Part shown: piece after piece, positions 1 through 45,526 of the stretch
Layout: each line of letters starts with the position of its first letter
How positions within the stretch are numbered: position 1 is the first letter of the stretch
Assembly (NCBI GenBank): GCA_013334245.1
Contig: JAAXXZ010000011.1
Coordinates: 1 to 45,526 of the forward strand
Origin: Candidatus Moraniibacteriota bacterium
GTDB taxonomy: Bacteria > Patescibacteriota > Minisyncoccia > Moranbacterales > UBA1568
Direction of reading: 5' to 3'
DNA: 45,526 nt
The notes under the pieces: model-generated
Seen by the model: only the letters and a program-made list of their open reading frames with translations
Database searches by the model: none
Told to the model about the DNA's origin: nothing
Program-made: the position numbers and the translations under genes

Positions 1-127
1 AATGACGGTCATCGACTCTCCTTTTTCCAACCCGAGGCTGATCTCCTCGCGCTCAGCATCGGACAGGCGCGTATATGATGTTTGCATACGGACAGGGTAT
101 CCGTTGCGTTAGATTCTGGAAACCGCC
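1..127 (-). mobile_element. IS30-like element, left end plus transposase N-terminus, truncated by contig edge
   Basis: Minus strand from nt 87: MQTSYTRLSDAEREEISLGLEKGESMTVI, resembling the IS30 N-terminal HTH. nt 4-127 are the exact reverse complement of 45403-45526. Confidence 0.8.
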
Positions 128-128
128 G

Positions 129-353
129 ATGAAAAAATACGCCGGGAAACGGTTGTACTTTTCATCGACAGCGGAGATCTTCTCGACCGACCAGGTCGGC
201 TGCATCCTTTGTGTCCGGGTCGGACCCGACGGGATGATGTCTTTGCCTGAACTGGTGGAACTTGACGGCCTTGTTCTCGATGCGGGAAGCTTCCTGGTTT
301 TGTCGAAGCCTCAGCTGCCGCCTCTGAAGAGCGGGACAACGATTTCCGGGTAA
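129..353 (+). CDS. hypothetical small protein directly flanking the IS end
   Basis: ORF from ATG 129 (MKKYAGKRLYFSSTAEIFSTDQVGC...), followed by a terminator-like hairpin; no recognised family. Confidence 0.35.
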   Translation: MKKYAGKRLYFSSTAEIFSTDQVGCILCVRVGPDGMMSLPELVELDGLVLDAGSFLVLSKPQLPPLKSGTTISG

Positions 354-366
354 TCCGAAAACCAAC

Positions 367-397
367 GAAGGCCCTGTGTGAACCACGGGGCCTTTCG
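367..397 (+). terminator. Rho-independent terminator-like hairpin
   Basis: AAGGCCC...GGGCCTTT. Confidence 0.5.
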
Positions 398-444
398 AAA
401 TTCCCGCCGTGGTATACTGGTGGCGTAATCCGTAGAAAAAAACT

Positions 445-867
445 ATGGCGATCACCAAAGAGGCGTTCATCGCGGAACTCAATCACGACCTGGCATACGA
501 GTTCGGCGCGGCGGTGCAATATGTCCAGCATGCGGCGACCGTGACGGGCGCCGAGTACGACGCGATATCCAAGGAGCTCATCATCCACTCCAACGAGGAG
601 ATGATGCACGCGGTCTCGCTCTCGAACATGATTTGCGACCTGGGCGGGGTGCCGGGAGTCGACGTGGAGGAACGGCAGACATCCTCGGTATCCAAGGAAA
701 TGCTTGAGCAGGACTTGGCCGGTGAGGAGTTGGCCATTTCACGGTACAAGGAGCGTATCGCACAGGCGGAGGCGCTCGGTGAGTACGGCGTCCGTCGGTT
801 GCTCGAGGATATCCTCATGATGGAGGAGGAACACCGTCGTGACCTGGCAAACACGTTGGGGAAGTAG
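445..867 (+). CDS. ferritin-like / bacterioferritin-type protein
   Basis: Four-helix pattern with ELNHDLAYEFGAAVQY, SNEEMMHA and MMEEEHRRDL metal-ligand-like motifs. Confidence 0.8.
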   Translation: MAITKEAFIAELNHDLAYEFGAAVQYVQHAATVTGAEYDAISKELIIHSNEEMMHAVSLSNMICDLGGVPGVDVEERQTSSVSKEMLEQDLAGEELAISRYKERIAQAEALGEYGVRRLLEDILMMEEEHRRDLANTLGK

Positions 868-886
868 GGTACTAAAAAAAGGGGGA

Positions 887-916
887 GAAAACGGGAGATG
901 ACTCCCGTTTTCTTTT
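887..916 (+). terminator. Rho-independent terminator
   Basis: GAAAACGGGAG-atga-CTCCCGTTTTC, 11-bp perfect stem then T-rich tract. Confidence 0.85.
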
Positions 917-1061
917 CGCTCAATACCATGTCCAAGCTCGGGTAATGTAAGAAGATGCCGCATTTTTCGTCTCCGCGAGCCCAGGCCTTCATGAGGGGCG
1001 GTCCGGGATTCTGGAATATGAACGGATGACGTTTTGGCGCGAACAATGACTGGATTGCCGT

Positions 1062-1089
1062 GATATGAATACGGTCCCGTATTCATATC
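1062..1089. repeat. 28-nt near-perfect palindrome
   Basis: GATATGAATACGG-tc-CCGTATTCATATC. Confidence 0.8.
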
Positions 1090-1211
1090 TCACAAAGACG
1101 GAATGAATGTTAGATACTTTCGGGATGGCGATTGCGCCTGGAGGGAAAGTATGCGTAGAATGAGGAAAAGCGTTTGTTTACCAATAACCGTTATCCTCAA
1201 AGGGGGTGGAT

Positions 1212-1466
1212 ATGGCTGTCGTACTTTCGATATCGGCCATCGTGATCCTGTTTGGTGCGCAGATCGATGCCTCGCTCGCGATACTGATTGTGGCGGCAGT
1301 CGTTGCCTGTATCGCCCTCGGGTTCCTCGGGCTGCAGGAACGCGCGGGAGGGCTGGACAAGTCCGTCGGTACGATCGTGTTTTATGCCATCGTGGTGATG
1401 TATGTGATCGCTTCGGCGATCGCCATCGGCATCATGGCATACATGACACCGAAACCGATCGTCTGA
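1212..1466 (+). CDS. small multi-pass membrane protein
   Basis: MAVVLSISAIVILFGAQ...; about 3 hydrophobic segments; AGGGGGTGG SD-like upstream. Confidence 0.65.
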   Translation: MAVVLSISAIVILFGAQIDASLAILIVAAVVACIALGFLGLQERAGGLDKSVGTIVFYAIVVMYVIASAIAIGIMAYMTPKPIV

Positions 1467-1625
1467 TCGGAAAGAGAAAAGAAGCAGGCTGTCAATTTCG
1501 CGGCCTGTTTTCTTGTGTTGAAATCCAAAAAACCCGCAACCTTCCATTTTCCTTCCGGAACCGCTACCATATATACAGGAGGAGGGGGGGTATGAATATG
1601 CTTCTAATCCGGTTTATCGTTCGGT

Positions 1626-2399
1626 ATGTTCAATGGTGAACTTGCGCAGTTAAAGTCATCATCCGAAATTGAGCGCGCAGTCCGGTATGACGGAAAATCG
1701 AATTCTCTTCGGATTGGCCATAGGACGCATATCGCCGATGGCGCGTGTGGCAGTATTTACCGGATTCGTGATGCCGACCTTATCGGGGCGGATGGGAGGT
1801 CTCGTCGTATTCCCGGAGCATTCGTCATCAAGGAATATCGACTTGTCACGCGGGACGACATTCGCGAATTTCTGACGCTCCATGAAACATTGAAAAAATC
1901 CGGAGCCGATACCTGGCGTTCTTTCCGTCTGATCGATGGAAGGAACATGGCGATCATGACCGATGGAGAGGCCGACGATTCGGAGACCGTCTCACGGTCA
2001 AACGTTTCCGAAAGTTCGAAAAGGCTGCTGTCTGAGGGGGTAGATGATTTCTTTGGTGTGGAGCTTTCGGTCCGGAAAGCGACAGAGAGCGCAGTTCGCG
2101 CGGGAAGGTTTGGCGTCGTCGTCCCGGGCGATTCCTGGTTCGCAAACATTTCAACGGGATCAACTCCAGAAAATGTAGGGAAAAGTCGCGAGTTAAAACG
2201 GATATTTATCGGGGATTACGATACGCTGTACGTGAAACAAGATGAAGTGAATGCGGTCATTCAACGAAACCTCAAGGAATTGCTGGAATTCCTCGAAGAT
2301 CTCATCACCCGATTCGTAGCTTCGAAAGAGCACGGGGATCGATTGAAGGAACTGGTGAGAGAACAGGTTGGGAAAGCTGATTCGAACGACATTGACTGA
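1626..2399 (+). CDS. divergent protein-kinase/APH-fold-like protein
   Basis: G-rich loop GACGSIY, FVIKEYR (VAIK-like), helix-C-like Glu, PGDSWFANI (D-x4-N), IGDYDTL (D-x-D). Confidence 0.55.
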   Translation: MFNGELAQLKSSSEIERAVRYDGKSNSLRIGHRTHIADGACGSIYRIRDADLIGADGRSRRIPGAFVIKEYRLVTRDDIREFLTLHETLKKSGADTWRSFRLIDGRNMAIMTDGEADDSETVSRSNVSESSKRLLSEGVDDFFGVELSVRKATESAVRAGRFGVVVPGDSWFANISTGSTPENVGKSRELKRIFIGDYDTLYVKQDEVNAVIQRNLKELLEFLEDLITRFVASKEHGDRLKELVREQVGKADSNDID

Positions 2400-2417
2400 A
2401 CTTGTTTTTATATTCCT

Positions 2418-3209
2418 ATGACCAAACGTCGCGACGTCACCATCGTCTCGTGGAACGTGAACGGGCTTCGGGCCGCCGGCCGGAAGGGATTTTCGGAATG
2501 GATCGGCAAGGGGGAATACGACATCGTATGCATCCAGGAAACGAAACTGCAGAATGTCGATCAGCTGCCGGACGAGCTCCAGGGGCCGGACGGGTACTAT
2601 GCCTATTTTCATTGTGCCACTGAGAAGAAGGGGTACAGCGGGACGGCCATCTATACCAAGGAGGAACCGCAGGTCGTTCGGACACACTTCGGTGACGAGT
2701 CGCTGCTGTCAAAGGAAGGGCGTATCATCGAGATGGAATTTCCGGAGTTCACCCTGCTCAACATCTATTTCCCGAACGGCGGAGCAAGCGACGAGCGGCT
2801 CGACTTTAAGCTGCGATTCTACGACGAGTTTCTCATACATGTGTCAGCTCTGGTCGCATCTGGCAAGAAAGTCATTTTTTGCGGTGACGTGAATACGGCG
2901 CACAACGAGATCGACCTCGCGCGGCCGAAAGAGAATATGAACAACACGGGTTTTCTCCGTATCGAACGGGATTGGATGGACCGGCTTGAACCGGCAGGGT
3001 TTCATGATACATTCCGGACATTGCATCCGGACGAGGTCGCCTATACGTGGTGGGACCTGAAGACGTGGGCGCGTTCGCGGAACGTCGGATGGCGGCTCGA
3101 TTACTTTTTCGTGAGCTCGAACCTGTCCGACTCCGTGCGGGACGCGTTCGTGTTGCCTGATATTCAGGGTTCCGACCATTGTCCGGTCGGCGTGACGCTT
3201 TCGGTATGA
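2418..3209 (+). CDS. xth: exodeoxyribonuclease III (EEP family)
   Basis: SWNVNGLRA, CIQETKLQ, GDVNTAHNEIDLARP, SDHCPVGVTL motifs. Confidence 0.92.
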   Translation: MTKRRDVTIVSWNVNGLRAAGRKGFSEWIGKGEYDIVCIQETKLQNVDQLPDELQGPDGYYAYFHCATEKKGYSGTAIYTKEEPQVVRTHFGDESLLSKEGRIIEMEFPEFTLLNIYFPNGGASDERLDFKLRFYDEFLIHVSALVASGKKVIFCGDVNTAHNEIDLARPKENMNNTGFLRIERDWMDRLEPAGFHDTFRTLHPDEVAYTWWDLKTWARSRNVGWRLDYFFVSSNLSDSVRDAFVLPDIQGSDHCPVGVTLSV

Positions 3210-3490
3210 ACCAAGGGGAAATCATCCGAGTCCGTTTTCAGATAACCGGCCTGGTGCAGGGAGTGAACTTCCGTTCTTCAACGTGCCGTGAGGCGGAGCG
3301 TCTCGGCGTGGTCGGGTTCGTCAGAAACGAGCCGGATGGCAGTGTCCGTATCGAGGCGGAGGGAAGTCGGGAAGCGGTTGAAGAACTGCTCGCCTTCGCG
3401 GCTCATGGACCATCGCACGCTCGGGTGGATCGGACGGAGCGTGAGATGATTCCGGTACTTCGGGAACATTCGTTTCGTATTCTTCGGTGA
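3206..3490 (+). CDS. acylphosphatase
   Basis: GLVQGVNFRSSTCREAERLGVVGFVRNEPDGSV; ATGA overlap with xth stop. Confidence 0.88.
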   Translation: MNQGEIIRVRFQITGLVQGVNFRSSTCREAERLGVVGFVRNEPDGSVRIEAEGSREAVEELLAFAAHGPSHARVDRTEREMIPVLREHSFRILR

Positions 3491-3503
3491 TGTCTGTCGC
3501 GAT

Positions 3504-4094
3504 ATGAAAAATGTCACAGTATCCAAGGCGGCTGATCTTGTCCGGTCGGGCGCAGTCGGTGTCATTCCGACGGATACGCTGTACGGTATCGTCGCTTCCG
3601 CGTTCGATACTGATGCGGTGGAACGGGTCTACCGGATTCGCGGACGCGACACGCGAAAGCCGTGTATCGTGCTGCTCGCCGACATGGCCGATCTTACCCG
3701 GTTCGGAATCGATCCGGACGAAGTGTCTCGGAAACGACTCTCCGAGGTCTGGCCCGGTCCTGTCAGCGTCGTATTGCCGTGCTCTGGGTCGGAATGGGAA
3801 TATCTCCACCGAGGCACCGGTACGATCGCTTTCCGGGTTCCGGATGATCTGGAGCTTCGTGTGTTTCTTGCTTCCGCCGGTCCGGTCATCGCACCCTCGG
3901 CGAATCCGGCGGGTGAACGTCCGGCGGAAACCGCCGACGAGGCGAGACAGTATTTTTCGGATATGACGGACTTCCTCGTCGATGGAGGGAGGCGTTCCGG
4001 CGAACCCTCGACCGTTGTGCGGCTTGGTGATGACGGACGATGGAACGTGCTCCGCCCGGGACCGGGACTGCCCGATCAGCTTCCCGCCGAGTGA
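3504..4094 (+). CDS. tsaC: L-threonylcarbamoyladenylate synthase (Sua5/YrdC)
   Basis: GVIPTDTLYGIVASAF, RGRDTRKPCIVL, PGPVSVVLP, APSANPAGERPA. Confidence 0.92.
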   Translation: MKNVTVSKAADLVRSGAVGVIPTDTLYGIVASAFDTDAVERVYRIRGRDTRKPCIVLLADMADLTRFGIDPDEVSRKRLSEVWPGPVSVVLPCSGSEWEYLHRGTGTIAFRVPDDLELRVFLASAGPVIAPSANPAGERPAETADEARQYFSDMTDFLVDGGRRSGEPSTVVRLGDDGRWNVLRPGPGLPDQLPAE

Positions 4095-4113
4095 TTTGTC
4101 GTTGGTGATGACG

Positions 4114-4146
4114 CAAAAACGACCTCTTTACAAGATGTCGTTTTTG
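4114..4146. terminator. bidirectional terminator-like hairpin
   Basis: CAAAAACGAC / GTCGTTTTTG, 10-bp perfect stem. Confidence 0.7.
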
Positions 4147-4226
4147 TGAAATAATATGAAGTCGCGTTCCGGATGTGTCGGTACGAATCCGGAGACTCCG
4201 ATGCCATATTTCTTATCCGTTTTTTT

Positions 4227-4736
4227 ATGAGTACGAACGAATATCAGGATCTTATCGACAAGGAACGGTATCAGGTGTTCATTTTTCATTGTCCGGTGAC
4301 CTTCCCGCTCAACTTCGCGTCGCATCCCTGGTTCGTCTGCAACGAGAAGGGGAACATCACGAGATGGGAGGTATTGGACCGGTTGAACGGGAACAAGGAG
4401 TGGGCGTATCTGCACAAGGATTATTTCCCGACGTTTTCCGGCATCGAGATCATCCCGTTCACTCGCACTGAACCTCTGTGGAAGGGCGAGTTATTGAAGC
4501 GAGTCGATGGCGAATTGGCGAAACGGATGATCGACGTGATCACCTCGAGCCATGAGCATTACCCCATCAAGGAATATTCGCTTATCGGGACGAACAGCAA
4601 TACCTACGCGCAGTGGGTGTTGGATCACTTCGAGGAACTAGATTTCAAACTTCCCTGGAACAGCTTCGGCAAGAACGCGGCAAAGTCTCCGGTTCGTGAA
4701 TTCGTGCTTCGGTTGCGCGACGGTTTGAAGGGGTAA
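4227..4736 (+). CDS. DUF3750-like hypothetical protein
   Basis: VFIFHCPVTFPLNFASHPWFVCNEKG...SNTYAQWVLDHF; the ORF track extends upstream to 4173. Confidence 0.6.
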   Translation: MSTNEYQDLIDKERYQVFIFHCPVTFPLNFASHPWFVCNEKGNITRWEVLDRLNGNKEWAYLHKDYFPTFSGIEIIPFTRTEPLWKGELLKRVDGELAKRMIDVITSSHEHYPIKEYSLIGTNSNTYAQWVLDHFEELDFKLPWNSFGKNAAKSPVREFVLRLRDGLKG

Positions 4737-4772
4737 AGGTGCGATATGGGTTCTGAAATCGAATATCTTGAA

Positions 4773-4799
4773 AAACCCGCTTTACAGGCGGGTTTTTTG
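4773..4799 (+). terminator. Rho-independent terminator
   Basis: AAACCCGCtttacaGGCGGGTTTTTT. Confidence 0.85.
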
Positions 4800-4843
4800 G
4801 TGCGAAAATGAGAGAGTTGAGAAAAATCGGCTGAGCATCATAT

Positions 4844-5353
4844 ATGAAGCAGGACAAGAATCTCGCATTCATAGACGGACAAAACCTGTATATGGGGACT
4901 GCTAAGCGGGAACGCGATCCGTGGAGAATCGATTTGCGCCGGTTCCGCGTCTATTTGGAACAGAAATACGGTGTCGTGAAAGCGTTCTACTTTCTCGGAT
5001 ACGTGCAGGAGGAACGCCAAGATCTTTACGAGGAAATACAATCTGCCGGATTCGTGTTGATTTTTCGTGAACATAATGCCGCCATGGCGGGCAAAAAGAA
5101 GGGAAACGTGGATTCCGATATCATTTTTAATGTGATGAAGAAACTGTACAAGCATGAGGTATTCGGAAAAATATTTCTCGTATCAGGTGACGGTGACTAT
5201 AAAATGTTTGTCGATTTTCTTGTCGAAGAGGGGATTTTTGGAAAGGTGCTCTTTCCGAACCGACAGTATGCATCGTCGCTGTATAAAAAGCTTGGATCGG
5301 AGTATTTCGATTATCTGGAATCGCCAGCGGTCCGAAAAAAAATCGGCGGATAA
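4844..5353 (+). CDS. NYN/LabA-like (DUF88) PIN-fold protein
   Basis: LAFIDGQNLYMGT, NVDSDIIFNVM, FLVSGDGDYKMFVDFL. Confidence 0.85.
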   Translation: MKQDKNLAFIDGQNLYMGTAKRERDPWRIDLRRFRVYLEQKYGVVKAFYFLGYVQEERQDLYEEIQSAGFVLIFREHNAAMAGKKKGNVDSDIIFNVMKKLYKHEVFGKIFLVSGDGDYKMFVDFLVEEGIFGKVLFPNRQYASSLYKKLGSEYFDYLESPAVRKKIGG

Positions 5354-5509
5354 AAAGAAAAGGGCTCCTTAGGCAGTGAGCCGTTCGGATCCCTTCTCGT
5401 CTGAATATTGACAGTATAGCAGAAAACGGGTCAGTGTCAAGCGGTAATGAGCGTGGAGTTGCCGGGCCACGATGAGACATTCGGTAAGACATGAATCTTT
5501 GGCCGAGTT

Positions 5510-6745
5510 ATGAAAAAGAACGTGAAACACAATCGGACAAGGCCGCTCGCGGATCGGATGCGGCCGCGGACGCTCGAGGAATTCCTCGGGCAATCTTCGC
5601 TTGTCGGTGAGGGAACTTTTTTGCGCAAGGCGATCGGGAGCGATGCGGTGCCGTCAATCATATTGTGGGGTCCGCCGGGAAGCGGGAAGACGACTTTGGC
5701 GACGATCATCGCGCACGAAACGCGGGCGGAATTTTTGGCACTTTCTGCGGTAACGAGCGGTATCAAGGAATTGCGCGACGTGATCGCGGCAGCGGAGCGG
5801 TCCCGCGCCGAGGGAAAGAGGACGATACTGTTCCTCGACGAGATCCACCGATGGAACAAGTCGCAACAGGACGCGTTGTTGCCGCACGTGGAACACGGGA
5901 CCGTGACGCTTATCGGAGCGACGACCGAGAACCCGAGTTTCGAGGTCAACGCGGCGCTCTTGTCGCGGGCACGAGTGTTCATCCTGGAAAAATTGTCAGA
6001 CGAAGCGATCGAGGAGATAGTCCGGAAGGCGCTTTCCGATACCGAACGGGGATTGGGTGGCGGTGACATCGAGGTGACCGAAGAGGCGGTCGCCATCATC
6101 GTACGATTCGCCGGAGGTGATGCCCGTATGGCGCTCGGCACGCTCGAGGCGGCCGCGTCCGAATCCTCTCATATCGCGGCGGAAACGGTGAAGGAAATCC
6201 TGCAGCGGCCGAATCTTCTCTATGATAAGACCGGCGAAGAACACTACAATATCATTTCCGCCTTGCATAAGTCCCTAAGAGGAAGTGACGCTGACGCGGC
6301 GCTCTACTGGCTCGGCAGGATGCTCGAGTCGGGGGAGGACCCGCTTTACGTCGCGAGGCGGCTGGTGCGGTTCGCGTCCGAAGACATCGGCCTCGCCAAT
6401 TCGTTCGCACTGCCGCAGGCCGTCGCTGCGTATCAGACGTGTCAGTTCATCGGAATGCCGGAGTGCGAGCTTGCGCTCGCACAGGCTGTCGTCTATCTGG
6501 CGAAGTCCAAGAAATCGAACGCGCTGTATGTCGGATACGGACATGTGAAAGACGATATCCGCGAACTGCCGAACGATCCGGTTCCGCTCCATCTGCGAAA
6601 CGCGCCGACCAAGCTGATGAAGACGGTCGGGTACGGGAGGGGATACAAATACACTCCCGATTTTGAAAGTCCGGAAGACGCACGACAGGACTATTTTCCC
6701 GAACGGCTCAGGGGAAGGAAGTACCTGAAATTCGGGGAAGAATAG
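5510..6745 (+). CDS. rarA: replication-associated recombination protein A
   Basis: RPLADRMRPRTLEEFLGQ, GPPGSGKTTLATIIA, LFLDEIHRWNKSQQDALLPHVE. Confidence 0.95.
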   Translation: MKKNVKHNRTRPLADRMRPRTLEEFLGQSSLVGEGTFLRKAIGSDAVPSIILWGPPGSGKTTLATIIAHETRAEFLALSAVTSGIKELRDVIAAAERSRAEGKRTILFLDEIHRWNKSQQDALLPHVEHGTVTLIGATTENPSFEVNAALLSRARVFILEKLSDEAIEEIVRKALSDTERGLGGGDIEVTEEAVAIIVRFAGGDARMALGTLEAAASESSHIAAETVKEILQRPNLLYDKTGEEHYNIISALHKSLRGSDADAALYWLGRMLESGEDPLYVARRLVRFASEDIGLANSFALPQAVAAYQTCQFIGMPECELALAQAVVYLAKSKKSNALYVGYGHVKDDIRELPNDPVPLHLRNAPTKLMKTVGYGRGYKYTPDFESPEDARQDYFPERLRGRKYLKFGEE

Positions 6746-6776
6746 ATAAAAATGTGATCTGATAACACGTATCCGT

Positions 6777-8021
6777 ATGCCGATGTCGAAATCGTTCGAG
6801 GAACGGCTGACGCCGTTACTGCCCGGTATAGTCGCCCAGTTCGGATCGCCCTTTCATCTGTACGATGAGCAGGGGATGCTCGATGCTATCGGAACACTGA
6901 AAAATAACCTGTTCGTGGTTGAGGGTGACCGTAATTTCTACGCGGTGAAGGCGAATCCGAACCTGGCGATTCTGCGACTCATGCTCGCGAACGGATTCGG
7001 ACTGGATTGTTCGTCGCCGTTCGAGCTTTCACTCGCTCAGCGTGCGGGCGCGCCGCCGGAGCGGGTCATGTTCAGCTCGAACGATACGTCGCGCGAATCG
7101 CTACGACTGGCGCTCGAGTACGGATGCATCCTGAATCTCGACGATGTCACACTGATCGAGAAGCTTCCGAAGATGCCCGAGTTGATCTCGTTTCGGTACA
7201 ATCCGGGCGAACTTCGACAGGAAGGAACCAATAGCATCATCGGTGATCCGCCGAACCAGAAGTTCGGGGTGCGTCGCGATCAGATTTCCGATGCCTATCG
7301 GATGGCGCGCGACTCGGGCGCCACGCGGTTCGGCATCCACACGATGTACGCCTCGAACCAACGCGATGCGTCCAACCTTGCCGGGACACTCGAAATGGTA
7401 CTCGAACTGGCCGGAGCGCTCGGCAAGGAACTGGGAATCCGATTCGAGTTCGTGAACGTCGGCGGCGGTCTGGGTATCCCGTACCGACCCGGTGAAGAGC
7501 CGCTCGACGTCGTCCATCTTGGGAAAGAGTATGCGAGACTGTTCGCCGCGTTCGAAACCGAAAACGGGTACCGCCCGAAACTGTATGCCGAATCCGGGCG
7601 TTACCTGGCGGGACCGCACGGCATCATCGTGGGGACGGTGATCAACGTCATGGACAAATATCGGAAGTTCGTCGGGGTGGATTTTTCCGAACTCGCGAAT
7701 ATTCCGCGGGCGGCGATCTATCCCGCGTATCATCATCTTACCGTGTTCGGCAAGGACGATATGTCGACCGGCGAGACCGTTGATGTGGCCGGGCCGCTCT
7801 GCGAGAACTTCCGCCTCGCGAAGGACCGCGTTTTGCCGCATGTGGAAGAAGGCGACTTGATTATCGTGCACGATACCGGCGCGCACGGGGTCGCCATGGC
7901 GTCACAATATAACGGGTGGCCACAGGCACAGCAATTGTTGCTTTGCGCGGACGGGTCGGTCCGCGTCGTCGCCCGCGCGACGTCTTTCGAAGATTATATC
8001 CGTACGCAGATCGAATGCTGA
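6777..8021 (+). CDS. lysA: PLP-dependent fold-III decarboxylase, diaminopimelate decarboxylase type
   Basis: FYAVKANPN, FRYNPG, NVGGGLGIPY, AESGRYLAGP, GPLCENF, HDTGAHGVAM. Confidence 0.82.
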   Translation: MPMSKSFEERLTPLLPGIVAQFGSPFHLYDEQGMLDAIGTLKNNLFVVEGDRNFYAVKANPNLAILRLMLANGFGLDCSSPFELSLAQRAGAPPERVMFSSNDTSRESLRLALEYGCILNLDDVTLIEKLPKMPELISFRYNPGELRQEGTNSIIGDPPNQKFGVRRDQISDAYRMARDSGATRFGIHTMYASNQRDASNLAGTLEMVLELAGALGKELGIRFEFVNVGGGLGIPYRPGEEPLDVVHLGKEYARLFAAFETENGYRPKLYAESGRYLAGPHGIIVGTVINVMDKYRKFVGVDFSELANIPRAAIYPAYHHLTVFGKDDMSTGETVDVAGPLCENFRLAKDRVLPHVEEGDLIIVHDTGAHGVAMASQYNGWPQAQQLLLCADGSVRVVARATSFEDYIRTQIEC

Positions 8022-8160
8022 GTCTCCTTGTCCGAATGAGACCGGTGGTCGTTTTGATGCTGTTTCAAAAAACAGTTGACAAATTTCATTTTCGTGTGTT
8101 AGTGTTTTTACAATCAAATGTTCTCGGTTCATCTTATTTAACAATGCAAACTTCAGATAT

Positions 8161-8493
8161 GTGAAACACATCGTTACATGTGCCTTCTGGCTTGCGGTGG
8201 AACAACTTTTCAAGGAAAATCCCGATTTGAAAACCATGTTCTATCAGGCGACAGTCATGAAAAAAGGCATGAAATCGAAATGGCCGCACGTCGATCTCAG
8301 ATACAACTTCGACAAGCGTGAAATTTCCGTTTCGCAGGGGAAGCTTCTCGTGCTCGGCCATTTTACTCCCGGAAAAGACGACTGTTTGTTCTGCTTTTCC
8401 GCGAAGGAGCTGTTGGAAAACGGTTCCCAAGAACATATCTCTTCATTTTTTTGCTGGGCCCCGTATCATATAGCGGAAAACCCGGCATCATAG
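8161..8493 (+). CDS. hypothetical protein
   Basis: 110-aa ORF (GTG start) in a locally AT-rich stretch, followed by a strong terminator. Confidence 0.55.
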   Translation: MKHIVTCAFWLAVEQLFKENPDLKTMFYQATVMKKGMKSKWPHVDLRYNFDKREISVSQGKLLVLGHFTPGKDDCLFCFSAKELLENGSQEHISSFFCWAPYHIAENPAS

Positions 8494-8505
8494 GATGAAC
8501 GACTT

Positions 8506-8538
8506 CGGCGGCCTGCGCTCCAGGTCGCCGCTATTTTT
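8506..8538 (+). terminator. Rho-independent terminator
   Basis: CGGCGGCCTG-cgctc-CAGGTCGCCG then ctaTTTTTTT. Confidence 0.85.
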
Positions 8539-8602
8539 TTCGTATCATTGCCATGTTTCCGTTTCCGTAGGTACAATGGGCAGGTACCATTATCGAAACG
8601 TT

Positions 8603-9997
8603 ATGAAATTCACCGTGCTTGGGAAGGGGAAAGCCGTACCGGTCGGGGCGGCTCGGATCATTCTTATCGACGGGAAAGACGACGACGTCGTCCGTTTGTC
8701 CGATGGTTCCATCGAGATCGGATTGGCGATCGGTGAGCGAAAGATGATGACACGAAGAAAACTGCTGCTTTTGTCCCGGCGGGCGGTCATGGCGGCCAAG
8801 CTGAGGAAGGTGTCGCGGCTCGTCGTTGATTTCGATGCGTTCCGTTTCCCGCAGCTTTCGATGACTGATGCCGAGATTGCCGAGGCGTTCGCGACCAATG
8901 CCGAGATGGCGGGATATGATCATTCTGAATTCCTTTCCGATGCCAAGGTACGGTTCGGCGAAGTGAAGGAAATCGTTTTCACGAACGCCGATACGAAAGA
9001 GGTGAAGGACGGACTTGTCCGGGGAAAGATCGTCGGTGAAGAAACGAACGCGTGCCGTCGGCTTGCGAACCTGCCGGGAAGCGACGTGGTGCCGAAGACG
9101 CTTTCGGACGAGGCGAGAAAGATCGCGAAGCGGATCGGTGAAAAGGCGAAGGTGAAAGTGCTCGGCGTGCCGGAGATGAAGAAGCTCGGTATGGGCGGCG
9201 TGCTCGGTGTCGGTCAGGGTTCTTCCGAGGAGCCGCGTTTCATCGTGCTCGAATTTGCCGGAGGGAAGAAAGGGGACAAGCCGCTCGTGCTGGTCGGCAA
9301 AGGGGTCACGTTCGATACCGGCGGTCTGAACCTGAAACCGGACGCATCCATTTCCGACGGGATGAACATGGATATGTCGGGGGCGGCGGCGGTGCTGCAT
9401 ACGGTCGCGGCGGCCGCCCGGACCGGTATCAGGCGGAATATCGTGTCGCTTGTGCCGGCGGTCGAGAATATGCCGTCCGGTTCGAGTTATCGTCCCGGCG
9501 ATATTCTGCGTTCCATGTCGGGAAAGACGATCGAAGTGAAGAACACCGACGCGGAAGGGCGGATCATTCTCGCGGACGCACTGACGTATGCGAAGCGATA
9601 CGACCCGGTGATCGTCGTGGATGTGGCGACCTTGACCGGCGCGGCGATGGTCGCGCTCGGGGAGCGGGCCTCGGCGATTTTCACACAGGATGAACAGACG
9701 GAACATCGGTTCAGGGCCTGGGGCGAGGAGAGCGGCGATTTCGTCTGGCCGCTTCCTTTGTGGGAGGAATACGATGCGGAAGTCCAAGGGACATTCGGGG
9801 ATGTGGCAAACCTTGGTCGCGCGCGGTGGGGCGGGGCGATTACCGCGGCCGCGTTTCTGAAACAGTTCGCGGACGGATACCCATGGGTGCATATCGATAT
9901 GGCGCCGCGTATGACGGCGGTCGAAGACGAATTTCTTGCCAAAGGTGCGGCCGGCGCCCCGGTACGACTTTTGGTGCGCATGCTGCGAGAATTCTAA
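8603..9997 (+). CDS. pepA: leucyl aminopeptidase (M17)
   Basis: VGKGVTFDTGGLNLKP, NTDAEGRIILADAL, DVATLTGAAMVALG. Confidence 0.95.
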   Translation: MKFTVLGKGKAVPVGAARIILIDGKDDDVVRLSDGSIEIGLAIGERKMMTRRKLLLLSRRAVMAAKLRKVSRLVVDFDAFRFPQLSMTDAEIAEAFATNAEMAGYDHSEFLSDAKVRFGEVKEIVFTNADTKEVKDGLVRGKIVGEETNACRRLANLPGSDVVPKTLSDEARKIAKRIGEKAKVKVLGVPEMKKLGMGGVLGVGQGSSEEPRFIVLEFAGGKKGDKPLVLVGKGVTFDTGGLNLKPDASISDGMNMDMSGAAAVLHTVAAAARTGIRRNIVSLVPAVENMPSGSSYRPGDILRSMSGKTIEVKNTDAEGRIILADALTYAKRYDPVIVVDVATLTGAAMVALGERASAIFTQDEQTEHRFRAWGEESGDFVWPLPLWEEYDAEVQGTFGDVANLGRARWGGAITAAAFLKQFADGYPWVHIDMAPRMTAVEDEFLAKGAAGAPVRLLVRMLREF

Positions 9998-10012
9998 TCC
10001 GTCATCACCGTC

Positions 10013-10720
10013 ATGTCTTCGACGGCAATTATAAAACGGTTGAAGTCACTCGGAACGCCGGACAAGGCGGAGCTCTTGTCGGGATTTTTCAAGACGGGCA
10101 AAGGACAGTACGGCGAAGGGGACCGGTTTCTCGGCGTCGTCATGCCGGAACAGCGGAAGATCGCGAAGGAATTCCGGGATCTTGCGTTTTCGGAAATCGA
10201 AAAACTCCTGTCGAGTCCGTACCACGAAGCTCGGATGACGGGGCTTCTCATCCTGACGTACGCGTATGAACGGGCCGACTCGAACGCGCGGGCAACGATA
10301 TACGATTTCCTGTTCGCGCACCGCGGTGCGATGAACAACTGGGACCTCGTCGATGTGATCGTTCCGAAGATCATCGGTGATCATTTGCTGACGCGACGAA
10401 GCGGGCGGAGCGTCCTTCGGAAACTTTCGAAGTCGGATAATCTGTGGGAGCGGCGTATCTCCATCATTTCGACGGCGGCATTCATCCGTGCGGACGAATT
10501 CGATGATACGCTTTCGATATGCGAGACGTTGCTCGGCGACAGACATGACCTGATCCATAAGGCGACCGGCTGGATGCTTCGGGAGGTCGGGAAGCGTGAC
10601 GAGTCGGTACTGCGAACATTCCTGGATGCGCATGTCAAACGTATGCCGCGCACGATGCTCCGGTATACGATCGAACGGTTTTCGGAAGTGGATCGAAGGC
10701 ACTATCTGGCCATTCGGTAA
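10013..10720 (+). CDS. DNA alkylation repair protein (AlkD-like HEAT repeat)
   Basis: GVVMPEQRKIAKEF, NWDLVDVIVPKIIGDHL, WERRISIISTAAFI, HKATGWMLREVGKRD. Confidence 0.9.
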   Translation: MSSTAIIKRLKSLGTPDKAELLSGFFKTGKGQYGEGDRFLGVVMPEQRKIAKEFRDLAFSEIEKLLSSPYHEARMTGLLILTYAYERADSNARATIYDFLFAHRGAMNNWDLVDVIVPKIIGDHLLTRRSGRSVLRKLSKSDNLWERRISIISTAAFIRADEFDDTLSICETLLGDRHDLIHKATGWMLREVGKRDESVLRTFLDAHVKRMPRTMLRYTIERFSEVDRRHYLAIR

Positions 10721-10745
10721 TCTGCCTGTTTCAGAGCGGAATGGG

Positions 10746-10770
10746 ACGGCTTTTATAAGCCGTTTTTTGT
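10746..10770 (+). terminator. Rho-independent terminator
   Basis: ACGGCTTttatAAGCCGTTTTTTG. Confidence 0.85.
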
Positions 10771-10807
10771 TTTATTCAAGCGATTTCGCGTGAAGTCACC
10801 CGGAGTG

Positions 10808-10837
10808 TTGACACGGTATGGATGAGTGGAGTAGAAT
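10808..10837 (+). promoter_or_regulatory. sigma70-type promoter of mraZ
   Basis: TTGACA - 18 nt - TAGAAT. Confidence 0.75.
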
Positions 10838-10856
10838 GGCATCGAAGTGCCAATAA

Positions 10857-10873
10857 GTGGGGAATTGTGGTGA
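10857..10873 (+). promoter_or_regulatory. candidate MraZ-box direct repeats
   Basis: GTGGGGAATTGTGGTGA: TGGGG/TGGTG spaced 10 nt just before mraZ ATG; MraZ is known to bind TGGGN direct repeats. Confidence 0.6.
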
Positions 10874-10877
10874 GCCT

Positions 10878-11312
10878 ATGTTCATCGGTGAATACTCACA
10901 TAGCATCGATCCGAAACGGCGTCTCGCGCTGCCATCGAAGTTCCGCGGGGAGCTTGGCAGTCGGGTGGTCGTGACCCGCGGTTTGGACCGTTCGCTCTTC
11001 GTGTACCCGATGAAGGTGTGGGAGGAACTGGCGGAGAAACTCGGTACGATGCCGGTGGGCGAGGCGGGAACGCGCAGTTTCATCCGTTTGCAGCTCGCGG
11101 GTGCGACGGACGTGGAGCTTGACAGCCAGGGTCGCGTACTCATCCCGGACTATCTCAAGGAATACGCGGGACTCGGTAAGAATGTGGTCGTGGTCGGGTT
11201 GTTCAATCGTCTCGAGATCTGGGGAGAGGATACGTGGAAGACGTACAAGGCGGAGGCGGAGAAGAACACGGACGGGATCGCGGAAGAACTTGGGAAGCTC
11301 GGAGTTTACTAA
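10878..11312 (+). CDS. mraZ: transcriptional regulator MraZ
   Basis: MFIGEYSHSIDPKRRLALPSKFR; LDSQGRVLIPDYLKEYAGL. Confidence 0.95.
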   Translation: MFIGEYSHSIDPKRRLALPSKFRGELGSRVVVTRGLDRSLFVYPMKVWEELAEKLGTMPVGEAGTRSFIRLQLAGATDVELDSQGRVLIPDYLKEYAGLGKNVVVVGLFNRLEIWGEDTWKTYKAEAEKNTDGIAEELGKLGVY

Positions 11313-11395
11313 TAACTGACAACATACAACTGACAACTTACAACATTGAATGGATTTCTGGTTGTGAGTGGTGAGTTGTCGGTTGTGGGTTGAGG
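11309..11395. repeat. inverted pair of degenerate heptanucleotide arrays
   Basis: ctaataa ctgacaa catacaa ctgacaa cttacaa cattgaa ... gttgtga gtggtga gttgtcg gttgtgg gttgagg. Confidence 0.85.
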
Positions 11396-11397
11396 TT

Positions 11398-12357
11398 ATG
11401 ACGAGACACATTCCAGTGCTCCTGGACGAGGCTATCGAAGCGATGGACCTTCAAAAGGGCGACACGGCGGTGGACGCGACCCTCGGCGGCGGTGGGCATA
11501 CGAGAGCCATACTCTCGCACGTGCTCCCCGGTGGGAGGGTGGTCGCGTTCGACGCCGATGAGAGGGCGATCGGGCGTTTCCGGCGCTCCGCGGAAGCGGA
11601 TGCCGGATTGCGGGAAGCGATGGAGAAGGGATCGCTTACCGTGGTCGGGGAGAATTTTTCCCGGATCGCGGAAACGCTTCGATTTCTCGGGATAGAAACG
11701 GTGGACGCGATACTCGCGGACTTCGGGTTCTCGTCGGACCAGATCGACGATGCGGAACGAGGGTTCTCGTTCCGTGCCGACGGACCGCTCGACATGCGGC
11801 TTGACGGACGGACGGAGCGGACCGCGGCCGATATCGTGAACGGTTGGGATGACGAGGCGCTCGCGAAGCTCTTCCGTGAATACGGCGACGAGCCGAAGGC
11901 ATGGAAGATCGCGCAGGCGATCGTCGCGAGACGGGGTGAGAAGCCTTTCACCCGGACGGCGGAGCTTGCGGAGACCGTATCCGGATGCTTCTCGGACGTG
12001 GAACGCAGGAAGATGGGAATACATCCGGCGACGAAGGTGTTTCAGGCGATACGTATAGAGGTGAACGGGGAATTGTCCGCCATCGGGACGTTCCTGCGGG
12101 AGGGCATCTCCGTACTGGGCAAAGGGGGGAGGATCGCGGTCATCACGTTCCATTCCGGCGAAGACGCTCTCGTGAAGAGGATGTTCGCCGAGATGTCTCG
12201 TGGGTGTGTCTGCCCGGCCGAGTTTCCGAAGTGCGTCTGTGGGCGGAAGGCCGTCATACGGACACTCTCTCCGAAATTCATCGTTCCGAGCGCGAAAGAA
12301 ATCAGCGAAAACCCGCGGTCGCGGAGCGCGAAGCTTCGGGTCGCCGAGAAAGTTTGA
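11398..12357 (+). CDS. rsmH: 16S rRNA (cytosine1402-N4)-methyltransferase
   Basis: MTRHIPVLLDEAIEAM, VDATLGGGGHTRAIL, DFGFSSDQIDDAERGFSF, CVCGRKAVIRTLSPKFI. Confidence 0.95.
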   Translation: MTRHIPVLLDEAIEAMDLQKGDTAVDATLGGGGHTRAILSHVLPGGRVVAFDADERAIGRFRRSAEADAGLREAMEKGSLTVVGENFSRIAETLRFLGIETVDAILADFGFSSDQIDDAERGFSFRADGPLDMRLDGRTERTAADIVNGWDDEALAKLFREYGDEPKAWKIAQAIVARRGEKPFTRTAELAETVSGCFSDVERRKMGIHPATKVFQAIRIEVNGELSAIGTFLREGISVLGKGGRIAVITFHSGEDALVKRMFAEMSRGCVCPAEFPKCVCGRKAVIRTLSPKFIVPSAKEISENPRSRSAKLRVAEKV

Positions 12358-12444
12358 AATCCGACTGACAACGAATAACTGACGACTTACAACACAGGCG
12401 GGATCTCGTTCTCGATGTTGCGGGTTATCAGTTGTGAGTTGTCG
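12358..12444. repeat. second inverted pair of heptanucleotide arrays
   Basis: aatccga ctgacaa cgaataa ctgacga cttacaa ... gttgcgg gttatca gttgtga gttgtcg. Confidence 0.85.
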
Positions 12445-12480
12445 GTCAAAAAAATAAACACAAACAGGGGGCGAAACGAT

Positions 12481-12822
12481 ATGTCTAAAGATTACGGAGT
12501 TCAGAAACAGCATGGTTCACGCGGAAAGACGCGTTTTTTCGCGGGCTCGGTGCATCCCGTGGCGCTTGCAGGATTGTTCGTTTTCTTCCTGTCGAGTATT
12601 GCCTACGTGTACGCGCTCAATCTTGGAGCGGTGCAGGGGTACGAGGCGCGGAAAGTCGAATCGGATATCGCCACACTCAAGGAGGAGAACCGCAAGTTGA
12701 AGATATCGGAGGCGCAGGCCCTTTCGCTTTCGCGTATCGAGGAGGCCGCGAAGGGGAGAGAGATGGATCGGACCGCGGAGATACGGACGATCGGCGGACG
12801 CGGAGCGGTCGCTCTCCGATAG
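12481..12822 (+). CDS. FtsL-like single-TM coiled-coil protein
   Basis: One TM helix then coiled coil (ESDIATLKEENRKLKISEAQ); located between rsmH and ftsI. Confidence 0.65.
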   Translation: MSKDYGVQKQHGSRGKTRFFAGSVHPVALAGLFVFFLSSIAYVYALNLGAVQGYEARKVESDIATLKEENRKLKISEAQALSLSRIEEAAKGREMDRTAEIRTIGGRGAVALR

Positions 12823-12877
12823 GAAACACTGACGGGGAGGTGCCGGTTTCCGCACCTGGAAGCATGTCCGCATACGT

Positions 12878-14662
12878 ATGGTGAAAAGAAAAACGAATCC
12901 GGCTTCGGGAGCGGAACGGTCGGGGCGGATGGCGCCGCCGGCTTCGGGAAGGGTGAGAGCCCTTCTTTTTTTCGTGTTCGTCGTCGGCATCTTGATCATG
13001 ACGCGTCTTTTCGTCCTTCAGTTCGTCGGCGCGGACAAGTGGAGGGCCTTGGCGGAAAATCAGCAATCGGTTTCCGCCGAACTCGTTCCGGACCGTGGCG
13101 AACTCTATTTCCGCGAAGGGGAGGCGATGTATCCCGCTGCCGTGAATCGCGAATACCCGTTGCTCTATCTGGTTCCCGGAGAAATCGAGAACGTCGCCGC
13201 GACTGCGGAAGCGCTTTCCGGAGCCGTCGGTATCCCGTCGTCGGATATCCGTGAAAAGTGCCAGAACCTCGACAACCGTTTCGCGCCGATCAAGAAAAAA
13301 CTTACCGATGACGAGGCTTCACGCGTCGCCGAGCTCGGACTCAAGGGAGTGTATCTTCGGAAAGAGAAGGTGCGGTATTATCCTGGCGGAAGTCTTGCCG
13401 GGCAGGTGGTCGGATTCGTGAGTCCGGGAGATCCCGGTAAGGGAGACAAAGGGCGGTATGGGCTCGAGTCGTGGCTCGACGATCTGTTGCGCGGCAAACC
13501 CGGAATGGTGGAGCAGAAGCGTGACGCCGGCGGTCGTTGGATCTCTACGGACGATCGGGTCATGATACCGGCAGAAGAGGGGCCCGACGTCGTGTTGACC
13601 ATCGATCACGTCATACAACACGAGGCCGAGGAGATATTGCGCGACTCGGTCGAGAAGTACGCGGGGGACGGCGGAAGTATCGTCGTCATGGAGCCGTCGA
13701 CGGGAAGGATCCTGGCGATGGCGTCCGATCCGTCGTTCGATCCGAACGAATACGGCAAAACGGAAGACTATGCCCGTTTCCTGAACCCGACCGTGAGCAT
13801 GACCTATGAGCCGGGATCGACGATGAAGCCGATCACCATGGCGATCGGTATCGACGAAGGAAAGGTCGAACCCGATACCGCCTTCTTCGATCCCGGGTCC
13901 GTGAGCATTTCCGGGTATACGCTGAAGAACGCCGAGGGAAAGACGTATGGCAAGACCGACATGTACGGGGTGCTCGACAATTCCATCAATACGGGAGTCA
14001 TCCATGTGGAGAGCCTGGTGGGGAATGCCCGTTTCGCGGATCGGATGTCCCAGTTTGGTTTCGGTCAGAAGACCGGTATCGATTTGCCTGCGGAGCTTGG
14101 GGGGAATATGCGGAATCTTTCGGATATCCGGCGCGATATCCAGTTCTATACCGCCTCGTTCGGTCAGGGAATCACGACGACGCCGCTTCAACTGATTGAC
14201 GCGTATGGGGCGCTTGCGAACAAGGGTGTTCTCATGAAGCCGCGGATCGTGGAGAAGTACGTGTACGGTGACGGCCGGGAAGAAGTCGTGGAGCCGGAAG
14301 AGGTGCGGCCCGTGGTAAGTTCGGAAACGGCCGAGAAAATGGGAAAGATGCTCGAAGATGTCGTTTTGCGCGGACATGGAAAACGTGCGGCGGTGCCGGG
14401 ATATCGGGTCGGCGGGAAAACGGGAACGGCACAGGTCGCGAAGGAGGGGGGAGGTGGATATGAGGACGGACTGTCCATCGGGTCATTCGTCGGATATGCG
14501 CCGATCGGCGATCCGAAGTTTGTCGTGCTGACCAAAGTCGACAATCCGAAAAATGTGGAATGGGCTGAATCGAGTGCTGCGCCGATGTTCGGGTCGATGA
14601 TGAAGTTCCTCCTGTCCTATGCCAAAGTCGAACCTACGGAGCTGATTCCGGCCCAGAAATGA
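12878..14662 (+). CDS. ftsI: penicillin-binding protein, FtsI/PBP2-type transpeptidase
   Basis: YEPGSTMKPIT (SxxK), GGKTGTAQVAKEGGGGYEDGLSIGSFVGYAP (KTG). Confidence 0.93.
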   Translation: MVKRKTNPASGAERSGRMAPPASGRVRALLFFVFVVGILIMTRLFVLQFVGADKWRALAENQQSVSAELVPDRGELYFREGEAMYPAAVNREYPLLYLVPGEIENVAATAEALSGAVGIPSSDIREKCQNLDNRFAPIKKKLTDDEASRVAELGLKGVYLRKEKVRYYPGGSLAGQVVGFVSPGDPGKGDKGRYGLESWLDDLLRGKPGMVEQKRDAGGRWISTDDRVMIPAEEGPDVVLTIDHVIQHEAEEILRDSVEKYAGDGGSIVVMEPSTGRILAMASDPSFDPNEYGKTEDYARFLNPTVSMTYEPGSTMKPITMAIGIDEGKVEPDTAFFDPGSVSISGYTLKNAEGKTYGKTDMYGVLDNSINTGVIHVESLVGNARFADRMSQFGFGQKTGIDLPAELGGNMRNLSDIRRDIQFYTASFGQGITTTPLQLIDAYGALANKGVLMKPRIVEKYVYGDGREEVVEPEEVRPVVSSETAEKMGKMLEDVVLRGHGKRAAVPGYRVGGKTGTAQVAKEGGGGYEDGLSIGSFVGYAPIGDPKFVVLTKVDNPKNVEWAESSAAPMFGSMMKFLLSYAKVEPTELIPAQK

Positions 14663-14745
14663 TTTCACCGGAATAATTTCCCTTATATGAGCCAGAATAT
14701 GTAAGGATTGTCGATTTCAGCTGAAAATGAGGATATACTGTGTGA

Positions 14746-16083
14746 ATGCGTATGGACAGAAATGAAGGGAAAAGCGGAAGACTGCTGGTCGCCGAGCGCG
14801 TGCTCGGATGTATGGCGCGCGCGGTTCTTCGGAAATATCGTCCGCTGGTCGTGGGAGTGACCGGTTCGGTCGGGAAGAGCTCGGCCAAGGAGGCGGCAGC
14901 GCTCGTCTTATCAGAAACGATGCGGGTCCGGAAGAGCGAGGAGAACTACAACAACGAAATCGGAGTGCCACTCACGGTGCTCGGCGTCGGTACCGGCGGA
15001 TCGGCGGTGACGCGGATGCTCTCTGCCATGGTCAGGTTCCCGTATCTCATGGTATGGCCCGTATCGTATCCGGAGACGCTCGTGCTTGAACTGGGAGTGG
15101 ATCGTCCCGGGGACATGGCCGCATTGCTCGAGGTCGTAACGGTCAAAGTCGGCGTCGTTACCCGGGTCGGTGAAAGCCACTTGGAGTATTTCGGATCCGT
15201 CGGAAACATAGCGAAGGAGAAAGGACGTTTGATATCCTCGTTACCGTCGGACGGTTTTGCCGTTTTGAATGCCGATGATAGCCGTGTCCTGGGAATGGGG
15301 AAGAAATCGAAGGCGGTCATCTTGTCCTACGGATTCGCGTCCGGTGCGGCCGTTCGGGCGGATAATGTACTGTTGCAAGAGACCGACGGCGGGATCGGGT
15401 CGAGTTTCAAACTCAACTACGCGGGGAAATCGATCCCGGTACGTCTTCCGGGAGTCGTTGCGCGTCACCATATTTCGGACGCGCTCGCCGGTGCGGCGGT
15501 CGGCATCGCCGCAGGCATGAATCTGGTCGACATCGCGAAACGACTTGAGGGATTCGCTCCGCTTCCGGGTCGGCTCCGTTTTCTGAACGGTCGGAACGGG
15601 ATAGGCATACTCGATGACACGTATAACGCGTCGCCGGCTTCCGTATCGGCGGCACTCGAAACGCTTCGGGAGATTCCCGCGAGACGAAAGCTGGTGGCGC
15701 TCGGCGACATGCTCGAGCTTGGGACGATATCCGAGGAGGCGCACCGCGGCTTGGCCGATGGCGTGCTTTCGGCACAGGTCGGATTGGTGATATGTGTCGG
15801 TAGGAATATGAGCGTGCTCGCGGATGAACTATTGCTCCGTGGAATGGAACACGGAAACGTTCTTTGTTTCCCGGACCCGGATTCAGCCGCGTCTACCATA
15901 CGTGATCTGGTCCGCGAAGGCGATCTTGTTCTAGTGAAGGGTTCACAGGCACTTCGAATGGAAAAAGTATCCGAAGCGTTATCGCGAAATGTTGAGGAAG
16001 CACGTAGACTGCTTTGTAGACAGTCGGAATCCTGGCGGGCGAAGCCGTTTTCTCCGCCGACGGAATGGGGAACGGATAGTTGA
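14746..16083 (+). CDS. murF: Mur ligase, MurF-type
   Basis: GVTGSVGKSSAKE, ENYNNEIGVPLTVLG, LDDTYNASPASVSAALE, GDMLELG. Confidence 0.85.
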   Translation: MRMDRNEGKSGRLLVAERVLGCMARAVLRKYRPLVVGVTGSVGKSSAKEAAALVLSETMRVRKSEENYNNEIGVPLTVLGVGTGGSAVTRMLSAMVRFPYLMVWPVSYPETLVLELGVDRPGDMAALLEVVTVKVGVVTRVGESHLEYFGSVGNIAKEKGRLISSLPSDGFAVLNADDSRVLGMGKKSKAVILSYGFASGAAVRADNVLLQETDGGIGSSFKLNYAGKSIPVRLPGVVARHHISDALAGAAVGIAAGMNLVDIAKRLEGFAPLPGRLRFLNGRNGIGILDDTYNASPASVSAALETLREIPARRKLVALGDMLELGTISEEAHRGLADGVLSAQVGLVICVGRNMSVLADELLLRGMEHGNVLCFPDPDSAASTIRDLVREGDLVLVKGSQALRMEKVSEALSRNVEEARRLLCRQSESWRAKPFSPPTEWGTDS

Positions 16084-16090
16084 CACCTCG

Positions 16091-16120
16091 TTGACAGTCA
16101 TTGGTGCGGATAGGTATACT
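16091..16120 (+). promoter_or_regulatory. sigma70-type promoter
   Basis: TTGACA - 18 nt - TATACT upstream of the KH protein. Confidence 0.7.
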
Positions 16121-16155
16121 TGACTCGGATGGATTCGGTTTCATAATCCCGTGTA

Positions 16156-16581
16156 ATGGCAAGAGATATGTCTGAAAATTTCAAAGATCAGGAGTTCATC
16201 GAATATGTCGTGAAGGCGCTCGTGGATCATCCAGAGGATGTGAAGGTCGCGCGGAAGGTGGACGAGATGGGCGTGCTCATCACGCTTGACGTGCATCCCG
16301 AGGATATGGGCATGGTAATCGGTCGCGAGGGTATGACGGCGAAGTCGCTTCGGACGCTTCTGCGCGTCATCGGTGCGAAGAACAACGCCCGCGTGAACCT
16401 GAAGATTAACGAACCGGAAGGATCGACGCGGGGAGCGCGTCGCGAGGAGGTTGCGGCCGAGCCTGTCCGCGCGGAGCAGCCGGCGGAGGAAGTCGCCGCC
16501 GCTCCGGTCGCGTACGAGGCACCGAAGCAGCCCGAGGCGAAGCGCACGCTCGATGACGTGATGAACGATATCCGGCTGTAG
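16156..16581 (+). CDS. khpA: KH-domain RNA-binding protein with C-terminal tail
   Basis: EYVVKALVDHPEDV, DMGMVIGREGMTAKSLRTLLRVIGAK; Ala/Glu/Pro-rich tail. Confidence 0.85.
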   Translation: MARDMSENFKDQEFIEYVVKALVDHPEDVKVARKVDEMGVLITLDVHPEDMGMVIGREGMTAKSLRTLLRVIGAKNNARVNLKINEPEGSTRGARREEVAAEPVRAEQPAEEVAAAPVAYEAPKQPEAKRTLDDVMNDIRL

Positions 16582-16609
16582 GAAGGAGTTCGTAGAGAAT
16601 CTTGCTGTC

Positions 16610-16637
16610 GTAGAGACGGGGCATGCCCCGTCTCTAC
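16610..16637. repeat. 28-nt perfect palindrome
   Basis: GTAGAGACGGGGCATGCCCCGTCTCTAC. Confidence 0.9.
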
Positions 16638-16704
16638 CGTTTTCTAGTCCATTTCAGATATTTCTGATAGAGTGGAAATGATTTGAAGCAGTATTTTCTT
16701 GCCT

Positions 16705-17280
16705 ATGAACGTTATCGAAACGGAGATTTCCGGCGTCATTATCATTGAACCTGACGTGTTCGGGGATGAACGCGGCTATTTCGAGGAAACCTACCGTCTT
16801 GAACGCTATCGCGAGCTCGGTCTGCCCGATTTCGTGCAGGACAATATCTCGTTTTCCAAGCCCGTCGGTACGCTACGGGGACTTCACTATCAGATCGCGC
16901 CCTTCCCGCAGGGGAAACTGGTTTCCGTCATCGCGGGAGAAGTGTTCGACGTGGCCCTCGATATCCGCCGTGGTTCGCCGACGTTTGGTAAGCACGTATC
17001 CGTCACGCTGTCCGCGGAAAATCATCGTCAATTCTACATTCCGGAAGGGTTCGCACATGTCATGCTCACGACGAAGCCAGATACTATCTTTTCGTACAAG
17101 TGTACCAACGTCTATTCGAAGGAGAACGAGCGGGGCATTATCTGGAACGACCCGGCGCTTGGTATCGATTGGCCACTCCGCGAAGGACTGATCCTTTCCG
17201 AGAAAGACAAAACTCATCCGACGCTCTCGTCTCTCGAATCCGACCCGGCGCGGTGGGAGGAACTCCTGTTTGTTTCTTGA
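16705..17280 (+). CDS. rmlC: dTDP-4-dehydrorhamnose 3,5-epimerase
   Basis: DERGYFEETYR, QDNISFSKPVGTLRGLHYQ, FYIPEGFAHVMLT. Confidence 0.95.
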   Translation: MNVIETEISGVIIIEPDVFGDERGYFEETYRLERYRELGLPDFVQDNISFSKPVGTLRGLHYQIAPFPQGKLVSVIAGEVFDVALDIRRGSPTFGKHVSVTLSAENHRQFYIPEGFAHVMLTTKPDTIFSYKCTNVYSKENERGIIWNDPALGIDWPLREGLILSEKDKTHPTLSSLESDPARWEELLFVS

Positions 17281-17282
17281 GT

Positions 17283-17852
17283 ATGCCGACAGATCGGAAT
17301 GGAATGACAGGAAGTGAACCGTGGACGACTCTCTCGGCGGAGGAAGTTCATAAGAATCCGTGGTTTTCCGTGACGCAGGAGGAATTCGTAACTCCGAAAG
17401 GGAATGTCGGGAATTACTACGTCGTTCATACGAAGGAGCGGAGTCGGTCGGTCATGGTCGTTCCAGTCGACGGCGACGAGATTCTGTTCGTGCGGCAGTA
17501 TCGGTATCCGACAAAGCGATGGAGTCTTGAGGCTCCGGGAGGTGCAGTGGAAGGGGATGATGCATCCGAGAAAACGGCCCGGAAGGAGCTCAAAGAAGAG
17601 CTCGGGTTTACCGGGATCTTACGTAAGATCGGTGAGTATTGCCCGTGGAGCGGGCCGACCGATGAGCTCTGCTCGGTCTATCTCGCGACCGATCTCCGGA
17701 ATGTCGGCGGAAATCCGGAAGAGACCGAAGACCTATCGCTTGTCCGTCTGAAAGTCGACGAGGCGTATCGGATGCTTGACGACGGTGCGTTCACGGAAGG
17801 GCAGACGATCGCAGCGCTTGCTTTGGCAAGGAAATTGCTGCTTACGGAGTAA
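17283..17852 (+). CDS. NUDIX hydrolase (ADP-ribose pyrophosphatase-like)
   Basis: GGAVEGDDASEKTARKELKEELGF Nudix box. Confidence 0.93.
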   Translation: MPTDRNGMTGSEPWTTLSAEEVHKNPWFSVTQEEFVTPKGNVGNYYVVHTKERSRSVMVVPVDGDEILFVRQYRYPTKRWSLEAPGGAVEGDDASEKTARKELKEELGFTGILRKIGEYCPWSGPTDELCSVYLATDLRNVGGNPEETEDLSLVRLKVDEAYRMLDDGAFTEGQTIAALALARKLLLTE

Positions 17853-17884
17853 CGGCAAGGTTACCGTTTTAAGTCTTATTTAAG

Positions 17885-17990
17885 TTATTAACCCGCTCCC
17901 CAAATACCCAACACTCCATCCTTGACTATTCGCTAAACAAGGGATTTTTGTTTTAGCGAAAACAGAAGGAATTGCGAGGCGGGTTAATAA
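17885..17990. other. nested inverted repeats / structured leader candidate
   Basis: Outer TTATTAACCCGC (17885-17896)/GCGGGTTAATAA (17979-17990); inner TTCGCTAAACAA (17929-17940)/TTGTTTTAGCGAA (17948-17960). Confidence 0.7.
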
Positions 17991-18077
17991 TGCTCTTCAT
18001 TCATGTATACTGTAAATGAATGAAGAAGTCCGGAAAAGACGGTTTCCGGATTGTTGTAAGTTGTTAGTCGGAACCAT

Positions 18078-19082
18078 ATGAAACTACTTGTCACTGGCGG
18101 GGCGGGGTTTATCGGATCGAATTTCGTGCATCATGTCCTGCGGGAACACCCGGAGGACGAAGTGGTCGTGCTCGATCTCCTGACCTACGCGGGGAACCTC
18201 GAGAACCTGAAAGAGGCCGAAAGGAATCCGCGGTATCGATTCGTGAAAGGTGACATCGCCGATTCGGAAGTGGTCGACCCGCTCGTCGCTGAATGTGACG
18301 CGGTCGTGCACTTCGCGGCGGAGTCGCACGTGGACCGTTCGATCATAGAGCCGGCGGCATTCGTAAGGACGAACGTGATCGGGACGCAGGTCTTGTTGGA
18401 CGCGGCGCGAAACCATCGCGGGAAGCGGTTCCATCATGTTTCGACGGACGAGGTGTTCGGCGCGCTCGGGCCGAACGATGCGCCGTTCTCGGAGGTGACC
18501 CCGTACGATCCGCGCAGCCCGTACAGCGCGTCGAAGGCCGGTTCGGACCATCTTGTCCGCGCCTACTTCCATACCTACGGTCTGCCGGTGACGATTTCCA
18601 ACTGTTCGAACAATTACGGACCGTATCATTTTCCGGAAAAACTTATCCCGCTTTCGATCACGAACCTGTTGGAAGGGAAGAACGTGCCGGTATACGGTGA
18701 TGGAAAACAGGTCCGCGATTGGCTCCACGTGGAGGATCATTGCCGGGCGATAGACCTCGTACTTCGCAAGGGGGGGATCGGGGAGACGTATTGTGTCGGC
18801 GGCAACGGCGAACGCGAGAATATCGATATCGTACGGACGTTGCTCGACATTCTGGGACAGAGCGAGGACAGGATCGAATACGTGAAGGACCGTCCCGGGC
18901 ACGATCGTCGATATGCGATCGATTTCTCGAAAATCAGGAACGAACTCGGCTGGGAGCCGTCCGTCACGCTCGACGAGGGGCTCCGGCAGACAGTCGAATG
19001 GTTCAAGGCGCACGAGGAATGGTGGAAGGACGTGAAGAGCGGGACGTATCGGGAGTATTATGATCGTCAATATGGCGAGTGA
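18078..19082 (+). CDS. rmlB: dTDP-glucose 4,6-dehydratase
   Basis: VTGGAGFIGSNFVHHVL, HFAAESHVDRSI, YSASKAGSDHLVRAY. Confidence 0.96.
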   Translation: MKLLVTGGAGFIGSNFVHHVLREHPEDEVVVLDLLTYAGNLENLKEAERNPRYRFVKGDIADSEVVDPLVAECDAVVHFAAESHVDRSIIEPAAFVRTNVIGTQVLLDAARNHRGKRFHHVSTDEVFGALGPNDAPFSEVTPYDPRSPYSASKAGSDHLVRAYFHTYGLPVTISNCSNNYGPYHFPEKLIPLSITNLLEGKNVPVYGDGKQVRDWLHVEDHCRAIDLVLRKGGIGETYCVGGNGERENIDIVRTLLDILGQSEDRIEYVKDRPGHDRRYAIDFSKIRNELGWEPSVTLDEGLRQTVEWFKAHEEWWKDVKSGTYREYYDRQYGE

Positions 19083-19225
19083 AGTGAGATGTGAGAGTAT
19101 CAACATGGGTGATGATGTCGTTGAGGGTTTCTGTACAATTCCCTATCGGCAAAAATTGTGAGCGGCCAGGAAAATATCAAGAATGAGAAAAATTGATTTC
19201 TAATGTTTGAAGTTTAAATGCATCT

Positions 19226-20095
19226 ATGCACAAAAAAATACTCATACTTGGATCGAAAGGCATGTTGGGGCAAGAACTCGTCCGTGTTTTCGTCGATGGC
19301 GGGCACGAGGTGACCGGATGGGACTTTGGCGATATCGACGTGACGGATCGGGACGTGGCGCGGGAAAAAATTTTCGCCTTGCGTCCGGATGTCATTATAA
19401 ATGCCGTCGGGTACAACGCCGTCGATCTCTGCGAATCGGACGCATCGGAGTCCGCGAAGGCATGGAGGATCAACGCCGAAGTGCCGGGAGAACTATCGAA
19501 GGTCGCGAAGGAGCTTGGAGCGATCTTCGTTCATTATTCGACCGATTATGTGTTCGATGGCGGACAGCAAGGGGATGGATATGAGGAGGACGCCGAGCCG
19601 AATCCCGTATCCAAATACGGCGAGAGCAAGCTCGGAGGGGAAAGGTCTACCGCTGCGGTCGGCGGGACATATTATGTTATCCGTCTTGCGAAACTTTTCG
19701 GTGTGCCGGCGATCTCCGCGGGAGGGAAGCAGAGTTTTTTCGCGAAGATGGAGGAAATTGCCCGTGAGAAGGGCGTAGTATCGGCTGTTGATGATGAGAA
19801 CGGTTGCTTTACGTATGCGCCGGACCTGGCTTCCGCGACCCTTTCACTCGTGCTTGATTCCGCTCCGTCGGGGGTGTACCATCTGGTAAATGAGGGGGCG
19901 GCCACGTGGTATGGGGCGCTTCGGTCGTATTTCGGTATCGTCGGAGTGGAAGCCGAGGTGAATCCGGTTTCCGGCGACGTGTTCCCGCGGCCCGCACGCA
20001 GGCCGAAGGACTCGACCCTGCGAAACACCAAGCGTCCGAAGCTTCGGAGTCTACAGGATGCGTTGGGCGCGTTCGCGGAGTCGCGTCGGTCATAA
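19226..20095 (+). CDS. rmlD: dTDP-4-dehydrorhamnose reductase
   Basis: ILGSKGMLGQELVRVF, INAVGYNAVDLCESD, STDYVFDG, YGESKLGGE. Confidence 0.93.
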   Translation: MHKKILILGSKGMLGQELVRVFVDGGHEVTGWDFGDIDVTDRDVAREKIFALRPDVIINAVGYNAVDLCESDASESAKAWRINAEVPGELSKVAKELGAIFVHYSTDYVFDGGQQGDGYEEDAEPNPVSKYGESKLGGERSTAAVGGTYYVIRLAKLFGVPAISAGGKQSFFAKMEEIAREKGVVSAVDDENGCFTYAPDLASATLSLVLDSAPSGVYHLVNEGAATWYGALRSYFGIVGVEAEVNPVSGDVFPRPARRPKDSTLRNTKRPKLRSLQDALGAFAESRRS

Positions 20096-20125
20096 GCGGA
20101 GACATAAGTTCCAGACGCAACCGGT

Positions 20126-21073
20126 ATGATTTTCTCAATCATCCTGACGGTCATCGGCCTTGCCTTGTTCGAGACCGTATCGAGCATCGACAATGCCGTC
20201 ATCAATGCGGAGGTCCTTTCGACGATGGGGAAGAAAGCGAGACGATTTTTTCTGACGTGGGGCATTTTCCTCGCGGTGTTCGTCGTCCGGGGTATCCTTC
20301 CGTGGCTCATCGTGTGGGCGACGGTTCCGGAACTCGGTTTCATCGGCTCGTTTACCGCGACATTCTCGAACGATCCGTCGGTCGCCCATGCCATCGAGAC
20401 TTCGGCTCCCGTACTGCTTATCGGGGGAGGGGTGTTTCTGCTCTTTCTTTTTTTCCACTGGCTGTTTCTCGAACAGAAGCATTTCGGGTGGAACGGGGTG
20501 GAAAGTTTCTTCATACGACAGGGGGCGTGGTTTTATGCGACCATCTCCGTCGTGCTTGCGATCATCGTCTGGTATGCGCTCAAACAAAGTTCCATGCTCG
20601 GATTCGGGGCGGTGGTCGGTTCGACGGCGTTCTTCATCACACACGGATTCCGACAGCATGCGGAGGCAATCGAACATGAGATGGCGGGAGGAACATCGAA
20701 ACTGTCAGATCTGAGCAAAGTGCTCTTTCTTGAGGTCATCGACCTGTCGTTCTCGATCGACGGGGTGCTCGGCGCGTTCGCCTTCACGCTTTCGGTCCCG
20801 CTCATCCTCTTGGGAAACGGCGTCGGTGCCGTAATCGTACGCCAACTGACGGTGGCGAACGTGGAACGGGTGAAGAAATATCTCTATCTCAAGAACGGGG
20901 CGATGTATTCGGTCGCGATTCTCGGTGCCGTCATGGTTGCGGACGCGTTCGGTGCCGAAGTGCCGCAGTGGTTTTCACCGCTCTCGACGGTCGCGATTGT
21001 CGGATATTTTTTCTGGAGATCTCTGCGAACGGACGACGCGGTTTCATCCGAACATGTTTGTCCGACGACATGA
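20126..21073 (+). CDS. DUF475/TerC-like integral membrane protein
   Basis: ETVSSIDNAVINAEVL and EVIDLSFSIDGVLGAFAFT duplicated acidic motifs in TM helices. Confidence 0.85.
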   Translation: MIFSIILTVIGLALFETVSSIDNAVINAEVLSTMGKKARRFFLTWGIFLAVFVVRGILPWLIVWATVPELGFIGSFTATFSNDPSVAHAIETSAPVLLIGGGVFLLFLFFHWLFLEQKHFGWNGVESFFIRQGAWFYATISVVLAIIVWYALKQSSMLGFGAVVGSTAFFITHGFRQHAEAIEHEMAGGTSKLSDLSKVLFLEVIDLSFSIDGVLGAFAFTLSVPLILLGNGVGAVIVRQLTVANVERVKKYLYLKNGAMYSVAILGAVMVADAFGAEVPQWFSPLSTVAIVGYFFWRSLRTDDAVSSEHVCPTT

Positions 21074-21107
21074 CGGAGATTCGCACTCAGTCAACATCGA
21101 ATATCAT

Positions 21108-22352
21108 ATGAATACCTATACATCACTGCGTAAATCGGATTCGGCTGCCTATGACGCACTCCGCGGCGAGATGAAGCGCGAGGAGGAGGGGCTTGAGCTT
21201 ATCGCTTCGGAGAATGCCGTTTCCGAGGCCGTGCTCGACGCGCTCGGTTCCGTGTTCACGAACAAATATTCCGAAGGATATCCGGGTAATCGCTATTATG
21301 GCGGACAGGACTTTACGGACGTCATCGAGACGCTTGCGATCGATCGCGTGAAGCGGCTGTTCGGCGCGGAGCATGCCAACGTGCAGCCGCTTTCGGGAGC
21401 GTCGGCGAACCTGGCGGCCTATGCCGCGACTCTGTCTCCGGGAGATACCGTGCTCGGCATGGATCTCTCTCATGGCGGCCATCTGACCCATGGGCACCCG
21501 GTCACGCTCCCCGCGAAAGTGTTCAGGTTCGTACGGTACAAGACGGAGGCGGACGGAACCATCGACTATGACAAGCTTGAGGCGCTCGCGAAAAAGGAGA
21601 AGCCGAAACTTATGCTCGCGGGATTTTCCTCGTATACGCGGCAGCTCGACTATGAACGCTTCGCCTCGATCGCGAAGAAGGTCGGGGCGATCTCGATGAT
21701 GGACATGGCCCATATCGCGGGTATGATCGCGGGCAAGGCGTTGCCGAGTCCGGTACCGTTCTTCGATATCGTCACGGCGACGACGCACAAGACGCTCCGC
21801 GGTCCGCGTGGGGGATTGATCCTCTGCAAGGAGGCGTATGCGAAGGCGATCGACAAGGCGGTATTCCCGGGAGTGCAGGGCGGTCCGCATATGCATATGA
21901 TACTGGCGAAAGCGGTCGCATTCGGTGAGGCGTTGCGTCCCGAATTCCGCCGATATGCCAAGCAGGTCCTCGTGAACGCGAAAGCGCTCGAAAAGGAATT
22001 CCTGAAACTCGGATACGAGATCGTCTTCGGAAAGACGGAGAATCATATGCTCCTTATCGATACGGTGAAGAGTCGGAATGTCACCGGAAAGGAGGCTCAG
22101 GCATGGCTCGACCTGGCGGGAATCTCGCTCAACAAGAACGTGCTGCCCGACGACCCCCGAGGTCCGCTCGATCCGTCGGGTATCCGTGTCGGCGTCCCGG
22201 CGGTGACGACGCGCGGCATGAAGGTGCCCGAGATGCGGACGATCGCGAGGCTTATCGATGCCGCGCTCCGTTCGGGCGGCGATGAGAAGACACTTTCCGG
22301 TATCCGCAGGCAGGTGAAGATGCTTTGTAAGACATTTCCGATTTATCGCTGA
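21108..22352 (+). CDS. glyA: serine hydroxymethyltransferase
   Basis: ELIASENAVSEAVL, NKYSEGYPGNRYYGG, TTHKTLRGPRGGLILC. Confidence 0.96.
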   Translation: MNTYTSLRKSDSAAYDALRGEMKREEEGLELIASENAVSEAVLDALGSVFTNKYSEGYPGNRYYGGQDFTDVIETLAIDRVKRLFGAEHANVQPLSGASANLAAYAATLSPGDTVLGMDLSHGGHLTHGHPVTLPAKVFRFVRYKTEADGTIDYDKLEALAKKEKPKLMLAGFSSYTRQLDYERFASIAKKVGAISMMDMAHIAGMIAGKALPSPVPFFDIVTATTHKTLRGPRGGLILCKEAYAKAIDKAVFPGVQGGPHMHMILAKAVAFGEALRPEFRRYAKQVLVNAKALEKEFLKLGYEIVFGKTENHMLLIDTVKSRNVTGKEAQAWLDLAGISLNKNVLPDDPRGPLDPSGIRVGVPAVTTRGMKVPEMRTIARLIDAALRSGGDEKTLSGIRRQVKMLCKTFPIYR

Positions 22353-22366
22353 GCATTCCTTCGTTT

Positions 22367-22401
22367 GATTCTTGATTCATAATTCCCAATTCTTTATTCT
22401 T
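22367..22401. repeat. heptanucleotide tandem repeat
   Basis: gattctt gattcat aattccc aattctt tattctt. Confidence 0.8.
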
Positions 22402-22407
22402 CAAAGT

Positions 22408-23205
22408 ATGAAAGGTATCATTCTCGCGGGCGGAACCGGTACGCGGCTCCTGCCGCTCACGGCGGTGCTGACGAAGCAGCTTCTGCCGGTCTACGATCGG
22501 CCGATGATCTTCTATCCGCTCAACACGCTCATTCAGGCGGGTATCCGCGACATACTGATCATCGTCGCGCCGGAATATTCCGGAAGCTATCTCAACTTGC
22601 TCGGTTCGATGTTCCGTAAACACGGCGTGAATATATCGTTCGTCGTGCAGAAACGTCCAGGCGGGTTGCCCGAGGCGTTCATTCTCGGCGAGGATTTTCT
22701 CGACGGCGGACCGTCCGCACTCGTGCTCGGGGACAATATCTTCGAGGATGATTTTTCCGAGGCGATCGGGAGCTTCGTTTCCGGCGGCCGTGTCTTCGCC
22801 AAGGAGGTGCCGGACCCGGAGCGGTTCGGAGTCGTGGAGTTCGACGCGGAAAGCGGGAAAGTGATATCCATCGAGGAAAAACCGGCCGAACCGAAAAGCA
22901 ATTTCGCGATTCCCGGACTGTATCTGTATGACGGAAAGGCACCGGAGATAGCGAAGAACGTCAAGCCGTCGGTTCGCGGCGAGCTCGAAATCGTGGACAT
23001 GCATCGGGCCTATCTCGGGCTCGGTGAACTTGACGTGCGGGCAATCAAGGGCGCGTGGTTCGACGCGGGTACGCACGACTCGCTGCTTGAGGCGTCGAAT
23101 TACGTGAAGGAACGGGACTTCAGGAGTAGGTTCCATCCCATCGCGAACGACGCGATCGCCGAGTTCAATATCGAGTTCAAGCGGCTTGTTTCTCTCGTCA
23201 AGTGA
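22408..23205 (+). CDS. rmlA: glucose-1-phosphate thymidylyltransferase
   Basis: MKGIILAGGTGTRLLPLTAVLTKQLLPVYDRPMIFYPL. Confidence 0.95.
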   Translation: MKGIILAGGTGTRLLPLTAVLTKQLLPVYDRPMIFYPLNTLIQAGIRDILIIVAPEYSGSYLNLLGSMFRKHGVNISFVVQKRPGGLPEAFILGEDFLDGGPSALVLGDNIFEDDFSEAIGSFVSGGRVFAKEVPDPERFGVVEFDAESGKVISIEEKPAEPKSNFAIPGLYLYDGKAPEIAKNVKPSVRGELEIVDMHRAYLGLGELDVRAIKGAWFDAGTHDSLLEASNYVKERDFRSRFHPIANDAIAEFNIEFKRLVSLVK

Positions 23206-23261
23206 CGATGGTATACTGTGGGTGTCGTAATCCTTCATGAAAACGTATGGGTAGGGAGCCA

Positions 23262-24134
23262 ATGGAGATCAAGAAAGCGATATTTCTGGTCGCCGGATTC
23301 GGTACCAGGTTTTTGCCGGCGACGAAGGCGCAGCCGAAAGAGATGCTTCCGATAGTCGACAAACCGGTGGTGCAGTATCTCGCGGAGGAGGCGGTCGCAT
23401 CGGGCATCAAGGAGATCATCTTCGTGACCGGTCGCGGGAAACGTGCGATCGAGGATCACTTCGACGTCTCCTACGAGCTTGAAGACACGCTCGTGGAGAA
23501 AAACAAGCACGATCTGCTGGAAAAGGTCCGTGCCATATCCGGGCTCGCGAAATTCTCGTACGTGCGTCAGCCCGCCCCGCTCGGCGACGGGCACGCGCTT
23601 TTGCAGGCCGCACACCTCGTGGACGATGACGAGCCGGTGCTGGTTTTTTTCGGCGACTGTATCTACGACAGCGAGGTGCCTGCGGCGAAGCAGCTCATCG
23701 AGGCGTATAAGCGACTCGGTACGCCGATCATCGGAGCGGCGGAAATAGCGTTGGAGGACGTATCGAAGTTCGGTGTGGTCGCGGGGGAGGCCGTCGGAGA
23801 CCGCGATATCCGGGTCACGAAGATGGTCGAAAAGCCGAAGCCGGAAGAGGCTCCAAGCCGGGCGGTCGCCGTCGGGAAGTATGTCATCACCCGCGAAGTC
23901 TTCGATATCCTTTCGGGGATGGAAAGCGGGAAGTCGGGAGAGATACGCCTGACGGACGCCTTCGAAATCATGATAGACAAGGGGTCTCCGATCCACGCAC
24001 ACATGCTCGAAGGGGAGTGGCTGGATACCGGCGACAAGTTCAATTTTCTCAAGACGACTATTCATTACGGACTCAAACATCCCGAAGTCGGTGAACGGCT
24101 CAGAGCCTTCTTAAAGCAACTTCCGCTTTCATAA
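23262..24134 (+). CDS. galU: UTP-glucose-1-phosphate uridylyltransferase
   Basis: FLVAGFGTRFLPATKAQPKEMLPIVDKPVVQYL; AGGGAG upstream of ATG 23262. Confidence 0.94.
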   Translation: MEIKKAIFLVAGFGTRFLPATKAQPKEMLPIVDKPVVQYLAEEAVASGIKEIIFVTGRGKRAIEDHFDVSYELEDTLVEKNKHDLLEKVRAISGLAKFSYVRQPAPLGDGHALLQAAHLVDDDEPVLVFFGDCIYDSEVPAAKQLIEAYKRLGTPIIGAAEIALEDVSKFGVVAGEAVGDRDIRVTKMVEKPKPEEAPSRAVAVGKYVITREVFDILSGMESGKSGEIRLTDAFEIMIDKGSPIHAHMLEGEWLDTGDKFNFLKTTIHYGLKHPEVGERLRAFLKQLPLS

Positions 24135-24195
24135 GCGCGGTCGATAAGCGGGCCCACGCGTTCCCGTCAGGGGCACGCGCGGGTCCCAGAACGGG

Positions 24196-24915
24196 ATGTA
24201 TTGGATATTCTTCATTCTTTTCATTCTCGCCGCGTTGACTCCCGAAGCCGTCCAGCGCGGTCTATTCGGGCTGAGTGAAGAGGGGGCGGAAACGCTCCTG
24301 GTCTTTTTTCTCGGCGCGACGGGGTTCCTACTCTTCTTCGCCAAGGAGAAATCGCTGTTGCGACAGGTCCGCGAAAAGCTGCGGCTTCAGCGTGAAAAGT
24401 CGGATATAACGAAAGACCTTTCCGCGTCGTATTCGTATATCGGTGAGACGAACCGGAAGCTCGACCTCATGGAAAATCTGATCCTTTCCCTGCCCGAGGC
24501 GGCGGAGAGTTTTCGGAAAGGGGAGACGCGGAAGGCGTATCGGGCCTTCGAACGCTCCGTCCTCATGTCCTGCAAGTCGGAATCGTTCCTGGTCCGGATC
24601 GTCGATATCGACCGCGGGGTCGTGGAAAAGGAGATGCGTAACGGGAAGGTGTCCAAGTGTACCGCGATTCCGGTCGAGACGCTCATCGCTTCCGGAAAGA
24701 AGGTCACCGAAGAGAACGATTGCGTCATCGTCCGCTCGCCGGGAATGATGGGTTCGCTCGTCGCCTTCCTGATTTTCCCCAAAACGATGAATCGGATCGA
24801 AGACCCGGGCATGCTGAAGGCACTCGCTACCCAGGGACTCGTCCTGTATCTTCTCGAGCGGGAGACTCCGGCGGCAATTTCGGAAAAAACCCTCGAAAAA
24901 AAGAAAAAAAGATGA
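24196..24915 (+). CDS. membrane-anchored coiled-coil protein of unknown function
   Basis: Two N-terminal TMs, coiled coil, soluble C-terminal domain. Confidence 0.65.
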   Translation: MYWIFFILFILAALTPEAVQRGLFGLSEEGAETLLVFFLGATGFLLFFAKEKSLLRQVREKLRLQREKSDITKDLSASYSYIGETNRKLDLMENLILSLPEAAESFRKGETRKAYRAFERSVLMSCKSESFLVRIVDIDRGVVEKEMRNGKVSKCTAIPVETLIASGKKVTEENDCVIVRSPGMMGSLVAFLIFPKTMNRIEDPGMLKALATQGLVLYLLERETPAAISEKTLEKKKKR

Positions 24916-26072
24916 GAATCGGAATCGATGCCCGCTTCTACGGACCGGTCGGGAAGGGTCTGGGGCGCTATACGGAAAAACTGGTCGAGTATCTCGAGCA
25001 GGCCGCCGAAGGGGACGACCGTTATTTCGTGTTTCTTCGGAGGGAGAATTTCGACCGATATGTTCCGAAGAACCCCGGGTTTACGAAAGTGCTCGCCGAT
25101 TATCCGTGGTATTCGTTTCGGGAGCAGTTCCTCTTTCCATGGATTCTTCGGAAATACCGTCTCGATCTGGTTCACTTCGCGCACTTCAACGTTCCGGTGC
25201 TGTATCGCGGGCGTTTCATAGTGACGATCCATGACCTCATACTGCTGCACTTCCCGACCGTCCGGAACACGACGAAAAGCCGATTGACATACGGAATGAA
25301 ATATCTTGCCTATCGCCTTGCCATCTCGTCCGCCATACGCAGGGCCGTCGTCGTGCTGACCGTATCCCGATTCACGGAACGGGATATCCTTTCGTCGTTT
25401 CCGGGAGCTGCGGGAAAGACGGTCGTGACGTACGAAGGTTGCGATTTCGACGCAGGCTCCGTCGCGGAAACCGGTTCGGAAGCTCCCGGGAGCCGTGCTA
25501 TACTGGAGCCATACTTCCTGTACGTGGGGAACGCGTATCCGCACAAGAATCTCGACGCGTTCGTACCGTTGGCCGCCTTGTTCCCGGAGGTGCGGTTCGT
25601 CCTCGTCGGGAAAGAAGATCATTTTTATCGGCTGCTTCGGGAGAAGGCGGAATCCACCGACGTCGGCAATGTCGTCTTCACGGGGTTCGTGCCGGATGGC
25701 GAGCTTGCGGAACTGTATCGGCATGCGATGGGATACGTTTTTCCTTCCCTGTACGAGGGATTTGGACTGCCGCCGCTCGAGGCGATGCGATTCGGGATAC
25801 CCGTCATCGCCGCCGATCGCGGATCGTTACCGGAGATACTCGGCGATGCGGCGATATTTTTCGATCCCGACGATCCGGAGAGCCTTCCGGAGAAAGTCCG
25901 GAGTGTCCTGGAAGACCGGGACCTGGCCCAAGAGTTCGCCCGACGGGGAAGGGAACGCTCGGGGATGTTTCGATGGAAGGACATGGCCGTGTCGACGCTT
26001 GCGGCGTATCGACGGGCATTTCCGGTAGCGGATGCCGTATCATCAAAAAAGAAACAGGAACGTCTCACATGA
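24912..26072 (+). CDS. glycosyltransferase, GT-B / GT4 type
   Basis: MRIGIDARFYGPVGKGLGRYTEKL, YVGNAYPHKNLDAFV, PSLYEGFGLPPLEAMRFGIPVIA. Confidence 0.93.
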   Translation: MRIGIDARFYGPVGKGLGRYTEKLVEYLEQAAEGDDRYFVFLRRENFDRYVPKNPGFTKVLADYPWYSFREQFLFPWILRKYRLDLVHFAHFNVPVLYRGRFIVTIHDLILLHFPTVRNTTKSRLTYGMKYLAYRLAISSAIRRAVVVLTVSRFTERDILSSFPGAAGKTVVTYEGCDFDAGSVAETGSEAPGSRAILEPYFLYVGNAYPHKNLDAFVPLAALFPEVRFVLVGKEDHFYRLLREKAESTDVGNVVFTGFVPDGELAELYRHAMGYVFPSLYEGFGLPPLEAMRFGIPVIAADRGSLPEILGDAAIFFDPDDPESLPEKVRSVLEDRDLAQEFARRGRERSGMFRWKDMAVSTLAAYRRAFPVADAVSSKKKQERLT

Positions 26073-28603
26073 CACCGAAACCGATACAGCATGTCATCCC
26101 GCAGATGTTCGACGTCCGACCGGTGGATCGGTCGGGCGATTTGGATTGGGAACGTATCGGTTCCGTAGGCTCCCTGAGGAGTGGGGCGGGCGTAGCCGAC
26201 CCGGTGGATCGATCCCAATCGTCCTCGAAGGTCGGTGCCGGTTATGCGGAAGAGATGTCGGGATTCGGCCGTCCGGACGCGATTCGGGGAAACGATCGCG
26301 TATATAGGCCTCTGTTCGATTCTGAAATCGATTCGTCTCCGGTTGTCGACGAACCTCGCCATCCGGAGCGTTTGGGGGAAGACTGGGATTCGATATCGGA
26401 TTCGTATCGGAATGAAGCGGCATTTTTCGGTTCGGAGACGTCCGATGATTCGCAGGTCGAAAGCCGCGAATCGTACCCGGAAGAATACGGACTCGGCACG
26501 GAAACGTTTCAGGAAGTGCCGGCAGAGCCGTCCGTCCGTAGCCGAAGTGCGGTATCGGGTGCCGTGCCGATGGCTATCGCTGAGTTTTTCCGATCGCACC
26601 GTTTTCCCGTACTTCCATATCGGTTGGAGCCCGTGGCGGTATCCCGGGAAACGTTTCGCGGCACGATGTTCCTGTCCGTATTTCTCCTTATCCTTTTCGG
26701 CGGGGTCTGGTCCGTTCAGCGGCTGTTTTCGTTCAAGGCCGAGGTGATGAAGGGGAGCGTCGCGGGCGTATCGTATGCGTCCCAGGCGGTTGATGACCTG
26801 ACGTCCGCCGATTTCAACGGATCCTCGAAGAATTTCAATGCGGCCTACAAGACATTTTCGGAAACGTCCGCGTCGCTCGGAACCGTCGGCAACGAACTCG
26901 CGAAAGCGACGAGATTCATTCCCGGTCTTTCGAAGGTATCTTCCGGTCAGGGTCTTTTGGAGGGGGCGAAACATCTTTCCGCGGCCGGCGTGTCCCTGAG
27001 CAGGATGCTTTCGCTTCTGCCGTCATCCTCTTCCGGAAACGGGGGAAGTCCGCGGAACGATGTCTCGTTTCTCGATCTGGTCGATCAGGCGGAAAAGGAA
27101 TCCGTCACCGCTTCCAAGGAAATCGAGGCTGCCCGGTCGGCGTTCGAACGGGTCCGACCGGAAGATGTTCCGGAGAAACAGCGGGACATGTTCCTTTCCA
27201 TGAAAGAAAAATTGCCGGTCATCGCGACCGCTCTGGAGGGATTCAACGGGAATTCCGATCTCGCGAGGGAACTCCTCGGTGCGAACGGTCCCCGGTTGTA
27301 CCTCTTCCTTTTCCAGAACAACGCGGAGCTTCGTCCGACCGGAGGATTCATCGGCAGCTACGGATTGCTGGAAGTGAAAAGCGGGCATATAGGAAAATTT
27401 TTCGTCGACGGGATTTTCAATCCGGACGGGCAGCTCAGGGAGAATATCGTTCCGCCGACCCCGATCCAGAAGATAAGCACGGCATGGAGCCTGCATGACA
27501 GCAATTGGTGGCCGGATTTCCCGACGTCGGCGGAGAAGGCGATGTATTTCTACGAAAAGACCGGAGGTCCGACCGTCGACGGCGTAATCACGTTGACGCC
27601 GACCGTCATACGGGAACTGCTCAGATTGACGGGTCCGATCGATATGCCCGAGTACGGTGTCACGATCGATGCGGATAATTTTTCCCAGGTGGTGCAGGAG
27701 GAAGTGGAGGAGAAATACGATCGGGATCTGAACCAGCCGAAAAAAATCCTGTCCGACATGGCTCCGATCATGCTCGACCGTCTCTTCTCGCTGCGAAGTG
27801 CGGCGGGTTTGGCGACGCTCGCCGATACACTCTCGCGATCCCTCGACGGCAAGCAGGTGCTGCTGTATTCGCGCAATGCCGGTGTCGAATCGCTTATCGA
27901 CAAGGCGGGATGGTCCGGAAGGATGCTTGTGACGCCACGCGATTATCTGAGCGTTATCCATACGAACCTCAACGGATTCAAGACGGATGCCGTCATCAAG
28001 GAGTCGATAGATCATTCCGCGACCGTGCAGGCGGACGGGTCCGTCCTTGACACGGTCAGGATAACGAGGAAACATACCGGGGGAAACACTCCATACGATT
28101 GGTTCAATCGGGTAAATTCGGACTATCTGCGGGTATATGTGCCGGAGGGGTCGGAGCTCATCTCCGCATCGGGGCAGACGTACGAGTTTCCGAAGGCCCC
28201 GGTCGATTATGATGCGCTCGGGTTCCGTCGCGACGAGGACGTGAAGCGCGACGAGGGTACGATGAAGATCGACAAGGGTGGCACCCGTATTTCCATCGAA
28301 ACCGGCAAGACGGTTTTCGGGAACTGGGTCTATGTGAGTCCCGGGGAGAGCGTGACGGTCGAGTATACGTACAAACTTCCGTTCCGGGTCGCTCCGCAGG
28401 CGGCCGATCCGGCGTCCTACTCCGTGTTATTCCAGAAACAATCGGGGACCGAGGGGAGCGCACTTCATTCTCGGCTCTCCGTTCCCGACCGGTATCATGC
28501 CGATTGGCGGTCCGACGGACTGGAACAGTCGCGTAACGGGTACTCGTTCGACGCCACCCTATCGACGGACGCGTATTACGGGGCTGTTTTCTCAACGCAA
28601 TAA
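26069..28603 (+). CDS. DUF4012 domain protein with long polar N-terminal extension
   Basis: LLGANGPRLYLFLFQNNAELRPTGGFIGSYGLLEVKSG, DSNWWPDFPTSAEKAMYFYEKTGG. Confidence 0.88.
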   Translation: MTPKPIQHVIPQMFDVRPVDRSGDLDWERIGSVGSLRSGAGVADPVDRSQSSSKVGAGYAEEMSGFGRPDAIRGNDRVYRPLFDSEIDSSPVVDEPRHPERLGEDWDSISDSYRNEAAFFGSETSDDSQVESRESYPEEYGLGTETFQEVPAEPSVRSRSAVSGAVPMAIAEFFRSHRFPVLPYRLEPVAVSRETFRGTMFLSVFLLILFGGVWSVQRLFSFKAEVMKGSVAGVSYASQAVDDLTSADFNGSSKNFNAAYKTFSETSASLGTVGNELAKATRFIPGLSKVSSGQGLLEGAKHLSAAGVSLSRMLSLLPSSSSGNGGSPRNDVSFLDLVDQAEKESVTASKEIEAARSAFERVRPEDVPEKQRDMFLSMKEKLPVIATALEGFNGNSDLARELLGANGPRLYLFLFQNNAELRPTGGFIGSYGLLEVKSGHIGKFFVDGIFNPDGQLRENIVPPTPIQKISTAWSLHDSNWWPDFPTSAEKAMYFYEKTGGPTVDGVITLTPTVIRELLRLTGPIDMPEYGVTIDADNFSQVVQEEVEEKYDRDLNQPKKILSDMAPIMLDRLFSLRSAAGLATLADTLSRSLDGKQVLLYSRNAGVESLIDKAGWSGRMLVTPRDYLSVIHTNLNGFKTDAVIKESIDHSATVQADGSVLDTVRITRKHTGGNTPYDWFNRVNSDYLRVYVPEGSELISASGQTYEFPKAPVDYDALGFRRDEDVKRDEGTMKIDKGGTRISIETGKTVFGNWVYVSPGESVTVEYTYKLPFRVAPQAADPASYSVLFQKQSGTEGSALHSRLSVPDRYHADWRSDGLEQSRNGYSFDATLSTDAYYGAVFSTQ

Positions 28604-28610
28604 CGGATGT

Positions 28611-30278
28611 ATGATCAAGACGATCAAAGGAAAGACGGCGGTATTCCGAAGGCTCGCTGACGCGACTTCGGAAACGATCGGCGGAGCGGCATTCGTCATC
28701 GCCGCTTCCGGCATAGCGAGTCGTCTGCTCGGGTTCCTGAGGGATCGGATGCTCGCTGGGCGGTTCGGAGCGGGTGATACGCTCGACGCGTATTATGCGG
28801 CCTTCCGCATTCCCGATACCCTGTACAACCTGCTCGTGATGGGCGCACTCTCGGCCGCGTTCGTTCCGGTATTCACGGAATTCCTGTCGAAGAAAAAGAA
28901 GCAGGAGGCGTTGGAGCTCGCCGCGGGCGTCCTTGAGTGGATACTTGTTTCGTTGGGCGGGCTCTCGCTTCTGGCAATTATCATGGCTCCGGCGATCGTT
29001 GCCGTACTCGCGCCGGGTTTTTCGGAGGAAAAGCGCGCCGTCACGGTCGAACTTACAAGGATCATGCTGCTCTCGCCATTGTTTCTCGGCGCGAGCGCGG
29101 TCTTCGGCGGGATGCTGCTCTCGTTCCGTTGTTTTACGGCGTATTCGCTTGCTCCCATTCTCTACAACGTGGGAATCATCGTCGGTGTGACGGTATTCGT
29201 ACCCGCGTTCGGAATGTCCGGTCTGGCCTGGGGGGTCGCGCTCGGCGCATTGCTCCATATGGCGGTTCAGATTCCCTCGGTGAAGAACCGGGGATTCTTT
29301 CCATCCCTGTTCCATCATCCGCTCCGCTTCGACGGGCCGGTCCGACGGGTCGTGACGTTGATGATACCCCGGACACTGGGTATCGCGGCGAACCAGCTGA
29401 GTCTTTTTCTGACGACCGTCTTCGCGTCGCTGCTCCTTCCGGGGAGTCTCGCGATCTTCACGCTCGCGTCGAATATCGGCGCGATTCCCATCGGATTGTT
29501 CGCGGTCTCGTTCTCGCTCGCGGCGTTCCCGACGCTCTCGTTTTCCGCTTCGGAAAAACGGAACGGCGAATTTTTCGACACCCTTTCCCGTACGACGAAA
29601 CGGATCCTGTTTTTCGTCGTTCCGGTCTCGATGCTGTTCATCGTATTCCGGGCGCAGGTCGTCCGGGTCATTCTCGGGAGTGGACAGTTCGATTGGGACG
29701 ATACGATCTCGACCTTTAACGTGCTTGCCTGGCTTTCGGCAAGCCTGTTCGCACAGGGACTGATACCGCTGTTCGCCCGCGCGTTCTATGCGCTGCAGGA
29801 TACGAAGACCCCGCTCTATATAGCCGTCCTCGGCGAGGCCACGTATGTTGTTTCCGTCATCGCACTCATGCCGAAATACGGGACCAATGCCCTGGCGATG
29901 GCCTTTTCGCTCGGGAGCGTCGTGAATTTCCTCCTGCTCCTGTTCGCGTTGCGGAAACGGATCGGCGAGTGGAACGACACGCAATTTTTCCGCGAGAACG
30001 CGCTTATCTTCCTGGCCGCGATCCTCGCCGGCGCGGTATCCCAGTTGTCGAAGTCGGTATTCGCGTTTTTCTCGCTTTCACCGCTCGACACGTTCCTCAA
30101 GGTCTTTCTTCAGCTCGGTTTCGGAAGCGTGCTCGGTCTGGGAACGTTTTTCCTGTTATGTAACTGGTTCAAGATCGAGGAATACCACTCGCTTCGCCGC
30201 TTCATCCTCTCCAAGGTGCTCCGTACGCCAGAAGCCATCTCTTCGGTCGAGGGTCATCCGGAGAAAGGGGAATGGTAG
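28611..30278 (+). CDS. murJ: MurJ/MviN-type lipid flippase
   Basis: SRLLGFLRDRMLAGRFGAGDTLDAYYAAFRIPDTLYNLLVMGALSAAFVPVFTEF. Confidence 0.93.
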   Translation: MIKTIKGKTAVFRRLADATSETIGGAAFVIAASGIASRLLGFLRDRMLAGRFGAGDTLDAYYAAFRIPDTLYNLLVMGALSAAFVPVFTEFLSKKKKQEALELAAGVLEWILVSLGGLSLLAIIMAPAIVAVLAPGFSEEKRAVTVELTRIMLLSPLFLGASAVFGGMLLSFRCFTAYSLAPILYNVGIIVGVTVFVPAFGMSGLAWGVALGALLHMAVQIPSVKNRGFFPSLFHHPLRFDGPVRRVVTLMIPRTLGIAANQLSLFLTTVFASLLLPGSLAIFTLASNIGAIPIGLFAVSFSLAAFPTLSFSASEKRNGEFFDTLSRTTKRILFFVVPVSMLFIVFRAQVVRVILGSGQFDWDDTISTFNVLAWLSASLFAQGLIPLFARAFYALQDTKTPLYIAVLGEATYVVSVIALMPKYGTNALAMAFSLGSVVNFLLLLFALRKRIGEWNDTQFFRENALIFLAAILAGAVSQLSKSVFAFFSLSPLDTFLKVFLQLGFGSVLGLGTFFLLCNWFKIEEYHSLRRFILSKVLRTPEAISSVEGHPEKGEW

Positions 30279-30290
30279 GAAGACGGTCTT

Positions 30291-30318
30291 AAGTGAAAAG
30301 TTGAAAGTCAAAAGCACG
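30291..30318. repeat. heptanucleotide tandem repeat
   Basis: aagtgaa aagttga aagtcaa aagcacg. Confidence 0.7.
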
Positions 30319-30404
30319 CTTTGTAGACGGACTCTCGAGGAGTATGAGCAAGAGCGCAATCCAAACCGTAGTGCAGGGGTTTGCTAATCCGACAACGGAA
30401 ACAT

Positions 30405-31007
30405 ATGGCAGAGGTGCGGATCCTGATAGAGGGATATGCGAAGGAGGTCGATGGCGTGGAATACGCGTGTTCGTCGGTCACGTTGGTTCGGGCTGGGCAG
30501 TCGAATATTCTTGTCGATACGGGTTCGAACCGGGAGCTCCTTCTGGAAGCCTTGCGGAAAGAAGGTCTTCGTCCGTCGGATATCGGCATCGTCGTACTGA
30601 CGCATACCCATCTCGATCATTGTATGCTCGTCGGCATATTCGAAAACGCCGTGATTCTTGATGGTGACTCCGTCTACTCGTTCGACGGAAAAATCTCAGG
30701 TCACGAAGGAAAGGTTCCCGGTACCGACATGGAAATCGTTCCCACTCCCGGCCACGACCAATTCCATTGTGCCGTCTTCGTCGATACAAAGGAATACGGA
30801 AAGGTGGTCGTCGCTGCGGACGTGTTCTGGTGGCCGGAAGGGGCATCGCAGTCGACCGATGAGGCAAGTGTCCTGTCGCTTGAAGACCCGTACGTGAAAG
30901 ATCCTAACGCATTGCATGCCAGCCGGAAAACGATTCTCGACAGCGCCGACTATATCGTTCCCGGCCACGGAAAGCCGTTCGTCTTCAACCGCGATACCAT
31001 AGCGTAG
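30405..31007 (+). CDS. metallo-beta-lactamase-fold hydrolase
   Basis: LTHTHLDHC, PTPGHDQFHCAVFV, AADVFWWPEG, VPGHGKPF. Confidence 0.9.
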   Translation: MAEVRILIEGYAKEVDGVEYACSSVTLVRAGQSNILVDTGSNRELLLEALRKEGLRPSDIGIVVLTHTHLDHCMLVGIFENAVILDGDSVYSFDGKISGHEGKVPGTDMEIVPTPGHDQFHCAVFVDTKEYGKVVVAADVFWWPEGASQSTDEASVLSLEDPYVKDPNALHASRKTILDSADYIVPGHGKPFVFNRDTIA

Positions 31008-31028
31008 CAATCATGGGTGAAATACGAT

Positions 31029-31056
31029 CACTACCATATTACGTAATATGGTAGTG
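31029..31056. repeat. 28-bp perfect palindrome
   Basis: CACTACCATATTACGTAATATGGTAGTG. Confidence 0.92.
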
Positions 31057-31131
31057 TCGGCTTTGACAGTCGAGCGTCAGTCATGCTTTATTTGCTTCAG
31101 TCATATTTTACAACTTAGACATGGGGGCGCT

Positions 31132-31944
31132 ATGAAAAAATTCCTATTTCAACGTTCATTTCCGCTGGACTACGAGTTCCGGGTGGTCGAAGATCCGCTG
31201 TCCATCCATCTCTCCATCGCTCCTCAAGCATTCGAATTCTTCCGTTCAATCAAGGAACAATGGTTACGGAACTGTGAAGAGGACGGATTGGTATTCACGA
31301 CATCCGATCGCGAATTCGGATACGGCGGTATCCTGAAGGTGTGCGAGCCGCATCCATCACTTCCTCTTTTCCAGACGTACTCCTTCACGATCCCGAAGGG
31401 AATGAAGGAGCTAAGGAAACTGCAGTTGTTTTCCAGTTCGATTTCCAAATTCGTCAATCTGATGAGGATTATGGAGGATTCGCCGACGGACGCCGAAACT
31501 GGAGGATGGAAACAACTGATGACATTCGACTATATAGGTCATCCACATGGTGAGCTGGGCGAAGCAGGATTCGTGTTCACGTTCGCGCCGGAGGTGCTTG
31601 ATTTCAACGGAACGAAACTCTGGACAGATGTGAACGTCGAGTCGGTATTGAATGTCATGAGGGAGTCTTATTTCAGGATGCTTGTCATCGGAAAACGGGA
31701 GAGGCGGAACTATAGGTCTTTGGGCTTTCATTTCGGATGGTGCTACGGTAGCAAGGAGTTCATCAATCTGCGGGTTCCCGGGAATTGCGCATGCATAGGG
31801 ACGTACGAAGACAGGATCCCGGGTTGCGGACATGCGTTTTCGCCACATAATGTCGACAACTATTTCCAGCAGATTTCGCTCATGATGGGGGTCATCAAGA
31901 TAGCGAATCTGGCGCGGGAAGCATTGAGCGAAGGGCGGACTTGA
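31132..31944 (+). CDS. hypothetical protein
   Basis: Complete ORF from ATG 31132 with GGGGGCG upstream; terminator follows. Confidence 0.75.
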   Translation: MKKFLFQRSFPLDYEFRVVEDPLSIHLSIAPQAFEFFRSIKEQWLRNCEEDGLVFTTSDREFGYGGILKVCEPHPSLPLFQTYSFTIPKGMKELRKLQLFSSSISKFVNLMRIMEDSPTDAETGGWKQLMTFDYIGHPHGELGEAGFVFTFAPEVLDFNGTKLWTDVNVESVLNVMRESYFRMLVIGKRERRNYRSLGFHFGWCYGSKEFINLRVPGNCACIGTYEDRIPGCGHAFSPHNVDNYFQQISLMMGVIKIANLAREALSEGRT

Positions 31945-31981
31945 ATGCACATGGCCGGAATGATCGATAAATCAACGCTTT

Positions 31982-32010
31982 GCGCGGTCGATTAATGGCC
32001 GCGCTTTTTT
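31982..32010 (+). terminator. Rho-independent terminator
   Basis: GCGCGG...CCGCGCTTTTTT. Confidence 0.85.
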
Positions 32011-32146
32011 GTGGAAACATGAGGAATAATCCTGTAGAATGGCTTGGAAGCGGAGCCATCTTGATTCTTTCCGTATTCACGGGTATCATTCCCTTTCCTT
32101 CCCGATCGTAGCTAGATTCATGCTTCCGCATTCCTGATTCTCCTCC

Positions 32147-34069
32147 ATGGACCAGCGACTTATCCGAAATTTCTGCATCATCGCGCATATCGACCACGGG
32201 AAATCGACCCTGGCCGACCGGCTTATCGAATTCACGCACACGGTGGAGGACCGGAAAATGAAGGAGCAGCTGCTTGACCAGATGGACCTGGAGCGCGAGC
32301 GCGGCATCACGATCAAGCTGCAGCCAGTCCGGATGCGGTACCGGAAGCAGATAGCAGATAACAGGGAACAGGTAACGGGGAGCGGGGAGCAGATAACAGA
32401 TAACAGTGAACAGAGAACGGGAGCGAAAACGAATGACAGCGGGCAGCCGGATATGAAGGAAGTGCAGTCGGATGCCGATTACATACTGAACCTGATCGAC
32501 ACGCCCGGACATGTGGATTTCCATTACGAGGTCTCACGTTCCCTTGCCGCCGTGGAAGGGGCGGTGTTGCTCGTCGATGCGACGAAAGGCGTGCAGGCGC
32601 AGACGCTTGCGAACCTGTATCTCGCCATCGAGCAGGGGCTGGAAATCATTCCGGTCGTGAATAAGATCGATCTGCCGAACGCACAGGTGGACAAGACGAA
32701 GAAGGAGATCGTGCACATCCTCGGTTGTTCGGAAGACGATATCCTGCTCGCCTCGGGGAAGACGGGAATCGGCGTGCGCGAAATCCTGGACCGTATCGTG
32801 GAACGCGTTCCGTCTCCGAAGGGCGATGCCGGCAAACCGCTTCGCGCCCTCATTTTCGACTCCGTCTACGATACCTACAAGGGGGTCGTCGCATATGTCC
32901 GTCTGGTCGATGGGACCGTCTCCCGGGATACGTCCCTTCATATGATCGGCACCGGGGAGGGGAGTCTCGCGATCGAGGTCGGAACCTTTCATCCGCAGCT
33001 CGTGACCGCGAAGGAACTTTCGGCCGGGGATATCGGCTATATCGCGACGGGCCTGAAGGAAGTCGCCCATTGCCGCGTCGGCGATACCGTCACGGTGCGT
33101 CCGAGGGAACGAGAGAAGCTTGCCGTGGAAGCGCTGCCCGGATATCGCGAGATGAAGCCGGTCGTGTATGCGAGCTTTTATCCCGTCGAGGGTGACGAAT
33201 ACGGTCTCATGCGCGACGCACTCGACAAGCTTCGGCTCAACGATGCCGCGTTCGTGTTCGAGCCCGAATCGAACCAGGCGCTCGGTCGCGGATTCCGTTG
33301 CGGATTTCTGGGTCTCCTGCATATGGAGATCATCCAGGAACGTCTCCGGCGCGAGTTCGGCATGGAGCCGACCATCACGACCCCGTCGGTCGTGTACGAG
33401 CTGCAGCTTCGGGGAGGGGACCGCGTGCCGATGTACGCCCCTTCGGACATGCCGGACCCGGCGGGCATCGAGAAGATATTCGAACCGTACGTCGAGCTTT
33501 CCATCGTCGTGCCGAGCGAGTACCTCGGGAACGTCATGAACCTTTCCCAGTCCATCCGTGCGGAGTATAAGAATACGGAGTACATAGATGCGGAGCGCGT
33601 CCTCCTCGTCTTTCACGCCCCGCTCATGGACGTGATCGTCAACTTCCACGATGAACTCAAAAGCGCCACGGCGGGCTATGCTTCCATGAACTACGAACCG
33701 ATAGGCTATCGGGAAAGTGACGTGGTCAAGCTTGATATCCTGGTCGCCGGTGATCGTGTGGACGCGTTTTCCCGGATGATACCCAAGGCGCGCGCGTTCG
33801 ACGAGGGGAAGCGGACGACCGAGAAGCTCAAGGACGCGATTCCGCGTCAGAACTTCGCGGTAGCGATTCAGGCGACCATCGGTGGCAAAGTCATCGCCCG
33901 GTCGACGATTTCGGCGTTCCGAAAGGATGTGACCGCCAAGCTCTATGGCGGTGACTTCTCACGAAAAAAGAAGCTGCTCGAGAAGCAGAAAAAAGGGAAA
34001 AAACGCATGGAGTCCCTTGGTCGCGTTTCCATCCCGTCCGAGGCCTTTCTGGCCATCCTGAAGAAATGA
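32147..34069 (+). CDS. lepA: elongation factor 4 with a repeat-encoded insertion
   Basis: CIIAHIDHGKSTLADRLIE, ERERGITIKLQ, LIDTPGHVDFHYEVSRSL, NKIDLPNA. Confidence 0.96.
   Translation: MDQRLIRNFCIIAHIDHGKSTLADRLIEFTHTVEDRKMKEQLLDQMDLERERGITIKLQPVRMRYRKQIADNREQVTGSGEQITDNSEQRTGAKTNDSGQPDMKEVQSDADYILNLIDTPGHVDFHYEVSRSLAAVEGAVLLVDATKGVQAQTLANLYLAIEQGLEIIPVVNKIDLPNAQVDKTKKEIVHILGCSEDDILLASGKTGIGVREILDRIVERVPSPKGDAGKPLRALIFDSVYDTYKGVVAYVRLVDGTVSRDTSLHMIGTGEGSLAIEVGTFHPQLVTAKELSAGDIGYIATGLKEVAHCRVGDTVTVRPREREKLAVEALPGYREMKPVVYASFYPVEGDEYGLMRDALDKLRLNDAAFVFEPESNQALGRGFRCGFLGLLHMEIIQERLRREFGMEPTITTPSVVYELQLRGGDRVPMYAPSDMPDPAGIEKIFEPYVELSIVVPSEYLGNVMNLSQSIRAEYKNTEYIDAERVLLVFHAPLMDVIVNFHDELKSATAGYASMNYEPIGYRESDVVKLDILVAGDRVDAFSRMIPKARAFDEGKRTTEKLKDAIPRQNFAVAIQATIGGKVIARSTISAFRKDVTAKLYGGDFSRKKKLLEKQKKGKKRMESLGRVSIPSEAFLAILKK
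32348..32424 (+). repeat. 7-nt tandem array inside lepA
   Basis: cagatag cagataa cagggaa caggtaa cggggag cggggag cagataa cagataa cagtgaa cagagaa cgggagc. Confidence 0.93.
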
Positions 34070-34172
34070 TGCGACCGCCGTGTCGGATGAACACGGATTT
34101 CTTCGTCGTCCCCGTTCGGAATACGGCTTCGGATACCGTCTTGGTGTCCTTGTTTGGCCGTCGCGAACCGTT

Positions 34173-34200
34173 TTGACCTTTCCATGCCCGGGGGTATAAT
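34173..34200 (+). promoter_or_regulatory. sigma70-type promoter of trxA
   Basis: TTGACC - 16 nt - TATAAT. Confidence 0.7.
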
Positions 34201-34267
34201 GGAGTCGTAAACATTTGAACGGTGTACCGCGGTCTCCCGAAGCGGGCGTCCTGGTCCGATCATCCTT

Positions 34268-34579
34268 ATGGAATTGAATCTTACCGACAAGAATTTCGAG
34301 ACGGAAGTCATCAAGAGCGACGTTCCGGTCCTCGTCGATTTTTTCGCGCCGTGGTGCGGTCCGTGCCAGATGCTTGGGACGGTCGTTGACAAGCTCGCGG
34401 CAGAGGTGTCGGGAGCGAAAGTCGCCAAACTGAATGTCGATGAGAATCCCGATACGGCCGCGGCATACGATATCATGTCCATTCCGACCATAAAGATCTT
34501 CAAGGGTGGCAAAGTGGTGAAGGAGTTCAACGGCGTCCAGTCCAAGGACAAGCTGAAGGAGGAGTTGGAAAGCGCGTAA
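34268..34579 (+). CDS. trxA: thioredoxin
   Basis: VLVDFFAPWCGPCQML. Confidence 0.96.
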   Translation: MELNLTDKNFETEVIKSDVPVLVDFFAPWCGPCQMLGTVVDKLAAEVSGAKVAKLNVDENPDTAAAYDIMSIPTIKIFKGGKVVKEFNGVQSKDKLKEELESA

Positions 34580-34643
34580 AGCCCGTCGGTTCCGTCCGAT
34601 GCGTGCATACCTGTTTCGAAGCGGAGAAACATAAAACAATCAT

Positions 34644-35084
34644 ATGAAGATATTCCGAGAGAGGATCGAGTTCGAGACCAAGACGCAGATCGAGTTCGTG
34701 AACATCACGGACAAGGTGTCGGAGGTCATCGACAAGTCGGGAGTCCGGGAGGGTGTCGTCATTATCTTCTCGCCGCATACGACGATGAGCGTGACGATCA
34801 ATCATGACGAGCCGCTGCTCCTGCAGGACTTCATGCGCGTGCTGTACAAGGCGGCTCCGGTCGACGATCAGTATACGCACGACCTGTTCGAGCTTTCGCG
34901 GGGAACGAAATCCGACGGACGATCGAACGGACACTCGCATTGCAAGGCGCTCCTGCTCGGAGCGAGCGAAACGATTCCGGTGGAGCGGGGGCACTTGCTG
35001 CTTACCGAGCTTCAGACGGTTTTCGCGGTCGAGTTCGACGGATCGCGGAAGCGTGACGTGATCGTTCAGGTCATGGGCGAGTAG
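34644..35084 (+). CDS. YjbQ / UPF0047 family protein
   Basis: EGVVIIFSPHTTMSVTINHDEP, HSHCKALLLGASETIPVERGHLLL. Confidence 0.9.
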   Translation: MKIFRERIEFETKTQIEFVNITDKVSEVIDKSGVREGVVIIFSPHTTMSVTINHDEPLLLQDFMRVLYKAAPVDDQYTHDLFELSRGTKSDGRSNGHSHCKALLLGASETIPVERGHLLLTELQTVFAVEFDGSRKRDVIVQVMGE

Positions 35085-35159
35085 GCCGCCCGGTCCCTCC
35101 CGGAAAATGGATTCGGTTCCGTGGGTCGTTTCCGATGTTTCATGTTTTTGGCACCCGCT

Positions 35160-35789
35160 ATGAGTCGTCTCATCAACATGCTTATCACGCAGGGATATCT
35201 CAAGTCCGATGCCCTGATCGAAGCGTTCAGTCATATCCGCCGCGAGGATTTCGTTCCGGAAGAGCTTGCAGCCGAGGCGGAAACGAATATTCCTCTTCCG
35301 ATAGGCTACGGCCAGACGATTTCCCAGCCGCTTACGGTCGCGGTCATGTTGGAGCTTCTCGACGTGAAGGCGGGCCAGAAAGTCCTTGATGTCGGCAGCG
35401 GTTCCGGCTGGTCCTCGGCCCTTTTGGGGTACGCCGTCGGGGAAGAAGGACTTGTCGTCGCCATCGAGCGGATACCGGAACTGTACGATTTCGGAAAAAA
35501 GAATATCGACAAGTTCGGATTCGTAAGTCTCAAGCGGGTGAAGTGCGTCCTTGGAAACGGAGCGGACGGGTATCCGGAGGAAGCGCCGTATGATCGCATA
35601 CTCGTCTCCGCTTCTTCGGAAGAGATTCCCGAAGCGTACAAGAAGCAGCTTGCCGTCGGCGGGAAGATGGTCATCCCGATATACAACTCGCTCGCGTATA
35701 TCGAAAAGCGCGGCGAGGACGATTTTTACATCGAACGGTTTCCCGGATTCGTGTTCGTCCCGCTCATCGAGAACTCGTCGTCCATCTGA
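35160..35789 (+). CDS. pcm: protein-L-isoaspartate O-methyltransferase
   Basis: IRREDFVPEE, IGYGQTISQPLTVAVMLELL, VLDVGSGSGWSSALL. Confidence 0.92.
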   Translation: MSRLINMLITQGYLKSDALIEAFSHIRREDFVPEELAAEAETNIPLPIGYGQTISQPLTVAVMLELLDVKAGQKVLDVGSGSGWSSALLGYAVGEEGLVVAIERIPELYDFGKKNIDKFGFVSLKRVKCVLGNGADGYPEEAPYDRILVSASSEEIPEAYKKQLAVGGKMVIPIYNSLAYIEKRGEDDFYIERFPGFVFVPLIENSSSI

Positions 35790-35831
35790 ACGGGGCGTCC
35801 GTACGAACGGTAATTTCTGAAACATCGAGTC

Positions 35832-36896
35832 ATGGAACAGTCGGATTCCGCATCGGAAACGGTCGTCAAAAAGAAAGGCATGTCGCGGACGATCGGGATG
35901 GTTGCGGTTTTTTTTGTCGCGATAGCCGTTGTCATCGTCGTCGGATTCCTTTCGTTGAAACGCAGTGTCGATACATTCCGCGGAAGTCGCCAGGATGCCG
36001 TCGTCGTAACGTTCGGTGAACGGGAGAGCGCGGTCGCGCTCGCCACCGAACTTCGGAAGGCCGGGATAATCCGATCCGAACTCCCGTTCCTGTATTACCT
36101 GTTCCGCGAAGACCTTCGGACGAAACTGAAAGCGGGAAACTATTCGTTGAGCGGGACCATGCCGATACGGGATATCGTCGCGAAGATCGTCCGTGGGGAG
36201 ACGGTCGAGAAGGGGATCAAGGTTACGTTTCCCGAGGGTATGACCGCGGCGGAGATGGCGGCACGTCTTGATGCGAACGGATTGCCCGGAGCGGCGTTTC
36301 TCAGTCTGGTCACGTATCCCGATGCCGCGCTTCGGGGCCGATATCCGTTTCTCGCGAGTCTTCCTGTCAGCGCGACGCTCGAGGGGTTTCTCTTCCCGGA
36401 CACGTACTTCTTCGACCCGAAGCTCGGGGCGGATGCGATCATCGCGAAAATGCTCGACGGATTCAGGGCTCGCGCGGCGCCGATGTTGTCCGGAGTGACC
36501 GTCGACAAGCGGTATGCGTCGCTCATACTCGCGAGTATCGTCGAGATGGAAGTGCGGACGGACGCGGACCGGAAAACGGTCGCGGACCTGTTTCTTCGCC
36601 GCATCGCCTCGGGCATGCCGCTTCAGAGTGACGCGACGGTGCGATATGCGCTCGGCGAGACAAAGGTGAAGCACTCGCTCGAGGATATCGCCATCGATTC
36701 CCCATACAATACGTACCAGTACAAGGGGCTTCCTCCTGGACCGATCTCGAACCCGGGTGTTTCCTCGATCGGGGCGGTTCTCGATCCTACGCCGAACCGG
36801 TATCTGTATTTTCTCAACAATCCCGATACCGGCCAGACCATATTTTCCGAGACGTTCGAAGAACATGTCGCGAACAAGGCGAAAAACGGACTTTGA
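35832..36896 (+). CDS. mltG: endolytic transglycosylase MltG (YceG-like)
   Basis: LASIVEMEVRTDADRKTVADLFLRRIASGMPLQSDATVRYAL, SPYNTYQYKGLPPGPISNPG. Confidence 0.94.
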   Translation: MEQSDSASETVVKKKGMSRTIGMVAVFFVAIAVVIVVGFLSLKRSVDTFRGSRQDAVVVTFGERESAVALATELRKAGIIRSELPFLYYLFREDLRTKLKAGNYSLSGTMPIRDIVAKIVRGETVEKGIKVTFPEGMTAAEMAARLDANGLPGAAFLSLVTYPDAALRGRYPFLASLPVSATLEGFLFPDTYFFDPKLGADAIIAKMLDGFRARAAPMLSGVTVDKRYASLILASIVEMEVRTDADRKTVADLFLRRIASGMPLQSDATVRYALGETKVKHSLEDIAIDSPYNTYQYKGLPPGPISNPGVSSIGAVLDPTPNRYLYFLNNPDTGQTIFSETFEEHVANKAKNGL

Positions 36897-36898
36897 AC

Positions 36899-36933
36899 AG
36901 TCACAAGTAGAAAAGTCAGAAGTCAAAAAGAGG
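36899..36933. repeat. approximate heptanucleotide repeat
   Basis: agtcaca agtagaa a aagtcag-aagtcaa-aaagagg; one-nt phase slip. Confidence 0.5.
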
Positions 36934-36959
36934 TTTTGAATTTTTGAAATGGCGGGAAA

Positions 36960-37008
36960 CAGAAAACCCGCTACACGTATGCAGAGGATTCTCTGTGTAG
37001 CGGGTGCG
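36960..37008 (-). terminator. Rho-independent terminator of the minus-strand gene
   Basis: On minus strand: ACCCGCTACAC...GTGTAGCGGGT then TTTTCTGTTT; the loop contains a CAGAG/CTCTG hairpin. Confidence 0.8.
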
Positions 37009-37353
37009 TTACATGACGATGTCGTCGGGATGCGTCGCGGAGATAAAGAGCTGCACGTTCGGACGAGTTTTCCCAGAGCGCTCGAGAGCGTCGCAAACCG
37101 CGGTCCGGACCAGGTCACCAAGCATCCGGCGTTCGAAGGGCTGCATCCTTTCTGGGAGATGCATGATTTCGACGTAAACCTCATCCCCCAATCCGTAAGA
37201 CATCATGTCGGAAGGGAAGAGGTTTAGCATGTCTCTTTCCGATTGCACGCCAGAACTCGGCGTCGACACGACCGCCTTCACGATCGAATTGTGCAAGTCG
37301 TTCAGCGCCCGCTCATCGAGCGGGGGCAGGCACCATGTTCTGTTGACGATCAT
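37009..37353 (-). CDS. hypothetical protein, possibly tautomerase-like
   Basis: 114 aa; SD AAGGAG upstream on minus strand; terminator directly downstream; EVYVEIMHLPERMQPFERRMLGDLVRTAVCDAL. Confidence 0.75.
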   Translation of the reverse strand: MIVNRTWCLPPLDERALNDLHNSIVKAVVSTPSSGVQSERDMLNLFPSDMMSYGLGDEVYVEIMHLPERMQPFERRMLGDLVRTAVCDALERSGKTRPNVQLFISATHPDDIVM

Positions 37354-37407
37354 TTTTTCTATCTCCTTTGCTGACGAAGTGATTTCTGCAGCATTAATGT
37401 TTTGAAG

Positions 37408-37438
37408 TTACTTGTCCACTTTTCAAGTAAATTATAAT
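37408..37438. promoter_or_regulatory. promoter with inverted-repeat operator
   Basis: TTACTTG-N9-CAAGTAA followed by TATAAT at 37433-37438, in the divergent intergenic region. Confidence 0.5.
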
Positions 37439-37477
37439 ACAGAATTAAATAAATGTCAAATATACTGATAAAGGAGA

Positions 37478-37504
37478 TTAGCACTCTCTTGTTGGGATTG
37501 CTAA
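37478..37504 (+). promoter_or_regulatory. CIRCE element (HrcA operator) upstream of dnaJ
   Basis: TTAGCACTC-TCTTGTTGG-GATTGCTAA; one mismatch from TTAGCACTC-N9-GAGTGCTAA. Confidence 0.92.
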
Positions 37505-37560
37505 TCTTTTCATTTCGCGTTACAGTAGAGGGGATTCAATTCTTCCAAAGATGACGACGT

Positions 37561-38652
37561 ATGGCGAACAAGGACTATTATTCCATTCTCGGTGTGCCGA
37601 GAGACGCGTCTTCGGACGATATTAAGAAAGCGTTCCGGAAACTCGCGCACAAGCACCATCCCGACAAACAGGGTGGCGACGAGGCGAAGTTCAAGGAGGC
37701 GAACGAAGCCTACGGAGTGCTATCTGATCCGGAGAAGCGTAAGCGATACGATCAGTTCGGGTCGGCGGAAGGGCCGGCCGGTTTCGGGGGTTTCAATGGT
37801 AACGGCGCCGGCGGTTTCGATTTCGGAGATTTCCAATTCGGCGGGGGCGCCGGCGGATTCGAGGATCTCTTTTCGGACATATTCAGCGGCGGTTATTCGG
37901 GCGCGCGGTCACGTGGTCCCCGCGCCGGATCCGATATCCAGGTGGATGTCGAGATCCCTTTCATGGATATGGTAAGCGGAACCGATAGGACGGTGCGACT
38001 TCGCAAGACCGTATCCTGTTCGGACTGTGACGGTTCCGGGGGGAAGAAGGGTTCGAAAGAGATTTCCTGTAAGGAATGCGGAGGGTCCGGCCAGGTCCGG
38101 CAGACGGTGAGGAGCATACTCGGGACATTCGCCCAGGTGACACAGTGTCCGAAGTGTCATGGGAAAGGCAAATGGTACGAGGAAGATTGTCAGAGGTGTC
38201 ACGGATCGGGACGGGTGACCGGTGAAGAGGAAGTGCTGGTCAGGATTCCAGCGGGTATCGATGACGGGCAGGTCATATCCGTCCCCGGAAAGGGTGCGGC
38301 CGGTGAACCCGGAGCACCTGCCGGAGATCTCTATGTCGCCGTACACGTGATCCCACATCCTTCTTTCGAACGTCGAGGGGAGAGCATCCTCTCCAGACTT
38401 CAAATCTCGTTCGCGCAGGCGGCGCTTGGGGATACCGTGTCCGTCGAAACGGTCGGCGGTCCGGTACGGATGAAAGTGCCCGCCGGAACGCAGCCCGGCG
38501 AAGTGTTCCGTATAAAAGGAAAAGGCCTTCGGAGTGTCAGGGGATTCGGACAGGGCGACCATCTGGTGACGGTCTCCGTCGTTGTCCCGAAGCATGTCTC
38601 CGGCAAGGAAAAGAAACTGATTGAGGATCTCCGCGGTCTTGAGCGGAAGTGA
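37561..38652 (+). CDS. dnaJ: chaperone DnaJ
   Basis: J domain with HPD; four CxxCxGxG zinc motifs. Confidence 0.97.
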
Positions 38653-38685
38653 TAGTGGCGTGAACGCGACTTCGGTTATCGCTTG

Positions 38686-38713
38686 AACCGGCCCATGAAA
38701 CGGGCCGGTTTTT
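38686..38713 (+). terminator. Rho-independent terminator
   Basis: AACCGGCCC-atgaaac-GGGCCGGTTTTT. Confidence 0.9.
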
Positions 38714-38768
38714 CCATCCGTCGTCCTTTTCTGATATAATCTACCCGTAAGCGCTTTCATCGTTGCGT

Positions 38769-39320
38769 ATGGAAAATGTGAAAAAAAGCGTCGTCGTCAT
38801 TGACGATGATGAGGAAACGCGGACCCTGTTCGCGGAGATTCTTCGTTCTGAAGGGTTCGACGTCCGGGAAGCGGTCGACGGGCTCGACGGATTGGAAAAG
38901 ATAACCCAGATGGTTCCCGACGCCGTGCTTTCCGGAATCATCATGCCTCGGATGGACGGTTTCGCGTTGGTGGAAGGGTTGAAGCGAAACGTGATCACGG
39001 CGCAGGTACCGGTGATTTTCCTGTCGCACATGGGTCGCGAGGAAGACCGGGTGCGCGCCCAGGCGATGGGCGTGTCCGATTTCTTCGTCACGACGATGAT
39101 GCCGCCGCGCGACATTCTCAGCCGTATCGGCGCGCTGTTCTCTCATTCGCAGTACCTCGTCATTCCGAATCCGTACGAGCTTGACGCGCAACGGCTCGCG
39201 CAGGACCTGAATCTCAACCGCGATTTTCTCTGTTCCGAAGGTGGGGAGAAGCTCGCGATACGCCTCACGGTCAAGGACGCCGCAAACCGTCGTTTCGAGG
39301 CCGAGCTCGTGTGTATCTGA
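38769..39320 (+). CDS. receiver-domain protein lacking phosphoacceptor Asp
   Basis: VVVIDDDEETR acidic pocket; PDAVLSGIIMPRMDGF (Gly at the usual phospho-Asp position). Confidence 0.85.
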   Translation: MENVKKSVVVIDDDEETRTLFAEILRSEGFDVREAVDGLDGLEKITQMVPDAVLSGIIMPRMDGFALVEGLKRNVITAQVPVIFLSHMGREEDRVRAQAMGVSDFFVTTMMPPRDILSRIGALFSHSQYLVIPNPYELDAQRLAQDLNLNRDFLCSEGGEKLAIRLTVKDAANRRFEAELVCI

Positions 39321-39404
39321 GCCGAGGCGTAATCGATGCGTCGCGATCCGGGTTTCATCGGGAATCCGGACGGTTTAGCGGTCGTTCCCGATATCTCATA
39401 CGTT

Positions 39405-41105
39405 ATGTCCCCAGTCTGGTCACTGAAATCGGTTGAAGGATCCGAAGACGGACCCGAATCGGTCGAAGCCGCGATCGACGCGTTGCTTTCGTTGCGAGGC
39501 ATAGCGACCGCCGAAGGGCGTGCGAGTTTTCTTGAGCCTGATTATGACCGGGACCTTCACGATCCGTTCCTGTTCTCGTCGATGGAGCGCGTTATGGAAC
39601 GTTTCCGCGAAGCGCGGGACAAGGGCGAGCGCGTCGGGCTGTTCGGGGATTTTGACGCCGACGGAATAACGTCGACGGTGCTTCTTCATGAGGCGCTTTC
39701 GAAGCTCGGCATCCCGGTATCGGTCTACCTTCCCGACAAGCATGTCGAAGGCCACGGACTTTCCGTGGCCGCGCTCGACACCTTCGAACGTGACGGGGCG
39801 ACGCTCGTGGTCACGGTCGATTGCGGCATGACGGATCACGAACCGATCGCCGATGCGCGGATGCGGGGAATGGACGTCATCGTCATCGATCATCATCATG
39901 TTCCTCCGGTCCTGCCGGATGCGTACGCGTTCGTCAATCCGCGGCTGCCCGGCGAGTCATATCCGTTCAAGGAACTCTGCGGTGCGGGCATATCGTTCAA
40001 GGTGCTTCAGGCGGTCTATATGACGTTCTTTCCGGATGAGCGGGAGCAGCTCAAGTGGTTTTTGGATGTCGCCGCGGTCGGGACGGTCGCGGACGTGATG
40101 CCGCTCATCGGCGAGAACCGTACCATCGTCACGTACGGCCTCGTCGTACTGTCGAAGTCGAAGCGGCACGGATTCCGGGAGATGATTTCCCGTGGCCGTA
40201 TGCGATCTTCCGGTGGTAAGGCGCCGGTCGCCCGCGATATCAGTTTCCAGATCGCGCCGCGCCTCAACGCGGCAAGTCGCATGGCGCATGCCAAGGCGGC
40301 GCACGATCTCCTCATCGAGCCCGATGCCGACCGCGCGAAAGAGCTGGCCGAAATACTCGAATCATACAACACGGACCGGCAGAAAGTGAGTGCCGAGATC
40401 GCGAAATCCGTCCAGAAGATCGCCGTGTCGAGGCCGGAACGCCGTTTCGTGTTCGCGGCTCACGAGGATTTCCATTTCGGAGTGGTCGGGTTGGTCGCCG
40501 GCAAGATCGCGAACGAGTTTCGAAAACCGACGATCGTCCTGACGAAAGGTTCCGAAATAAGCCGTGGGTCTCTTCGGAGTATCCCGGAACTCAATATCAT
40601 CGAAGTGATCGAAGCATGCGGCGATCTGTTGGAGCGCTTCGGCGGACATGCCCAGGCGGCGGGACTGACGGTCCGAAACGAGAACCTCGACGCGCTCGAA
40701 GAACGGCTTGAACGGCTTGCCGCGGAACGCATGATCGGCGAGCGTCTCGAGCCCGAGACCGTCGTCGATATGCGCCTTCCGCAGTCGTTGCTTACGCTTG
40801 ATTTCGCCCGGCGGGTCAAGCGGCTGGCTCCGTTCGGGGAAGGGAATCCGGAGCCGATATTCCTGTTCGAAGGTGTCAGGGTCGAGGAGGTCCGGCCGGT
40901 AGGCTCCGACGGGAAACATCTCAAGTTTGCCCTTTCGGTGCCCGGGGGACGCGTCTATGATGCCATCGGTTTTTCCCTCGCGGAAAAGATTCCGGGTCTC
41001 GTTTCGGGTGACATGCTTGATATCCTGTTCCAGCTCGATGAGAACGAGTGGAACGGTTCGGTAAATCTGCAGCTCAAGCTCCTCGATATGCGGCCAAGCG
41101 CGTGA
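39405..41105 (+). CDS. recJ: RecJ-type single-stranded-DNA exonuclease (DHH/DHHA1)
   Basis: FGDFDADGITSTVLL, VIDHHHVPP, ERFGGHAQAAGLTV. Confidence 0.94.
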   Translation: MSPVWSLKSVEGSEDGPESVEAAIDALLSLRGIATAEGRASFLEPDYDRDLHDPFLFSSMERVMERFREARDKGERVGLFGDFDADGITSTVLLHEALSKLGIPVSVYLPDKHVEGHGLSVAALDTFERDGATLVVTVDCGMTDHEPIADARMRGMDVIVIDHHHVPPVLPDAYAFVNPRLPGESYPFKELCGAGISFKVLQAVYMTFFPDEREQLKWFLDVAAVGTVADVMPLIGENRTIVTYGLVVLSKSKRHGFREMISRGRMRSSGGKAPVARDISFQIAPRLNAASRMAHAKAAHDLLIEPDADRAKELAEILESYNTDRQKVSAEIAKSVQKIAVSRPERRFVFAAHEDFHFGVVGLVAGKIANEFRKPTIVLTKGSEISRGSLRSIPELNIIEVIEACGDLLERFGGHAQAAGLTVRNENLDALEERLERLAAERMIGERLEPETVVDMRLPQSLLTLDFARRVKRLAPFGEGNPEPIFLFEGVRVEEVRPVGSDGKHLKFALSVPGGRVYDAIGFSLAEKIPGLVSGDMLDILFQLDENEWNGSVNLQLKLLDMRPSA

Positions 41106-41124
41106 CTTGTGATATAATTCCCGT

Positions 41125-41562
41125 ATGGAAACGATCGTGATGTACTCGGACGGGGGATCGAGGGGAAACCCGGGGCCGGCGGCCCTAGGTGTCTTCATAG
41201 AGACCTTGGATAAGCGATTCGGCGAATATCTCGGGGAGAAGACGAACAACGAGGCGGAATATGCCGCCATAGTCGCCGGACTCCGCAAGATCAAGGCGAT
41301 CGTCGGCAAGGAAAAGGCGAAAAGGACACATGTGGAATGCCGAATGGATTCTGAACTGGCGTGCCGACAATTGAATCACGTGTACAAGATAGAGAACGCG
41401 AAACTCCAGCCGCTCTTTTTCGAGGTATGGAACCTGATGCTCGATTTCGGACAGGTTTCGTTTTCGCATGTCCCGCGCGAGCAGAACACCGTGGCGGACG
41501 CGGAGGCGAACAGGGCTATGGACGAGGCGGCGACGGCCGCTCGGCAGAAGAGGATGTTTTAG
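41125..41562 (+). CDS. ribonuclease HI family protein
   Basis: YSDGGSRGNPGPAALG, TNNEAEYAAIVAGL, ADAEANRAMD. Confidence 0.92.
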   Translation: METIVMYSDGGSRGNPGPAALGVFIETLDKRFGEYLGEKTNNEAEYAAIVAGLRKIKAIVGKEKAKRTHVECRMDSELACRQLNHVYKIENAKLQPLFFEVWNLMLDFGQVSFSHVPREQNTVADAEANRAMDEAATAARQKRMF

Positions 41563-41572
41563 GCGGCCGCGA

Positions 41573-41600
41573 GTCGAAAGTGTAAGGCTGAAAGTCTATC
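41573..41600. repeat. heptanucleotide tandem repeat
   Basis: gtcgaaa gtgtaag gctgaaa gtctatc. Confidence 0.6.
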
Positions 41601-41651
41601 GGGCTGACGGGGTTCGGAAGCGATGCGGTAATGAAGTATCGAGTGAGTCAT

Positions 41652-42659
41652 ATGAAAAAGAAAACGAAAATCGTCTGGATAGTCATACTCGTGATTTTGA
41701 TCGGTGGGACGACCGCCTGGTTTTCGACGCGGCCGCCGAAGAAGCTGTACGAGACGGAAAAGGTGTCGCGAACGACCGTCGCGCAGACCGTTTCGGTAAC
41801 CGGCGAACTGGTGCCGCGGGAGTATGCCGACCTTTCATTTACGGGAGTCGGAACCGTGGAAAAAGTGCTCGTTTCCCGTGGTGACGCGGTGAAGGCGGGG
41901 CAGGTAATCGCCACGCTCGATACGTCAGTGCTCCGTTCACAACTTACCAACGCGAACCTGGCTCTTTCCGTGGCGGTCGAGAACGAACGCCTTGCCCGTC
42001 GCGGCAGGGTCACTCCGTGGGAGAAACTTGCTCCGGAAGAGCGCGAAGCGAAGAGGCTGGCGACCGAACAGGCACGCCAACAGGTCCGAACGCTTGCGAC
42101 TCAGATCGCGCAGACCTCGGTCGTGTCGCCCATCGACGGAATCGTGACGAAACTCGATATCAGGGAAGGGGAGACCGGTCTTGCCGGCAGTGTTTTTGGG
42201 CGGGTATCGAAGGGCGATGATTTGGTTCTCGAATCGCGCGTCCCGGAAGCCGATATCACGAAGCTTAAGGTCGGTTTGGAGGCGACCGTCACGTTCGACG
42301 CGTTCACGAAGGACGATATTTTCCGGGCCGGCGTGTATGAGATTGAGCCGTCATCGACGGTTGTCCAGGACGTCGTCTCGTATGTCACGCGATTTAAGCT
42401 CATCGATACCGATCCGCGGCTCAGGGAAGGCATGAGCGCTACTAATGACGCGATTACGGCCAAGTCCGAGAACGTGCTTGCTGTTCCGTTCCGTGCGGTC
42501 ACCCGCGAGGGGGGCAAGGCGTTCGTGGATGTCTCTCCGGACGGTATTTCGTCGAAGCGGCGCGAAGTCGTTCTCGGTCTCGAGGGCGACGAGGGAATGA
42601 TCGAGGTGAAAAGCGGACTTTCCGAGAGCGATTATGTCGTGACCGCGAAGGTCAAATGA
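41652..42659 (+). CDS. HlyD/MacA-type periplasmic adaptor-like protein
   Basis: N-terminal TM; VSRGDAVKAGQVIATLD, VVSPIDGIVTKLDIREGE. Confidence 0.85.
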   Translation: MKKKTKIVWIVILVILIGGTTAWFSTRPPKKLYETEKVSRTTVAQTVSVTGELVPREYADLSFTGVGTVEKVLVSRGDAVKAGQVIATLDTSVLRSQLTNANLALSVAVENERLARRGRVTPWEKLAPEEREAKRLATEQARQQVRTLATQIAQTSVVSPIDGIVTKLDIREGETGLAGSVFGRVSKGDDLVLESRVPEADITKLKVGLEATVTFDAFTKDDIFRAGVYEIEPSSTVVQDVVSYVTRFKLIDTDPRLREGMSATNDAITAKSENVLAVPFRAVTREGGKAFVDVSPDGISSKRREVVLGLEGDEGMIEVKSGLSESDYVVTAKVK

Positions 42660-42732
42660 TTTTGGCCGGATTAACGTTTTTTGTCGAATCGTTTCGGTCG
42701 AATGCCGTCTTACGCTGGATAAACTCAAGAAC

Positions 42733-43257
42733 ATGATCGAACTCGAACGGACTTATCTTGCGAAACGTTTGCCGGAAGGACTTTACGAGTGCCCGAGTCG
42801 GGAAATGCTTGATATCTATCTACCGGTCTCGTCGCGGCATCCGGTTCTCCGTGTTCGCCGGAACGGCGACAAGCTGGAAATGACCAAGAAAACCCACGTT
42901 GAGGGAACGGATTCCTCCAAGATGGAAGAGCAGACGATTCGTCTCTCCCGGGAGGAGTACGAGGCGCTCACTGGCATCGAGGGGAAGTGCGTCGGCAAGA
43001 TCCGGTATCTCTATGAAATTGACGGCCGTACTGCGGAGGTGGATGTGTTCGTCGGCGCGCTGTCGGGACTCGTCCTCGTCGATTTCGAGTTCGAAACGGA
43101 AGCGGAGAAGGGCGCGTTCCCGATGCCGGAGTTCTGTCTCGCCGAAGTCACTCAGGAAGAGTTCATCGCCGGAGGGTTCCTTGCCGGCAAGTCGTACGAC
43201 GACATCGCTCCCGGCCTCGCTCGCTTCGGGTACGAACGGATCACGGCTTCCATATGA
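42733..43257 (+). CDS. CYTH domain protein
   Basis: IELERTYLAKRLP, RVRRNGDKLEMTKK, EVDVFVGALSGLVLVDFEFETE. Confidence 0.75.
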   Translation: MIELERTYLAKRLPEGLYECPSREMLDIYLPVSSRHPVLRVRRNGDKLEMTKKTHVEGTDSSKMEEQTIRLSREEYEALTGIEGKCVGKIRYLYEIDGRTAEVDVFVGALSGLVLVDFEFETEAEKGAFPMPEFCLAEVTQEEFIAGGFLAGKSYDDIAPGLARFGYERITASI

Positions 43258-43859
43258 GCGGATTCGGAAGCATGTTTCAATATCTGGTTTTCGTAGGCGT
43301 TTTCGTGAACGTGATCGGAGCGTCTGCTTATATCAGGGATACGCTCCGTGGCGAGACGCAACCTAACCGCGTTACCCGGTTGTTGTGGTCGTTCAGTACC
43401 TTTATCGCGGCCTTTGCCGCTCTTCAGGACGGGGTAGGTCTGGCAGCGCTTCCCGTGTTCGCTTCCGGATTCGTTCCGTTTCTTATTTTTCTCGCGTCAT
43501 TCGTGAATCCCAAGGCATACTGGGAGTTGCGTCCGTTTGATTACATATGCGGTGTTTTTTCAGTATTGGCACTGATACTTTGGTACCTGACAAAAGATCC
43601 GAATATAGCCATCGTATTCGCGATATTGAGCGACGGCTTCGCTTTGATTCCGACCTTGGTAAAATCATGGAAATATCCGGAATCCGAATCGGTCGTCGCC
43701 TATTCGACCGGGTTGTTCAGCGCGATAACGAGTTTTGCCGCCATGAAGGCTTGGAATTTTTCCGAACTTGCGTTTCCGACGTATCTTGTCATTTCTTGTG
43801 CGGTGCTCGTATACGCGATTGAGCGGAAACGTTTCAAAAAGGCTGAAAGACCGATATGA
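43254..43859 (+). CDS. multi-pass membrane protein, possibly PQ-loop/SWEET-like
   Basis: About 7 hydrophobic segments; ATGA overlap with the CYTH gene. Confidence 0.65.
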   Translation: MSGFGSMFQYLVFVGVFVNVIGASAYIRDTLRGETQPNRVTRLLWSFSTFIAAFAALQDGVGLAALPVFASGFVPFLIFLASFVNPKAYWELRPFDYICGVFSVLALILWYLTKDPNIAIVFAILSDGFALIPTLVKSWKYPESESVVAYSTGLFSAITSFAAMKAWNFSELAFPTYLVISCAVLVYAIERKRFKKAERPI

Positions 43860-43880
43860 ATTTCTGATTACATTTTTCGT

Positions 43881-44390
43881 ATGAACGTGACGCTTTACAT
43901 GGCGGTGAGCGCGAACGGGTTCATTGCACGCAGCGATGATTCAACACCGTGGTCGGACGAGGAGTGGTCAGCGTTTCTTTCGGAGGTCAATTCCGTCGGG
44001 AATATGATTATCGGCAGACGGACCTACGAGAAGATCGCCTCCGATACGGGGTTCGGCGAGTATGGGGATGCGACGGTCGTAGTCGTTTCCCACGCATTGT
44101 CGGCTGGTGACATAACCGGCATCACATTCGTTTCCTCACCCGAGGAGGCTCTGCACTTTTTTGAGGACAAGGGATTCTCCGAAGCGCTTATCGCCGGAGG
44201 CGCAACGCTGAACGCCTCCTTCCTGAAAGCGGGTCTCGTCGACCGGTTGGTGCTTGATGTCGAGCCAAGACTCCTCGGCTCCGGTTTTCGTTTGTTTTCG
44301 GGCGAGGTGCCGGAGCGTGACCTGAGGCTGGATGAGGTCCGCAATCTTTCTGACCAGTCCGTCCAACTTCGTTATTCGGTTGTGAAGTAG
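43881..44390 (+). CDS. dihydrofolate reductase/RibD C-terminal-like reductase
   Basis: MAVSANGFIARSDD, MIIGRRTYEKI, LIAGGATLNASFLKAGLVDRLVLDVEPRLLGSG. Confidence 0.88.
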   Translation: MNVTLYMAVSANGFIARSDDSTPWSDEEWSAFLSEVNSVGNMIIGRRTYEKIASDTGFGEYGDATVVVVSHALSAGDITGITFVSSPEEALHFFEDKGFSEALIAGGATLNASFLKAGLVDRLVLDVEPRLLGSGFRLFSGEVPERDLRLDEVRNLSDQSVQLRYSVVK

Positions 44391-44410
44391 GGCGGTACGA
44401 TGAATCTCAA

Positions 44411-44467
44411 ATTTAAGCCGAACTTGAAAAACGTCTATATCTATGGCTTAAATGAGCCATAAAGTTC
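44411..44467 (+). ncRNA. pseudoknot-like structured RNA candidate
   Basis: Interleaved stems ATTTAAGCC/GGCTTAAAT and GAACTT/AAGTTC, with alternative hairpin TATGGCT/AGCCATA. Confidence 0.4.
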
Positions 44468-44480
44468 GAACGAAATCTAG

Positions 44481-44507
44481 AAACCCGCTTTACAGGCGGT
44501 TTTTTCG
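44481..44507 (+). terminator. Rho-independent terminator, near copy of the one at 4773
   Basis: AAACCCGCTTTACAGGCGGTTTTTT. Confidence 0.85.
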
Positions 44508-44579
44508 GTGGGAGAATGACTTAGGAATCGTGTTCGTGGAGATTCTAAAACGATTGAGATGCGGGCTGACTTGTGATAT

Positions 44580-45421
44580 ATGGATTTCAAGACTTTGAAA
44601 AATCTGGTTGATTGTTATGTAGTCAACAAATTCCATAAGATAACAGCACTGCTTGTTATTTTTTTCGTTTCTTTTTTTGTAATGCTATTCATCCACGGAA
44701 ACATTCGTAACGATTTTAATTACGAATGGTATTTATATACGTTGATTTTTTTTATTGAATTATTGATCTGGGTATATTATAGATTTCGGCCGCTTCCAAA
44801 AAATAAAATTAAACAAAATAATGGTCGACGAAAGATTGGTCTTGTCATCGCGATTTTTTCAGAGGACTATGAAGGAGAAAAGATAAAGAAAAAGTTTATC
44901 AAGGAGCTTGACCGGCAAATAAATGAGAAAGGTCTTGGTGATTACATAAATCTTATAGAACTACCGAATCATCGTGTTAAAAAATTAAAAAACCGAAAGA
45001 TATAGAGAGTGTTCACGTTCGAGTGGGAGGTGACATATATTTCTACGGTGATGTGCAGAAAGCTAAAGATGGAGATGGATATAAGTACTTCCTTAATATC
45101 GATGGCTACGTAAAACATCTTCCGGTTCCGATTCAGGTGAGCAAGGAGCTATCATTTGATTTCAGGACAGTTCTTCCAAAGGAGATACAGTTTAGCGAAT
45201 TTTTTGAGATGCGGGGATGTAAGGCAACCGCTAAAATTATGTATCTAACAACAAAATATGTTGTTGGAATTGTTGCTTTAATATCAGGTGACCCACTATT
45301 TGCATATGCAGCGCATAAAGACCTTGTTACAGAAATGGAGAATTATAAAAAAATCGACCAAGATAGAAACCTTTCAGGCATATCGGAGTTTGATTTTAAA
45401 AAGGCGGTTTCCAGAATCTAA
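44580..45421 (+). pseudogene. AT-rich two-TM protein gene split by a -1 frame change and 3'-truncated by an IS30-like element
   Basis: ORFs 44580..45005 and 45023..45421 join by -1 shift at 44987-44993 (AAAAAAC); the last residues and stop lie within the IS terminus. Confidence 0.75.
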
Positions 45422-45526
45422 CGCAACGGATACCCTGTCCGTATGCAAACATCATATACGCGCCTGTCCGATGCTGAGCGCGAGGAGATCAGCCTCGGGT
45501 TGGAAAAAGGAGAGTCGATGACCGTC
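45403..45526 (+). mobile_element. IS30-like element left end plus transposase N-terminus (ATG 45443), truncated by contig edge
   Basis: MQTSYTRLSDAEREEISLGLEKGESMTV; exact reverse complement of nt 4-127. Confidence 0.8.

Follow-up and report, generated by a model that had tools for sequence, protein, structure and literature searches.

A gene-border-oriented heptamer repeat dispersed in a genus of Moranbacteria and its probable role as an RNA stem between mraZ and rsmH

Why should a gene of the division and cell wall (dcw) operon be bracketed on both sides by short tandem arrays that face each other, and do these arrays act as RNA hairpins or mark a mobile palindromic unit? The question is raised by rsmH of a Candidatus Moranbacteria member, a tiny lake bacterium with a genome of 1.117 Mb in 34 contigs, from which we analyzed a 45,526-nt stretch of DNA (hereafter the window). 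Its rsmH is 98% identical to that of the nearest record, LaPlata-7m-b_bin-649. The features of the window are as follows.

10878..11312, + strand: mraZ (Pfam PF02381, E 2.4e-32), whose TAA stop codon (11310-11312) lies within the first heptamer, CTAATAA
11309..11344, + strand: 5' array of the mraZ-rsmH gap, CTAATAA CTGACAA CATACAA CTGACAA CTTACAA C
11361..11395, - strand: 3' array of the mraZ-rsmH gap, on the + strand GTTGTGA GTGGTGA GTTGTCG GTTGTGG GTTGAGG
11398..12357, + strand: rsmH (mraW; Pfam PF01795, E 1e-99)
12363..12394, + strand: 5' array of the rsmH-ftsL gap, CTGACAA CGAATAA CTGACGA CTTACAA, about 7 nt past the rsmH stop
12416..12447, - strand: 3' array of the rsmH-ftsL gap, on the + strand TGTTGCGGGTTATCAGTTGTGAGTTGTCGGTC
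12481..12822, + strand: small ORF in the ftsL position, named by position only, with no Pfam match
18054..18067, - strand: third heptamer array, a partnerless one of two units, 10 nt upstream of an ORF starting at 18078

As the first-pass annotation had proposed, facing arrays occupy both gaps around rsmH, the (gttgtga) units being the (ctgacaa)-type heptamer read on the opposite strand, and the mraZ stop codon does lie inside the first heptamer. The motif ACAACTNACAACTNACAAC, searched with up to 3 mismatches, has 11 matches in the window, where dinucleotide shuffles predict 0.01, and these two gaps account for 10 of the 11. The arms of the mraZ-rsmH gap (11314-11344 / 11361-11391) are 77% complementary and 16 nt apart, while those of the rsmH-ftsL gap (12363-12394 / 12416-12447) are 72% complementary and 21 nt apart. 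The first 3' array ends 2 nt before the rsmH ATG; the second is separated by 33 nt from the ATG in the ftsL position, which has its own SD-like AGGGGG. The predicted ability to fold into long imperfect hairpins is borne out by sense-strand RNA folding z scores of -6.9 for the mraZ-rsmH gap and -6.3 for the rsmH-ftsL gap, the antisense values being -3.9 and -4.4. The location inside the dcw operon also holds, and neither a promoter-like nor a terminator-like site was found at the window arrays, which have no G+C-rich hairpin followed by a U tract as in intrinsic terminators. An FtsI-type transpeptidase was likewise identified by Pfam. Rfam 15 gave 0 matches across the window.

The arrays extend throughout the genome, beyond what the first-pass annotation had seen, the rsmH gaps being two cases of a family that is nothing special to the dcw operon. 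Its unit is a degenerate heptamer, ACAAC followed by NN and commonly ACAACTN, usually present about four times per array. With one mismatch allowed, the pattern NACAACTNACAACT has 64+89 matches in the genome, compared with 3+1 for the reversed control. In stretches sampled from four genus-mates, we counted 204 arrays (3 for the reversed-sequence control), 177 of which are intergenic according to gene calls by our own ORF caller; these stretches were mostly picked for holding arrays, and the density is therefore not a genome average, while orientation is unaffected. Lags of 7 and 14 alone are enriched in non-coding DNA (44 and 30 runs, vs 0-5 at any other lag), and lag 7 is also dominant in Moranbacteria relatives. 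When units were detected in a way that favors no position, positions 4 and 5 of ACAACNN were retained in 188/188 and 187/188, with T favored at position 6 and position 7 free, conservation among detected arrays being still partly ascertained. Many arrays stand alone, and the two borders of one gap (L104) carry different heptamer families. Where arms do face each other, the loops between them are unrelated across sites, and each loop is found only once in the genome. One pair is translated in frame within miaA (L092:6247-6330), where it adds about 30 residues to MiaA in the host genome (G000); the pair is also in frame in G003, and a decayed form is present in G005.

Other repeats were also noted. 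Heptamer families of the AACAGNN, AAGTCNN, and GAATCNN types share this genome, occurring in the window (22365-22392, 32345-32425, and 36895-36930) and elsewhere (L092:1244-1320 and 5846-5877; L103:4645-4691); few are at gene borders, mostly likewise A-rich away from the gene. By eye, period-8 arrays of the ATTGTTNN type lie beside heptamers in a gap near 19015-19260 of L162 (G005) and just below 8194 in L091. Longer MITE-like repeats starting with GTCATCCCGAGCGAG or GTCATCGCGAGCGAA are found in L101 (about 8045-8130) and L128 (about 6500-6680), one of them nested between heptamer arms.

The most ordered property of the family is its orientation. Within 20 nt of a CDS end, ACAAC reads away from the CDS in 111 arrays and toward it in 3, a ratio that is 50:0 at starts and 61:3 at stops. 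The distance between an array and the start codon is mostly 7-13 nt, and common offsets at stops are -4, with the stop codon within the array, or 6-18 nt downstream. Neighboring arrays form 36 facing pairs, 0 back-to-back pairs, and 41 same-strand pairs, and facing pairs are also present in divergent gaps. Since an array at each border of a gap reads outward from its gene, the gap becomes flanked by inverted arrays and acquires a hairpin-like look. We claim this border rule for the present genus only, because array orientation varies with lineage in other Patescibacteria. For example, another Patescibacteria genome (G172; L184-L188) has four ACAACCT-type units at each site examined, in the orientation opposite to that of this genus, some of its arrays lying inside predicted genes or at their edges.

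Could such arrays be neutral microsatellites, born by heptamer slippage from chance seeds and tolerated only between genes? Some are homogeneous, such as five CTAACAA units in L103 and long CTTACAA runs in G005, and one survey found heptanucleotides to be the most frequent class of repeat in the majority of its genomes (Mrazek et al. 2007, cited by PMC4679880). However, slippage fails to explain one heptamer in scores of unrelated gaps, the 111:3 orientation, or variation mainly at two of seven positions, and we consider this origin quite improbable.

As for their persistence, arrays are found at 15/15 comparable sites in G003, a 98% relative, with one of them rearranged. At greater distance, G000 and G005 (75-80% DNA identity) have 8 array gaps in common and 9 differing, and G000 and G001 have 2 in common and 8 differing; the counts are automatic, and some of the differences stem from gene calls of unequal extent. 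Clean empty gaps exist: 2 nt in G005 (L104 site) and 22 nt in G001 (L090 site), where G000 has 169 and 164 nt, respectively. In orthologous pairs across the genus, the arms are 75-98% identical and the flanks 73-89%, conserved unit positions in the arms being partly ascertained by the search pattern. Filled and empty gaps show no evident target-site duplication, though the relatives are too diverged for such a comparison. Elsewhere in the family the heptamer is rare, most genera lacking it, and its distribution in the phylum is patchy, with the pattern in 39/380 Patescibacteria genomes. In L028, a distant Moranbacteria genome, the same rsmH-ftsL gap again holds ACAAC arrays that face each other.

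These comparisons bear on the idea that the arrays are binding sites for a nucleoid or regulatory protein, which would recognize ACAAC every 7 nt in DNA or RNA, an inverted pair then being two sites. Such a protein would fit the near-invariance of positions 4-5 beside the drift of positions 6-7, as well as the set distance and orientation relative to CDS ends, and similar binding has been suggested for the arrays of Geobacter metallireducens (PMC2700814) and Beggiatoaceae (PMC4679880). Yet arrays are roughly equal in number at stops and starts, one pair is part of the miaA reading frame, most genera of the family lack the heptamer, and many sites are unlike between genus-mates, which is odd for a fixed regulon. 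We therefore regard protein binding as rather doubtful.

Next to the widespread family stands the mraZ-rsmH gap itself, the one place where the RNA role suggested by the first-pass annotation gains support. The heptamer pair is present in this gap in G000, G003, and G005, so that the stem is kept in close relatives, and from G000 to G005 arm identity is 97%, compared with 81% for the flanks. Five relatives without the heptamer pair (L011, L032, L012, L013, and L014), in which the mraZ stop and the rsmH start are about 87-197 nt apart vs 85 nt in the window, carry instead an alternative stem that ends at the rsmH start. In these five sequences, 96.1% of the cells of the alternative stem are paired, vs 26-47% when it is slid, and 3 pairs are changed on both sides. 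The mraZ-rsmH arms form a duplex of -34.2 kcal/mol in the sense strand vs -22.2 kcal/mol in the antisense strand, sense being 10-12 kcal/mol better for both this pair and the rsmH-ftsL pair. The predicted heptamer RNA stem also pairs the AU of the rsmH AUG. Since array-less relatives have a compensated stem and the heptamer stem covers the rsmH AUG, the arrays have probably replaced an older RNA stem, the stem being kept while its sequence was exchanged. Moreover, with the mraZ stop codon in the 5' arm and the stem reaching the rsmH AUG, the predicted structure suggests that the heptamer stem may couple translation of rsmH to that of mraZ. In other Moranbacteria (L016, L018, L020, L021, L022, and L044), the mraZ-rsmH gap holds heptamer arrays of different sequence, facing or single, of the types ATCTAAT, AGTAACT, GGAAATT, and GAATCAG.

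Intercistronic RNA hairpins might likewise be under selection throughout the genome, for mRNA processing, stability, or translational coupling. This would agree with the folding of both window gaps far beyond shuffles, better in the sense strand, and with the conserved, compensated stem of the relatives. The partner arms, however, speak against it. Across 36 pairs, the duplex energy is -23.4 kcal/mol for true partners and -26.1 kcal/mol when arms are swapped between sites (P<2e-4), and with orthologues removed, the 20 independent pairs give -23.4 vs -26.4 kcal/mol (P<2e-4). Weaker pairing of true partners is seen per genome in G000 (P<2e-4) and G005 (P 0.007), with P 0.10 in G004, while G001, with 3 pairs, is uninformative. 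At the 15 co-directional sites, duplex energies show no difference between the sense and antisense strands (P 0.93), and GU is not preferred over the AC mismatch in the arms. Since true partners pair worse than swapped ones and the two strands are equal, hairpin stability is not the property that is kept genome-wide. There are also many partnerless arrays, and pairs occur in divergent gaps too. Selection on RNA hairpins is thus disfavored for the family, and we judge it unlikely.

The weakness of partner pairing may instead reflect the loss of perfect palindromes; alternatively, palindromes may have been dropped in short-read assembly. Copying of one arm onto its partner by fold-back is disfavored, since in register the variable base matches in 11% of units vs 24% expected, a count that understates pairing where RNAfold favors another register, although duplex energies over all registers go in the same direction.

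The proposal of a mobile palindromic unit is partly supported, in that a dispersed repeat is involved; copying of the palindrome as such is not supported, the loops being unrelated and without a second genome copy. We accordingly rejected a copy-paste palindrome with a conserved loop. REP/BIME sequences mobilized by the genome's Y1 (RAYT) transposase are suggested by a single Y1_Tnp gene located about 1 kb from the heptamer pair in miaA. However, this gene has its own, different REP, GTAG+AGACGCCCCGTCGGGGCGTCT, and Y1 genes do not track arrays among genus-mates: G001 and G004 are array-rich without a Y1_Tnp match, while G002 has five Y1_Tnp matches and only 3 heptamer matches. We rejected this origin, which is barely conceivable. 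The RAYT-type gene itself (G000:C8:4714-5411; L092, L088) lies between a gatB-like gene and miaA and is flanked by GTAG-AGACGCCCCGTCGGGGCGTCT palindromes. Its CDS also contains one, and this REP has 11 genome matches at a handful of places.

A further possibility, which we give a very slim chance, is that heptamers were added repeatedly from a short template to free 3' ends at intergenic breaks, the extended ends then being joined around filler DNA. Two extended 3' ends would place ACAACTN 5'->3' away from the gene at both borders, and after their joining the loops would be unrelated and the variable bases of one arm independent of those of the other. If true, this 3'-end addition would amount to a trace of telomere-like healing in bacteria.

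How does the family compare with known repeats? Like REP, BIME, and REPIN sequences with RAYT genes, its members are dispersed intergenic imperfect palindromes with inverted pairs and variable linkers, but they have no GTAG, no conserved palindromic core, and no tie to a RAYT gene, and they have a heptamer period (PMC8266576, PMC3116915). As in MITEs, inverted repeats are terminal (36 pairs face, 0 being back-to-back), but internal sequence is unrelated between copies. Cyanobacterial STRR are heptamer repeats in tandem arrays between genes, as here. We know of no facing pairs or gene-border orientation in STRR or in other heptameric simple repeats. The latter also consist of tandem heptamers between genes (PMC4692102). 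Geobacter metallireducens is described as having 49 elements of four GGACCGG units, and class 3 paired sites of five MTYCTGA units that were read as regulator-binding (PMC2700814). Those repeats resemble ours in comprising 4-5 degenerate heptamers between or within genes, with pairs drawn as looped-back strands (class 3), and in being dispersed in one species and absent from a close relative. They belong to another phylum and differ in heptamer (MTYCTGA/GGACCGG, not ACAACNN), class 3 has just eight paired places, and the text consulted describes neither a gene-end orientation rule nor a partner-pairing test. TAACTGA direct repeats of marine Beggiatoaceae, Cyanobacteria, and Bacteroidetes have similar letters (TAACTGA / AACTGAC), 2-6 units, an intergenic location near start codons, and a patchy distribution; they are direct, with 1/170 inverted, and mostly present the sense strand toward the start (PMC4679880). 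Here, by contrast, the opposite strand faces the start, stops are about as frequent, and facing pairs are common; the unit is ACAACTN, and 50/50 start-adjacent arrays read away from the start. The present arrays are thus of the same kind as their nearest precedents, those of Geobacter and Beggiatoaceae, differing in unit, strand, location at stops, and facing pairs. With the search terms used, the literature yielded no description of comparable arrays in Patescibacteria.

We tentatively favor, as possible though short of probable, a DNA-level dispersed intergenic repeat that was seeded by an ACAAC-recognizing activity and co-opted as an RNA stem at mraZ-rsmH. The data show the family, its orientation at gene borders, the conservation of its units, the weak pairing of partners, vertical persistence, empty sites, and the older compensated stem, and from them we infer the mobilizing activity, the palindrome loss behind the weak pairing, and the coupling. 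A putative mobilizing or recombining activity would recognize ACAAC every 7 bp and seed arrays into short gaps between genes. The recognized unit positions would stay fixed, while the variable bases would drift and perfect palindromes would vanish. At mraZ-rsmH, a heptamer pair would have displaced the older RNA stem and become a stem over the rsmH start codon, which a ribosome ending mraZ, with its stop codon in the 5' arm, could open, giving translational coupling. Against this explanation, no two loops are related, which is unusual for a transposed element, and no target-site duplication was seen.

Together, these findings establish a real, ordered, genus-level repeat among dispersed heptamer arrays, which at mraZ-rsmH probably serves locally as an RNA stem. 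Patescibacteria genomes are very small, and yet this genus devotes intergenic space to an oriented seven-base repeat. The orientation rule, the weak pairing of arms, and the stem replacement at mraZ-rsmH provide concrete handles for testing how dispersed repeats arise and how they come to serve as regulatory RNA within an essential cell-division operon.
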